From Halococcus morrhuae DSM 1307 (GTDB lineage: Archaea; Halobacteriota; Halobacteria; Halobacteriales; Halococcaceae), in assembly GCF_000336695.1 (NCBI RefSeq), contig NZ_AOMC01000123.1, forward strand, positions 1 to 47,580: a stretch of 47,580 nucleotides of DNA, in the 5' to 3' direction. The notes beneath the pieces are model-generated. The model saw only the letters and a list, made by a program, of their open reading frames with translations, had not been told where the DNA came from and did not search any database. Below are positions 1 to 47,580 of this stretch, piece after piece. A program made the translations under genes and the position numbers. Numbering within the stretch: position 1 is the stretch's first letter; every line of letters begins with the position of its first letter.

Positions 1-78
1 GAGATCGCGTTGATGTGTGCGGTGTACAACATTAAGGAGGCCGCAAAACAGGAAATTCCACTTCCGTCATGCGATTAA
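1..78 (+). CDS. Transposase, C-terminal fragment (partial at contig start)
   Basis: Frame 1 is open from the first base and ends at a TAA at 76-78. It encodes 25 residues containing ALMCAVYNIKEAAKQ. This matches, from memory, the end of haloarchaeal IS5-type DDE transposases, which finish with a hydrophobic helix of the form (V/A)YNI(K/R). The rest of the element lies off the window, as expected where assembly breaks at a multicopy IS. The stop overlaps the start of the next ORF by 10 bases, so the right end of the IS must lie inside or just before that ORF. Family assignment is inference from a short tail. Confidence 0.6.
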   Translation, partial: EIALMCAVYNIKEAAKQEIPLPSCD

Positions 79-587
79 ACACGGCCGTAGATAGCTACTA
101 TACATACGGTGGTAGCCCCGGTGAGATTCCGCATTATTCCTTCAGAAACAACGGGAACGCGACGTTGTACGTCTACGTTAACGGTAACCAAACACGGACC
201 GTTGCTCCCGGCGAGGGGGTCGAAGAGGAGTTCGGCCCGTCGGCACCACCGAAGGGTAACAACACGATTACCGTCGAAGCCGCCGACGATGGTGCATCGA
301 ACTACTCGCTTTGGTCGAAAAGCGAGTCGTACAACCCCATATACGTGGAGTATGGGGCGAACCCCTATCAAACGGCAAAACATCCCGACTTTTCGAATAG
401 CTATCCAGATGACGAAATCCCCGGTGCCGCTGGATTCGTCGCCGACGGCGGTGCCGATTCGTACTCGTCCGACCACAGGCTCACAAAGGTGACGAACAAC
501 GGAACAGCGACATTGAAGATCTACCAGAACGACGAGCTGTGGGCAACCCTCCAGCCGGGTGAGGAGGTGTCCAAAGGAGACCAGTAG
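69..587 (+). CDS. Hypothetical protein with two related beta-rich repeats, probably 5'-truncated
   Basis: The protein has 172 residues and was not recognised as a named family. It contains two related segments: NNGNATLYVYVNGNQTRTV then PGEGVEEEF near residues 27-55, and NNGTATLKIYQNDELWATL then PGEEVSKGD at the C-terminus. This suggests tandem Ig-like or beta-sandwich units, rich in Asn, Tyr and Ser as in surface proteins. There is no signal peptide. The only in-frame ATG is at 69, and the frame closes upstream at 33-35. Because the start lies within the transposase end, the true N-terminus was probably lost to the insertion. Base composition is visibly more AT-rich than neighbouring genes, which suggests acquired DNA. 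Confidence 0.6.
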   Translation: MRLNTAVDSYYTYGGSPGEIPHYSFRNNGNATLYVYVNGNQTRTVAPGEGVEEEFGPSAPPKGNNTITVEAADDGASNYSLWSKSESYNPIYVEYGANPYQTAKHPDFSNSYPDDEIPGAAGFVADGGADSYSSDHRLTKVTNNGTATLKIYQNDELWATLQPGEEVSKGDQ

Positions 588-674
588 ACCGAATCGACCG
601 ATCGATGCACCGGTTGCTGCGCGATTCGTGCTATCGAAAAGGCGATTCGTTCCGATCCGATGGCGAAAGTCGGC

Positions 675-1040
675 CTATTCGCCGAGTTTCGTCCGGCTGA
701 TGCCGACCGAGGCGGGCGTGATGATGAGCTGATCGTCGGCCTTCTGGACGATGTCGCCCCCGACCTCGCGGGTGATCTCCTGAAGGTCCTGCGTGATGCG
801 TTCCATCGTGCGATCGGTCGCGGTGTGGCGGGTGATATCCGCGATCACGATGTCGCCGTCGTAGATGGCGTTTTTGATGTCGATGACGTCGCGCTGGCCC
901 TCGATGCGCGCGATATGTACCTTCGTCGAAGCCTCCTCGACGCCACCCTCGATGTCGTCGATATCGAGGGGGACGTACTCGCCGCCAGCCTGGCGCTGTC
1001 GGGTACTGCCACCCCCGAGAATGTCGTCCATCAGTCCCAT
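675..1040 (-). CDS. sepF: Cell division protein SepF (archaeal)
   Basis: The protein has 121 residues. It opens with the short amphipathic membrane-targeting stretch MGLMDDILGGG, followed by a Gln/Gly-rich linker and the compact SepF (DUF552-type) domain from about residue 38 to the end, including RDVIDIKNAIYDGDIVIADI and the GGDIVQKADDQLIITP terminus. Archaeal SepF anchors FtsZ1/FtsZ2 to the membrane at mid-cell. A TATA-like GTATATC lies at 1063-1069, 23-29 bases before the ATG, which fits a leaderless transcript and supports this start. It is divergent from rimI. Confidence 0.9.
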   Translation of the reverse strand: MGLMDDILGGGSTRQRQAGGEYVPLDIDDIEGGVEEASTKVHIARIEGQRDVIDIKNAIYDGDIVIADITRHTATDRTMERITQDLQEITREVGGDIVQKADDQLIITPASVGISRTKLGE

Positions 1041-1062
1041 GTCCCCACGCGGATCGGATTCG

Positions 1063-1069
1063 GTATATC
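1063..1069 (-). promoter_or_regulatory. TATA element of sepF
   Basis: GTATATC (reverse strand GATATAC) lies 23-29 bases upstream of the sepF ATG, the spacing seen at other leaderless haloarchaeal starts in this window. It sits in the short divergent gap with rimI. Confidence 0.5.
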
Positions 1070-1104
1070 TCTTACGACCCCTCGAAACCGGCCGGAGTGT
1101 TCTT

Positions 1105-1602
1105 ATGACACGTCACCGTACCGATCGTGTGACGACCGTCGAGCCCACCCGGACCCGCGAGGCCGTCCGTGCCGACCTTCTCGCGGTGTTTCGCATCGAG
1201 AAGGCCTCGTTCGCCCAGCCGTGGCCCTACCGTGCCTTCGAGCGCTTTCTCGGGATCCCGGGCTTTCTCGTCGCCGACGTCGACGACGGCGGTGAGACGG
1301 GCGCGATCGCCGGCTACGTCGTCGCCGACAGCGAACGCCAGCGCGGCCGACCGGTCGGCCACGTCAAGGACATCGCGGTCGACCCCAGCTATCGCGGACG
1401 GGGGATCGGCGCGACGCTGCTCGAACGCTCCTTGGACGCGATGTACCGCCAGCAGGTCGGGCGGGTGAAGCTCGAAGTCCGCGAGAGCAACGAGCCCGCG
1501 CTCGCGCTCTACCGACAGTACGGCTTCGTCCACCGCAGCACCGCGACGAGCTACTACGCCGACGGCGAGGACGCGCTCGTGCTCGTCCGCGAGTTCGACT
1601 GA
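1105..1602 (+). CDS. rimI: GNAT acetyltransferase RimI (ribosomal protein / N-terminal acetyltransferase)
   Basis: The protein has 165 residues and a GNAT fold. The acetyl-CoA pyrophosphate loop is RGRGIG within VDPSYRGRGIGATLLERSL, preceded by the beta-4 strand VGHVKDIAV and followed by KLEVRESNEPALALYRQYGF and the RimI-type end SYYADGEDALVL. RimI-type enzymes acetylate the alpha-amino group of ribosomal or other proteins using acetyl-CoA. The ATG at 1105 is used here. A GTG at 1129 in the same frame is a serious alternative, because a CTTATG element overlaps the ATG at 1102-1107 and would place a leaderless start at 1129. Confidence 0.88.
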   Translation: MTRHRTDRVTTVEPTRTREAVRADLLAVFRIEKASFAQPWPYRAFERFLGIPGFLVADVDDGGETGAIAGYVVADSERQRGRPVGHVKDIAVDPSYRGRGIGATLLERSLDAMYRQQVGRVKLEVRESNEPALALYRQYGFVHRSTATSYYADGEDALVLVREFD

Positions 1603-1700
1603 CGCTACTGTCGGAGGGACGTATTCCATCAGCCGCCCTCAAACGTCGGGACGGGAAGCGAGTCGATCTGTGCGATGGTCGTGGTATCCCTCCGACAGTA

Positions 1701-2750
1701 TCACTCCCCGTTCACCGTTGCCGCGTAGTCGGCCAGTCCCGCCCCGTCGCGCGGCTGCTCCGGAATGTCCCGCGCTGCGGCCTCGAACTCGCGCATGATC
1801 GGCTCCGGCGCTGTCTCCGGATCGACGGTCAGATATTTTGCGACCATGCCAGCGACCTCGGGGGACGAAAACGACGTTCCTGAGGCCTTGACCCACGGTC
1901 CGTCGAGTTCCGTGCCCATCGCCGTGCCGGACGCCTGCGCGAGGCGGTTGTCCTTGCCGATGGCCGCGACGTCGGGGTTGTCGCGGTCGGGGTTGTACGA
2001 GGAAAACTCCGCGATCGCCCCGTCCTCGGTGCAGGCTGCGATCGAGAAGGCACGCTCGGCGGTCGCCGGGCTGCCCGACTTCTCGCCCGAGTTGCCGGCC
2101 GATACGACGTCTCTGATGCCCTTCTCGACGAGTTCGTCGTGCGTCCGGTTGATGGCGTTCGAGGTCTCGCTCGATCCCCACGACATGTTGACGACGTCGT
2201 ACTCCTCGACGTTGGTGTGGAGCCACTCGTAGGCGCGCATGATGACGTTGTTCTTCGTCTGGCCCTCCTCGCCGAAGATCCGCAGCGCAACGAGCGACGC
2301 GTCGGGCGCGAGACGGGTGATCTGACCCAGCACGGCCGTCCCGTGTCCGACCGCGTCACCCTCGCCCGACCCCGTGACGTCGACCTGCTCGATGCTCTTG
2401 TCCTCGAAGACCGGATGTTCGGGATCGATCCCCGAGTCCATCGCCACGACGGTCAGCCCCTCGCCGGTGGCGTCGTCCGTGGGCACGTCGTGGAGCTCGC
2501 GCACGTCCTCGATCGTCGCCACCGCCGCGGGATCCTCGCTGACGGCGGCGGGTTCGAGATCCGGCTCGACGGTCATGTTCGGTTCGAGATCGAGCACGCG
2601 GTCGTCGTCGGCGATCGTCGATTCGTGGTCGGCCTCGCACTCGATGTAGGCCGCCCCGCTCGTCCCGAAATCGTACGTCTCGACGACGTTGCACTCCATC
2701 TCGCGGAGAAATGCGGCCGGTTCGCGCGTGAAGACGATGCGGTCGTTCAT
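1701..2750 (-). CDS. Subtilisin-like serine protease (peptidase S8), apparently cytoplasmic
   Basis: The protein has 349 residues. The catalytic triad is visible: Asp105 in VVAMDSGID, His136 in GHGTAV and Ser293 in GTSFSSPEVAG, with oxyanion Asn220 in SAGNSG. The first 80 residues are an acidic pro-like or inhibitor-like region. There is no Sec or Tat signal peptide, unlike secreted halolysins, so it may act inside the cell or be exported by another route; that is inference. A second Ser-like string, SGTAMGT near residue 274, is not the nucleophile because it lacks the S-x-P context. A perfect palindrome lies just upstream of the start. Confidence 0.9.
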   Translation of the reverse strand: MNDRIVFTREPAAFLREMECNVVETYDFGTSGAAYIECEADHESTIADDDRVLDLEPNMTVEPDLEPAAVSEDPAAVATIEDVRELHDVPTDDATGEGLTVVAMDSGIDPEHPVFEDKSIEQVDVTGSGEGDAVGHGTAVLGQITRLAPDASLVALRIFGEEGQTKNNVIMRAYEWLHTNVEEYDVVNMSWGSSETSNAINRTHDELVEKGIRDVVSAGNSGEKSGSPATAERAFSIAACTEDGAIAEFSSYNPDRDNPDVAAIGKDNRLAQASGTAMGTELDGPWVKASGTSFSSPEVAGMVAKYLTVDPETAPEPIMREFEAAARDIPEQPRDGAGLADYAATVNGE

Positions 2751-2759
2751 GCTACCATA

Positions 2760-2771
2760 CCACGTACGTGG
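2760..2771. promoter_or_regulatory. Perfect 12-bp palindrome at the protease promoter
   Basis: CCACGTACGTGG reads identically on both strands and lies 10-21 bases before the protease ATG, between it and a possible TATA-like TTAAGAG (about 2779-2785, reverse strand). That is where a dimeric repressor would block transcription initiation. No regulator is identified. Confidence 0.4.
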
Positions 2772-2850
2772 CGCAAACTCTTAACAGTTCAGCCCGAATC
2801 GAGCGAAAAAATCGTCCGCTCGACGTTCGGGTTGCGGCTCCAATGCTGAC

Positions 2851-4038
2851 TTACTTTTCGACGATCCGCTCGTCGACCGCCTCGCCGAAATGTCTGGCCG
2901 TCGATTCGTAGTAGACGCGCACCTCGTCGCCGGGTTCGAGCTCCGTCACCGCGCGCGGTCCCTCGCGGGTGGCGACCTTGATCGTCTCGGCGTTCTGGAG
3001 CAGCGTCTCGATCCGGTCGCCGGTGGGTTCGCCACCCTCCGCGTCGTCGATGTCGCTGCCGACGACGGCCTCGATGCGGAACATCGGTCGGCGCTCGATC
3101 TTCGCCCGCCCGACGAGCGCCTCGCGCGCGTGGCCCTCGGTGTCGACGATCTGAATCTCGTCGCCGCTGCCGAGCTCCGAGAGGTACTTCGTCCCGCCGC
3201 CGGGCGTGCGCGCGTAGGCGTGGACGGCCCCGGCGTTCACCCGGAACGGCCGCGAGGCCACGTAGGGCGATTCGGCGGTCTCGGCGTGGACGAAGAACAG
3301 TCCTCGACTCATCGAGCCGACGAGCATCCCCTCGTCGCCCTCCATCAGCGACCCCGTGTCGACGCAGACCCGATCGGCCGAGCCGACCTGCTCGACGGCA
3401 GTGATCTCGGCCCACTGGAGATCGAGCGTCTCGCGTTCGGCCGCGTCGCGGATCTCGACGGTCTCGCGGATCTCGTCGGGGTCGTCGCTGTCGAGCAACA
3501 CGCCGTCGGCACCCGTTTCGAGCGTCTCGAAGGCGGTCTTGGCCTCCGCCGCGCTCTCGACGCCCGCGACGAGCTCGGTCTCGTCGCCGATGCGCGCGAT
3601 GAGGTTCTCCAGAGGGATGATCGTCCAGTCCTCGCCGACGACGATCGTGTGCTCGGCCGCGTCGGCAGCCTGTTCGGCGAACGCCTCGTAATCGTCGTCG
3701 AGAATGCGGACGTAGGCCCCATCGGCTTCGTCGCGGCGCAGCGTCGAGAGATCCGCCGATCCCGAGAGGTCGGGCGGGAGGTCGACCGAGCCGTCGCCCT
3801 CGCTGTCCTTGCCGACGACGGTCGCGTCCGGTGCGTCGCCGGTGTCGATGACGTCGACGCCGTTGCCGTCGCCGAAGGCCGCGACCGAGACTGCACCGAG
3901 TTCGCGCACGCGCGAGACATCGCTCTCGTCACAGAGCACCCAGTCGACGCCGGCCTCGAGACCGGTGGTGATGCGCCGCTTGCGACTTTCCCAATCGCCG
4001 ACCGAGCCGTCCGCCTTGAGCCAGACCGTCCGTGTCAT
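2851..4038 (-). CDS. aroB': 3-dehydroquinate synthase II (archaeal)
   Basis: The protein has 395 residues. It begins MTRTVWLKADG and carries the family signatures VGSMSRGLFFVHAE, RPFRVNAGAVHAY and GGGTKYLSEL, with the terminus ELEPGDEVRVYY. In archaea it catalyses NAD-dependent oxidative deamination and cyclisation of 2-amino-3,7-dideoxy-D-threo-hept-6-ulosonate to 3-dehydroquinate, replacing the bacterial DAHP route. The preceding enzyme is encoded at 4396-5190 on the same strand, separated by a 357-base gap, so aroB' probably has its own promoter. Length is typical for the family. Confidence 0.93.
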   Translation of the reverse strand: MTRTVWLKADGSVGDWESRKRRITTGLEAGVDWVLCDESDVSRVRELGAVSVAAFGDGNGVDVIDTGDAPDATVVGKDSEGDGSVDLPPDLSGSADLSTLRRDEADGAYVRILDDDYEAFAEQAADAAEHTIVVGEDWTIIPLENLIARIGDETELVAGVESAAEAKTAFETLETGADGVLLDSDDPDEIRETVEIRDAAERETLDLQWAEITAVEQVGSADRVCVDTGSLMEGDEGMLVGSMSRGLFFVHAETAESPYVASRPFRVNAGAVHAYARTPGGGTKYLSELGSGDEIQIVDTEGHAREALVGRAKIERRPMFRIEAVVGSDIDDAEGGEPTGDRIETLLQNAETIKVATREGPRAVTELEPGDEVRVYYESTARHFGEAVDERIVEK

Positions 4039-4395
4039 GTCGTGGCGGTCGAAGCGGGCAGGCTTGAACGTGGCGAAAGCGGTCGCTGTGAGCGGAAATC
4101 ACGTTCGTTACACAACGTTGTCACTCCACGAAGTAGTGTCACGAAACGGGGCCAACGGGGGATGACGGCGGACCAATTCTGAACGATGCGGGTGATGCCA
4201 CGCAACGGCCGCCCGTCATCCCGACGTGGGCGGAGCAGTGATCGGCTCCACATTGACTAAACGTTTCGTTAGTTAATAAGTCTTCTGCTGGCATAATATG
4301 GGTTCGTCGTGAGGGGCCGATGGGTTACCCCGAAGTGCGGTCGTGTTTGGAAGAATGCAATTGAAGGAATGATCGGGTGGAAACTCGCTCCGCCG
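4039..4395. other. Intergenic region between aroA' and aroB'
   Basis: No convincing gene is seen; the short ORFs crossing it have arginine-rich shadow composition. It contains a perfect palindrome ACAACGTTGT at 4112-4121, two TGTCAC direct repeats at 4119-4124 and 4137-4142, and an inverted repeat ACTAA-N8-TTAGT at 4256-4273 followed by AT-rich TTAATAAG. It probably carries the aroB' promoter and control sites. Confidence 0.4.
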
Positions 4396-5190
4396 CTACG
4401 CCTCGACGGCCAATCCGGCGCGGTCGAGCGCTTCCTCGGTCGGGAGGTCGTCGTGGACGACGCCGGAGACCGCGCGCGCCATCGCCTCGGGATCGTCGTG
4501 CTGGAAGACGGTTCGCCCCATCGAGACGCCCGCCGCACCGGCGTCCATCGCGCCGCGGACGGCTTCGAGCGAGGCGCGATCGCCGGCCGGGTCGCCACCG
4601 GCGATGAGCACCGGCAGGCGGGTCGCGCCGGTCACCCGTTCGAAGCTCTCGGCATCGCCCGAGTAGCCCGTCTTGATGAGATCGGCACCGAGCTCCTCGC
4701 CGAGTCTGGCGGCGTGGGCGAGCCGTTCGGGATCGGCCTCGTCGACGCCCGGGCCGCGTGCGTAGGTCATCGCGAGCACGGGAACGCCGTACTCTGTGGC
4801 CTGCTCGGTGAGCCGTGCGAGGTCCTCGATCTGGTTCGGCTCGGTCTCGCTGCCGACGTTGAGGTGGAGCGAGACGGCGTCCGCGCCCGCCCGGATCGCA
4901 CCTTCGACGGTGCCAGTGAGTCGTTTGTCGTTCGTGTCCGGGCCGTCGGCCGTCGAACCGTTGAGGTGGACGATGTAGCCCGCGCCGTTGCTGTTGGGAT
5001 GGACCCGCGGCGCGATACCCTTCTGTGTGAGTATCGAATCAGCGCCGCCGCGTGTCACCGCGTCGATCGTCGATTCGATGTCCGCGAGCCCCGCGACCGC
5101 CCCGAGGGTGAGCCCGTGATCCATCGGTACCACGAGGTAGCGGCCGTCGGTTCCGATGCGATCGAGTCGTGCGTGCGTACCGGCGTGCAT
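4396..5190 (-). CDS. aroA': 2-amino-3,7-dideoxy-D-threo-hept-6-ulosonate synthase
   Basis: This is a class I aldolase-like TIM barrel of 264 residues. Signatures are RYLVVPMDHGLTLG near the N-terminus, ADSILTQKG, GADAVSLHLNVG, the probable Schiff-base lysine in GADLIKTGYSG, and the phosphate-binding end VLIAGGDP plus AAGVSMGRTVFQ. It condenses an aspartate semialdehyde-derived partner with a ketose phosphate to start the archaeal shikimate route. The ATG at 5190 (MHAGTHARLDRIG) is chosen over a GTG at 5208, because family members start close to this motif. It follows trpA by 23 bases in the trp operon, so the tryptophan and early shikimate enzymes are probably co-transcribed. Confidence 0.9.
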   Translation of the reverse strand: MHAGTHARLDRIGTDGRYLVVPMDHGLTLGAVAGLADIESTIDAVTRGGADSILTQKGIAPRVHPNSNGAGYIVHLNGSTADGPDTNDKRLTGTVEGAIRAGADAVSLHLNVGSETEPNQIEDLARLTEQATEYGVPVLAMTYARGPGVDEADPERLAHAARLGEELGADLIKTGYSGDAESFERVTGATRLPVLIAGGDPAGDRASLEAVRGAMDAGAAGVSMGRTVFQHDDPEAMARAVSGVVHDDLPTEEALDRAGLAVEA

Positions 5191-5213
5191 ACTGACAGTC
5201 GGTGCCACGGTGG

Positions 5214-6026
5214 TTATGTTCGTTCCGGTCGCGGCGCGACCCCCGCCACCGCGCCCTCCTTCAGTTCGCGCGCCGTCGTCTCCAGTTCGTCGGCGGCGTC
5301 AGTCCCCTTTTCAGCGATGATATCGACGAAGACGCTGCCGGCGACGACGCCCTCCGCGCCGGCGGCGACGATCTCGCGGGCGTGCTCGCCTTTCGAGACA
5401 CCGAAGCCGACAGCACGCGGGACGTCGGCCTCCGCAAGTCGTGCGAGCGAGTCGTGGGTCTGATCGCTCACGTCCGCGCGCGCACCGGTCGTCCCAAGGC
5501 GAGCCTGGACGTAGACGAACCCCGAAACCCGCTCCAGAACCCGCTCCAAGCGCTCGCCGCGCGTCGTCGGCGCGACGATGAAGACCAGATCGAGCCCATG
5601 CGCGTCACAGGCGGCTTTCAGCGCGTCGCTCTCCTCGACAGGGAGGTCAGGGACGATGAGCCCCGCGAGGCCTGCGTCGGCGGCAGCCTCGACGAACGGC
5701 TCGATGCCGCGGTCGTCGCCGTACTGATAGATGAGATTGAAGTAGGTCATACAGACGAGGGGGACGTCTACGTCGAGCCCCGAAACGAGATCCAGGAACC
5801 GATCGGGCGTCATGCCGGCGTCGAGCGCGCGCTGGATCGCGTTCTGGATCGTCGGTCCGTCGGCGATCGGCTCCGAGAACGGGAGCCCGAGTTCGATGAC
5901 GTCGGCACCACCAGCGGCGAGCGCGCGTACTTGTGCGGCGGTCGCGTCGGGAGTCGGATCACCGGCGGTGATGTAGGGGACGAGCGCCGCGTCGGTGTCC
6001 TCGAAGGCCGCATGGATGGCGCTCAT
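5214..6026 (-). CDS. trpA: Tryptophan synthase alpha chain
   Basis: The protein has 270 residues. Catalytic Glu45 ([11 protein letters not shown]) and Asp56 (ADGP) correspond to E49 and D60 of the enteric enzyme, and PDLPVEE and [10 protein letters not shown] are present. It cleaves indole-3-glycerol phosphate to indole and glyceraldehyde 3-phosphate and channels indole to TrpB. The start overlaps the trpB stop by 4 bases (ATGA), indicating translational coupling. Confidence 0.96.
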
Positions 6027-7267
6027 TCGAACACCCCCATCGACGGCGCGCCGTCGATATCGCGCTTTTCGGTCTCCTCGACGACGCTTTCGAGGTCCTT
6101 GTCGCCCCGACCGGAGACGTTGACCACGACGTTCTCGCCGAGGTCCTCGGCGTCTTCGAGATACGCGAGCGCGTGGGAGGTTTCGAGCGCCGGGATGATC
6201 CCCTCGGTCCGCGAGAGGCGATGGAACGCTTCGAGCGCGGCGTCGTCGTCGACCGAGACCGCTTGCACACGATCATCGTCGACGAGATCGGCGAGCTCCG
6301 GACCGACCCCCGCGTAGTCGAGACCCGCACTCACGCTGTGGGATTCCAGGATCTGACCGTCCTGATTTTGTAGGAGCTTCGTGCGTGCACCGTGGAGAAC
6401 GCCCTCCTCGCCGATCGACAACGACGCCGAGTTGGGCGCGAGACCTTCCTCTTCGTCGATTTTCAGTCCGCTGCCGCCGGCCTCGACGGCGACCAACGAG
6501 ACGGTATCGTCGTCGACGAACGCGTCGAACGCGCCCATCGTGTTCGAACCGCCGCCGGCACACGCGACGACGCTGTCCGGAAGGCCGCCGATCTGCTCCT
6601 CGGCCTGGCGTTTCGCCTCTGTGCCAATAACCGATTGAAAATCCCGGACCATCGTCGGGAACGGGTGCGGTCCGACGACCGACCCAATGACGTAGTGGGT
6701 GTCCTCGACCGTGGTCGCCCACTCGCGCATCGCCTCGTTGGTGGCCTCCTTCAGCGTGCCGCTGCCGGTGCTCACCGGGTTGAGTTCCGCACCGTTCAGC
6801 CGCATGCGGAAGACGTTCGGACGCTGGCGGTTGATGTCGCGCTCGCCCATGAACACCTCACAGTCCATGTCGAGATGAGCGGCAGCCATCGCGGTCGCCG
6901 TCCCGTGTTGGCCCGCGCCGGTCTCGGCGATGATGCGCTCCTTGCCCATATATTTCGCCAGCAACACCTGCCCGAGCGCGTTGTTCAGTTTGTGCGCGCC
7001 GCCGTGCAGGAGGTCCTCGCGTTTGAGATAGACGTCGAACCCGTATCGGGAACTCAGCGTCTCGGCGTGCTGGAGCGGTGTCGGTCGCCCGCCAAAGTCG
7101 CGGAGTCGCGCCCGGAAATCGTCCATGAACCCGTCCTCGTTGTCGAGCACGTATCGACGGTAGGCGTCGTCGAGTTCGGAAATGGCCGGCATCAGCGCCT
7201 CCGGGACGTACTGGCCACCGTACTCGCCGAATTTGCCGGACGTCTCACTCGCGTCGGCGTCGCTCAT
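6023..7267 (-). CDS. trpB: Tryptophan synthase beta chain
   Basis: The protein has 414 residues. PLP lysine is Lys93 in [12 protein letters not shown], the phosphate cup is GGGSN in [12 protein letters not shown], and the opening [15 protein letters not shown] is typical of TrpB1 that pairs with TrpA. It condenses indole with serine. It overlaps trpC by 4 bases upstream and trpA by 4 bases downstream, within the trpCBA operon. Confidence 0.97.
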
Positions 7268-8022
7268 CGCTTCGCCCCCACGAGCCGCTCGGTGTTCGCC
7301 GCGACGTCGCCGTCCATGAGCGCGCTGCCGACGAGCAGCCCGTCGGCCCCGGCACGACGCATTCGTGCAGCGTCGTCTCGACTGGCGATACCGCTCTCGG
7401 CGACGAGCGTCACGTCCTCGGGTGCGTGGGGTGCGAGCTCCTCGAACGTCGAGAGATCCACGTCGAGGCGTGCGAGGTCGCGGTTGTTGATCCCGACGAT
7501 CCCCGCCCCGGCCGCGAGCGCATCGTCGAGCTCCGCGCGGCTGTGGACCTCGACGAGCGGTTGGAACCCGCGCTCGCGCGCCGCGATAACGAGTCCCGCG
7601 AGGTCGTCGACGAACCGTGCGATCAGGAGCACGGCGTCGGCTTCGACGATGTCCAGCTGTTCCTCACGACGGATGAAATCCTTCCGGAGGACGGGCACCG
7701 AAACGGTCTCGCGCACCTGCTGGAGGGCGTCGGGCGACCCACCGAAGTGATCGGGTTCGGTGAGGACGGAGAGTGCCGCCGCACCGCCGTCGACCAGCGC
7801 CTCGGCGAGCGCCACCGGATCGTCGTCGCGCCGGCCGTCGGTCGTCGGGCTCGTGGGCTTGACCTCGCCGATGACGGGCACTCGACCGTCCTCCTCGGCC
7901 GCCGCGAGCGCCGCGGGCAGCGATCGTGCGGCGACCGACAACCGCCGGTCGCCACCGCCGCGTTCGTCGGCAGCGGCCAGTATCGACTCGATTGCGGGAG
8001 CGACTCCCTCGCTGGCGTTCAT
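7264..8022 (-). CDS. trpC: Indole-3-glycerol phosphate synthase
   Basis: The protein has 252 residues. It shows the IGPS signatures [10 protein letters not shown] (Glu53, Lys55), VLRKDFI (Lys114), GINNRDL and LVAESGI. It closes the indole ring from carboxyphenylamino-deoxyribulose phosphate. As first gene of trpCBA-aroA', its upstream region controls the block: the ATG lies directly behind a TATA element and two TGTACA boxes. The anthranilate genes (trpE, G, D, F) are not in this window, so the pathway is split across the genome, as in other haloarchaea. Confidence 0.96.
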
Positions 8023-8025
8023 TGT

Positions 8026-8056
8026 TGTACATCAAGGCACTTATTTGTACATAAAG
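8026..8056 (-). promoter_or_regulatory. trp operon promoter with two TGTACA operator boxes
   Basis: Two identical palindromes TGTACA lie at 8026-8031 and 8046-8051, exactly 20 bases apart (about two helical turns). The distal box overlaps the TATA element TTTATG (reverse strand, 8055-8050), 28-33 bases before the trpC ATG; the proximal one lies just before the start codon. TGTACA is the TRP box recognised by the archaeal repressor TrpY in Methanothermobacter. Use by a TrpY-like protein here is inference. Binding would block TBP/TFB and initiation. Confidence 0.65.
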
Positions 8057-8116
8057 CTTGCGTCACGCGCCGCCCGCGGACAGAATGTTGAAGGTCGACA
8101 CGGCGCTATCCCCGAC

Positions 8117-8572
8117 ATGAGCGAGGCAGCCGGCATCTACGCGCGCGAATCCGACTACCTCGATCGCTGCGTGCAGGTCGGCATTGCCGGCGATCGCGTG
8201 CTCTCGGTGAGCTTTCCAGCGAGCCTCGCGACCGACGCCGACACCGAACACCCGCTGCTCGACAGACTGTTCGAATATCTGGCTGGTGCACCCGACGAGT
8301 TCGACGACATCGAACTCGCGCTCACCATCCCGACCGACCAGCGCGCGGTGCTCGATGCCGTTCGAGAACTCGCCTACGGCGACCAGACCACCGTCGAACA
8401 GCTCGCGCGGCAAATCCCCACACTCGACGCGGACGACGACCGCGACCACGTCCGCACCGCCCTCGACGAAAACCCCATTCCGATCCTCATCCCCGATCAC
8501 CGCGTGCGCGACGGCCCGAGCGCCGCCCCGCCGAAAATAGAACAAAAGCTCCGCTCGCTCGAAGGGCTCTAG
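8117..8572 (+). CDS. MGMT/Ogt-like DNA alkyltransferase family protein lacking the catalytic cysteine
   Basis: The protein has 151 residues. The C-terminal half resembles the DNA-binding/active-site domain of O6-alkylguanine-DNA alkyltransferases: VPTDQRAVLDAVRELAYGDQ-like winged helix, then ALDENPIPILIPDHRV. The family hallmark is PCHRV; here the codon is GAT, giving PDHRV, so the alkyl-accepting cysteine is absent. The only cysteine is at residue 20 in DRCVQVG. It therefore resembles alkyltransferase-like (ATL) proteins that flag lesions without repairing them. The ATG at 8117 matches the start of the conserved region. It is divergent from trpC and ends at a repeat element. Confidence 0.75.
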   Translation: MSEAAGIYARESDYLDRCVQVGIAGDRVLSVSFPASLATDADTEHPLLDRLFEYLAGAPDEFDDIELALTIPTDQRAVLDAVRELAYGDQTTVEQLARQIPTLDADDDRDHVRTALDENPIPILIPDHRVRDGPSAAPPKIEQKLRSLEGL

Positions 8573-8574
8573 AA

Positions 8575-8888
8575 CACCCACTTTTTTACTCGTCGGGTTC
8601 GCGCTCCGCGCGAACCACTCTCTGCTCGCGGGCCGAAGGCCCGCTCGCACGGTATGAGGGACCGGAGGTCCCTCACTACTCGCAAAAACCTGGACTAAAA
8701 AGATCCGCTCACTCGGCCTTCGGCCTCGTTCGCGGCGAACCGCGCTCGCTCCGCTCGCGCGGATGCAACTGCTTTCCGCACCACTTCCGCAACCGCATCT
8801 GCACAGCACCGCAGAAGCCCTCGCATCCCTCCGGGATGCTCGCCCTTCATCCGCCAGGACCGCAAACCGCACCGCCGCCGCAACCGCG
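8575..8888 (+). repeat. Intergenic repeat family A, left copy (triloop palindromes)
   Basis: This stretch between the Ogt-like gene and the aldo/keto reductase matches, in inverted orientation, the stretch at about 10028-10312. Shared blocks include CCCACTTTTTTACTCGTCGG, CTCGCAAAAACCTGGACTAA and CGCCCTTCATCC. It contains perfect hairpins with 3-base loops at 8596-8616 (9-bp stem), 8628-8644 (7 bp), 8655-8675 (9 bp), 8715-8725 (4 bp) and 8823-8839 (7 bp). The hairpins at 8628-8675 are an insertion absent from the right copy. No protein-coding signal is seen. Confidence 0.75.
8582..8587 (+). terminator. T6 terminator of the Ogt-like gene
   Basis: TTTTTT lies 10 bases after the stop codon at 8570-8572, at the very edge of repeat copy A, followed by the 9-bp hairpin at 8596-8616. 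A T tract is the usual archaeal termination signal. Confidence 0.5.
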
Positions 8889-8928
8889 GCGGGCTGCTGC
8901 AGCAGCCGAGAGAAACAGAAATGCAGAC

Positions 8929-9981
8929 TTAGTCGCCAGCGTACGTCGCACCGACCGCTTCGAGATCGGTGCCGTCGACCGACGAGCGGAACCCGGCCAT
9001 CCCGTCGTCGCGCTTGATATCGTAGTCGCGGGCGTGGAGATCGGCGACGCGGTCGAGTTCCTCGTCCGAGAGCGCGGGCGTGTCGGGCGCGGCGGCCCAC
9101 TCGTCGACGTCGTCGGTCGTCCGGAACGTCGGCGTGACCGAGGCGACGTCGTCGTGGGCGAGCAGCCACTGGATAGCGGCCTGGCCCATCGTACGCTCGC
9201 CATCACGTTCGAGGAAGCGCAGTTTCTCGACTTTCTCCCAGCCGGTGTCATACCACTCGTCGGGTCGGAACCCGCGGTGGTCGCCCTCGCCAAGTTCGGT
9301 CTCGGGTCTGACCTGCTCGTTCAGCAGCCCCGAGGAGTGCGGAACGCGCGCGAGGATACTCGTCGATGCGTCGAGATCGTCGATGGTCTCCATGAAGTGC
9401 GCTCCCGGCGTCTGCTCGAAGACATTGAAGACGACCTGGAGGGCATCGAACTCGTTGGCGATCGCCGCATCACCCTCGGCGAGCCAGCCGATCGAGGGGC
9501 CGAGCGCCCAGCTGATCGCGTCGACTCTGCCCGACTCGCGCAGTTCGTCGATGGCCGCCAGAACGTCCTCGTCCACCTCGTCGACGTCCGCGTTGTGAAG
9601 GTGGAGCAGATCGAGATGGTCCATGTCGAGCCTGTCGAGGCTCTTGTCGACCGCCTCATGGATGTACTCCGGCGTCATCTCCTTGGGAATCTCGCCGTGG
9701 CCGGCCTGTGGGTTGTTGTAGAAGTCGTAGCCCACCTTGCTGGCGATGGTGACCTCGTCGCGGCGATCCCCGAGCGCCTCACCGATGAGCTCCTCGCTGC
9801 GCCCGTGGCCGTAGACGTCGCCGGTGTCGAAGAAGGTGACACCCTGATTGAGCGCGTGCTGGACCAGATCGATGCTCTCCTGCTCGCCGCGGTCGCCCCA
9901 CCAGTCGGTGCCGACGACCCACGCGCCGAACCCGACCGTCGATACTTCGACCCCCGAATCACCGAGTTCGCGGTGCTCCAT
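8929..9981 (-). CDS. Aldo/keto reductase
   Basis: The protein has 350 residues and an AKR TIM barrel. The catalytic tetrad is visible: Asp52 and Tyr57 in FFDTGDVYGHGRSEELIG, Lys82 in IASKVGYD, and His in LDLLHLHN (about 127-129). The cofactor end GERTMGQAAIQWLLAHDDVASVTPTFRT fits NADPH binding. The substrate is unknown; it resembles AKRs annotated as oxidoreductases of the tas/YajO group. The ATG at 9981 (MEHRELGDSGVEVSTVGFGAW) is the natural start, although the frame stays open far upstream through radA because of high GC. The gene is framed by two inverted copies of repeat family A, suggesting it arrived or can invert as a unit. Confidence 0.9.
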   Translation of the reverse strand: MEHRELGDSGVEVSTVGFGAWVVGTDWWGDRGEQESIDLVQHALNQGVTFFDTGDVYGHGRSEELIGEALGDRRDEVTIASKVGYDFYNNPQAGHGEIPKEMTPEYIHEAVDKSLDRLDMDHLDLLHLHNADVDEVDEDVLAAIDELRESGRVDAISWALGPSIGWLAEGDAAIANEFDALQVVFNVFEQTPGAHFMETIDDLDASTSILARVPHSSGLLNEQVRPETELGEGDHRGFRPDEWYDTGWEKVEKLRFLERDGERTMGQAAIQWLLAHDDVASVTPTFRTTDDVDEWAAAPDTPALSDEELDRVADLHARDYDIKRDDGMAGFRSSVDGTDLEAVGATYAGD

Positions 9982-10027
9982 AGGTCGGTGTTCGGTTCGG
10001 CCACACTTAGCGAATGTGGTCGGCGGC

Positions 10028-10312
10028 TGCCGCGGTGCTGTGCGGCCTGGTGGATGAAGGGCGAACGAGCAGCGGGCGGCGTGAACGGAGTGATGCGCCG
10101 CCACGCAAACGGCGAACGCAGTGAGCCGTGAGCGCAGCGAGTGAGGGCTTCGGCGGTGCCGTGCGGCTGGTACGGAAAGCGTCGCATCCGCGTGAACGTA
10201 GTGAGCGCGGTTCACCGCGAACGAGCAACGCGAGTGAGCGGATGTTTTTAGTCCAGGTTTTTGCGAGGAGTGGTTCGCGCTCCGCGCGAACCCGACGAGT
10301 AAAAAAGTGGGT
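10028..10312 (-). repeat. Intergenic repeat family A, right copy (inverted)
   Basis: Read on the reverse strand, this region starts right after the radA stop with CCCACTTTTTTACTCGTCGG and continues with CTCGCAAAAACCTGGACTAA and CGCCCTTCATCC, parallel to the copy at 8575-8888. The hairpin at 10272-10292 has the same 9-bp stem as 8596-8616, but its 3-base loop is inverted relative to the rest of the repeat (GGA instead of TCC when both copies are read in the same direction). No gene is seen; the ORFs crossing it are arginine-rich shadows. Confidence 0.75.
10301..10306 (-). terminator. T6 terminator of radA
   Basis: AAAAAA on the plus strand gives TTTTTT in the radA transcript 8-13 bases beyond its stop codon, followed by the 9-bp hairpin at 10272-10292. 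This is the same arrangement as after the Ogt-like gene. Confidence 0.5.
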
Positions 10313-10313
10313 T

Positions 10314-11348
10314 CTATTCCGGCTTCAGTCCCTCTCCCTCGACGCGCATCACGGCTTCGCCGTCGGCGAGGTTCGGAGCATCCACGAGGCGGACGATGCG
10401 TTTGGTCCCCTTGGATTTGCGGAGATACATCCGGAAGGTCGACTTGTGGCCGAGGATGTTGCCGCCGATCGGTTGGGTTGGATCGCCAAAATAGGAGTCG
10501 GGGTTCGAGGCGACCTGGTTCGTGACGACCGTGGCGGCGTTGAAGAGGTTGCCGACCTTGTCGATGTCGTGGAGGTGTTTGTTGAGCTTCTGCTGGCGCT
10601 GGGCGAGCTCGCCACGACCGACGTACTCGGCGCGGAAGTGAGCGGTGAGTGAATCGATACAGACCAGTCGGACGGGCCACTCGGAGTCCTCGTGCTCGCT
10701 CGCGATGTCCTGGGCCTTCTGAGCGAGGAGAATCTGGTGGTTGGAGTTGAACGCCTTGGCGACGTGGATGTTGTCGAGAATCGATTCGATGAACTCGTCC
10801 ATCGCCTCGTCGCTTTCGGGACTGCCCTCGATCTCGCGCTGGTCCATCGCGGCGGCGATCGCGTCGTTTGGGAGCCCATGTACCATCTCGGCGATGCGCT
10901 CGGGGCGGAAGGTGTCCTCGCTATCGATGAAGATGGCGCTGCCCTCCAGCCCGCCGTATTCGTTGGGAAGCTGGACGTTGACCGAGAGCTGGTGAGTGAC
11001 CTGTGATTTGCCAGCGCCGAACTCGCCGTAGACCTCGGTGATCGACTGGGTTTCGACGCCGCCGCCGAGCAGGTCGTCGACCTCGTCGACCTGCCACGAG
11101 AGCTTGCCGATCTCGTTGCGGTGTTCGAGGACGTCCGCGCCGGTCTCGAACCCGCCGATATCGGCGGCGTCGCGCGCGGCGTTGATGATGTCCGCGGCCG
11201 TGCTCTCGCCGATGTCCGCCGTGTTCGAGAGCTCGCCCGGGCTCGCCACCGCGATGCCCTGATACGAGTCGAACCCCGATTCGGTGAGCTTGTCCGCGGT
11301 CGCCGGACCGACGCCAGGAAGGCTCTCTAGATCTTCGGTTGCTGCCAT
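10314..11348 (-). CDS. radA: DNA repair and recombination protein RadA
   Basis: The protein has 344 residues, the usual haloarchaeal length, with no intein. An N-terminal helix-hairpin-helix domain ([20 protein letters not shown], residues 7-26) precedes the RecA core with Walker A GEFGAGKS at 108-115 and Walker B LVCID at 228-232, then [16 protein letters not shown] and the L2 region [19 protein letters not shown]. It is the archaeal RecA/Rad51 recombinase. A GATAAAG element at 11373-11379 supports the ATG at 11348. It is transcribed away from pspAB, which ends 75 bases upstream. Confidence 0.98.
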
Positions 11349-11372
11349 ACGACCGGGTTGTGCGGCTTCGGT

Positions 11373-11379
11373 GATAAAG
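11373..11379 (-). promoter_or_regulatory. TATA element of radA
   Basis: Reverse strand CTTTATC lies 25-31 bases upstream of the radA ATG, consistent with a leaderless transcript and fixing the start at 11348. Confidence 0.55.
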
Positions 11380-11422
11380 CCTCGTTAACAGCTCGGCGAA
11401 AGTGAAGCGAGGGGTGTTTCGC

Positions 11423-12022
11423 TCACTCCCAGGGGTGGGTTCCGGTGTCGGGCCAGAGCGGATACCAGTACTCCTTGTCCCCCTCCACATCGAGCTCACC
11501 GTCGAGAACGGATTCGAGTTTGAACTCCACGGACGACTCGCGCTCGTTGCCCGGCCGTGGCGCGAACGGGTAGTACGCCCCCCGGCGGAATGAGTAGACC
11601 CAGTAGACGGGGCCGTTCTTCTCGAAACCGAAGAGCGCCGCGAGCAGTCGCGAGCCGTAGCCGCGCTCGATGAGCGTGTCGGCGGCGAAGTGCACACTCG
11701 TCACGAGATCCTCGAAATCCGAGTCTTCGAGCACGACCCATTCGTAGCCGTGCGAGTCGTCGACGAATCGGGCTTCGGTCCCCGTCTCGACTTCGCCCGC
11801 GTCCAGGATCGCCTCGACCTCCTCGACCGTGTCGGCGAAATCCGTGCTGTCGACGCCCGAGAAACAGAGCGCGGCCACGCTCGCTGGCTCGAAGCCGAGA
11901 TCGGCCTCCATCGTGAGGTGGGCCGTGCTCATCCCGAAGAGGTCTTCGGGGTCCGCATCGCGCGTCGCATCGGCCTCCGCGCTCATCCCGAGCGCCGATC
12001 GCAATCCATCGAAAAGTCCCAT
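11423..12022 (-). CDS. pspAB: PspA-associated protein PspAB
   Basis: The protein has 199 residues from the ATG at 12022 (MGLFDGLRSALGMSAEADAT). It recalls the haloarchaeal PspAB family found next to PspA-like envelope-stress proteins: LFGMSTAHLTMEADLG, FSGVDSTDFADTVEEVEAIL, DLVTSVHFAADTLIERGYG and GPVYWVYSFRRGAYYPFAPR. It is soluble with no membrane segment. pspA itself is not in this window, so the partnership rests on family knowledge. The longer frame upstream of 12022 is arginine-rich and not coding. Confidence 0.85.
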   Translation of the reverse strand: MGLFDGLRSALGMSAEADATRDADPEDLFGMSTAHLTMEADLGFEPASVAALCFSGVDSTDFADTVEEVEAILDAGEVETGTEARFVDDSHGYEWVVLEDSDFEDLVTSVHFAADTLIERGYGSRLLAALFGFEKNGPVYWVYSFRRGAYYPFAPRPGNERESSVEFKLESVLDGELDVEGDKEYWYPLWPDTGTHPWE

Positions 12023-12117
12023 GCCCACGATCCGTGCGCCAGCGGTAAAAACCGAAGTGATACGACGAACCCCAGTGCGGAGCGGTCGGCGCGCGGGAGC
12101 GCCGGAGGCGCGACTCG

Positions 12118-12178
12118 CGCGAGGGATGAGCGAACGAAGTGAGCGAATCGGTTGGGGAGGTATGTGGGCTGCTGCGGT
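12118..12178 (+). repeat. Intergenic repeat family B, copy 1
   Basis: GAGGGATGAGCGAACGAAGT and the following GAATCGGTTGGGGAGGTATG, then GTGGGCTG, recur in inverted orientation at about 20251-20325 with a 19-base insertion. A triloop palindrome (GCGCC-GGA-GGCGC, 12099-12111) lies just before it. The rest of the 12023-12255 gap shows no gene. Confidence 0.65.
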
Positions 12179-12255
12179 CATCGTGGATCAAGATCTCGAT
12201 CCAGACACCAAGGGCTCGATAACCGATCGACAGAATTTCCCAAATCGTGTCGTAA

Positions 12256-12636
12256 TCAGGCTGTTTCGAGTTCGCGCTCCCGATTGTCGCCAGCCAGTTC
12301 GTCGACATCCAGCAGCAGTTTCACGCGCCGTTCGAACTCCGCCTCGGAGAGTTCACCGCGTGCGTAACGTTCCTTCAACACTGCCAGCGCATCGCGATCA
12401 CGCGTTGATTCCTCGGTATCGGTTTCGTCGTCGCCGAGTTCCTCGTTGTGTACGGTCGCCCACGCGATATAGGCGAAAAATCCGAGAAAGATCACGACGA
12501 TCCCAGCGACCGGCGGGGCCGTCGACGCGAGCGTCGTGAGGAGTTCGAGCGCCTGTATCGCGGCCCCGAACCCGAAGACGACGGCCAAAATCCCGCTCGC
12601 GCTGTGCGGGTCGAACCAGTCGGCGAGGCTCCCCAT
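12256..12636 (-). CDS. Two-TM SHOCT domain membrane protein
   Basis: The protein has 126 residues. Two membrane helices (about 15-37 and 42-62, the second being AGIVVIFLGFFAYIAWATV) are followed by an acidic linker and a C-terminal SHOCT domain: DALAVLKERYARGELSEAEFERRVKLLLD. SHOCT segments are thought to mediate oligomerisation or nucleic-acid association; no enzymatic function is assigned. It lies directly upstream of the HtpX-type protease on the same strand with a 41-base gap, so a shared membrane-quality role is possible but unproven. Confidence 0.8.
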   Translation of the reverse strand: MGSLADWFDPHSASGILAVVFGFGAAIQALELLTTLASTAPPVAGIVVIFLGFFAYIAWATVHNEELGDDETDTEESTRDRDALAVLKERYARGELSEAEFERRVKLLLDVDELAGDNRERELETA

Positions 12637-12677
12637 ACGATCGGTTCACGAGACTGTGAAAAAAGCGTTTCGCCGAT

Positions 12678-13550
12678 TCAGGCCGTTTCGAGGTCGCGCT
12701 CCATGTCGCGGAGGCGCTCGATGCGGTTCTCGGTCGAGGGATGCGTCGAGAGCAGTTTGCCGAGCGCGCCGGCACTGACCGGGATGATGAAGAAGGCGTT
12801 CATGTCGGCCTGATTTCGCATGTCGTCGGACGGCACCTTGTCCATCCGACCGTCGATCTTCATCAGCGCGGAGGCGAGCGCCGCGGGTTTGCCGGTGATG
12901 ACCGCTCCACCCCTGTCGGCGGCGAACTCCCGGTAGCGCGAGAGCACGCGCACGAGCAGGAACGACACCACGCCGACGACCATCGAGACGAGAACGGCGA
13001 CCATCACGGGTGCGCCGCCCTCGTCGCTGTCGCCGCTGAACAGCCAGCCCCAGCGGACGATCATGAACGCGAGCGTCGAGAGGAACGTCGCGATCGTCAT
13101 CACCATCACGTCGCGGTTCTTGACGTGTGAGAGCTCGTGGGCCAGCACGCCCTCTAGCTCCTCGCGGTCGAGCGTGTTCATGATCCCCGTCGTGACGCAG
13201 ACGGTCGCGTTCGACGGCGAGCGCCCGGTCGCGAACGCGTTCGGCGTTCGCGTGTCCGAGACCGCAACGGTGGGTTTGGGGAGATCGGCCTGCTGGGCGA
13301 GCCGGCCGATGGTGGCGTGGAGTTCGGGATACTCCTGTTCGGAGACCTCGTGGGCACCCATGCTTCGGAGGGCAAGCTTGTCGCTGAAGAAGAACTGTCC
13401 ACCCATGAACAGCGCCATGATCCCCACGGTCCCGACGAGCCCGATGTTGGAGTACGCGAGCACGCCGAGGAAGACGGCGTACAGCGCGAGCAACAGGACC
13501 ATCGTCAGTCCCATCCGGGCCCGAAGACCCCAATCAGTCTTCCATTCCAT
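12678..13550 (-). CDS. htpX: HtpX-like membrane zinc metalloprotease (M48)
   Basis: The protein has 290 residues. Zinc-binding HEXXH is H138-E139-L-S-H142 in LAHELSHVKNRDV, with the third ligand Glu208 in SRYREFAADRGGA. There are two N-terminal membrane helices (about 15-33, 38-55) and two more after the active site (about 150-170, 180-204), plus the substrate motif NAFATGRSPSNATVCVT. HtpX degrades damaged membrane proteins. The ATG at 13550 is supported by a CTTATG element at 13574-13579 (reverse strand), 24-29 bases upstream; the 93-base in-frame extension is ignored. Confidence 0.93.
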   Translation of the reverse strand: MEWKTDWGLRARMGLTMVLLLALYAVFLGVLAYSNIGLVGTVGIMALFMGGQFFFSDKLALRSMGAHEVSEQEYPELHATIGRLAQQADLPKPTVAVSDTRTPNAFATGRSPSNATVCVTTGIMNTLDREELEGVLAHELSHVKNRDVMVMTIATFLSTLAFMIVRWGWLFSGDSDEGGAPVMVAVLVSMVVGVVSFLLVRVLSRYREFAADRGGAVITGKPAALASALMKIDGRMDKVPSDDMRNQADMNAFFIIPVSAGALGKLLSTHPSTENRIERLRDMERDLETA

Positions 13551-13573
13551 GAACCAGAAGTAAGCGCTCGATT

Positions 13574-13579
13574 CATAAG
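13574..13579 (-). promoter_or_regulatory. TATA element of htpX
   Basis: CTTATG on the reverse strand, 24-29 bases before the ATG at 13550, decides that start against the longer open frame. Confidence 0.5.
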
Positions 13580-13694
13580 ATTCCGTCGTTCTCGACCGGG
13601 AATCGCAGCGGCAGCCGGGGCTCCAGTCGTGGGAGAAACGCATCGAGACGCGCGTGACACGCCGTTTAACCGCCAGGAGGCGTTACGATGGCCA

Positions 13695-14792
13695 ATGAGC
13701 CACTCACGCCAGTTCTGTCCCCGCTGTGGCGATCCCGTCGAGATCGAACGCGAGAACGGCGAACGGACGCCGCTCTGTGCGACCTGCTACTTCGACGAGT
13801 TCGAGCTCGTCGACGCACCCGACCGCATCGAAGTGCTCGTCTGTGCGACCTGCGGGGCGGTCAGGCGCGGCAACCGCTGGGTCGATGTCGGCGCACGCGA
13901 TTACACCGAGGTCGCGATCGACGAGGTCACCGAAGCCATCAGCGTCCACGTCGCCGCCGACGAGTTCTCGTGGCAGGTCGATCCCGAACAGGTCGACGAG
14001 AACACCGTCCGAATGCACTGCTATCTCTCGGCGATCGTCCGCGGCGAGCCGATCGAAGAGGACGTGACGGTGCCCGTCAAGATCTCGCGGGGCACCTGCA
14101 CGCGCTGTGGGCGCATCGCCGGCGACTACTACGCGAGCACCGTCCAGATCCGAGCGCGCGGGCGCACGCCGACCGACCAGGAGACCCAGCGTGCGCTCGA
14201 TATCGTCACCGACTACGTCGCCGAGCGCGAGGCCGACGGCGACCGCGACGCCTTCATCACGGAGATCGACGAGACGAGCGACGGCGCGGACGTCAAGCTC
14301 TCGGCGACCAAACTCGGCCAGGGCGTCGCCGAACGCATCGTCCGCCGATTCGGCGGCGAGATGGACGAATCGGCGACGCTCGTCACCGAAGACGAGGACG
14401 GCAACGAGGTCTATCGCGTCACCTACGCCGTCCATCTGCCGGAGTTCACACCGGGCGACGTCATCGACGTCGATGACGACGACGGACCGGTGTTGGTCGA
14501 GAGCGTCCGTGGCAACCTGAAGGGCGTGCGCGTGACGACGGGCGAGCCCTACGAGGCCGCCTTCGAGGACGGGATCGCGCCCGAGGCGACCCGCCTCGGC
14601 CGGCGCGCGGACGCCGAGGAGACGACGCTCGTCGCCGTCGAGGACGAGCGAGCCGTCCAGGTGTTGGACCCCGAAACCTACGTGGCGGAGACGATCCCGC
14701 GGCCGTCGTATCTCGATTCCGACGCCGACACCATCCCGGTGCTCAAGAGTCGTGCGGGGCTGCACGTGCTGCCGGCGGCCGAAACCGACTAA
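13695..14792 (+). CDS. NMD3-family 60S/50S ribosomal export or assembly protein
   Basis: The protein has 365 residues. The N-terminus has two CxxC pairs (FCPRCG and LCATCY) forming a zinc ribbon, a third CATCG and a fourth CTRCGRIAG near residue 135, typical of archaeal NMD3. This is followed by an OB/SH3-like C-terminal part (PEFTPGDVIDV). In eukaryotes NMD3 binds the 60S subunit for export; in archaea a role in large-subunit assembly is assumed. The start at 13695 (MSHSRQFCPRCG) follows a GTTTAAC element about 25-31 bases upstream. The 5' extension in the same frame overlaps htpX and is spurious. Confidence 0.9.
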   Translation: MSHSRQFCPRCGDPVEIERENGERTPLCATCYFDEFELVDAPDRIEVLVCATCGAVRRGNRWVDVGARDYTEVAIDEVTEAISVHVAADEFSWQVDPEQVDENTVRMHCYLSAIVRGEPIEEDVTVPVKISRGTCTRCGRIAGDYYASTVQIRARGRTPTDQETQRALDIVTDYVAEREADGDRDAFITEIDETSDGADVKLSATKLGQGVAERIVRRFGGEMDESATLVTEDEDGNEVYRVTYAVHLPEFTPGDVIDVDDDDGPVLVESVRGNLKGVRVTTGEPYEAAFEDGIAPEATRLGRRADAEETTLVAVEDERAVQVLDPETYVAETIPRPSYLDSDADTIPVLKSRAGLHVLPAAETD

Positions 14793-14815
14793 TCGCTCGC
14801 TGCACTCGTCGACCC

Positions 14816-14899
14816 ATGAACCGCCAGCAGCTGTTCGCCGTCCTGTTCGTCATCCTGATGCTCAGTTCGTCGTTCGCCTACGTGGTCTCGTTCGTCTGA
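14816..14899 (+). CDS. 27-residue single-helix membrane peptide
   Basis: A very small ORF, ATG at 14816 and TGA at 14897-14899, encodes MNRQQLFAVLFVILMLSSSF followed by AYVVSFV. It is a positively charged start plus one hydrophobic helix. It recalls similar tiny peptides annotated as hypothetical in haloarchaeal genomes. It begins 23 bases after the NMD3 stop, on the same strand, and precedes nhaC by 47 bases. Function is unknown; it could be a regulatory membrane peptide. Confidence 0.55.
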   Translation: MNRQQLFAVLFVILMLSSSFAYVVSFV

Positions 14900-14946
14900 T
14901 CGGGCCGACCGGGCGCATTTTTGTATCCCGTCCCTGAACGTGGGGC

Positions 14947-16617
14947 ATGCCGCTCGAATCCATCGCGGCCGGCCCGTGGGCGCTGGTGCCGGCGCTGCTG
15001 GCCATCTCGCTGGCGTGGTACGTCCGGGACGCGCTCATCGGCCTGTTCGTCGGGATCGCCGGCGGCGCGGTCGTCTACGGTCTCTTTCGTCCCGAAGTCG
15101 TCGGCGTGCCGCCCGGGCTCGACGGCCCGTTGGGAACGCTCCTCGGCGGCCTGCTCGGGATCACGGTGATCCCCGAACTCGTCGCCACGTCGCCGCTGTT
15201 CGCCGACCCGTGGTACGTGAAGAACGTGTTGCTCGCCCTCTTCGCGATCGGTGGCCTGATGGGGCTGATGATCCGTGCCGGGGCGATCCGCGGCGTGCTG
15301 GAGGCGCTCGCCAGCCGCGTCGAATCGCCCGCCGACGCCGAGAAAGCCTCCTTCCTCGCGGGGATCATCATCCACATCGACGACTACTTCAACTGCTTAG
15401 TGGTGGGCTCGATGATGCGCCCACTGACCGACGAACACGACGTCTCGCGGGCGAAGCTCGCCTACTACGTCGATAGCGCTGGCAGCCCGGCCGCCCGCCT
15501 CGCCTTCTACTCGACGTGGGGCGTCGCGCTCGTCGGGTTCATCGGGGCCGGCATCACCGCCGCCGCGAAACAGAACGTCCTCCCCGCCGGGATGTCGGGC
15601 TACGTTACACAGACCGGCGACGGCCTCCAGGCGGCCACCGACGCCGTCTGGCCGCTGTTTTTCAATACACTTGGATTCGCCTTCTACTCGTGGGTCGCGC
15701 TCGTCGTCGCCGCGCTGGTCGCCTGGCAGGTACTTCCCAATATCTTCGAGATGGGCGAGGAAGAGGAACGCGCCCGCAACGGCGGTGGCGTCGTGGGCCC
15801 CGACGACGATCCCCTGGTCTCCGACGAGATGGCGAACTACGAGATGTACGAGGGCGCGACGCCCGACTGGCGCAACTTCGCCATCCCCGTGCTCACCATC
15901 GTCGGCATCGGCCTGCTGGCGATGTTCTGGCGCTCCTCGCCCGTGCTGAACGCGCCGCAAACGACGTCCGTAGTCTCGGCGTTCGGCTACGAACTGCTCG
16001 TCCCCGCGGGCGGCCCGTGGTCGCTCAACATCGGTGAGATCCGGCTCGGACTCGCGTCGATGATGGGGCTGCTCGTCGGCTTCGTCCTGTTCAGGGTCCG
16101 CGGCGACATCCCCTCGAACGGCGACGCGACCGACGCGATGATCAACGGGTTCAAGGGGATCTTCCTCGCGGCCGCGATCCTCACGCTCGCGATCACCATC
16201 CAGAACACCGTCTCGACGCTCGGCATCTCCTCGTTCGTCACCGACTGGTTCCAGGGCGTCCCCGTGGGACTCATCCCGGTGCTCGTCTTCGCCGTGACGG
16301 CGTTCGTCAGCTTCTCCGACGGGAGTTCCTGGGCGACCTACGGCATCATGTTCCCGATCGTCATCCCCGTGGCGTTCACCACCGGTGCGAACCTCCCGCT
16401 CGCCCTCGGCGCGGTGCTCTCGGGCGGGATCTTCGGCGATCACTGCTCGCCGATCTCCGATACTACTGTACTATCCTCGTCGACAAGCGGCGCGGACCAC
16501 ATGGTCCACGTCAGAACACAGATCCCCTACGCGCTCATCTGTGCCGCGATCGCCGGCACGCTGTTCCTCGTGCTCGGCTTCCTCGTTCCGGGGGACTTCT
16601 CGATCATCCCGTACTGA
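14947..16617 (+). CDS. Na+/H+ antiporter, NhaC family
   Basis: The protein has 556 residues with about 11-12 membrane helices. NhaC signatures include IDDYFNCLVVGSMMRPLTD, YYVDSAGSPAARLAFYSTWG, and the C-terminal SFSDGSSWATYGIMFPI followed by GGIFGDHCSPISDTTVLSS. Members exchange sodium for protons or organic ions; the extra loop (residues about 265-310) is acidic and cytoplasmic as is common in haloarchaea. It converges with the symporter gene, 27 bases between stops. Confidence 0.92.
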   Translation: MPLESIAAGPWALVPALLAISLAWYVRDALIGLFVGIAGGAVVYGLFRPEVVGVPPGLDGPLGTLLGGLLGITVIPELVATSPLFADPWYVKNVLLALFAIGGLMGLMIRAGAIRGVLEALASRVESPADAEKASFLAGIIIHIDDYFNCLVVGSMMRPLTDEHDVSRAKLAYYVDSAGSPAARLAFYSTWGVALVGFIGAGITAAAKQNVLPAGMSGYVTQTGDGLQAATDAVWPLFFNTLGFAFYSWVALVVAALVAWQVLPNIFEMGEEEERARNGGGVVGPDDDPLVSDEMANYEMYEGATPDWRNFAIPVLTIVGIGLLAMFWRSSPVLNAPQTTSVVSAFGYELLVPAGGPWSLNIGEIRLGLASMMGLLVGFVLFRVRGDIPSNGDATDAMINGFKGIFLAAAILTLAITIQNTVSTLGISSFVTDWFQGVPVGLIPVLVFAVTAFVSFSDGSSWATYGIMFPIVIPVAFTTGANLPLALGAVLSGGIFGDHCSPISDTTVLSSSTSGADHMVHVRTQIPYALICAAIAGTLFLVLGFLVPGDFSIIPY

Positions 16618-16644
16618 TCGAGTCGCCGCCCACGATCGATTCGT

Positions 16645-17952
16645 TCAGTCGTCCTGTGGCGTCCCCGCCGGCTCGCTACTGCCCGACCAGACGCTCGCAG
16701 TGCGGTCGATGCCGTTGTAGACGTGTGCGACGAGCGTCGTCACGGCCAGATCGCCGGTGACGTTGTTCATCGTCCGGAGGCGATCGAGCAGCGGATCGAC
16801 GCCGGCGACCATCCCGACCACCTCCAGCGGGAGCCCCAACTGCGTGAGCACGAGCGTCAGCATGATGAGACCGCTGCCCGGCACGCCAGCGGTCCCGATG
16901 CTCGCGAGCAGCGCGGTGACGACGACGGTGAACTGTTCGCCGAGCGTGAGCGCCTGGCCGACGAGGTTCGCCGCGAAGATGGCGGCCACGCCCTGATACA
17001 TCGCGGTACCGTCCATGTTGATCGTCGCTCCCAGCGGGAGCGAGAAGCTGTAGATCTCCTCGTCGATGCCGAAGTTCTCGTCGGCATTGCTCATCGTCAC
17101 CGGGAGCGTGCCGCTCGACGAGCGAATGCTGAGCGCCGTCACCATCGCCTCGCGCGCCCCACGGAGGAACGCGATCGGCGACTCCCCGAGGATGCCGCGC
17201 TGGATCACAAGGAGATAGGTGAGCCCGATGTGGATGCCGACGGCGAGCGCGAGCGCGCCGATGAGTTTCGCGTACGGAACGATGGCATCGACGCCCGCCG
17301 TGCCGAAGGTGGCGGCCATCAGCGCGAACACGCCGATGATGCCGAACTCCATGACGCCCCAGACGATCTTGAACATCGCTTCCGCGCCCGCCTCGACGAC
17401 ATCGAAGATCGTCTCGACGCCGCGGTGGACGGCGGTGTCGGCGTCGAACTCCTCCTGGAGGAGCGCAAGCGCGATCCCGAAGACGAGCGTGAAGAAGATC
17501 ACCGGTAGGATGTCGCCCTCGGCCATCGCGCCGAGCGGGTTCGTCGGCACGATTCCCAGCAGGACCTCGCCGATGTTCGGGGCCTGTTTCGTCTGGACGT
17601 CCGTGCTGACGACGTCGAGGCCGACGCCAGGATCGACGAGGTTGCCGACGGCGAGCCCGATGACGATCGCGATCGCGGTCGTCACGATATAGCACAGAAC
17701 GGTGACGCCGCCGATCCGTCCGAGCGTCGACGGCGTGAGCCGCCGTGCGCCCATCAACAGCGTGAAGAAGACGATCGGGACGATGATCATCTTGAGCAGT
17801 CTGACGAACAGGTCGCCGATCGGCTGAAGCGCCGTCAAGGGTTCGCCGCCGATCAACCCCGCCAGCGAGCCGAGAACGAACGCCACGCCGATACGGTAGA
17901 CGATCGGTATCGAGCGATAGCGTGACCAGAGAGACGATGCCGAGGATGACAT
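16645..17952 (-). CDS. Sodium:dicarboxylate (glutamate/C4) symporter, DAACS family
   Basis: The protein has 435 residues with about 8 membrane helices and two re-entrant loops. Signatures are SSSGTLPVTM (HP1), NMDGTAMYQGVAAIFAAN (TM7 NMDGT motif), GTAGVPGSGLIM (HP2) and DPLLDRLRTMNNVTGD (TM8 sodium/substrate site). It imports glutamate, aspartate or C4-dicarboxylates with sodium. In TM8 the DxxxDxxRTxxNVxGD pattern retains the Arg expected for acidic substrates. Confidence 0.93.
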   Translation of the reverse strand: MSSSASSLWSRYRSIPIVYRIGVAFVLGSLAGLIGGEPLTALQPIGDLFVRLLKMIIVPIVFFTLLMGARRLTPSTLGRIGGVTVLCYIVTTAIAIVIGLAVGNLVDPGVGLDVVSTDVQTKQAPNIGEVLLGIVPTNPLGAMAEGDILPVIFFTLVFGIALALLQEEFDADTAVHRGVETIFDVVEAGAEAMFKIVWGVMEFGIIGVFALMAATFGTAGVDAIVPYAKLIGALALAVGIHIGLTYLLVIQRGILGESPIAFLRGAREAMVTALSIRSSSGTLPVTMSNADENFGIDEEIYSFSLPLGATINMDGTAMYQGVAAIFAANLVGQALTLGEQFTVVVTALLASIGTAGVPGSGLIMLTLVLTQLGLPLEVVGMVAGVDPLLDRLRTMNNVTGDLAVTTLVAHVYNGIDRTASVWSGSSEPAGTPQDD

Positions 17953-18068
17953 ACACTGTCGTCCATGCGAGATAGCGATGAACGTTTCGGACGATCCTCG
18001 TACCGAAGCACGCTACCATCGGCCAAGCGGAGTCGGGCGAACCGATGGGCTCACAGCGTGGGTTCGCC

Positions 18069-19838
18069 TCAGTCCGTGCCCCAGACGTCCGCGAGCGGGT
18101 GGTCGTCCGGATTTGATCGACTGCTCCGCCGTCCCGATTGGCTTGAACCGCCGCTGCCGCCGTTGGTGTCATCGCTGTCGGCGCTCGCCGCACCCGGATC
18201 GAATGCCGGCAGATTTGGACTGCTCATCCGATCGACCTGAGCGGTGAACCAGTCGGGCATCGCACCCCGCGAGCGATCGAACAGATCGATCAGGCTCGAA
18301 TCGGCGAGATACGTCCGCCCGAAGTCCTCCGGCGAGCGCACGACGCGGCCACAGGCCTGGATGACGGTCTTGAGCGCCGTCCGGTAGTACCAGCCCCACT
18401 GGCCCTCTTCGAGCCGGCGGGCGACGCGCGAATCGCGCGTGTTCGGATACGGGGCCTTGCAGAGCACCTGCCAGCGCGCGCGGTCGTCGGCCAGATCGAG
18501 CGCTTCCTCCATCTTCACCGAGACGAACAGTTCGGGATCGTCGGTCGCGAGCCACGAGCTCAGCTGTGCGTCCCTGTCGTCGCTGTCGTGCGTTCTGATT
18601 CGCTCGTCGACGCCGAACTCCCGGAGTCGGTCGGCGAGGCGCTCGGCGATCGCGTAGGAGTGGGCGTGGACGATCCCCTTCTCGTCGTCGTGTTTCGCCA
18701 GTAGTCGAACGAGCAACCGGGCGACTTCCGGGATCGTGTCGTCGCGGTGCTCGTAGGTCATCTTCCCCTGGGTCACGTCGTACAGCGGGCGGTTCTCGAC
18801 CGGAAACGTGTGGGAGATGTCCACCAGCGCGGTCTTGGCGGGATCGAGACCGACGCCGCGACAGAACCCTTCCTTGTCGAGGATCGTCGCCGAGAGCAGT
18901 GCGAACGTGTTGCCGCGCTCCCAGACGGTGTGGTTGAGATATCGCTCCGGCGCGAGCGGCTTGATCGTCACTGGGCTCCCCTCGCCCGCGCTGTCGACGA
19001 CCCACGTGCTCGCACTCATCGGATCGCGGTAATCCGAGACGAACCACTTCAGATTCGAGATGAGCTCCTGCAGGCGATCGCGCTCGGTGACTTCGGCGAT
19101 CGAGAGCTCTTCGGCCCCCACGAGAGTGTCCTTCCGGCGCGTACAGACGTCGACGAGCCGGTCGGCGAACCGTGCGGCCGCCTCCGGACCGTCGATCTCG
19201 GGGATGGTGATCTCGTCCCAGACCGGGACCGTCGACGGGCGGAGGTCGATCGTCGCGTACATCTCGGCCCACTCGGCGAGCCCGTGGGCCTCGTCGATCA
19301 CGACGACATCGCGCTGGCCGAAGGACTCGGAGCCGGCGGTCTGCATGAAGTAGGCGAGCGTCATCGCCGCGATCGAGCGGTTCGAGGCGATGGCACGATC
19401 GGAGAAGTACGGACAGCGATGGCGGATCGAGCAGTCGAAGCCGCTCTCGCGGGCGCACGGCGCACGATCGACGGGGGTGTCGGTCTCGCCCGGAAGAAGG
19501 CAGCTGTAGTTGCGCTTGCCACGGATGACCTGAAGATCCGAAAGAAGCGGATCGGCGGCGACGTCGTCAAGCTGGGAGACCTGCGGGGTGGTGTAGTACG
19601 CGCCGATGGCGTCCTGGGGATCGGCCTCGTCGGGCTGGCGCGCACAGCCGGCGATGGCACGGGCGAGCAGCGACTTCCCCGACCCTGTGGGCGCGCGCAC
19701 GAGCACCACGTCGTTGTCCGATTCGAGCGCCTCACCGATCTTTCCGAGCGCTCGCTGCTGGTTGCCGCGATAGGAGGGAGCGGGAAACTCGGCTGTGAGG
19801 CGCGCGGGGTCCACACGAACGAAACCGCTGCCCGGCAC
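18069..19838 (-). CDS. XPD/DinG-like Fe-S superfamily 2 DNA helicase
   Basis: The protein has 589 residues. Walker A is APTGSGKS (49-56) and Walker B is DEAH (182-185). Between them four cysteines, Cys113, 128, 136 and 142, match the 4Fe-4S domain of XPD, FancJ and DinG. Motif VI is QACGRVVRSPEDFG, typical of Rad3-type helicases. It likely unwinds DNA 5'-3' in repair. The last 50 residues are a disordered Ser/Gly/Asp tail. The start is a GTG at 19838 because no ATG precedes the conserved PSYRGNQQRAL region. Whether this is the organism's XPD or a paralogue cannot be said. Confidence 0.9.
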   Translation of the reverse strand: MPGSGFVRVDPARLTAEFPAPSYRGNQQRALGKIGEALESDNDVVLVRAPTGSGKSLLARAIAGCARQPDEADPQDAIGAYYTTPQVSQLDDVAADPLLSDLQVIRGKRNYSCLLPGETDTPVDRAPCARESGFDCSIRHRCPYFSDRAIASNRSIAAMTLAYFMQTAGSESFGQRDVVVIDEAHGLAEWAEMYATIDLRPSTVPVWDEITIPEIDGPEAAARFADRLVDVCTRRKDTLVGAEELSIAEVTERDRLQELISNLKWFVSDYRDPMSASTWVVDSAGEGSPVTIKPLAPERYLNHTVWERGNTFALLSATILDKEGFCRGVGLDPAKTALVDISHTFPVENRPLYDVTQGKMTYEHRDDTIPEVARLLVRLLAKHDDEKGIVHAHSYAIAERLADRLREFGVDERIRTHDSDDRDAQLSSWLATDDPELFVSVKMEEALDLADDRARWQVLCKAPYPNTRDSRVARRLEEGQWGWYYRTALKTVIQACGRVVRSPEDFGRTYLADSSLIDLFDRSRGAMPDWFTAQVDRMSSPNLPAFDPGAASADSDDTNGGSGGSSQSGRRSSRSNPDDHPLADVWGTD

Positions 19839-19903
19839 GTAAACCCTCCGAGCGATGCGTACCGTCGGAGCGACGCATCCGGATCACTCGCCACGGAATC
19901 GCG

Positions 19904-20113
19904 CTACGCTCGCTCGTCAAGGGCCGCGACGTCGTCAGCCCGTGGATTGTCCGGGAGTCGGTCGATGCAGTCGTAACAGAGGAAATGCTCCGAGTCGTCG
20001 GTGAATTCGAGCGTGAGACCGCCGCTCTCGTCGCCGCCGAACGTCCAGAGATTGGCGACGCCGCCGGCGATCTGCACCGACCGCCCGCAGCCGTCGCACG
20101 GCTCGGTGGCCAT
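19904..20113 (-). CDS. Small haloarchaeal zinc-ribbon-like protein
   Basis: The protein has 69 residues: MATEPCDGCGRSVQIAGG at the start and FLCYDCIDRLPDN later. Two CxxC pairs (C6/C9 and C50/C53 approximately) form a probable treble-clef or zinc ribbon. It resembles a short haloarchaeal DUF (DUF7561-like by memory). No function is known. The ATG at 20113 is at the start of conservation; the upstream extension is not credible. Confidence 0.75.
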   Translation of the reverse strand: MATEPCDGCGRSVQIAGGVANLWTFGGDESGGLTLEFTDDSEHFLCYDCIDRLPDNPRADDVAALDERA

Positions 20114-20250
20114 GATTGCGATCGGGTGTGGGCGCGGATAGCACTTTCTCAACGATGATGGCTTGAAGGAACTGAGATCGATAATCTGGTTGGCTGTTGT
20201 GACCGCCCGCACAGCACGACTGCTGACGACAATGAGAAACCGCAACCGCC

Positions 20251-20373
20251 CCGCACAGCCCACGTACCTCCCCAGCCGATTCGCTCGCTGCGTTCGCTTT
20301 GCTCACTTCGCTCGCCCATCCCTCGCACGCCGATCCGCGCTCGGTGCTCGCCGGCGAGGCGCTTCGCGCCTCG
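20251..20373 (-). repeat. Intergenic repeat family B, copy 2, plus triloop palindrome
   Basis: On the reverse strand this contains GAGGGATGGGCGAGCGAAGT, a 19-base insertion, then GAATCGGCTGGGGAGGTACG and GTGGGCTG, matching 12118-12178. A perfect 8-bp stem with a TTC loop lies at 20355-20373 (CGAGGCGC/GCGCCTCG). The whole 20114-20495 gap has no gene, apart from the promoter CTTATG at 20467-20472 for the next gene. Confidence 0.65.
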
Positions 20374-20466
20374 CGTTGCTCGCACACAAGCGCGAGCGCG
20401 CGCCACCGCAACCGGTGTTCGTTGGATCGAGGAATTTCCGGATCGGTCGCTACCGTCGAGCGTGAA

Positions 20467-20472
20467 CTTATG
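20467..20472 (+). promoter_or_regulatory. TATA element of the SDR gene
   Basis: CTTATG lies 24-29 bases before the ATG at 20496, the same spacing and sequence as upstream of htpX. Confidence 0.5.
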
Positions 20473-20495
20473 GCCTGTCCGCTCCTCGCGTCCCT

Positions 20496-21422
20496 ATGCG
20501 CGTTCTGGTCACTGGCGCGACGGGTTTCGTCGGCAGTCGGCTCGTGCCCGCACTTCTCGCGGCGGATCACGAGGTAGTCGCGCTCACCCGCGACGCCGAC
20601 GGCTACGACGGGCCGGCCGAGGACGTCCGCGAGGGCGACATCCTCGATCCGGGGAGCTTCGAGGGTGCTCTCGACGGGATCGAAGCGGCCTACTACCTCA
20701 TCCACTCGATGGACTCGGGCACCGGTTTCGCCGCCCGCGATCGGAAGGCGGCGCACAACTTCCAGCGCGCGGCGAGCGAGGCCGGCGTCTCGCGGGTGCT
20801 CTATCTCGGCGGCCTCGGCGAGACGCGCGAGCGACTCTCGGAACATCTCCAGTCGCGCCGCGAGGTCGAGACGATCCTGGAGAAGGGGTCGTTCGATCTC
20901 ACGACGCTTCGAGCGGCGATCATCATCGGCAACGGCTCGTCGAGTTTCGCGATGGTCGAGCAGCTCGTCCACCGCCTGCCGGTGATGGTCACGCCGACGT
21001 GGGTGCGCACCGAATGCCAGCCGATCGCCATCGCCGACGTCGTGAGCTATCTCGTCGGCGTGCTCGACGTTCCTGAAACCGCCGCCGACACCTACGAGAT
21101 CGGCGGTCCGGAGGTTCTCAGCTACCAAGAGCTGCTCCGGCGCACGGCCGCGGTCGCGGGGCGATCGCTCCACATCGTCCCGGTGCCGGTGCTCTCGCCA
21201 CAGCTCTCGGCCTACTGGGTCGATCTCGTCACCAGCGTCCCGAAATCGGTCGCTCATCCGCTGATCCTGGGGCTGAAAAACCGCGTCGTCGTCACCGACA
21301 CGCGCATCGAGGAGCTGCTCCCGATCGAGCGCACGGAGTTCGAGACGGCCGTCGAGCGGGCGCTCGGCGTCGCAGCCGAGCCCGCGCCCGAACGCCCCGC
21401 CGAACGCGCGCGGGCGGACTGA
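20496..21422 (+). CDS. NAD(P)-binding atypical SDR / NmrA-like epimerase
   Basis: The protein has 308 residues. The Rossmann glycine motif TGATGFVG is at 6-13, followed by YLIHSMDSGTGFAARDRKAA, LYLGGLGE (replacing the usual catalytic YxxxK strand) and SRREVETILEKG, then a C-terminal domain QPIAIADVVSYLVGVLD...YEIGGPE. This is the atypical SDR type also seen in complex I NDUFA9-like and quinone reductase proteins. The substrate is unknown. Its stop overlaps the next start by one base (TGATG), so the two are coupled. Confidence 0.87.
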   Translation: MRVLVTGATGFVGSRLVPALLAADHEVVALTRDADGYDGPAEDVREGDILDPGSFEGALDGIEAAYYLIHSMDSGTGFAARDRKAAHNFQRAASEAGVSRVLYLGGLGETRERLSEHLQSRREVETILEKGSFDLTTLRAAIIIGNGSSSFAMVEQLVHRLPVMVTPTWVRTECQPIAIADVVSYLVGVLDVPETAADTYEIGGPEVLSYQELLRRTAAVAGRSLHIVPVPVLSPQLSAYWVDLVTSVPKSVAHPLILGLKNRVVVTDTRIEELLPIERTEFETAVERALGVAAEPAPERPAERARAD

Positions 21423-22147
21423 TGAGCGGCCCCGAGTTCGGCGAGACGTGGACCTACGAGAGCATCGTCGGTGCGCTCCCCGGCATCGAGGTCTCGACGA
21501 CGCTCGCGCTCGCCATCCAGCTCGGCGTCTTCGAGGTGGGTGTGATCGTGCTCGCCTGGTACTACGACCTCTGGAACGTCGCGCTCGCGGGCAGCGCGGC
21601 CGTCTTCGTCGCCGGCATCGGCTCGATCGAGATGGTCCGCGTCGCCCGGCGCATCCGCAGCGTCGAGATGCCGGGAGCCTATCGCCGACTACTGTTCGGC
21701 TCGAACATGGAAGTCGTGCTGGCAGTGCTGGCTTTTTGCGCGATGCTTACCTACCTGTTCGTCCCGAATCCCGCGAGCGGTCGCGCGCCGTTTCTCGATC
21801 GCCTTCTCGGGCCGAACCCGCCTGTCCTAGTCGTCTACTTCCTACTCATGGTGCTCTGGGACGTCTGCTATCGCATCGGCACGGGCTGGTGGGCGACGGT
21901 GACGGCCGTCTGGCGCTCCTACCGATACGTCTTCGACGACGAGACCGCACGAACGCTACTGCGGGCCGACGTCGAGACGATCGCGTTCGGTCTCGTCCAG
22001 CTACTGTTGGTACCGTTCGTGCTCGATTACCCCGTCCTCCGTGCCGTGTTGCTCGCACACGTCTCGGCGGTGATCGTTGTGACGAGCGTCTCGCTGTGGT
22101 TGCTGTGGCGAAGCGAGGAGGGCGATGCGGGCGCTACTGCGATTTGA
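21422..22147 (+). CDS. Polytopic membrane protein of unknown function
   Basis: The protein has 241 residues with about six membrane helices: LALAIQLGVFEVGVIVLAWY, VALAGSAAVFVAGIG, VVLAVLAFCAMLTYLFV, VLVVYFLLMVLWDVCYRIG, VETIAFGLVQLLLVPFVL and VLLAHVSAVIVVTSVSLWLLW. No catalytic motif was recognised. It is translationally coupled (one-base overlap) to the SDR upstream, which suggests a shared membrane-associated redox or lipid role by inference only. The 3' end overlaps a small convergent gene by 14 bases. Confidence 0.8.
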   Translation: MSGPEFGETWTYESIVGALPGIEVSTTLALAIQLGVFEVGVIVLAWYYDLWNVALAGSAAVFVAGIGSIEMVRVARRIRSVEMPGAYRRLLFGSNMEVVLAVLAFCAMLTYLFVPNPASGRAPFLDRLLGPNPPVLVVYFLLMVLWDVCYRIGTGWWATVTAVWRSYRYVFDDETARTLLRADVETIAFGLVQLLLVPFVLDYPVLRAVLLAHVSAVIVVTSVSLWLLWRSEEGDAGATAI

Positions 22148-22310
22148 TCTCGCGGAACTGCGCGAGGAGATCCTCTGTATCGGCGTCCGCGACGTCGTAC
22201 TCCACGGTTCCCTCGTAGTCGCTGCGCTCGTCGTCGCTACTCGCATCGACCGCGCTGGCTTTCTCCTCGCGGCGCTGGTGTTCGGCCGCGTCATAGGCAC
22301 CCATTGACAT
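22134..22310 (-). CDS. DUF5786-like small haloarchaeal protein
   Basis: This small gene encodes 58 residues starting MSMGAYDAAEHQRREEKASA, with an acidic middle and the terminus DLLAQFREIKSQ. This pattern (MGAYDExEHERRE...YxGxVEYD...LLxQFxEIK) is the haloarchaeal DUF5786 family as remembered. It is predicted to be helical and acidic, function unknown. The ATG at 22310 precedes the conserved MGAYD. It converges with the membrane protein gene and overlaps its last 14 bases. Confidence 0.82.
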   Translation of the reverse strand: MSMGAYDAAEHQRREEKASAVDASSDDERSDYEGTVEYDVADADTEDLLAQFREIKSQ

Positions 22311-22431
22311 AGTGATACACAGTACCGTTGTTCATTCACAACCATGAATGTATCGGTGGTCGGGATGCCGACAGGCCGACACCGACCAGTACGATCGACA
22401 CGGGTAAACGCCCAGCCCGCCTCTGGAGACC

Positions 22432-23430
22432 GTGGCCGGACCGCTCCGTTTCCGTCGTTCCCACGATCACTGGGATCTCGCTCGTCTCCGTCGTGACCTC
22501 CACGAACCGCTCGATGCATCGATCGGTGCACGGCTCACGACCCCCTGGTTCAAGCCGCCGCGTGGTTACACCGGTCGCCGACTCGAAATGGACAACGGCG
22601 ACCGCGCGCTTTTCCTCTGGAACGACGACGCCTTCTGGCTCGGCAACACCCAGACCCCGGAAGCGCTCTGGCGCACCGAGAAGTACGATTTCACGGAGGT
22701 TCCCTACCCCGTGTCGCGCTGGGCACAGCGCGAACTGCTCGCCGAACTGAAGCTCCAGGACCCGTGGCTCGCCCGGTACGAACACCTCTCGTGGTTCTTC
22801 CTCCCGGTGTTCTTCTCGAAGGACGGCCGCGAGAGCACGCGGACTTTCTTCGCCGACCACGCCGCGGGCTTTCCCGACGCCGACCGCGACGCGGCGCTCG
22901 GCTTCTACGAACGGTTCCTCTCGACGGGGGTGCTCGACGACTATCGCTACACGATGGCATCGAAGCTCGGCACCAGCGAGCGCCTCGACCGGACCCGCAT
23001 GAGCGCGACGATGGCCGAGTTCAACGCCGCGAAACTGCTCACCGACGCCGGCTACGCCGTCCGCCCGGAGATCGAGCTGGACTCGGGCTACGCGCTCGAC
23101 TTCCGGGCGACGAGAAACGACGAGGGTACGCTCGTCGAGGTCACGCGACCGAGCCGTCCGACCGGCCGGGCGGCCGACACGCCGACGGCAGCCGCCCGCG
23201 AGACGGCGCTCTCGAAAACCGATGGCCAGCTCGCCGCCCATCCCGAGACGGTGCTGTTCGTCGACTGTAGCTCCTTTCGCGACGACGAATGGGCCGCCCT
23301 CACGGGCGAACAGTCGGGCGTCGGCTACCGTCCGACGGTCGTCTTCCGCGCACGGCCGGACGGCTCCATCACGGGCTATTGCGACGGTGAGATGCCGCTC
23401 GATCTCACTGCGGCCGGCATCGATCCGTAA
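22432..23430 (+). CDS. DUF5784-like haloarchaeal protein, possible PD-(D/E)xK fold
   Basis: The protein has 332 residues starting at a GTG (VAGPLRFRRS). It matches my memory of the haloarchaeal DUF5784 family: LWRTEKYDFTEVPYPVSRWA, YEHLSWFFLPVFFSKDGRES and RYTMASKLGTS. From about residue 190 there is a pattern like the restriction-endonuclease-like fold: MAEFNAAKLLTDAGYAV (Glu196), ALDFRA (Asp223), VEVTRP (Glu236), then LFVDCSSF. The lysine of ExK is replaced by Thr238, so it may be an inactive or divergent nuclease; this is inference. No mobile context is seen. Confidence 0.78.
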   Translation: MAGPLRFRRSHDHWDLARLRRDLHEPLDASIGARLTTPWFKPPRGYTGRRLEMDNGDRALFLWNDDAFWLGNTQTPEALWRTEKYDFTEVPYPVSRWAQRELLAELKLQDPWLARYEHLSWFFLPVFFSKDGRESTRTFFADHAAGFPDADRDAALGFYERFLSTGVLDDYRYTMASKLGTSERLDRTRMSATMAEFNAAKLLTDAGYAVRPEIELDSGYALDFRATRNDEGTLVEVTRPSRPTGRAADTPTAAARETALSKTDGQLAAHPETVLFVDCSSFRDDEWAALTGEQSGVGYRPTVVFRARPDGSITGYCDGEMPLDLTAAGIDP

Positions 23431-23449
23431 CGACGCGCAACCGCACGTC

Positions 23450-23737
23450 TCACAGCGAGACCGGTTCGTGGCCCTCGACGCCGAGCGCCGTCGGATCGCG
23501 GTCGGAGTAGTTCTTGCGACCGATCGCTCCTTCACCGATCGCGCTGTAGGTGGTGAGCCGTGCCTCCTCGGCGGACTCGAAGGTCATCGGCTCCACGCGG
23601 GAGAGCGCATCGCCGAAGGTCTCGGAGCCGTTCGGCAACGATATTTCGAGATCACCATGGGCCGTGATGAGCTCGTCCGTCGTGACCGGGTAGCTGTGCG
23701 CATCGAGTCGCTCGTCCACGTCCGTCATGAACTGCAT
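23450..23737 (-). CDS. DUF5789-like small haloarchaeal protein
   Basis: The protein has 95 residues: DERLDAHSYPVTTDELITAH, then LSRVEPMTFESAEEARLTTY and AIGEGAIGRKNYSDRDP. It is consistent with the haloarchaeal DUF5789 family, whose members are small and of unknown function. The ATG at 23737 is supported by TTTATG on the reverse strand at 23768-23763, 26-31 bases upstream. It converges with the DUF5784-like gene (19 bases between stops). Confidence 0.8.
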   Translation of the reverse strand: MQFMTDVDERLDAHSYPVTTDELITAHGDLEISLPNGSETFGDALSRVEPMTFESAEEARLTTYSAIGEGAIGRKNYSDRDPTALGVEGHEPVSL

Positions 23738-23762
23738 GATAGATCGGGATAGTCGGACCTTC

Positions 23763-23768
23763 ATAAAC
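23763..23768 (-). promoter_or_regulatory. TATA element of the DUF5789-like gene
   Basis: TTTATG on the reverse strand, 26-31 bases before the ATG at 23737; decides that start over upstream in-frame methionines. Confidence 0.5.
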
Positions 23769-23859
23769 GTTGTCTGGAGATTCCGCCCGAGACCTAGTAG
23801 ATCATCTAGGAGTGGGATCGCCCAGAACGGACTTATTCGCGGCCCGCTTCCATCGGCCA

Positions 23860-24672
23860 ATGCCGGTTGCCGACCTCCACGTCCACACGACGAACTCGGA
23901 CGGCCGGATGGCACTCGCTGACGTCCCCGATGCGGCCCGGACGGCCGACGTCGGCGTGGTCGCCATCACCGACCACGAACGCCTTCATCCCGATCTCGAA
24001 ACGCCGATCGACGATCTCGCCGGCACGACGGCGATCCACGGCATCGAACTCCGCGTCGAGACCGAGAGCGGCCAGGTCGATCTACTGGGCTACGGCGTGG
24101 CCCCGACCGCGGAGCTCCGCACGGAGCTCGATCGGCTCCAGAACGATCGCATCGAGCGCGGCCGGGCAATCATCGACTGCGTCGAGGAACGCCTCGACTG
24201 TGATCTCGCGCTCGAACCGACCGAGGGGATCGGTCGCCCGCATATCGCCCGCGCCATCGCCCGCAGCGACGCCGATTACGACTACGAGGGCGCGTTCGCG
24301 GAGGTCATCGGCAACGACTGCCCCTGTTTCGTCGCGCGCGATCTCCCGACGTTCGAGCGCGGCGCGGCGCTGCTCGCCAATGCCTGTGGCGTGGTCTCGC
24401 TCGCACACCCGCTTCGCTACGGCGATCCAGAGGCCGCGCTCGCGCTCGCGGCGTCCGATCACGTCGACGCCGTCGAACGCTACTACGATTACGGCCGTCC
24501 GGTCGACGTCGCACCCGTCACGCGGGCGATCGAACGGCATGGACTGCTCGAAACCGGCGGCAGCGACGCCCACGACGACGTCCTGGGTCGGGCCGGCCTC
24601 GATGGAGACGAGTACGACGCGTTCCGTGAACGGCTGGCCGCGTCGCTCCCCGAGGGTGTGCCGCGGCCATGA
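23860..24672 (+). CDS. PHP-domain metal-dependent phosphoesterase
   Basis: The protein has 270 residues. PHP metal ligands appear in order: HxH in ADLHVHTTNSDG (His7, His9), AITDHE (Asp41-His42 region), HGIELRVE, AHP in VSLAHPLRYG, and GSDAHDD near the C-terminus. Such stand-alone PHP proteins hydrolyse nucleotide or nucleoside 3',5'-bisphosphates, or histidinol phosphate in HisK relatives. The trinuclear Zn/Mn site looks intact. The start at 23860 places HxH at the N-terminus as usual, and CTTATT at 23832-23837 fits a leaderless TATA element. Confidence 0.9.
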   Translation: MPVADLHVHTTNSDGRMALADVPDAARTADVGVVAITDHERLHPDLETPIDDLAGTTAIHGIELRVETESGQVDLLGYGVAPTAELRTELDRLQNDRIERGRAIIDCVEERLDCDLALEPTEGIGRPHIARAIARSDADYDYEGAFAEVIGNDCPCFVARDLPTFERGAALLANACGVVSLAHPLRYGDPEAALALAASDHVDAVERYYDYGRPVDVAPVTRAIERHGLLETGGSDAHDDVLGRAGLDGDEYDAFRERLAASLPEGVPRP

Positions 24673-24750
24673 GCCGGCAATCGCAAGCAAATGACGGCGC
24701 ACGGTCGGGATAGCGGAGGGTTCAATGCCCGTCGCTTCCAACCCCGGCTG

Positions 24751-24918
24751 ATGCAGTGTCACTACTGCGACCGCGAGGCAGACGTCGCCGTCGAGAAGGA
24801 CGCCCTGAAGGTCGGCCTCTGCCGCGAACACCTCCGCGAACGCCTGAGCGAACTCGCCGACGACGACGCCCTCGCCGGCCTGCAGGACGAACTCGACATC
24901 GACCGCTCGGACCGCTGA
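24751..24918 (+). CDS. Small zinc-finger protein (DUF6757-like)
   Basis: The protein has 55 residues: MQCHYCDREADVAVEKDALK followed by VGLCREHLRERLSELAD. The arrangement CxxC...CxxH suggests one zinc site. It resembles the haloarchaeal DUF6757 family as remembered. The function is unknown. The ATG at 24751 is at the start of the conserved MQCHYC; 20 upstream in-frame residues are ignored. It converges with the lipoprotein gene, with 3 bases between stops. Confidence 0.78.
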   Translation: MQCHYCDREADVAVEKDALKVGLCREHLRERLSELADDDALAGLQDELDIDRSDR

Positions 24919-24921
24919 TTT

Positions 24922-25551
24922 TCACGATGATCCCGATTTTCGCACCGCGAACAGCATCGCGTGAGCCACGTCGATGTCCTGCGGACCGGTGATGCCGTCG
25001 TCGAGCCGCCCGCGCGCCCGGAACGCGTAGATGCCGGGGCCGACGTCACCGAGACGGAGCGGGCCGTCACCGGGCGATTCGTCGGGTTCGTCACCGCCGA
25101 TCCCGACCGTCCAGGTGTACGATTCGCCCGAGCGGAGCGCGACCGGATTGGCCTCGTCGGCGCTCGACCCGTTCGTGGGTGCGACGAGCCGCCAGCCCTC
25201 GTCGGTGAGCCGTGTCACGAGACCGCCCGAGATCACGTAGAAGGCCGCCCCGGAGCCGACGCGCTTGATCGTGAGCTCGACGAGATCGGGCGGCGGATGC
25301 GCCTCACGTTTCGAGGCCGTGTAGTTGATCGCCTTCGGCCCGTCATCATCCTCGCGGTAGCAGATAGTGCGTTTCACCGCGTCGAAGCCGAAGCTCTCGA
25401 ACGTCGGGCAGTCGTACTGGCCGAGCGGTTTGGCGGGTTCGACGGGTTTCGCCGGATCGTCCTCGTCGAGGCCGAGCGTCGAGCGCACGCCGCCGAGACA
25501 GCCGGTCGTCGTGACCGCCGCGAGCGTGACGAGTGCGTCCCGACGTCGCAT
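24922..25551 (-). CDS. Tat-exported lipoprotein of unknown function
   Basis: The protein has 209 residues. The N-terminus MRRRDALVTLAAVTTTGCLGG combines a twin-arginine-like RRR-D-A-L start, a short hydrophobic stretch and a lipobox (TTGC), typical of haloarchaeal Tat lipoproteins anchored outside the membrane. The mature part has YDCPTFESFGFDAVKRTICY, ELTIKRVGSG and GPGIYAFRARG, likely beta-rich. No enzyme motif is seen. Its upstream gap (25552-25671) holds a pure purine tract and the cupin promoter. Confidence 0.78.
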   Translation of the reverse strand: MRRRDALVTLAAVTTTGCLGGVRSTLGLDEDDPAKPVEPAKPLGQYDCPTFESFGFDAVKRTICYREDDDGPKAINYTASKREAHPPPDLVELTIKRVGSGAAFYVISGGLVTRLTDEGWRLVAPTNGSSADEANPVALRSGESYTWTVGIGGDEPDESPGDGPLRLGDVGPGIYAFRARGRLDDGITGPQDIDVAHAMLFAVRKSGSS

Positions 25552-25671
25552 AGCTGCCCTCTGGCGACCGGCCGCATAACCCCTCGGCCGGGCATGCGCG
25601 GGTGCATATACGAGAGGAGGGGAAGAGACGAGAGGAAGGGAGGAGGCAGCGAGTCGGGACAGCGACTATCA

Positions 25672-26184
25672 GTGTCGGCCGCCACACATCGCTCGATACC
25701 CATCAACGACTCCGACATCGACTGGAGCGCGATCGGCCCCGACGACACCGGTTTCCGTCGTAAACAGCTCGGCGCAGCCGCCGGCGGCGACGATATCGGT
25801 TGTAGCCTCTACGAACTGCCGGCCGGCGAGCGGTCGTGGCCCTATCACTACCACACGAGAAACGAGGAGGCGCTGTACGTGCTCTCGGGGACCGCCACGC
25901 TGCGCCTCGACGACGAGGAAGAAAAACTCAGGCCGGGAACGTACGTCGCCCTTCCGACTGGTGCGGAGCACGCCCATCGCGTCGTCAACGACGGCGACGA
26001 ACCCGTCCAATATCTCGTTCTCTCGACGATGGACGAACCGGACGTCGTCGGCTATCCCGACGCGGACGCGCTCGGGGTCTACGCCGGCACGCCGCCCGGT
26101 GGCGACGAGGACGAGCGCGTTCTCTCGGGGTTCTTCCGCGAGGACGACGATCTCGACTTCGGGGACGAGATTGCCGACGACTGA
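25672..26184 (+). CDS. Cupin domain protein
   Basis: The protein has 170 residues and a single cupin barrel: RSWPYHYHTRNEEALYVLSG (motif 1, G(X)5HXH(X)3,4E-like with His-x-His and Glu) and PTGAEHAHRVVNDGDEPVQY (motif 2 His). Such proteins bind a metal and act as sugar isomerases, dioxygenases or regulators; specificity is unknown. No ATG precedes the conserved region, so the GTG at 25672 is the best start; the frame stays open far upstream by GC bias. The preceding 60 bases are purine-rich. Confidence 0.82.
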   Translation: MSAATHRSIPINDSDIDWSAIGPDDTGFRRKQLGAAAGGDDIGCSLYELPAGERSWPYHYHTRNEEALYVLSGTATLRLDDEEEKLRPGTYVALPTGAEHAHRVVNDGDEPVQYLVLSTMDEPDVVGYPDADALGVYAGTPPGGDEDERVLSGFFREDDDLDFGDEIADD

Positions 26185-26239
26185 CCTTGCACTCGACGGC
26201 AGAAACGATAGCCCAGCACACACCCTCTTCGTATCTGCG

Positions 26240-26479
26240 ATGATGGATACCAACGATATCGACGCGGGAACGGACGTCTACGACGTCAACGGCGAAGAGG
26301 TCGGCACCATTGCCGACGTCGAGAACGACACGGCGTACGTCGACCTCGATCCGGGGCTCACCGACGAGGTGAAGGCGAGTCTCGGCTTCGGCGACACCGA
26401 CGACGACACCTACGCGCTGCGCGACGAGATGGTCGACACCGTCGACGACGACGGCGTCCATCTCCAGGGCACACACTGA
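26240..26479 (+). CDS. PRC-barrel-like small protein
   Basis: The protein has 79 residues starting MMDTNDIDAGTDVYDVNGEE followed by VGTIADVENDTAYVDLDPG. The pattern (G-x-x-V-Y-D-x-x-G-x-x-V-G-x-I) is that of PRC-barrel or DUF2171-type domains. These often bind RNA-processing or photosynthetic partners; in haloarchaea the role is unknown. Two ATGs in a row (26240, 26243) make the exact start ambiguous. It starts 55 bases after the cupin gene on the same strand. Confidence 0.78.
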   Translation: MMDTNDIDAGTDVYDVNGEEVGTIADVENDTAYVDLDPGLTDEVKASLGFGDTDDDTYALRDEMVDTVDDDGVHLQGTH

Positions 26480-26526
26480 ACCGACGAACCGACGGTATTT
26501 TTCGCGCGCCGGCATCAAGGAGCAGT

Positions 26527-26895
26527 ATGACCGAACAGCCGCGACTCGTCTACGACGACGACTGTGGGTTCTGCACGTGGTGTGCCGACTGGGCCGTCAG
26601 GAACGGCGATTTCGAGCCCGTCGGGTTTTCCGAACTCACGCCCGACGAGCAGCACCGCCTACCCGATGAGTACGAGGACTGCGTCCATCTCATCGCCGAC
26701 GAGACGGTCTATTCCTGCGGGAAGGCCACCGAGGAAGTTCTGCTGCGCATGGGGAAGCTCCCGACCGAACCGTTCACGTTCCTGAACGGGTTCGCCGACT
26801 ACGAGCGACTCCGCGAGGACGCCTATCGGTTCGTCGCCGACCACCGCGATCAGTTGGGGAAGATCGTGAGCGCCGACGCACCAGTACGGCGCTGA
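26527..26895 (+). CDS. Thiol-disulfide oxidoreductase DCC family protein (DUF393)
   Basis: The protein has 122 residues. The N-terminal signature LVYDDDCGFCTWCADWAVRN has the CxxC-like pair of DCC proteins in a thioredoxin-like context. Later segments VHLIADETVYSCGKATEEVL and FTFLNGFADYERLREDAYRF are also typical. The redox partner is unknown. GGAG at 26519-26522 could act as a ribosome binding site before the ATG at 26527, unlike the leaderless starts nearby. Confidence 0.88.
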   Translation: MTEQPRLVYDDDCGFCTWCADWAVRNGDFEPVGFSELTPDEQHRLPDEYEDCVHLIADETVYSCGKATEEVLLRMGKLPTEPFTFLNGFADYERLREDAYRFVADHRDQLGKIVSADAPVRR

Positions 26896-26948
26896 TCGGA
26901 CGGACTCCCTCCCGCTCCACCAGCACGAATCGGCCGGGCCAGCATCGT

Positions 26949-27905
26949 TCAGAGCGAACGCTCGGGATCGCCGTGGAGGAGCATGTCGCTCGCGATGCGT
27001 TCGAACAGGTCGGCGTCGATCTCACGCACGACCCGGGTTCGGGGCTCGCCGTCCGTGATACCGTTGACGTCGACGAGGCTGTAGCCGCGCGTCATCCCCT
27101 CGCGTTCGTCGACGTCCACGTATAGTTTCTCGGCATCGGTGACGAGTTCGGGGTGGAGCATACAGGCGGCAGTGAGCAGGTCGGGCTGGGTCGCGCTCGG
27201 TTCGCCGGTTCGCTCGCGGTTCATCTCGCGAGCCCGTTTCGAGATCTCGGCGAAGAAGTCGGCGTAGGGCGTGCCACCGTCGTCGAGACGCGCGAGGGTG
27301 TCGGCGTCGAACGTGCCGTCGCGAACACAGAGCCCCCAGTCGACGAGCGTGACGTCGCACTCGCGCAGGACGACCTTCGCCGCGTCGGGATCGACCCAGA
27401 AGTTGAACTCGGCGGCGGGCGTGTCGTTGCCGAACGTGCCGACCGCCCCGCCCATCACCCAGACCTCGTCGGCGAGCTCGTCGAGGTCGGGTTCACGCTG
27501 GAGTGCGAGCGCGACGTTGGTGAGCGGGCCGATACAGACGAGCGTCACCTCGCCCGGCGACTCGCGGAGGGTCTCGACGATCGTATCGACGGCGTGGCCG
27601 TCGGCCGACGGGATCTCCGTATCGGCGACGAGATCGCCGCCGAGACCGGCCTCGCCGTGGACGTGGGTCGCGTGTTCGATCCCCTTGACGAGCGGCGTGC
27701 GTGCACCCTCGTAAACCGGGACGTCGCCGGCAGCATCCGCGAGTTCCAGGGTATGTTTGGCGTTCTCGACTTCGTGCTCGAACGGGACGTTGCCAGCGAC
27801 GATCGTCAGCGCTTCGAGGTCGATCGAGTCGGCCAGCGCCGCAAGCAGGACGGCCTGGGTGTCGTCGCCGGCAGTGTCAGTATCAAGCAGGACGCGTCGG
27901 GTCAT
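26949..27905 (-). CDS. Inosine/uridine-preferring nucleoside hydrolase
   Basis: The protein has 318 residues. The calcium-binding Asp cluster is at the N-terminus, LLDTDTAGDDTQAVLLAA (Asp8, 10, 14, 15), followed by IVAGNVPFEHEVENAKH, VWVMGGAVG and EFNFWVDPDAAKVVL. It hydrolyses ribonucleosides to base and ribose for purine/pyrimidine salvage. An ATG at 27905 is preferred to an in-frame TTG at 27914. The acyl-CoA dehydrogenase gene, on the same strand, ends 37 bases upstream of this start. Confidence 0.92.
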   Translation of the reverse strand: MTRRVLLDTDTAGDDTQAVLLAALADSIDLEALTIVAGNVPFEHEVENAKHTLELADAAGDVPVYEGARTPLVKGIEHATHVHGEAGLGGDLVADTEIPSADGHAVDTIVETLRESPGEVTLVCIGPLTNVALALQREPDLDELADEVWVMGGAVGTFGNDTPAAEFNFWVDPDAAKVVLRECDVTLVDWGLCVRDGTFDADTLARLDDGGTPYADFFAEISKRAREMNRERTGEPSATQPDLLTAACMLHPELVTDAEKLYVDVDEREGMTRGYSLVDVNGITDGEPRTRVVREIDADLFERIASDMLLHGDPERSL

Positions 27906-27942
27906 GGATCGCAAATGGATGGGTGGCCCTTAACGGTTGACC

Positions 27943-29118
27943 CTACTCGAAGGCCGAGAACCCGGTGAGATCCTGGCCGAGGATCAGCGAGTGGATGTCG
28001 TGGGTGCCCTCGTAGGTGTAGACGGTCTCCATGTTGGCGAGATGGCGCATCGGCGAATAATCGGTGGTGATCCCGTTGCCACCGAGCATCTCGCGGGCCA
28101 CGCGGGCCTGATCGCGCGCCATGCTGACGTTGTTGTACTTCGCCATCGAGACCTGCTGGGGCCTGAGGTCGCCGCGCTCCTTGAGATCGGCCAGCCGGTG
28201 GGAGAGCAGCTGTGCGGTCGTGATCTCGGTCGCCATCTCGGCGAGTTTTCCCTGCTGGAGCTGGAAGCTCGCGATGGGCTTGTCGAACTGCTCGCGGTCG
28301 GTCGCGTAGTCGCGGGCGGTCTCGAAACAGTCGCGCGCCGCACCGACCGCGCCCCATGTGATGCCGTATCTGGCCTGCGTGAGACACGAGAGCGGCCCTT
28401 TCATCCCCTCGACACCCGGCAGCACGGCCGATTCGGGCACCCGGACGTTCGACAGCCCGATCTCGCCCGTGATCGAAGCGCGCATCGAGAGCTTCTCGTC
28501 GATCTCGTTCGTGCTCACGCCGTCCTTGTCAGTTTCAACGAGAAAGCCCCGCACGGGCGACCCCTCGGCCGAAGTGTCGCGCGCCCAGACGACGGCGACG
28601 TCGGCGATCGGCGAGTTCGTGATCCAGGTCTTCGAGCCCGAGAGGACGTACTCGTCGCCTGCGTGCCCGCTGGCACGCTCGGCGCGCGTTTCCATCCCCG
28701 CGGGGTTCGAGCCGTGTTCGGGTTCGGTCAGCCCGAAGCAGCCGACCTTCTCGCCGCTCGCGAGATCGGGCAACCACCGTTCCTTCTGTTCGTCGGAGCC
28801 GAAGGCGTGGATGGGATACATCACCAGCGCGCCCTGGACGCTTGCCATCGAGCGAATGCCCGAGTCGCCCGCTTCGAGCTCCTGCATGAGGAGTCCGTAG
28901 GCTTTCTCGGAGACCCCGGGGAGACCGTAGCCGTCGAGGTTCGGCGCGTAGAACCCCAGCTCGCCCATCTCGGTGATGAGCTCCTCGGGGAAGGTGCCGT
29001 TCTCGAAGTGCGTCCCGATGTCGGGAGCGACGTTCTCGTCGACGAACTCCCGGGCCGTATCGCGGATCATCCGCTCTTCCTGATCGAGATCGGCTTCCAA
29101 CCCCACGTAGTCGAGCAT
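27943..29118 (-). CDS. Acyl-CoA dehydrogenase, glutaryl-CoA dehydrogenase type
   Basis: The protein has 391 residues. FAD-binding motifs CFGLTEPEHGSNPAGM and KTWITNSPIADVAVVW and the terminus NMETVYTYEGTHDIHSLILG are typical of glutaryl-CoA dehydrogenases; the catalytic base would be Glu370 in YEGT. The arginine used to bind the distal carboxylate in GCDH was not checked, so other short acyl-CoAs remain possible. It feeds electrons to ETF. The ATG at 29118 lies 24-31 bases from the TATA-like TGATAAAT (29142-29149). It is divergent from the SCP2-like gene. Confidence 0.9.
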   Translation of the reverse strand: MLDYVGLEADLDQEERMIRDTAREFVDENVAPDIGTHFENGTFPEELITEMGELGFYAPNLDGYGLPGVSEKAYGLLMQELEAGDSGIRSMASVQGALVMYPIHAFGSDEQKERWLPDLASGEKVGCFGLTEPEHGSNPAGMETRAERASGHAGDEYVLSGSKTWITNSPIADVAVVWARDTSAEGSPVRGFLVETDKDGVSTNEIDEKLSMRASITGEIGLSNVRVPESAVLPGVEGMKGPLSCLTQARYGITWGAVGAARDCFETARDYATDREQFDKPIASFQLQQGKLAEMATEITTAQLLSHRLADLKERGDLRPQQVSMAKYNNVSMARDQARVAREMLGGNGITTDYSPMRHLANMETVYTYEGTHDIHSLILGQDLTGFSAFE

Positions 29119-29141
29119 GGAAGACCTACACGGCAGACCCT

Positions 29142-29149
29142 GATAAATT
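29142..29149 (-). promoter_or_regulatory. TATA element of the acyl-CoA dehydrogenase gene
   Basis: Reverse strand ATTTATCA, 24-31 bases before the ATG at 29118; decides that start over the 17-residue extension in frame. Confidence 0.5.
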
Positions 29150-29203
29150 CCCCCGTATCCGACGCGCAACCGTTTTGCCCGCCTCCGTGCTCCGACGAAA
29201 CGA

Positions 29204-29815
29204 ATGGCGCTCTATCCGACCGAGCAGTGGCTGGCAGCGTACAAGGATCGGCTCGACAACAGCGAGGCGCTCGACGAGGCGGGTGCCGGCTGGGGCGTCG
29301 ATTTCGACGGCGACATCTACTTCGTCATCACCGACGTCCCCGTCTCGGAGACGACGCTCGGCGATCTTCCCGACGAGGCGATGGCCGGCCTCCCGGACCG
29401 CTTGCGCGACCAGCTCGCCGACATCCCGCTCGATGCAGCGAACGAGCTCATCGGCGAGGAGGTCAGAGCCGAGCTGCCGGAGAAGAGCCGCGATCTCCTG
29501 CGACAGCTCGACGAGTACATCGTCGACGGCACCGTCTACGCGTTCATCGGGCTGAAGGACGGCGGCTGTGAGGAGGTCGCGGTCGTCGAGGACCCTGCCG
29601 AGCGCGACGTCGGCTTCAGGCTACGCGGCACGCACGAGACCTGGTCGGCGCTCGTCGACGGCGACCGCGAGCCGATCCCGGCGGCGATGAGCGGCGATCT
29701 CGAGGTCGAAGGCGACATGGGGACGATTCTCCAGTACTCCGACGCGACGGCACTGCTCGGCGAGATCGCGGCAGAGGTCGAGACCACCCACCTGTTCGAG
29801 CGGGCCGACCAGTAA
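29204..29815 (+). CDS. SCP2 sterol-binding-like domain protein
   Basis: The protein has 203 residues: MALYPTEQWLAAYKDRLDNS, WGVDFDGDIYFVITDVP, VAVVEDPAERDVGFRLRG, THETWSALVDGDREPIPAAM and the terminus TTHLFERADQ. This order resembles haloarchaeal SCP2-type hydrophobic-ligand proteins, but with an acidic insertion (residues about 45-110) between the first two strands. It may bind acyl-CoA or lipids; the divergent partner is an acyl-CoA dehydrogenase, which fits. It is probably soluble. Confidence 0.7.
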   Translation: MALYPTEQWLAAYKDRLDNSEALDEAGAGWGVDFDGDIYFVITDVPVSETTLGDLPDEAMAGLPDRLRDQLADIPLDAANELIGEEVRAELPEKSRDLLRQLDEYIVDGTVYAFIGLKDGGCEEVAVVEDPAERDVGFRLRGTHETWSALVDGDREPIPAAMSGDLEVEGDMGTILQYSDATALLGEIAAEVETTHLFERADQ

Positions 29816-29818
29816 CCG

Positions 29819-30499
29819 TTACACGACGCGACTCTCGGGTCGGTCGGCGATCTCGCGAACGTAATCGGTGAAGTTCGCGAACAGCGACTTCGCCTCGCAG
29901 GCCGCCGCGTAGTTCTCCTCGGTGATGCCGTCGAGAACGCGCTCGATGCGCTCGTCGGGGAGCTCCTTGCCCAGCGTGACGGTCTGTGCCGTCTCCATGT
30001 CGTACTCGGGGTGGAACTGCACGCCGAAGGCGTTCCCGGCGCGGAAGCCGTGAATGCCGTAGTCGTTCTCGGCGGTTCGCTCTGCACCGGGCGGAAGCTC
30101 GGTCACGGCATCGGAGTGGGTCGTGAAGGCCGTCACCGTGTCGTCGAACAGCAGCCCGTCGCCCTCGACCTCGCGATAGCCGATCTCGTACTCGCCCATG
30201 TCTTCGACGGTGCCCCCGAGCGCCTCGGCGAGCACCTGGTGGCCGAAACAGACGCCGAGAAGGGGCATGTCGCGGTCGGTGGCCTCGTCGACCCACTCGA
30301 CCAGCGCGTCGATCCACGGCTCGTCCCAGTAGACCGACGCGCGCGAGCCGGTGACGACCGCGGCGTCGAAGGCGAACGTTTCGGGGAGCTCCTCGCGGAC
30401 GGCGAACTCGACGAGGTCGGCGTCGAGTTCGCGGCGGAAGTTCCGGAGCGTGGAAGGCTCCTGTGAGGCGTTGAGAAGCGCGATCCGGGGCCGCTGCAT
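29819..30499 (-). CDS. Class I glutamine amidotransferase-like protein
   Basis: The protein has 226 residues. The nucleophile elbow is GVCFGHQ (Cys84), with His163 and Glu165 in GVQFHPEYD completing the triad, and VTGSRASVYWDEPWI upstream. There is no synthetase domain, so it is a stand-alone GATase1 such as those annotated GMP synthase-like, or a gamma-glutamyl hydrolase. The ATG at 30499 (MQRPRIALLNASQEPS) is the start of homology. The gamma-glutamyl ligase gene on the same strand ends 100 bases upstream. Confidence 0.88.
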   Translation of the reverse strand: MQRPRIALLNASQEPSTLRNFRRELDADLVEFAVREELPETFAFDAAVVTGSRASVYWDEPWIDALVEWVDEATDRDMPLLGVCFGHQVLAEALGGTVEDMGEYEIGYREVEGDGLLFDDTVTAFTTHSDAVTELPPGAERTAENDYGIHGFRAGNAFGVQFHPEYDMETAQTVTLGKELPDERIERVLDGITEENYAAACEAKSLFANFTDYVREIADRPESRVV

Positions 30500-30599
30500 T
30501 CTATGAAGACTGTTGGGACTCTCGACTATTGTACGTTGTGATACTGTCATCGGCGTCGCTACGGGTCGAGAACGATTCCCGTGGAGCGGGTCGCGACCG

Positions 30600-31760
30600 C
30601 TACGGACGCTTCCAGGACTCGCCATAATCGGGACCGGTCGCGACGGCTCCCGTCGCGCCGCCCGCCACGTCCGAGAAGGAACGCTGGCGTGCGCTCATAC
30701 CGTCCAGAAGCGTTCGGACGTCCGCTTCAAGTCGATCGGCGTATTCGAGCCGGAGTCGCCTCGCGTCCGGCTTCGAGATGCGCGCACGACTGCCGATCTC
30801 CGCCGCGATCGGGCGATAGTTCCGCGGGTCGATCGACAGCCGTTCGAGATACGACCACACCGCCTGCGAGTCGAGTCCCTCCCCCATCGCCGCCGCGGTG
30901 AGCCGCGCGAGTTCCGTGAACGGTGGCACGCGGATGCGGTGTGGTCCAACCTCTGGCTCGCCGATCTCGACCGCCTTCGTTCCGGTCTGGGCCACGAGCC
31001 GCGCGACGTCGCCGGTCAGCGTAGCGATCTGCGAGGGTAGCGCCGTGTCGGGCGTCCGCCACTCGACGGTCGGGAAGTCCCGTCGCACTCGGATCGGCGA
31101 CGCGATGACGTCGTCGGACCGGAAGTGTGTCGCGAACTCCCGGGCCGTGACGCCCCGATCGAGCGCGATCGCACGGAACGACTCATAGGCGGTATCGAGG
31201 CGCTCGTTCCACGCGCCGGCGTCGCTCGTGTACTCCCAGAGATCGCGAAATCGGACGAACTCCGGCCCACACAGCGTCCGGTAGGCGTGCGGGCGCGAGG
31301 CCGACAGACCGCCCTCGCCGACGTAGTACGGCGACGAACTCACGAGCGCGAGCGCGGGATCGAGCGCCGTGAGGAGGTTTACCTGGCGCGCGACGTTGCC
31401 GATGTCGAAGTGGATATGCGTGCCGGCACACTGCGTCGCGGGCGTCAGTCCGTCGCCGTAGATCCGTTCGAGAAGCCGCCCGCGATCGCTCACGATCGGC
31501 GAGGAACCCCTGGCGAGCGGCGTCCCGAGCGGGACGAGGCGCAGCCCCGCCGCGTCGGCCGCGGCGAGCACCGTCCGGAGCGTCGACTGCAGCGTCTCGC
31601 GGAGTTCGCGCTCGCTCGCGACCGGCGGCGTCTTGACCTCGATCATCGCGGCGACGAACTCGGGTTCGACGCACTCGTGTGCCGTGACCAGTTCGCGACC
31701 GTCGCGGAGCGCGCCCGATTCGTCGACTACCCAGTATTCGCATTCGATGCCGACTTTCAT
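30600..31760 (-). CDS. GCS2-type carboxylate-amine ligase (glutamate-cysteine ligase-like)
   Basis: The protein has 386 residues. The N-terminal GIECEYWVVD aligns with the GxExE ATP/metal motif of YbdK and plant-type gamma-glutamylcysteine ligases; MIEVKTPPV and GTHIHFDIG add the next ATP/metal residues, and VEWRTPDTALP follows. Such enzymes join the glutamate gamma-carboxylate to an amine. Halophilic archaea use gamma-glutamylcysteine as their main thiol, so this is a candidate GshA or a paralogue with another amine acceptor. The ATG at 31760 is well placed; a CTATAAA element lies at 31820-31826, implying a short 5' leader. Confidence 0.85.
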   Translation of the reverse strand: MKVGIECEYWVVDESGALRDGRELVTAHECVEPEFVAAMIEVKTPPVASERELRETLQSTLRTVLAAADAAGLRLVPLGTPLARGSSPIVSDRGRLLERIYGDGLTPATQCAGTHIHFDIGNVARQVNLLTALDPALALVSSSPYYVGEGGLSASRPHAYRTLCGPEFVRFRDLWEYTSDAGAWNERLDTAYESFRAIALDRGVTAREFATHFRSDDVIASPIRVRRDFPTVEWRTPDTALPSQIATLTGDVARLVAQTGTKAVEIGEPEVGPHRIRVPPFTELARLTAAAMGEGLDSQAVWSYLERLSIDPRNYRPIAAEIGSRARISKPDARRLRLEYADRLEADVRTLLDGMSARQRSFSDVAGGATGAVATGPDYGESWKRP

Positions 31761-31841
31761 GATAACTCACCCCCACCCCCGCACGGCAGGACTGTACCGC
31801 CTCGGAGGATACGGATGGATTTATAGTTGTCTATTTTATGT

Positions 31842-31846
31842 AAAAA
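31842..31846 (-). terminator. T5 terminator after the pha operon
   Basis: AAAAA on the plus strand gives TTTTT in the phaC transcript, 18 bases past the stop at 31864, inside a strongly AT-rich stretch (31813-31857). Confidence 0.5.
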
Positions 31847-31863
31847 TTCTTATGTTGTGGGAG

Positions 31864-33261
31864 CTACTCCGAGACCTGCGAGAGCCACTCCTCGGCACGG
31901 CTCTCGGGGATCTCGGCGGCGTCGGCCACCGTTTCGACGTCGGCGGCCGCGAGATCGCCGGTCGTCTCGATCCCTGCGTCACGCAGGCGATCGGCGTAGG
32001 TCGATCCGATACCAGAGACGCTCTCGACGTCGTCCACGTCCCCCTGATCGTCGGTCGTTTCGTCGGTGTCGTCGTGGATGCTGGTCGGCTCCTGCGTGTC
32101 GACCGCCTCGTCGGCCGCGTCGCTCGCGTCGTCGATCTCGATCTCTTTGGCGTCGTCGAGCTGCGAGCGCTCCTCGTACCACTCGCAGACCTCGGGCCAG
32201 ACGTTTTCGTGGGAGCTCCCCGAGACCGAGAGGCCGATGTGACCCGTCGAATATTCGATGACCTCGGTGTCATCGCTGCCGATGACCTCGTTGAACGGGA
32301 TGCTCGTCTCCGAGGGGATCAAGTGGTCGTACTCGCCCGTGATCTGGAGAACGGGCATGTCGATGTTCTCGATATCCACGTGGGTGTCACCCAGGTAGAG
32401 CTCGTTGTTGTAGAGCTTGTTCTCCTGGTAGATATCCGTGACGAACTGGGCGAACGTGTCGCCGGCGACGTCGATCCCCTCAGAGAGCCAACGCTCCATC
32501 CGCCCGAAGTTCTCGATGAAGTCGTCGTTTTCGAGGTTGTCGTAGAGACGGACGTACTTCGAGACGTAGTTGGAGACGGGATCCATCAGCGCGAAGCCGA
32601 CGTCGAGCATCTCCGCCGGCGCGTTGCCGTAGGCGTCTTTGAGTTCGTCGGGCGAGAAATACTGGTCGTCGCCCCAGAGTTCGAGCACGCCGCCCGTATC
32701 GTCGAAGCAGAGCCCCGCGGCCATCAGCCCGAGGTTCCGGACCTTTTCGGGATTGAGCGCGGCGTACATCGCCGACATCGTCCCACCCATGCAGTAGCCG
32801 AGGACGTTGATCGCGTCCTGGTCCGACTGCTCGCGCACTTCGTCGACACAGTTGTCGATGTATCTGGTCACGTAATCTTCGAGCGTGAGATGCTGGTCGA
32901 GCCGTGAGGGCTCGTTCCAGTCGATCATGTAGACGTCGAAGCCCGCCTCCAGCAGCCGTCGGATCACCGACCGATCGGGCTGGAGGTCGAGGATGAACGG
33001 TTTGTTGATCAGCGCGTAGATGACCAGGATCGGGACGTCGTGCTGCTCGTCCGTCCGCGGCTCGTAGTGCAGCAGTTCGAGCTTGTTCTCCGTGTAGACG
33101 ACCTCGCTGTCGGTCTGGCCGACCTCGACGGAGGCCATCTGAGCGAGCTGTTCGGGGGCGATCTCGGTCTTCTCGATCGCGTCGGCGGCGGCTTCGAAGC
33201 TCTGACGCTGGGCATCGAGGCTCAGCGAGAACGGGTCGAAGGCCGAAGGGCGCTCGCTCAT
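31864..33261 (-). CDS. phaC: Class III polyhydroxyalkanoate synthase subunit PhaC with helix-hairpin-helix tail
   Basis: The protein has 465 residues. The alpha/beta-hydrolase core has the synthase box GYCMGG with Cys157, Asp312 in TGEYDHLIP and His341 in [11 protein letters not shown]. It polymerises 3-hydroxyacyl-CoA with PhaE on the granule surface. After about residue 370 there is an acidic linker and then [20 protein letters not shown] followed by [20 protein letters not shown], a helix-hairpin-helix (RadA/Pol-beta type) domain, residues about 413-463. Such tails are extra compared with bacterial PhaC and could bind nucleic acid or proteins. The stop codon of phaE abuts the start with no spacing, so it is coupled. 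Confidence 0.95.
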
Positions 33262-33813
33262 CTACTCCTCCAGGAGCCGGTCGAGTTTCTGCGAGACCTC
33301 GTGCTGGCGGCGTTCGAGCTCGATCAGCCGCTCGGCCACCTCGTCGACGTCGTCACGGGTGGCGAAGCCGAGGCTCTCCAGGGTGTCCTGGCTCATTTCG
33401 TCGACTTCCTGCTGGAGCTCCAGCATGTCGCCGACCAGTTCGCCGGTGCCGGCGGCGAAGGCCGTCGTCCCCATCACCTCCGAGAACGCCTCGTTGGCGC
33501 TCTGGAGCCAGATATCGCGGAACTCGCTTACGTCGACGTCCTCGCCCTCGGCGGCGTCGGCGATGCGCGAGTTCATCCGCTCGGCAGCCTCAACCCAGAC
33601 CTCGTAGGCACGGCCGTAGCCCGCCATGCCGTCCTCGACGGTGTCGGGATCGGGTGTGGAATCCTCGAACGCGCCCATCCACGACTGCATGAACGCGGAC
33701 TGGGCCTCCATGTTCTGTTCGAACGACTCGGCGACCGCGTCGTTCATGTCGTTCATCATCGTCGTCCAGCGCTCCTGGATCTCCTCGGGATCGGTGTCGC
33801 TCATACTGCTCAT
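33262..33813 (-). CDS. phaE: PHA synthase subunit PhaE (haloarchaeal)
   Basis: The protein has 183 residues, all helical and acidic: NDMNDAVAESFEQNMEAQSA, FMQSWMGAFEDSTPDPD, VWVEAAERMNSRI, then DIWLQSANEAFSEVMGTTAF. A coiled-coil end DDVDEVAERLIELERRQHEV fits PhaE, which pairs with PhaC as the class III synthase. Haloarchaeal PhaE is shorter than bacterial PhaE, as seen here. The ATG at 33813 is used; another lies at 33804. It sits 31 bases downstream of phaP. Confidence 0.92.
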   Translation of the reverse strand: MSSMSDTDPEEIQERWTTMMNDMNDAVAESFEQNMEAQSAFMQSWMGAFEDSTPDPDTVEDGMAGYGRAYEVWVEAAERMNSRIADAAEGEDVDVSEFRDIWLQSANEAFSEVMGTTAFAAGTGELVGDMLELQQEVDEMSQDTLESLGFATRDDVDEVAERLIELERRQHEVSQKLDRLLEE

Positions 33814-33844
33814 TGGTGTGGTTGTCTGAAAAGTCTATGTCCGC

Positions 33845-34513
33845 TCAGGCCGAGACCTGCGTCTCGAACTGCTCGGCCTGCGCTTCGAGCTGTTCCTGGA
33901 ATCGTTCGACCTGCGACTGAAGCTGCTCCTGAAACTCCGTGGCCTGTTCCAGCTGACGGTCTGACTGTGCCTCGAACTGCTCCTGGATGTCGGCCATGCG
34001 CTCGGCCTGCTCGTCGAGCTGGCTCCCGAAGCGCTCGGCGAACTCCTCGTTGTGCGTCGCGGTCTGCTCGACCATCTCGACCGTCCCCTCCTGGAGCTGT
34101 TCGTGCGCCGCGAACAGTTCGTCCATCCCCTCGTCCATCGCCGTGACGGACTCCTCGGAGAGTTCGTCGTGACCGTCGAGGGCTTCCTCGACGGACGCTT
34201 CGAGCTGGTCGAAGCTCTCGGCGTGGAGCTCCTTCAGCCGGTCGAACCCCTCATCGGCGTTCTCGCGGAACGCCCGGACGTTCGTGCCGGCGGGCGTCGC
34301 GGTCTCCATCGCCTCGAAGTAGCTCTCGACGGCGGTTTCGGCGGCTTCGACGCCCTGGCGCTGGAACGTCTCCTGGCTCTCGATGCCCGAGAGCAGCATC
34401 TCGCCGGCGTTTCGCTGGAGATCGAACCCCTGCTCGACGGCCCGCTGGCTCTGCTCCAGAACTGTGCGCTGCATCGCGAACGTCGCTTCGATCGGTGTGG
34501 TGTACTGGTTCAT
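33845..34513 (-). CDS. phaP: PHA granule phasin PhaP (haloarchaeal)
   Basis: The protein has 222 residues with long amphipathic helices and Gln/Glu-rich heptads: FAMQRTVLEQSQRAVEQGFD, RFGSQLDEQAERMADIQEQF and LEQATEFQEQLQSQVERFQE. It coats PHA granules to control size and number. It is homologous in position and character to PhaP of Haloferax mediterranei. The ATG at 34513 overlaps the phaR stop by 4 bases (ATGA), so translation is coupled. The longer frame upstream is spurious. Confidence 0.92.
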   Translation of the reverse strand: MNQYTTPIEATFAMQRTVLEQSQRAVEQGFDLQRNAGEMLLSGIESQETFQRQGVEAAETAVESYFEAMETATPAGTNVRAFRENADEGFDRLKELHAESFDQLEASVEEALDGHDELSEESVTAMDEGMDELFAAHEQLQEGTVEMVEQTATHNEEFAERFGSQLDEQAERMADIQEQFEAQSDRQLEQATEFQEQLQSQVERFQEQLEAQAEQFETQVSA

Positions 34514-34818
34514 GAGTCCTCCCTGTTTCGCTTGACGGGGACGACGACCGTCTGGACGATGTCCCCCTCCTCGATGTCGAGCGCCTCGCGCTCGGCGTCG
34601 GGGATCGAGATGCGCCCGCCGCTCTGGACGCGCGTCTTGAACGTCGCCGTCCCCATACTCGTGGCGGCGATCTCCGACAGACTGCTCGGCCCCGATCCGC
34701 CGGCGTTCATCAACTGTTTGGCGAACTCCGTCTGCTGCTCGACGGCCTGCTCGCTTGCCTCTTGGAACTGCTGTGCCCACAACGCCGGCGGCCACGTCGC
34801 GTCGTCTTCGTCGGTCAT
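34510..34818 (-). CDS. phaR: AbrB-type regulator PhaR of the pha operon
   Basis: The protein has 102 residues: a helical N-terminus (LWAQQFQEASEQAVEQQTEF) and a C-terminal SpoVT/AbrB swapped-hairpin barrel, RVQSGGRISIPDAEREALDI followed by EEGDIVQTVVVPVKR. In Haloferax mediterranei PhaR binds the phaRP promoter, represses its own operon and also associates with granules. Its position as first gene of phaR-P-E-C matches. The ATG at 34818 is chosen; upstream sequence in frame covers the promoter. Confidence 0.9.
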   Translation of the reverse strand: MTDEDDATWPPALWAQQFQEASEQAVEQQTEFAKQLMNAGGSGPSSLSEIAATSMGTATFKTRVQSGGRISIPDAEREALDIEEGDIVQTVVVPVKRNREDS

Positions 34819-34876
34819 CGCTCGATTTCCTGTAGAGCCCCTGAATGGATAAGCGTTGCGCTGAATGCCATTGAAA

Positions 34877-34889
34877 ACCATCGAATGGT
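34877..34889. promoter_or_regulatory. Inverted repeat in the phaR promoter, candidate PhaR site
   Basis: ACCAT-CGA-ATGGT is an inverted repeat with 5-bp arms, 59-71 bases before the phaR ATG; a second, wider pair CCATT/AATGG spans it. GCTTATCC near 34844-34851 (reverse strand) is a possible TATA element, so the repeat lies where an upstream operator or activator site would sit. Confidence 0.35.
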
Positions 34890-35039
34890 AGAAAGTGGTC
34901 CGAGGGCCGTCGGACAAAAAGACGTTTTCGCGAGCGATTCGGGCGAAATCCATCGAATCGACGCTCGAAGCGTACAAAAAGCACATACATGGGAGTCGGA
35001 ATCGCTTATGTACGTCGGTCCCATAGCTGGAACAGTCCC

Positions 35040-35615
35040 ATGAGTTCAGAACCGAGCCCCTCCACGCTGACTGACGCGTGGGTTCGCAACTCCACGTACT
35101 TCCTCGACAGCGTTCTCGCAGCCAACCGCGCCACGCTCGCCGCCCTCGGCGTCGACACCGATAGGGAGGTCGATGCCGGCGAAGAGCGGCCGGAATGGAC
35201 CGTCGAACTCACCGAGGAGCGCCGCGACGCGCTCGCGGTCGGTGACAGGGTCGCGTTCTCGAAACGGCTCACCGACGACGACGTGCGCGCGTTCGCCGCG
35301 GCCAGCGGTGACACGAACCCGCTCCACCTCGACGAGGAGTACGCCGAAAGCACGATGTTCGGCGAACGCATCGCCCACGGCACGCTCGTCTCCGGCCTCA
35401 TCAGCGCCGCGCTCGCGCGCCTACCCGGCCTCGTCATCTACCTCTCGCAGGACGAGGAGTTCCACAACCCGGTCGCCATCGGAGATCGCGTGACCGCCGA
35501 GTGCGAGATCGTCGAGGACCTCGGCGAGAACCGCTACCGACTCCGCACGACGGTCATGAACGGCGACGAGACGGCCATCGACGGCGAGGCGGTCGTCATG
35601 CTCGACGAGCCTTAG
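35040..35615 (+). CDS. phaJ: MaoC-like (R)-specific enoyl-CoA hydratase, PhaJ-type
   Basis: The protein has 191 residues. The hotdog hydratase-2 motif is FAAASGDTNPLHLDEEYAES, with catalytic Asp and His, then GTLVSGLISAALARLPG. An extra N-terminal segment (residues 1-60) carries TDAWVRNSTYFLDSVLAANR, the part also found before MaoC domains in haloarchaeal PHA clusters. It would supply (R)-3-hydroxyacyl-CoA to PhaEC from beta-oxidation. It is divergent from phaR, with 221 bases of shared promoter region. The ATG at 35040 follows CTTATG at 35005-35010. Confidence 0.9.
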   Translation: MSSEPSPSTLTDAWVRNSTYFLDSVLAANRATLAALGVDTDREVDAGEERPEWTVELTEERRDALAVGDRVAFSKRLTDDDVRAFAAASGDTNPLHLDEEYAESTMFGERIAHGTLVSGLISAALARLPGLVIYLSQDEEFHNPVAIGDRVTAECEIVEDLGENRYRLRTTVMNGDETAIDGEAVVMLDEP

Positions 35616-36457
35616 AGAAAGTCGCTCACGACGCGATCGAACTTCTCAGGGTGTTCCCGCGGCGGCCAGTGGCCACACCGCTCGAACGGGACGAACTCGC
35701 TGTCCGGGATGCGTTCGGCGGCCCGCTCGGCCCACGCGATCGGGAAGATCGGGTCCTCGCGACCGTGGATTAGCAGCGTCGGCACGGCGAGTTCGTCGAG
35801 TCGATCGAGATAACACGTTCGCAGGCCACAGGCACGGAACTCGTCGCGCTGCCACGCCGCGAGCGCGCTGGCTGCCGACGGCCCAACCGCCCGCTCGACG
35901 TCGGCGACGAACTCCGCGGAGGGGGTGACCGTCAGTCCGGCGAGACTGCTCGCGATCAGTCCCGGAGTGGCCAGTCCAGCGCCCAGCCAGCCGTCGATCC
36001 CCGGCGTGTTGAGCAGCGCCGCCCCGCCCGGTCGCCACACCGCGTCGCGACCCAGCCCGTAGCTATCGGCGAGGACGAGCCGCTCGACCTGGTCCTCGTG
36101 ATCGAGCGCGTGCCCGAGCGCGACAGCCCCGCCCATCGAGACCCCGACGAGGCTTGCTTGCTCGATGTCGAGCGCGTCGAACAGTCCGGCGAGCACGGCG
36201 CAATAGGACTCCATCGTGTACTCGCTGGCCTCGTCACTCTCGCCGTGGCCTGGGAAATCGGGTGCGATCACGCGGTGTTCCTCGGCGAGCGCCGGGAGCG
36301 TGTGCTTCCACGAGACGCTTGCGGCATCGAGGCCGATTCCGTGGAGCAGGATCACACACTCCCCTTCGCCGGCCGCGAGATACCGAATCCCGACTGATTC
36401 GTCGCCGACGTCGATCCCGATTCGCTTCGACTCCACGCCGACCAGCCCCTCGTTCAT
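35612..36457 (-). CDS. Alpha/beta hydrolase
   Basis: The protein has about 281 residues. The oxyanion motif VILLHGIG is followed by HRVIAPDFPGHGESD, the nucleophile elbow GVSMGGA (Ser), LIHGREDPIFP (acid) and ERCGHWPPREHPEKF (His), a complete triad. The substrate is unknown; esterase, lactonase or haloperoxidase-like relatives are all possible. The start is uncertain: ATG 36457 is used, and ATG 36484 and GTG 36496 are in frame. It converges with phaJ, stops overlapping by 4 bases, and might hydrolyse PHA-related thioesters or lactones, but this is only positional. Confidence 0.87.
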   Translation of the reverse strand: MNEGLVGVESKRIGIDVGDESVGIRYLAAGEGECVILLHGIGLDAASVSWKHTLPALAEEHRVIAPDFPGHGESDEASEYTMESYCAVLAGLFDALDIEQASLVGVSMGGAVALGHALDHEDQVERLVLADSYGLGRDAVWRPGGAALLNTPGIDGWLGAGLATPGLIASSLAGLTVTPSAEFVADVERAVGPSAASALAAWQRDEFRACGLRTCYLDRLDELAVPTLLIHGREDPIFPIAWAERAAERIPDSEFVPFERCGHWPPREHPEKFDRVVSDFL

Positions 36458-36605
36458 ACCCACGTCTCGGACGAGCGAAGGCATGAGCGTTCGCACCCAT
36501 CACGATACTCTCCCACATGATACGCCGTCGGGCTCACGCCGCGGGGGAGAACGGGATCATTCTGTAGAGTGCTGCACCCATTGATCTCACCGTTTTTCGA
36601 TCGAA

Positions 36606-36611
36606 CTATAC
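36606..36611 (+). promoter_or_regulatory. TATA element of the SMR exporter gene
   Basis: CTATAC lies 24-29 bases before the GTG at 36635 and supports that short leaderless start. Confidence 0.5.
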
Positions 36612-36634
36612 GGACGGTAATATCAGCATCAGGA

Positions 36635-36967
36635 GTGAATCCCTACGTACTACTCGCCGCGGCGATCGTTTCCGAGGTCATCGGAACGACTGCTCTGCAA
36701 TACGCCGATGGGTTCTCGAACCTCCTCCCGACCGGCGTGCTGATCGCCGGCTATCTGACGTCGTTCTACCTCCTCAGTCTGATCCTGGATCAGTTGCCGA
36801 TCGGACCGGTGTACGCGACCTGGTCGGCGGTCGCGATCGTTCTCATCACGATCATCGGAACGCTGTTTCTCGGCCAACGGATCGATCTGGCTGGAGTAAT
36901 CGGTATGGCGCTCATCATCGGCGGCGTCTATCTGCTCAACGTCGTCTCCGATGTGTCCGTCCACTAA
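36635..36967 (+). CDS. Small multidrug resistance (SMR) efflux protein
   Basis: The protein has 110 residues from a GTG start, the usual SMR length, with four membrane helices. The essential glutamate is Glu14 (VNPYVLLAAAIVSEVIGTTA), at exactly the EmrE position only if the GTG at 36635 is used; YLTSFYLLSLILDQLPIGPV, YATWSAVAIVL and a last helix follow. It exports cationic drugs or guanidinium in exchange for protons. The longer frame from 36569 would add 22 non-conserved residues. Confidence 0.9.
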   Translation: MNPYVLLAAAIVSEVIGTTALQYADGFSNLLPTGVLIAGYLTSFYLLSLILDQLPIGPVYATWSAVAIVLITIIGTLFLGQRIDLAGVIGMALIIGGVYLLNVVSDVSVH

Positions 36968-37048
36968 TTCGATTCCGTCAGCGTCTCAGTAGCAAGGTAT
37001 CCCTGTTATCGCAAGGGGGAAAGTTCGACTCTTCTAAATCCGTAGCAA

Positions 37049-37546
37049 TCACTTCTCGACATCGAGCAGCGCGACCCGCTCGCGGACGAGATCCGCGAGA
37101 CATGCTTCCGTCGCCGCGAGTTCCCGCTCGCCGATGTCGAAGAACTCGCGGACGCGCGCGGCGTCGAAATCGCCGAGAGTGTCCTTGGCATCGAGCAGCG
37201 GTTCGATCTCGTCCCTTGCGGCACGCTCGTTACCACTTTCTTCGGCTGCGACGAGCACGACGACCGGCTGGTCGCCCTCGCCCACACCGAGTTCGAGCGC
37301 CCGCTCGATCTGACGGCGACCGGCAGCGTAGAGCAGGATCTCGACCGCGCGCTCGCGGGCGATCGCCTCGCCGCGCTCGCGTGCCCGATCGGCGAGGGTG
37401 AGTGCGCGTTCGAGATGGGTTCGTGAAACGATATAGCGCGCGTCGAACGCCTGCACCGTACAGCCGTGCTCGTCGCCGATCGCGCCGAGTCGGGCGACGA
37501 ACTCGTCCACGTCCTCGATCGTCGCCCGTCCTTCGACGGGCTCCAT
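37049..37546 (-). CDS. cgi121: KEOPS complex subunit Cgi121
   Basis: The protein has 165 residues. Cgi121 features are YIVSRTHLERALTLADRARE, the core AVEILLYAAGRRQIERALEL and VVVLVAAEESGNE. KEOPS makes t6A in tRNAs reading ANN codons; Cgi121 delivers the tRNA 3' end to the Kae1-Bud32 core. The ATG overlaps the hel308 stop by one base (TGATG), so both are translated together. Confidence 0.92.
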   Translation of the reverse strand: MEPVEGRATIEDVDEFVARLGAIGDEHGCTVQAFDARYIVSRTHLERALTLADRARERGEAIARERAVEILLYAAGRRQIERALELGVGEGDQPVVVLVAAEESGNERAARDEIEPLLDAKDTLGDFDAARVREFFDIGERELAATEACLADLVRERVALLDVEK

Positions 37547-39777
37547 CAGAACTCACCGAGGCTCGACTGATCGTTCTCGTCCGACCCGTCGCCGGCCACC
37601 GCGACCGACCCCGCCGGTTCGACGTCCGTCATCGAGGGATCGCTCCGGCCGACGTTCTCCAGGACGTTCTCGGCGGTCTTCGTCCGTCCACGGAGCGCAC
37701 CCAGCACCACCGATTTCTCGGCGTCTCTGAGATCGGCGCGACCCTCGATCCCGTTCTCGAACAGTCGGCGGGCGCGCTTGCGACCGACGCCACGCACGCC
37801 CGCGAGATCGATGAGCTCCGTGCGGATGCCGTGGGCGACGCGCGTTCTGGCTTCCCTTACTGCTGGTGCCCACTCCAGTCCGAGTTCGCCCGCGAGGCGT
37901 TCGGCGGCCGACAGCAGCCACTCGGCGGTGTCGACCTTCCCACGCAAATCGCCCGGCCCGATGCCGTAGCGATCGGTGATCGTACTCTCGTCGAGTTCAC
38001 TCGCCCAGTCGTCGAGCATGCTGGCGGTCTTGAGCGCCGAGAGCCAGTCGTCCCAGCGCTCCTCGAACTCGCTCGGGACGCTACCCAGCATCTCCGTTTC
38101 GTGCTCGTGGGCGATCATCGTGTACTCCTCGCGATCGCCCGAGCGCAAGTAGAGCTCGTACATGTCGGGCGTGCGGCTCACGAGGTGGAAGAGTCCGAGA
38201 GCGGTCGGGCGCTCGTCGGCGTGTTCGAGACCATCGACGATCTCGGCGGCGCTCATCGGGTCGAGGTAGAGCCGCGAGACGGTGTGGCCGAGCGAGGTCG
38301 CCGTCAGGTCGTCGCCGTCGCGTTCGAGGAAATCGTTGGCGACGAGGTAGTCGAGCATCGAATCCATGACGCGTTCGAGACGACCGCCTTCGTCCGTCTG
38401 TGTCGCATAGAGCGTCCGATCGAGAAATTCGAGCAGCCCCGAACGCGACCCCGCAAACCCGGAAGCCACGGTCGCGAGCAGGTGGGTGCGGAGGGCGGGC
38501 TCGGCGGCGAGTTTCGAGCGAACGGGTTCGGGTTCGGTCCAGATGTATCTGTCAAAGAGCTCGTCGAGCTCGTCGTGGCTCTTGGCGAGCAGCAGCGATT
38601 CGCCATAGGGATCGAGCCCCGGTCGTCCTGCACGGCCACACATCTGGTGGACTTCGAGAACGGAGAGCGGTTCCATCCCGCCGGCTTCGCCCGAGTAGCG
38701 CCGCCAGTCGCGGACGACGACCCGACGACTCGGCGTGTTGACACCCGCAGCGAGCGTCGGCGTCGCCGACACCACCTTGAGCAGGCGGTCGCGAAAGGCC
38801 TCCTCGACGAGCTCGCGGTGGTCGGAGGCGAGACCGGCATGATGGAAGGCCGCACCCTCCTCCACTGCGTTCGCCAGATCCGAACTCGTCTCGGTATCGC
38901 TCACGTCGCGGATCTCGGCGGCGATGTCGGCGAGACGGTCGCGTTCGTCGGCCGTGAGCGCTCCCTCGACCGTACTCGTGAGTCGACGAGCCTCGGCTTC
39001 GGCGTTGCGCCGGGAGTTGACGAACACGAGCGTCGACCCTTCGTCATCGAGCGTGTCGCGCACGATGGCGGCGGTCGGCTTCTCGCCGTCCCTGACCCCG
39101 AGTTCGTGCTGTTCGCCGTCCTCCAAGTGGATCGCCTGTCCGAAATGGACGCCCTTCTTGAGATCGATCGGTCGCCAGGTCGAGTCGACGAGTTCGGCGT
39201 CGAGCCAGTCGGCGAGGATCTCGGGGTTGCCGATCGTCGCCGAGAGCGCGACGGTTTGCAGGCCAGGATTGCGCTGGCGGAGTTTCGCGAGCGTGACCTC
39301 CAGTGTGGGTCCGCGATGGCCGTCGTCGACTAGATGGACCTCGTCGGAGACCACACAGCTCAACTGATCGATCCAGGGTGCGTCGTTGCGGACGAGCGAA
39401 TCGACCTTTTCGCTGGTCGCGACGATGATATCACAGGTCGCGAGCCACTCGCCGTCCGAATCGTAGTTGCCGGTCGAGACGCCGACGGTGAGGCCGTACT
39501 GCTCGAAGGTCTCGAACTCGGCGCGTTTCTCGCCGGCGAGCGCGCGCAGCGGGACGATGTAGAGGGCTTTGCCGCCGCGGGCGACGCTCGCAGTCATGGC
39601 GAGTTCGGCGATCAGTGTCTTCCCCGACGCCGTGGGAACGCTCGCGACCAGACTCTCGCCCTCGGTGACGCCCGCGTCGACCGCGTCCGCCTGGGGTGGG
39701 TAGAGCTCCTCGATCCCCTCGCCACCCAGATGCTCGGGCAGCCACTCCGGGACCGCCGACAGCTCCGAGACGTGCAT
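37546..39777 (-). CDS. hel308: ATP-dependent DNA helicase Hel308
   Basis: The protein has 743 residues from the ATG at 39777 ([18 protein letters not shown]). Walker A is TASGKT (49-54), motif II DEVH in [15 protein letters not shown], motif [18 protein letters not shown], then a winged helix and ratchet, ending with a helix-hairpin-helix ([20 protein letters not shown]). Hel308 remodels stalled forks, unwinding lagging strands 3'-5'. The frame stays open another 297 bases upstream into the ferredoxin gene, but the TATA GTTTAAAC at 39802-39809 fits the start at 39777. The C-terminal 50 residues are acidic. Confidence 0.96.
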
Positions 39778-39801
39778 TACCCATTCTGTGTGCCGCTCAC
39801 C

Positions 39802-39809
39802 GTTTAAAC
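39802..39809 (-). promoter_or_regulatory. TATA palindrome GTTTAAAC before hel308
   Basis: This perfect 8-bp palindrome lies 25-32 bases upstream of the hel308 ATG, in the 81-base divergent gap with the ferredoxin gene. It could also serve the ferredoxin at longer distance. Confidence 0.5.
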
Positions 39810-39858
39810 CGTCGGAGTACGCCGTCAGCCATATGGTCGCGCCGGGAGAAGCGGGCGT

Positions 39859-40101
39859 ATGCGAGTCGAATTCGATCGCGAGACCTGTATCGGCATGTTC
39901 CAGTGCGTCGCCGAGTGGGAGGGGTTCGAGCGCGACGAGGACGCCGGCAAGGCGGTGCTGGTCGATGGCGAGGAAGAGGAGCCCGGGAAATTCGTCCGCG
40001 AGGTGCCCGACGACGCCGAGCTGGACGCCAAATTCGCTGCCCGCGTCTGTCCCGTCGACGCCATCACGATCCACGAGGACGGCGAGCAGATCGTCCCGTA
40101 G
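39859..40101 (+). CDS. Ferredoxin with three-cysteine cluster motif
   Basis: The protein has 80 residues. The cluster motif is C10-I-G-M13-F-Q-C16 and later VCPVDAI (Cys64). The usual second cysteine position is Met13, so a [3Fe-4S] cluster is more likely than [4Fe-4S]. The middle part, residues 25-55, is acidic as in halophilic ferredoxins. It is a probable low-potential electron carrier; the partner is unknown. Confidence 0.88.
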
Positions 40102-40148
40102 CGTTCGGCCAACGAGTGCGGACGACGGGAGTCGGTAGGCTCTTTTCG

Positions 40149-40493
40149 ATGACTACCGTCACAGACACCATGAGCGCCCGCACCGTCCGGTCGTACTACC
40201 GCTCGATCGACGAGAAGCGCTACGACGAGCTCGGAGGGCTCCTCGCGCCAGAGTTCGTCCACGAGCGCCCCGACCGCACGTTCGAGGGCCGGGAGACGTT
40301 CGTCGCGTTCATGCGCGACGAGCGCCCGCGGACCGAGACGGGCCACGAACTCGACAGACTCTACGACGACGGCGACGAGATCGCCGTCCGCGGCCGCCTG
40401 CTCGACGAGGACGGCGACCGCCTGTTCGGGTTCGTCGACGTCCACACGATCGACGATGGGGCGATCGCGCGCATCGAGACCTACACTGACTGA
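40149..40493 (+). CDS. SnoaL-like / NTF2-fold protein
   Basis: The protein has 114 residues: [20 protein letters not shown] followed by [20 protein letters not shown], then [20 protein letters not shown]. This is the cone-shaped NTF2/SnoaL fold, seen in polyketide cyclases, ketosteroid isomerase relatives and many proteins of unknown role. No catalytic residues can be assigned. ATGs at 40149 and 40170 are both possible. It abuts serS tail to tail with no gap. Confidence 0.82.
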
Positions 40494-41873
40494 TTAGTCC
40501 TTGCGACCCGCGCCGACCGCACTCTCGCCGACCGGCTCGTGGCCCTCGATGGTCTCTTGGCCACCCATGTACGGCCGGAGCGGTTCGGGGATTTCGACCG
40601 TGCCATCCGGGTTCTGATAGTATTCAAGGATGGCGACCATCACGCGTCCGATGGCGGTGCCCGAGGCGTTCAGTGTGTGGAGGTAGTCGGCCGATTCGTG
40701 GCGCTCGGGGCGGTATCTGAGTCCGGCCCGTCGTGCCTGGAACGCCTCGAAGTTCGAGGCCGAGGAGACTTCGAGCCAGCGGCCGCCCTCTTCGGGACCG
40801 TCCTCCATGTCGTCTCCGGGGGCCCACACCTCGATATCGTAGGTTCGCGCCGAGCCGAAAGTGAGGTCGCCGGTGCAGAGATCGAGCACGCGGTAGGGGA
40901 GGTCGAGCCGGCGGAGCGTCTCCTCGGCCTCGTCGAGCAGCCCCTCCAGGCGCTCGTCGCTCTCCTCGGGCCGGACGAAGTTCACGAGTTCGACCTTGTT
41001 GAACTGGTGGACTCGGACGATGCCGCGGGTCTCGGTGCCGTGCTCGCCCGCCTCGCGGCGGAAGTTGGGGGTGTAGGCCTGGTGTTTGATCGGGAGATCG
41101 TCGTCGAGGAGGATCTCGTCGCGATACATGTTCGTCACCGGCACCTCGGCGGTGGGACAGAGCCAGAGATCGTCGTCCTCGTAGGCCTCGTGTTCGCTCC
41201 CGCCGACGCGGTAGGCGTCGTCGGCGAACTTCGGGAGCTGGCTCGTCCCGGTCATCGACTCGCTGTTGACCGGCACGGGCGGGAAGACATCGACGTAGTC
41301 CTGCTCGCGGTGCAGGTCGAGCATGAACTGGATGAGCGCGTGTTCGAGCCGCGCGCCGTCGCCCTTGAGGAAGTAGAAGCCCGCACCCGTGGTCTTCGCG
41401 CCGCGCTCGAAATCCAGGATCTCCATCTCCTCGCCCAGATCGTAGTGGGGCGTCACCTCGGCGGGCAGTTCGCGCAGATCGTCGAACCCCTCGCGGCGGA
41501 TTTCGACGTTGTCCGATTCGTCCGCGCCCTCGGGCACGCCCTCCTGGGGAACGTTCGGGATTTCGAGCAGGGCCTCGTTCAGTCGGGTTTCGAGGTCGTC
41601 GGCACGTTCCTCGACCTCGGCGATGTCCTCTTTGAGATCCTGCGAGCGCGCGATGGCCTCCTCGGCTTCGTCGTCCTCGCCGGCCTGTTTGAGTTCGCCG
41701 ATACGGTTCGAGACCTCGTTGCGTTCGTGTCGGAGCTCGTCGCCCCGGTTCTTCGCCTCACGCCAGCGGTCGTCGATGTCGAGCACGCGATCGAGGTCGA
41801 GGTCGGCCCCGCGGGCGTCGAGGGCCGCGCGCACCTCGTCGGTGTGCTCACGGAGATACTGTCTGTCGAGCAT
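40494..41873 (-). CDS. serS: Serine-tRNA ligase (canonical type)
   Basis: The protein has 459 residues. The long N-terminal antiparallel coiled coil (residues about 25-105, RDEVSN-like KNRGDELRHERNEVSNRIGE) grips the tRNA-Ser extra arm. Class II motif 2 is YTPNFRREAGEHGTETRGIV with QFNKVEL, and motif 3 is NASGTAIGRVMVAILE. It charges serine onto tRNA-Ser and tRNA-Sec. It is the bacterial/eukaryotic type, not the rare methanogen type. Confidence 0.97.
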   Translation of the reverse strand: MLDRQYLREHTDEVRAALDARGADLDLDRVLDIDDRWREAKNRGDELRHERNEVSNRIGELKQAGEDDEAEEAIARSQDLKEDIAEVEERADDLETRLNEALLEIPNVPQEGVPEGADESDNVEIRREGFDDLRELPAEVTPHYDLGEEMEILDFERGAKTTGAGFYFLKGDGARLEHALIQFMLDLHREQDYVDVFPPVPVNSESMTGTSQLPKFADDAYRVGGSEHEAYEDDDLWLCPTAEVPVTNMYRDEILLDDDLPIKHQAYTPNFRREAGEHGTETRGIVRVHQFNKVELVNFVRPEESDERLEGLLDEAEETLRRLDLPYRVLDLCTGDLTFGSARTYDIEVWAPGDDMEDGPEEGGRWLEVSSASNFEAFQARRAGLRYRPERHESADYLHTLNASGTAIGRVMVAILEYYQNPDGTVEIPEPLRPYMGGQETIEGHEPVGESAVGAGRKD

Positions 41874-41953
41874 TTCCCGGCGATTGCATGCCGTGTGACA
41901 AAATCCTATTGTTCGACGGGAGGTTTTTCACGGCGCTCGGCGTTCCCGGAGAC

Positions 41954-42856
41954 ATGGCAATCGGGGACGTGTTCACCGTCGATGGCTGTTCGGAGCTCCA
42001 CTACGTCGATACCGGGATGTACGACACCGCGGAGTACGGCGCGGTCTACATCCTCGACACCGACCGCCCCGCGCTGATCGACACCGGCATCGGCACCAGG
42101 TATGAAAACATCCTCGACGCGCTCGACGAGGTGGGCATCGCTCGCGAGGAACTCTCGTATATCCTCCCGACCCACGCCCACCTCGATCACGCTGGCGGGA
42201 CGGGCTATCTCGCCGAGGCCTGCCCGAACGCCACCGTGCTGACCCACGAGATCGGCGTCCCTCACCTGATCGATCCCGAGCGGCTGGTCGCGGGCACCAA
42301 GGCAGCAGTCGAGAGCCAGTGGGAGTATTACGCCGAGCCGAAGCCCGTCCCCGAAGACCGCATCGAGGGGCTCTCGGACGGCGATGAGATCGACTGTGGA
42401 AACCATACGCTCGCCGTCCATCACGCGCCGGGCCACGCGCCTCATCAGGTGATGTTCCACGACCGCGCAAACGACGCGCTGTTCACCGGCGACGCGGCCG
42501 GTATCTGGATCCCGAGCATCGAAACGATCCGCCAGACGTCGCCGCCCTCGAACTTCGATCTGGAGGCCTGTCTCGCCGATATCGAAACGATCCGCGAAAT
42601 CGACCCCGATGTCCTGTGTTTCGGCCACTTCGGTCCCCGGGAGTACGACGAAGCGCTGCTGGACGAGTACGAACGGATCCTGGAAGAGTGGGTCGCGGAC
42701 ATCCAGAACGCACGCGCCGAGTTGGGTGACGACGAAGCAGTCATCGAGCGGTTCGTCGAGCGCAGCGAAATGGCCGAGGCGTGGTCCGAACGGAAGGCCA
42801 GCGCCGAGGAACGGCTGAACGTCCGCGGCGTGCTCGCGTATCTCGATCAGCAGTAG
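41954..42856 (+). CDS. MBL-fold metallo-hydrolase
   Basis: The protein has 300 residues. Metal ligands are in THAHLDHAGG (His74, His76, Asp78, His79), AVHHAPGHAPHQ, FTGDAAGIW and CFGHFGP. It belongs to the glyoxalase II-like or lactonase branch of beta-lactamase-fold hydrolases. The C-terminal 70 residues (EWVADIQNARAELGDDEAVI onwards) are helical. The substrate is unknown. The ATG at 41954 is preferred to 41888 because the conserved protein begins MAIGDVFTVDGCSELHYVDT. Confidence 0.9.
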   Translation: MAIGDVFTVDGCSELHYVDTGMYDTAEYGAVYILDTDRPALIDTGIGTRYENILDALDEVGIAREELSYILPTHAHLDHAGGTGYLAEACPNATVLTHEIGVPHLIDPERLVAGTKAAVESQWEYYAEPKPVPEDRIEGLSDGDEIDCGNHTLAVHHAPGHAPHQVMFHDRANDALFTGDAAGIWIPSIETIRQTSPPSNFDLEACLADIETIREIDPDVLCFGHFGPREYDEALLDEYERILEEWVADIQNARAELGDDEAVIERFVERSEMAEAWSERKASAEERLNVRGVLAYLDQQ

Positions 42857-43209
42857 CGTCGCGACTGCATCAGGCCCCATCGCTCGAAAAGCGCCGAGAA
42901 CGATCCAATAAAGCGACGATGGACGGCATGAAACCGACGTGGCGTGGTCCGCGTGCGAGCGAGCTACCCTGACGGATTTCTCTTCTCGCCGCGTTCTCCA
43001 CGTTCGTTTTCGAGTCCTGGAGCATCGACGAGCGCCGGCTCCAGTCGGCGATCGAGAGCCGTCGATGGCGATGAACGATCGGCTGAAACCGTCACGTCGG
43101 AAAGTCAACTTTCTGCGGGAAGTGTGTTCTTCTATTCAATTTCTCCTATTCTATTGTAGTTTCTTCCCAGGAATTGATTTGAGACGGAAGTTATAAGTCA
43201 TTCCGTGAT
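42857..43209 (+). promoter_or_regulatory. Upstream region of xsc
   Basis: No gene is seen in these 353 bases. The distal part is ordinary GC-rich sequence; 43127-43200 is distinctly AT- and pyrimidine-rich with repeated TTCTATT-like words. TTATAA at 43190-43195 is the likely TATA element. Its spacing places transcription start near 43218, past the ATG at 43210 and before the ATG at 43234, so the latter may be the true xsc start. Confidence 0.45.
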
Positions 43210-45021
43210 ATGGATGCAAGTGGGTCGAACGGAATGTCACGACAGCAAGCACCACCACCGACCGAGGACGCACCGCTCCACGAGGGTGAGACGATGTCGC
43301 CGAGCGAGGCGCTGCTCGAACAGTTCGTCGCCGAGGACGCCGACGTGATGTTCGGGATCGTCGGCTCGGCGTTCATGGACTTCCTCGACATCATGCCGCA
43401 GGCGGGTATCCGCTACCTGCCCGTGCGCCACGAACAGAACGCCGCCCACATGGCCGACGGCTACGCCGAAGCGCTCTGTGGCCGCGAACCGGGCATCTGC
43501 GTCGCCCAGAACGGTCCCGGCGTCACCAACATGGTCACGGGCATCAAGGCCGCCCAGCTCAACCACTCGCCGGTGATCATGCTCTCGCCGGCCGCCACCA
43601 CGGGCTCGATCGGCACCGACGGGTTCCAGGAGGCCGACACCATGTCGATCTTCGACGAGTGCGTCGACTGGCAGGGCCGTCTCGAAGACAACAGCCGCGT
43701 CGCCGAGTACGTGCGGACTGCCTATCGCGAATCGCTGACCGAGATGGGGCCCACTCAGATCGACTTCGCCCGCGACCAGCTCTACGGCGAGATCGAGACT
43801 GACGTACTCCAGCCGAACCAGTATCGCCAGGAGCGCATCGGGTCGGCCGACGACTCGAAGGTGAGCGAGGCCGCGACCATGCTCTCGGACGCCGACAACC
43901 CGGCGATCATCGCCGGCCTCGGGACGATCTACTCGGACGCGATCGACGAGGTCGCCGACCTCGCCGAGGAGTTGAACGCCCCCGTGGCGAACTCCTACCT
44001 CCACAACGACAGCTTCCCGATCAGCCATCCCCTCGCCGTGGGCGCGCTGGGCTACGGCGGCTCGAAGGCCGCGATGGAGACGCTCTCGGAGGCCGACTGC
44101 GTGCTCGCCGTCGGCAGCCGTCTCAGCGGCTTCGGTCTCCTGCCCCAGTACGGGATGGACTGGTTCCCCGAGGACGCCGACGTCATCCAGATCGACGCCG
44201 ACGCCTCCCAGATCGGGCGCACCACGCGCGTCGAGTTGGGCTTGGTCGGCGATGCCGCCGAAACCGTTCGCGGCCTCGCCGGCGATCTCGATGCGTCCGC
44301 CGGTGCGGACGACTCGCGCGTCGAAGAGATCGAGCAGGCCTACGCCGACTGGAAGGACGAACTCGAAGAGATGTCCCAGTCGGATCAGGCCCCGATCCAC
44401 CCGCGGCGCGCGCTCTGGGACGTCGCACAGGCGCTGCCCGAGAACACGATGGTGGCGACGGACATCGGCAACACCTGCTCGATGGCCAACGCCTACCTGG
44501 AGTTCGACAATCCGGGTAACTTCCTCGCCGCCGGCACCTACGGCAACTGCGGGTTCGCCTACCCAGCGGCCATCGGCGCGAAGGTCGCCCGACCCGACGA
44601 TCCCGCAGTGGCGCTCGTCGGCGACGGCGCGTGGGGCATGCAGTCGATGAACGAGATCATGACCGCCGTCCGCGAGGACATTCCGGCCGTCGCGGTCGTG
44701 TTCAACAACATGGAGTGGGGTGCCGAAAAGCAGAACCAGTACTGGTTCTACAACGACCGCTTCGTCGGCACCGATCTGCCGGAGAACCCCGACTTCGCCG
44801 AGATCGCCCGCGACATGGGCGCACACGGCACGCGGGTCAAGGATCCGGACAACATCCAGTCGGCGATGACCGACGCGCTCCAGTCGGGCGAGCCCGCCGT
44901 CGTCGAGATCATGACCGACGGCACCGAACTACTCGAACCGTTCCGCCGCGACGCGCTCGACGATCCCGAGCGCGTTCTGGAGAAATACCGCCAGCCCGGC
45001 GACGCCAACTACGAGGGCTGA
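43210..45021 (+). CDS. xsc: Sulfoacetaldehyde acetyltransferase Xsc
   Basis: The protein has 603 residues. It matches characterised bacterial Xsc across the whole length: [34 protein letters not shown] (catalytic TPP Glu75), [59 protein letters not shown] and [18 protein letters not shown]. The TPP-Mg site is GDGAWGM...[12 protein letters not shown], and the end is [20 protein letters not shown]. It converts sulfoacetaldehyde and phosphate to acetyl phosphate and sulfite. The ATG at 43234 is a second candidate start, given the TATA element. pta follows 41 bases downstream. Confidence 0.95.
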
Positions 45022-45062
45022 GCCGGCGGCGGTCACCGATCGTCACCGCATCCGAACCACCG

Positions 45063-46127
45063 ATGAGCCTTCTTTCACGACTTCGCGAACAAGCACGGAC
45101 GGCGAGCCCGCGCATCGTTCTCCCCGAAGCCCACGACAGCCGCGTGCGCGAAGCGGCCGTCAGAGCTGCACGCGACGGCATCGCCGAGCCAGTGCTGCTG
45201 GATACCGACGAGGGATCGCGAGCACTGTGTGCCGAGCACGACCTGTCGCGGGGCGCACTCACCGTTCTCGATCGTTCCGACGAACGGATCGAGGAGGACG
45301 CCGCCGCGTACGCCGCGCTACGCGATGTGCCCGTTTCGGCCGCAAAACGCGTGCTCGACGACGAGTTGGTGCTCGGGGCGTGGCTCGCGCGCACCGGCGA
45401 GGCCGAAGGATTGGTCGCCGGCGCGACCCATCCAACCGCCGAGGTGGTCGCGACGGCCAACGGGATCATCGGTCTCGATCCGCTGGTCGACACCGCGTCG
45501 AGCTACTTCCTGATGGCGTTCGACGATCCGACCATCGGCGAGAACGGCGCGCTGCTCTACGCCGACTGTGGGGTGAACATCGACCCGGACGACGAACAGC
45601 TGGCGGACATCGCGCTCGCGACCGCAACGACAGCCGAGAAGCTCCTCGGCTGGGAGCCGCGGGTCGCGATGCTCTCGTTTTCGACGAAGGGGAGCGCGAG
45701 CCACGAGACCGTCGACGAGATCCGACGGGCGACGGAACTGGCCCGCGAACGGATGGACGGGCTCTGCATCGACGGCGAACTGCAGAGCGACGCGGCGCTC
45801 GTCCCGAGCATCGCCGAACGGAAGAACGGGGATGCGAGCGTCGTCAACGGCGACGCGAACGTGCTCGTCTTTCCGGATCTGAACGCGGGCAACATCGCCT
45901 ACAAGCTCACCGAACGGCTCGCGGGCGCGACGGCGCTCGGCCCGGTGCTGCAGGGCTACGCGCGACCGCTGAGCGATCTCTCGCGCGGCGCGAGCGCCGA
46001 CGATGTCTACGATATCGTCACGATCACGGCCGCCCGCGCCGCGGCGAGCGAGGGGTTCTCCGACGGGACGATCCTCGAACGCGGGCAGTTGGCTCGACGC
46101 GAACAGGAGCCGCCGCGCCCTGAGTGA
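45063..46127 (+). CDS. pta: Phosphate acetyltransferase
   Basis: The protein has 354 residues, a single PTA_PTB domain without the long bacterial N-terminal regulatory part. Motifs are [77 protein letters not shown], and the acyl-phosphate/CoA site [20 protein letters not shown] followed by [19 protein letters not shown]. It converts acetyl phosphate and CoA to acetyl-CoA. Its place 41 bases after xsc supplies the obvious reason: it captures the acetyl phosphate that Xsc releases. Most haloarchaea make acetate with ADP-forming acetyl-CoA synthetase, so pta here is likely tied to sulfonate use. Confidence 0.95.
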
Positions 46128-46633
46128 TCGGCGGATCGCCGTATCGATCATCGAGCGACCGTTTTTGTTGATGGCCTCCCCTTCACCGGAATCCGTTCGA
46201 CCGCATCGACGGACGGATCGCTGCTCACGGCGATAGCGAGCGTTCGTAGCATCCGTGGAATGATCTCGGCCGCTGACGACATCGATCCGGACAAACCGCG
46301 TCACGCTGCGCTCGCTAGTTTCTCGGATACCATCGGTTCCGAAACGCACCGATAATGGTGTTCATCGAGTGCGTAGGGATGCCATGGTTTTCTCATCATG
46401 ATCGCCGACATCGCTTCGATTCTTCCCCCCCCCCCTCTCGTTCTCTCTCTATCTATCGAGCCAGCGCGGCGCGGCTACGGCGAGCGAAGCGGCCACACCG
46501 TGTTTCCGACGAGTGGGTGCAGCTTTGAAACACTCTCCAAGAAAACCGTCATCGGTCGAAAGTGGGTGCTGACGGCCGCCGGCCGTGAGGGTCGGATGGC
46601 AGTGGTGACAACGAGGTCGAGAAGGAGCGTGCG
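46128..46633. other. Convergent intergenic region with C11 and pyrimidine tract
   Basis: This gap between the ends of pta and the permease has no credible gene. It holds the T5 at 46162-46166, a run of 11 C at 46425-46435, and a pyrimidine stretch (46420-46458) that continues with TCTCTCTC-like repeats. The C run is a likely site of length errors. Confidence 0.5.
46162..46166 (+). terminator. T5 terminator after pta
   Basis: TTTTT lies 35 bases past the pta stop in the xsc-pta transcript. Confidence 0.4.
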
Positions 46634-47548
46634 CTACTGCTGTTCCGACACCGGCTGTCGGGTCTCCTCCATCGTGGTCTCGGTCGTCGATCGCCGTGAG
46701 AGCGCGAACAGCACCGCGCCGAGGACGATCCAGGCGACGACGATCGCCCACTCGCGCGGCCAGAGCAGCGCCGAGGGCGCGCCGGGCATGTAGAGCCCGA
46801 TGAAAAACAGCGTCACGACCATCGCGGCGATGCCGAAGGTGTAGCCACCGGGAAGCTTGAACGGCCGCTCCATCTCGGGTTCGTTGTAGCGCAGCGCGAC
46901 GAACGACACCGCGACGGTGAACCAGGCGAGCACGATCCCGAGCGAGCCGGCGTTGATGATCGAACTGACGAAGTTGCCGCCGAACCACGGGGCGGCCATC
47001 GAAAGTGCGCCGATGAGGACGATCGCGCGCGAGGGCGTGTTGTACTCGGGGTGGACCGTGGCAAGCGACTCCGGCAGGAGCCCCGAATCGGCCATCGCGA
47101 AGACGATGCGGCTCGCGCCGATGACGAACGCGCTCCAGCTGGTGAGCAGCGCGCCGATGCCGACGATCGTCATCAGCTTGCCCGCCACGGTGCTGCCGAA
47201 GATCGCGCTCATTGCCGTCGCGGCCGGCACGAGGCTATTGCCGAGCGCGCCCGCGGCGACGGCCCCGCCGGCCGCCCAGATGCTGACGATGTAGAACAGG
47301 CCGACCGTCGCGACGACGGCGAGCACCACCAGCGCGAGCGAGCGCGAGGACATGTCGGCCTCCTCGGCGGCCTGTGGCACGACGTCGAAGCCGACGAACA
47401 GCATTGGTACTTGGATGGCGACGGTCGTGATCCCGAGCGCCGGCGCGCCGCCGAAAGCCGCGTTCGAGACCGACGGTCCGACCGTGAGCGAACCCGTCAC
47501 GAGCGCGATGCCCGAGATGGCGATGACCGTCGCGAGAACGAGCTGTAC
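46634..47548 (-). CDS. APC-family amino acid permease, 5' end missing
   Basis: There are about 304 genuine residues with at least seven membrane helices, e.g. ALVVLAVVATVGLFYIVSIW, and the APC signature PQAAEEADMSSRSL with GFDVVPQAAEE typical of YjeH/GabP-like transporters. The first residues obtained if the frame is read to the contig end (MYKRQ) derive from the adapter at 47549-47567 and are not protein. The true N-terminus, about 150 residues, lies beyond the contig. Its place next to xsc-pta, convergent, would suit uptake of taurine or a related aminosulfonate; this is inference. Confidence 0.85.
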   Translation of the reverse strand, partial: VQLVLATVIAISGIALVTGSLTVGPSVSNAAFGGAPALGITTVAIQVPMLFVGFDVVPQAAEEADMSSRSLALVVLAVVATVGLFYIVSIWAAGGAVAAGALGNSLVPAATAMSAIFGSTVAGKLMTIVGIGALLTSWSAFVIGASRIVFAMADSGLLPESLATVHPEYNTPSRAIVLIGALSMAAPWFGGNFVSSIINAGSLGIVLAWFTVAVSFVALRYNEPEMERPFKLPGGYTFGIAAMVVTLFFIGLYMPGAPSALLWPREWAIVVAWIVLGAVLFALSRRSTTETTMEETRQPVSEQQ

Positions 47549-47580
47549 CTGTCTCTTATACACATCTCTGAGCGGGCTGG
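47549..47580 (-). other. Sequencing adapter contamination (Tn5 mosaic end and Nextera primer)
   Basis: CTGTCTCTTATACACATCT (47549-47567) is the exact 19-base Tn5 mosaic end used in Nextera libraries. CTGAGCGGGCTGG (47568-47580) matches the start of the older Nextera primer sequence as I remember it. Genome ends at 47548. Confidence 0.97.

Follow-up and report, generated by a model that had tools for sequence, protein, structure and literature searches.

The 47,580-nucleotide window analysed here spans all of contig C123 in genome G000, a Halococcus. It holds a gene assigned to xsc and, 41 bases further along the same strand, a pta gene (Table 1). The sequence-only reading had described a full-length Xsc followed by a short Pta, and ORF coordinates and family models agree with this, although the start of the Xsc frame has to be moved. 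The ORF runs from 43210 to 45021 (603 aa), and its residue 9 is a Met (ATG 43234) common to all eight haloarchaeal Xsc proteins compared in the alignment. Because that Met is common to the eight, translation of xsc probably begins there and not where the ORF opens. Upstream of it L015, L021 and L022 diverge, the Halococcus copies are alike, and L016 and L019 are partly so. A TATA-like box lies 37 bp before this ATG and is likely the xsc promoter.

Table 1. Features of the xsc-pta locus, with Thi4 genes near xsc at other haloarchaeal loci
Feature	Position	Strand	Details and basis
TATA-like box TTATAA	43191..43196	+	sequence and GC; 38% GC stretch 43109-43209
xsc, sulfoacetaldehyde acetyltransferase	43234..45021	+	595 aa, conserved Met at 43234; family models, tree, alignment
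pta, short stand-alone phosphate acetyltransferase	45063..46127	+	ATG 45063, 354 aa; family models
APC-family amino acid permease, 3' part	46634..47548	-	~residues 166-470 of G157 homologue; cut by contig end
Presumed Nextera adapter sequence, assembly artefact	47549..47567	.	near contig end
Thi4 thiazole synthase gene	L019 11978-12904		homology
Thi4 thiazole synthase gene	L016 8525-9490		homology
Thi4 thiazole synthase gene	L022 4376-5308		over TIGR00292 cut-off
Thi4 thiazole synthase gene	L047 14854-15783		homology

Curated models and phylogeny both mark the window Xsc as a genuine-looking sulfoacetaldehyde acetyltransferase, with its catalysis predicted. The protein scored above the cut-offs of TIGR03457 (699.2 bits, cut-off 676.4) and NF005713 (732.6 bits, cut-off 620), and reached only 382.7 bits with the best acetolactate synthase model, whose cut-off is 866. 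It carries RHEQNAAH at residue 73, GDGAWGMQ at 471 and FNN at ~498-500, which we take to be motifs of a TPP enzyme. At the place of FNN, four bacterial Xsc proteins have HN or RN and a Rhodococcus opacus homologue has NN, and the TPP motif of the window protein contains a one-residue insertion relative to six other aligned rows. The nearest named relative found is Halococcus thailandensis JCM 13552 (98% identical over Xsc); identity of Xsc is 95-99% within the genus and at most 48% to the bacterial homologues fetched.

A tree of 22 rows, comprising eight haloarchaeal and nine bacterial sequences and five G000 paralogues, was built from 22 supplied loci, of which L007 yielded no row and five of the six G000 paralogue loci were recovered. 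The haloarchaeal proteins form a single clade (100/100) and share a 100/100 branch with the nine bacterial homologues, outside which the five paralogues fall. Long branches were flagged by the program for the paralogues and are also seen in the Rhodococcus opacus row, which lacks annotation; in the best tree the nine bacterial homologues do not group as a single clade. The sequence-only reading had named a grouping with acetolactate synthases as the outcome that would speak against Xsc; no such grouping appeared when the protein was set against the five G000 paralogues, and on model scores and tree together we reject an acetolactate synthase. The bacterial homologues come exclusively from a plasmid collection, where nine of 168 non-Halomarina records were picked by hand from the matches listed; five are annotated xsc and four have no annotated gene there. 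No bacterial donor of the haloarchaeal Xsc was found among these plasmid-borne homologues, and a scan of genome contigs for xsc returned three haloarchaeal loci.

Columns that are invariant in the nine bacterial homologues and absent from the five paralogues were treated as diagnostic, and the window Xsc keeps 27 of these 36; when the paralogues are omitted one at a time, the omitted one has 3-9 of 39-45. The nine residues that differ, the TPP-motif insertion and the distance from the bacterial homologues would all suit an Xsc-like protein whose catalysis has shifted to another thiamine-diphosphate reaction that also makes acetyl phosphate, with Pta just using the product. So would the TIGR03457 scores of the class sample described below, in which five of seven Xsc proteins are over the cut-off and two (G324, 672 bits; G029, 671 bits) lie just under it. 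We nonetheless consider such a shift very improbable, in view of the window protein's own scores and tree placement and of the gene for SauS, a family defined on sulfoacetaldehyde, that adjoins xsc in three other haloarchaea.

The window Pta matched PF01515 at 314.8 bits and exceeded the cut-off of the broader phosphotransacetylase model NF007233 (316.4 bits, cut-off 310), while falling under that of the equivalog TIGR00651 (289.3 bits, cut-off 311.2). In a class sample of 391 haloarchaeal genomes, drawn from a larger group, xsc was found at E<=1e-150 in seven, including four of the nine sampled members of the genus. A stand-alone Pta closely similar to that of the window (E<=1e-60) occurs in eight of the 391, six of them among the seven xsc genomes; the hypergeometric value for this co-occurrence is 4e-11, uncorrected for kinship, and since the four xsc genomes within the genus are close kin, such values overstate independence and the counts are weakened. 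The xsc genome without a close stand-alone Pta is the MAG G339, and the two xsc-less genomes that have one are G191 and G001, at 46-48% identity. The G191 relative (L119, G191:C3:189331-190311) has one in-frame TGA within the match.

These distributions bear on the earlier statement that haloarchaea usually lack Pta and AckA, which survives in a narrower form. In its plain form the absence of Pta is ruled out, the PTA domain PF01515 being present in 387 of the 391 genomes, mostly in frames of ~750 aa or more among the matches listed. Six of these long-frame domains branch apart from stand-alone Pta (100/100), and malic enzymes with PTA among the PDB matches suggest that the long frames are malic enzyme fusions. 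What does hold is that a close stand-alone Pta is missing from 383 of the 391 and that AckA is absent from 11 of the 12 haloarchaeal genomes searched, with G000 among those lacking a match. In the twelfth, MAG G339, the acetate kinase gene (L016 4073-5260) adjoins xsc and may provide an alternative use of acetyl phosphate. The haloarchaeal Pta proteins linked to xsc fall into a single clade (96/93; 23 loci supplied, of which L139 and L141 yielded no rows), and xsc and pta are co-inherited in haloarchaea. The suggestion that pta beside xsc was acquired or retained as a working unit is supported by the stand-alone Pta in six of seven xsc genomes.

The source of sulfoacetaldehyde had been placed outside the window. 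This is correct as far as the window goes, because the contig ends, but a candidate transaminase and an alanine dehydrogenase (AlaDH) are found on the next contig, C124. The window closes within an APC-family permease gene and a presumed Nextera adapter sequence, so the terminal minus-strand ORF opens with the adapter-derived residues MYKRQ. The N-terminal 95 aa of the permease are encoded at the opening of C124 (L044 3-287), followed by AlaDH, an Lrp/AsnC-type gene and a class III aminotransferase. The same order is seen in G157, where a single contig carries xsc-pta and then the permease, AlaDH, Lrp-type regulator and aminotransferase, and on which the gap between C123 and C124 maps as 208 bp. 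G236 is split equivalently between contigs C149 and C150, and in G209 the aminotransferase block lies on the xsc contig, inverted and ~7 kb beyond pta. The AlaDH is of the archaeal OCD/mu-crystallin type and scored 369.7 bits, under the curated cut-off of 409.15. Two further genes of C124 were left out of the unit proposed below: an AMP-binding ligase (L044 4866-6836), present only in the genus among the loci compared, and a UspA gene (L044 4403-4822), which belongs to a common family, though relatives lie near xsc in G209 and G029.

The aminotransferase matched the class III family PF00202 at 275.3 bits and has FAKG at residue 274, presumably the class III lysine motif. It is a candidate for the taurine aminotransferase that the sequence-only reading had advised looking for in the rest of the genome. 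Its best PDB match, among 36 PDB sequences at E<=1e-50, is the taurine:2-oxoglutarate aminotransferase Toa (6jix; 220.2 bits, the next 202.5), which is a modest lead over GABA and omega-transaminases, but no curated cut-off was reached among its best 25 models (best NF004718, 369.7 against 472). Relatives at E<=1e-150 occur in 87 of the 391 class genomes. The five at 68-100% identity are all in xsc genomes, and the other 82, at 65% or less, are in genomes without xsc at E<=1e-150. A tree of 35 rows took in 26 of these 82 xsc-less genomes, three remoter sequences from xsc-less Halococcus and six xsc-linked proteins, and the six form a clade (100/99) apart from the 29 of xsc-less genomes. At eight positions the six share a residue that none of the 26 closer relatives from xsc-less genomes has. 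At residue 312 the xsc-linked clade has Asn and 25 of those 26 have His; Toa, the closest PDB sequence yet a distant one, also aligns His. Halomarina has a 78.7% identical homologue 9.7 kb from xsc, and the clade seems to travel with xsc across Halococcus, Halomarina and G324. In two of the seven xsc genomes, G029 and G339, no aminotransferase of this kind is found even at E<=1e-40.

We propose a model where xsc-pta is the core of a Halococcus taurine-dissimilation unit that continues on C124, and assign it a probability of roughly 0.7. The sequences show that Xsc and Pta belong to their families and are linked and co-occurring, which genes follow one another on both contigs, and that the aminotransferase clade is inherited together with xsc. 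Taurine, the substrate that we infer, would enter through the APC permease, a candidate importer. The class III aminotransferase would then transfer the taurine amino group to a keto acid, yielding sulfoacetaldehyde, and the OCD/mu-crystallin-type AlaDH would regenerate pyruvate and release ammonium. Xsc is predicted to use thiamine diphosphate and phosphate in converting sulfoacetaldehyde to acetyl phosphate and sulfite, and Pta would carry acetyl phosphate on to acetyl-CoA, G000 having no acetate kinase match. The Lrp/AsnC-type protein is probably the regulator of the unit.

Neighbours of xsc at other loci could point to a different source of sulfoacetaldehyde. An Fe-alcohol dehydrogenase gene lies upstream of xsc in G157, G209 and MAG G339, and SauS over its curated cut-off adjoins xsc in Halomarina, G324 and G029. 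With Xsc and Pta real, sulfoacetaldehyde could thus come from isethionate or sulfoacetate through an enzyme encoded elsewhere, and the aminotransferase and AlaDH could serve a different amino acid, linked to xsc by chance or shared regulation. The xsc-less Halococcus G073 has a relative of the aminotransferase, ~60% identical, that adjoins an alanine dehydrogenase, so such pairs can serve other substrates. We find this account unlikely, as G000 has no match to the Fe-alcohol dehydrogenase at E<=1e-40 or to SauS at E<=1e-120, and the aminotransferase clade tracks xsc across lineages. The Fe-alcohol dehydrogenase of G157 reached 231.2 bits with the model of the sulfoacetaldehyde reductase SarD (cut-off 700) and scored higher with ErcA (256.0 bits), choline dehydrogenase (251.1) and lactaldehyde reductase (238.2), so entry from isethionate is a guess. 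SauS at E<=1e-120 occurs in 14 of 354 genomes, seven over the cut-off; xsc is present in three of the seven (G324, G029 and G339, in the last of which the two lie on different contigs) and absent from the other four, and SauS is a weaker marker of xsc than hoped.

The Fe-alcohol dehydrogenase is missing from G236 as well as from G000, and xsc itself is patchy in both genus and class. Such a pattern could be left by a unit that was imported recently or is decaying and that plays no part in the physiology of the cell, an idea that we find barely credible: the frames are open and conserved, as the identity of Xsc within the genus attests, the GC of the unit is similar to that of the contig, and the linked genes are retained in four members of the genus.

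No sulfite enzyme or exporter linked to xsc was recognised next to the gene in the window or in L044 (C124). Other xsc loci have a molybdo-oxidoreductase that gave no match at E<=1e-60 in any of the nine members of the genus, G000 included. Proteins with PF00174 and TauE are present in all 12 genomes searched, regardless of xsc, and so are not diagnostic. Contig C74 of G000, unlinked to xsc, encodes a sulfite-oxidase-like protein that scored 218.8 bits with the SorT model, under its cut-off of 570, and shows by eye a twin-arginine-like N-terminus. Close to this gene (L157 413-6566) are those for a cytochrome b561/molybdopterin-domain fusion and a SLAC1-family channel, and the cluster is a possible candidate for sulfite export and oxidation.

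Beyond the genus, the vicinity of xsc in Halomarina and G324, and partly also in MAG G339, encodes the molybdo-oxidoreductase and an adjacent FeS protein, which in Halomarina is a fusion with NrfD; in G029 the enzyme is encoded elsewhere in the genome. It is also found on plasmids of Natrinema halophilum and Rhodococcus jostii, in stretches compared that lack xsc, so the label sulfite dehydrogenase is one that we infer. The xsc stretches of Halomarina, G324 and G029 hold class III CoA-transferase and TctC-like genes (TctC by Pfam in G029), together with genes in Halomarina and G029 that we take, from their position, to be TctA-like. Halomarina and G324 have both SauS and the taurine-type aminotransferase. 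Because the neighbours of xsc differ between loci, a modular sulfonate hub is suggested, in which Xsc-Pta is surrounded by interchangeable modules for entry and exit. It is tempting to see a haloarchaeal organosulfonate system, a view to which we lean with some reserve, in which the core is joined by lineage-specific entries: for taurine, transaminase and archaeal AlaDH; for sulfoacetate, SauS, class III CoA-transferase and a Tct-type transporter; and for an alcohol (isethionate), the Fe-alcohol dehydrogenase. Some lineages would add acetate kinase or a SoeABC-like sulfite-oxidising molybdo-enzyme. If this is true, archaea would return sulfonate sulfur in hypersaline settings on their own. Xsc requires thiamine diphosphate, and a Thi4 thiazole synthase gene lies within ~12 kb of xsc in four haloarchaeal genomes.

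Xsc-based sulfonate dissimilation is known mainly from bacteria. The proposed Halococcus unit has a reaction set equivalent to that of the bacterial taurine route through Tpa, Ald, Xsc and Pta, but with an archaeal-type OCD/mu-crystallin AlaDH, an aminotransferase clade outside curated models, an APC permease in place of TauABC and no linked sulfite gene. On plasmids of Sinorhizobium meliloti and Paracoccus ferrooxidans, in the order tauABC-(FAD oxidoreductase)-xsc-exporter-pta, xsc is likewise accompanied by pta and amine-entry genes, whereas in Halococcus transamination is proposed and no exporter gene separates xsc from pta. The sulfoacetate pathway (SauS-Xsc-Pta) has the Xsc-Pta core in common with Halococcus, and SauS lies by xsc in the three haloarchaea named above, in contrast to G000, with its lack of a SauS match. 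In a sponge symbiont, Ald is described as one that replenishes pyruvate for Tpa and Pta as taking the acetyl phosphate of Xsc to acetyl-CoA (PMC10356861).

In the open literature, outside which most subscription journals fall, we found no paper describing a haloarchaeal xsc. A figure legend lists xsc among the genes surveyed in DPANN archaea (PMC8091004), and passages of another paper mention haloarchaea for sugar metabolism only (PMC12965863). Halococcus has been recovered from fish sauce, which contains taurine (PMC6780869), so a natural setting exists. In brines, taurine could be food for haloarchaea, and the unit would explain why these few among them keep a stand-alone Pta. More broadly, the co-inherited Xsc-Pta core and the candidate entry genes found with it in several lineages of haloarchaea would widen sulfonate dissimilation to brine archaea. 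Elsewhere in the window, genes at 31864-34818 resemble a polyhydroxyalkanoate synthase cluster, judging by their sequence.
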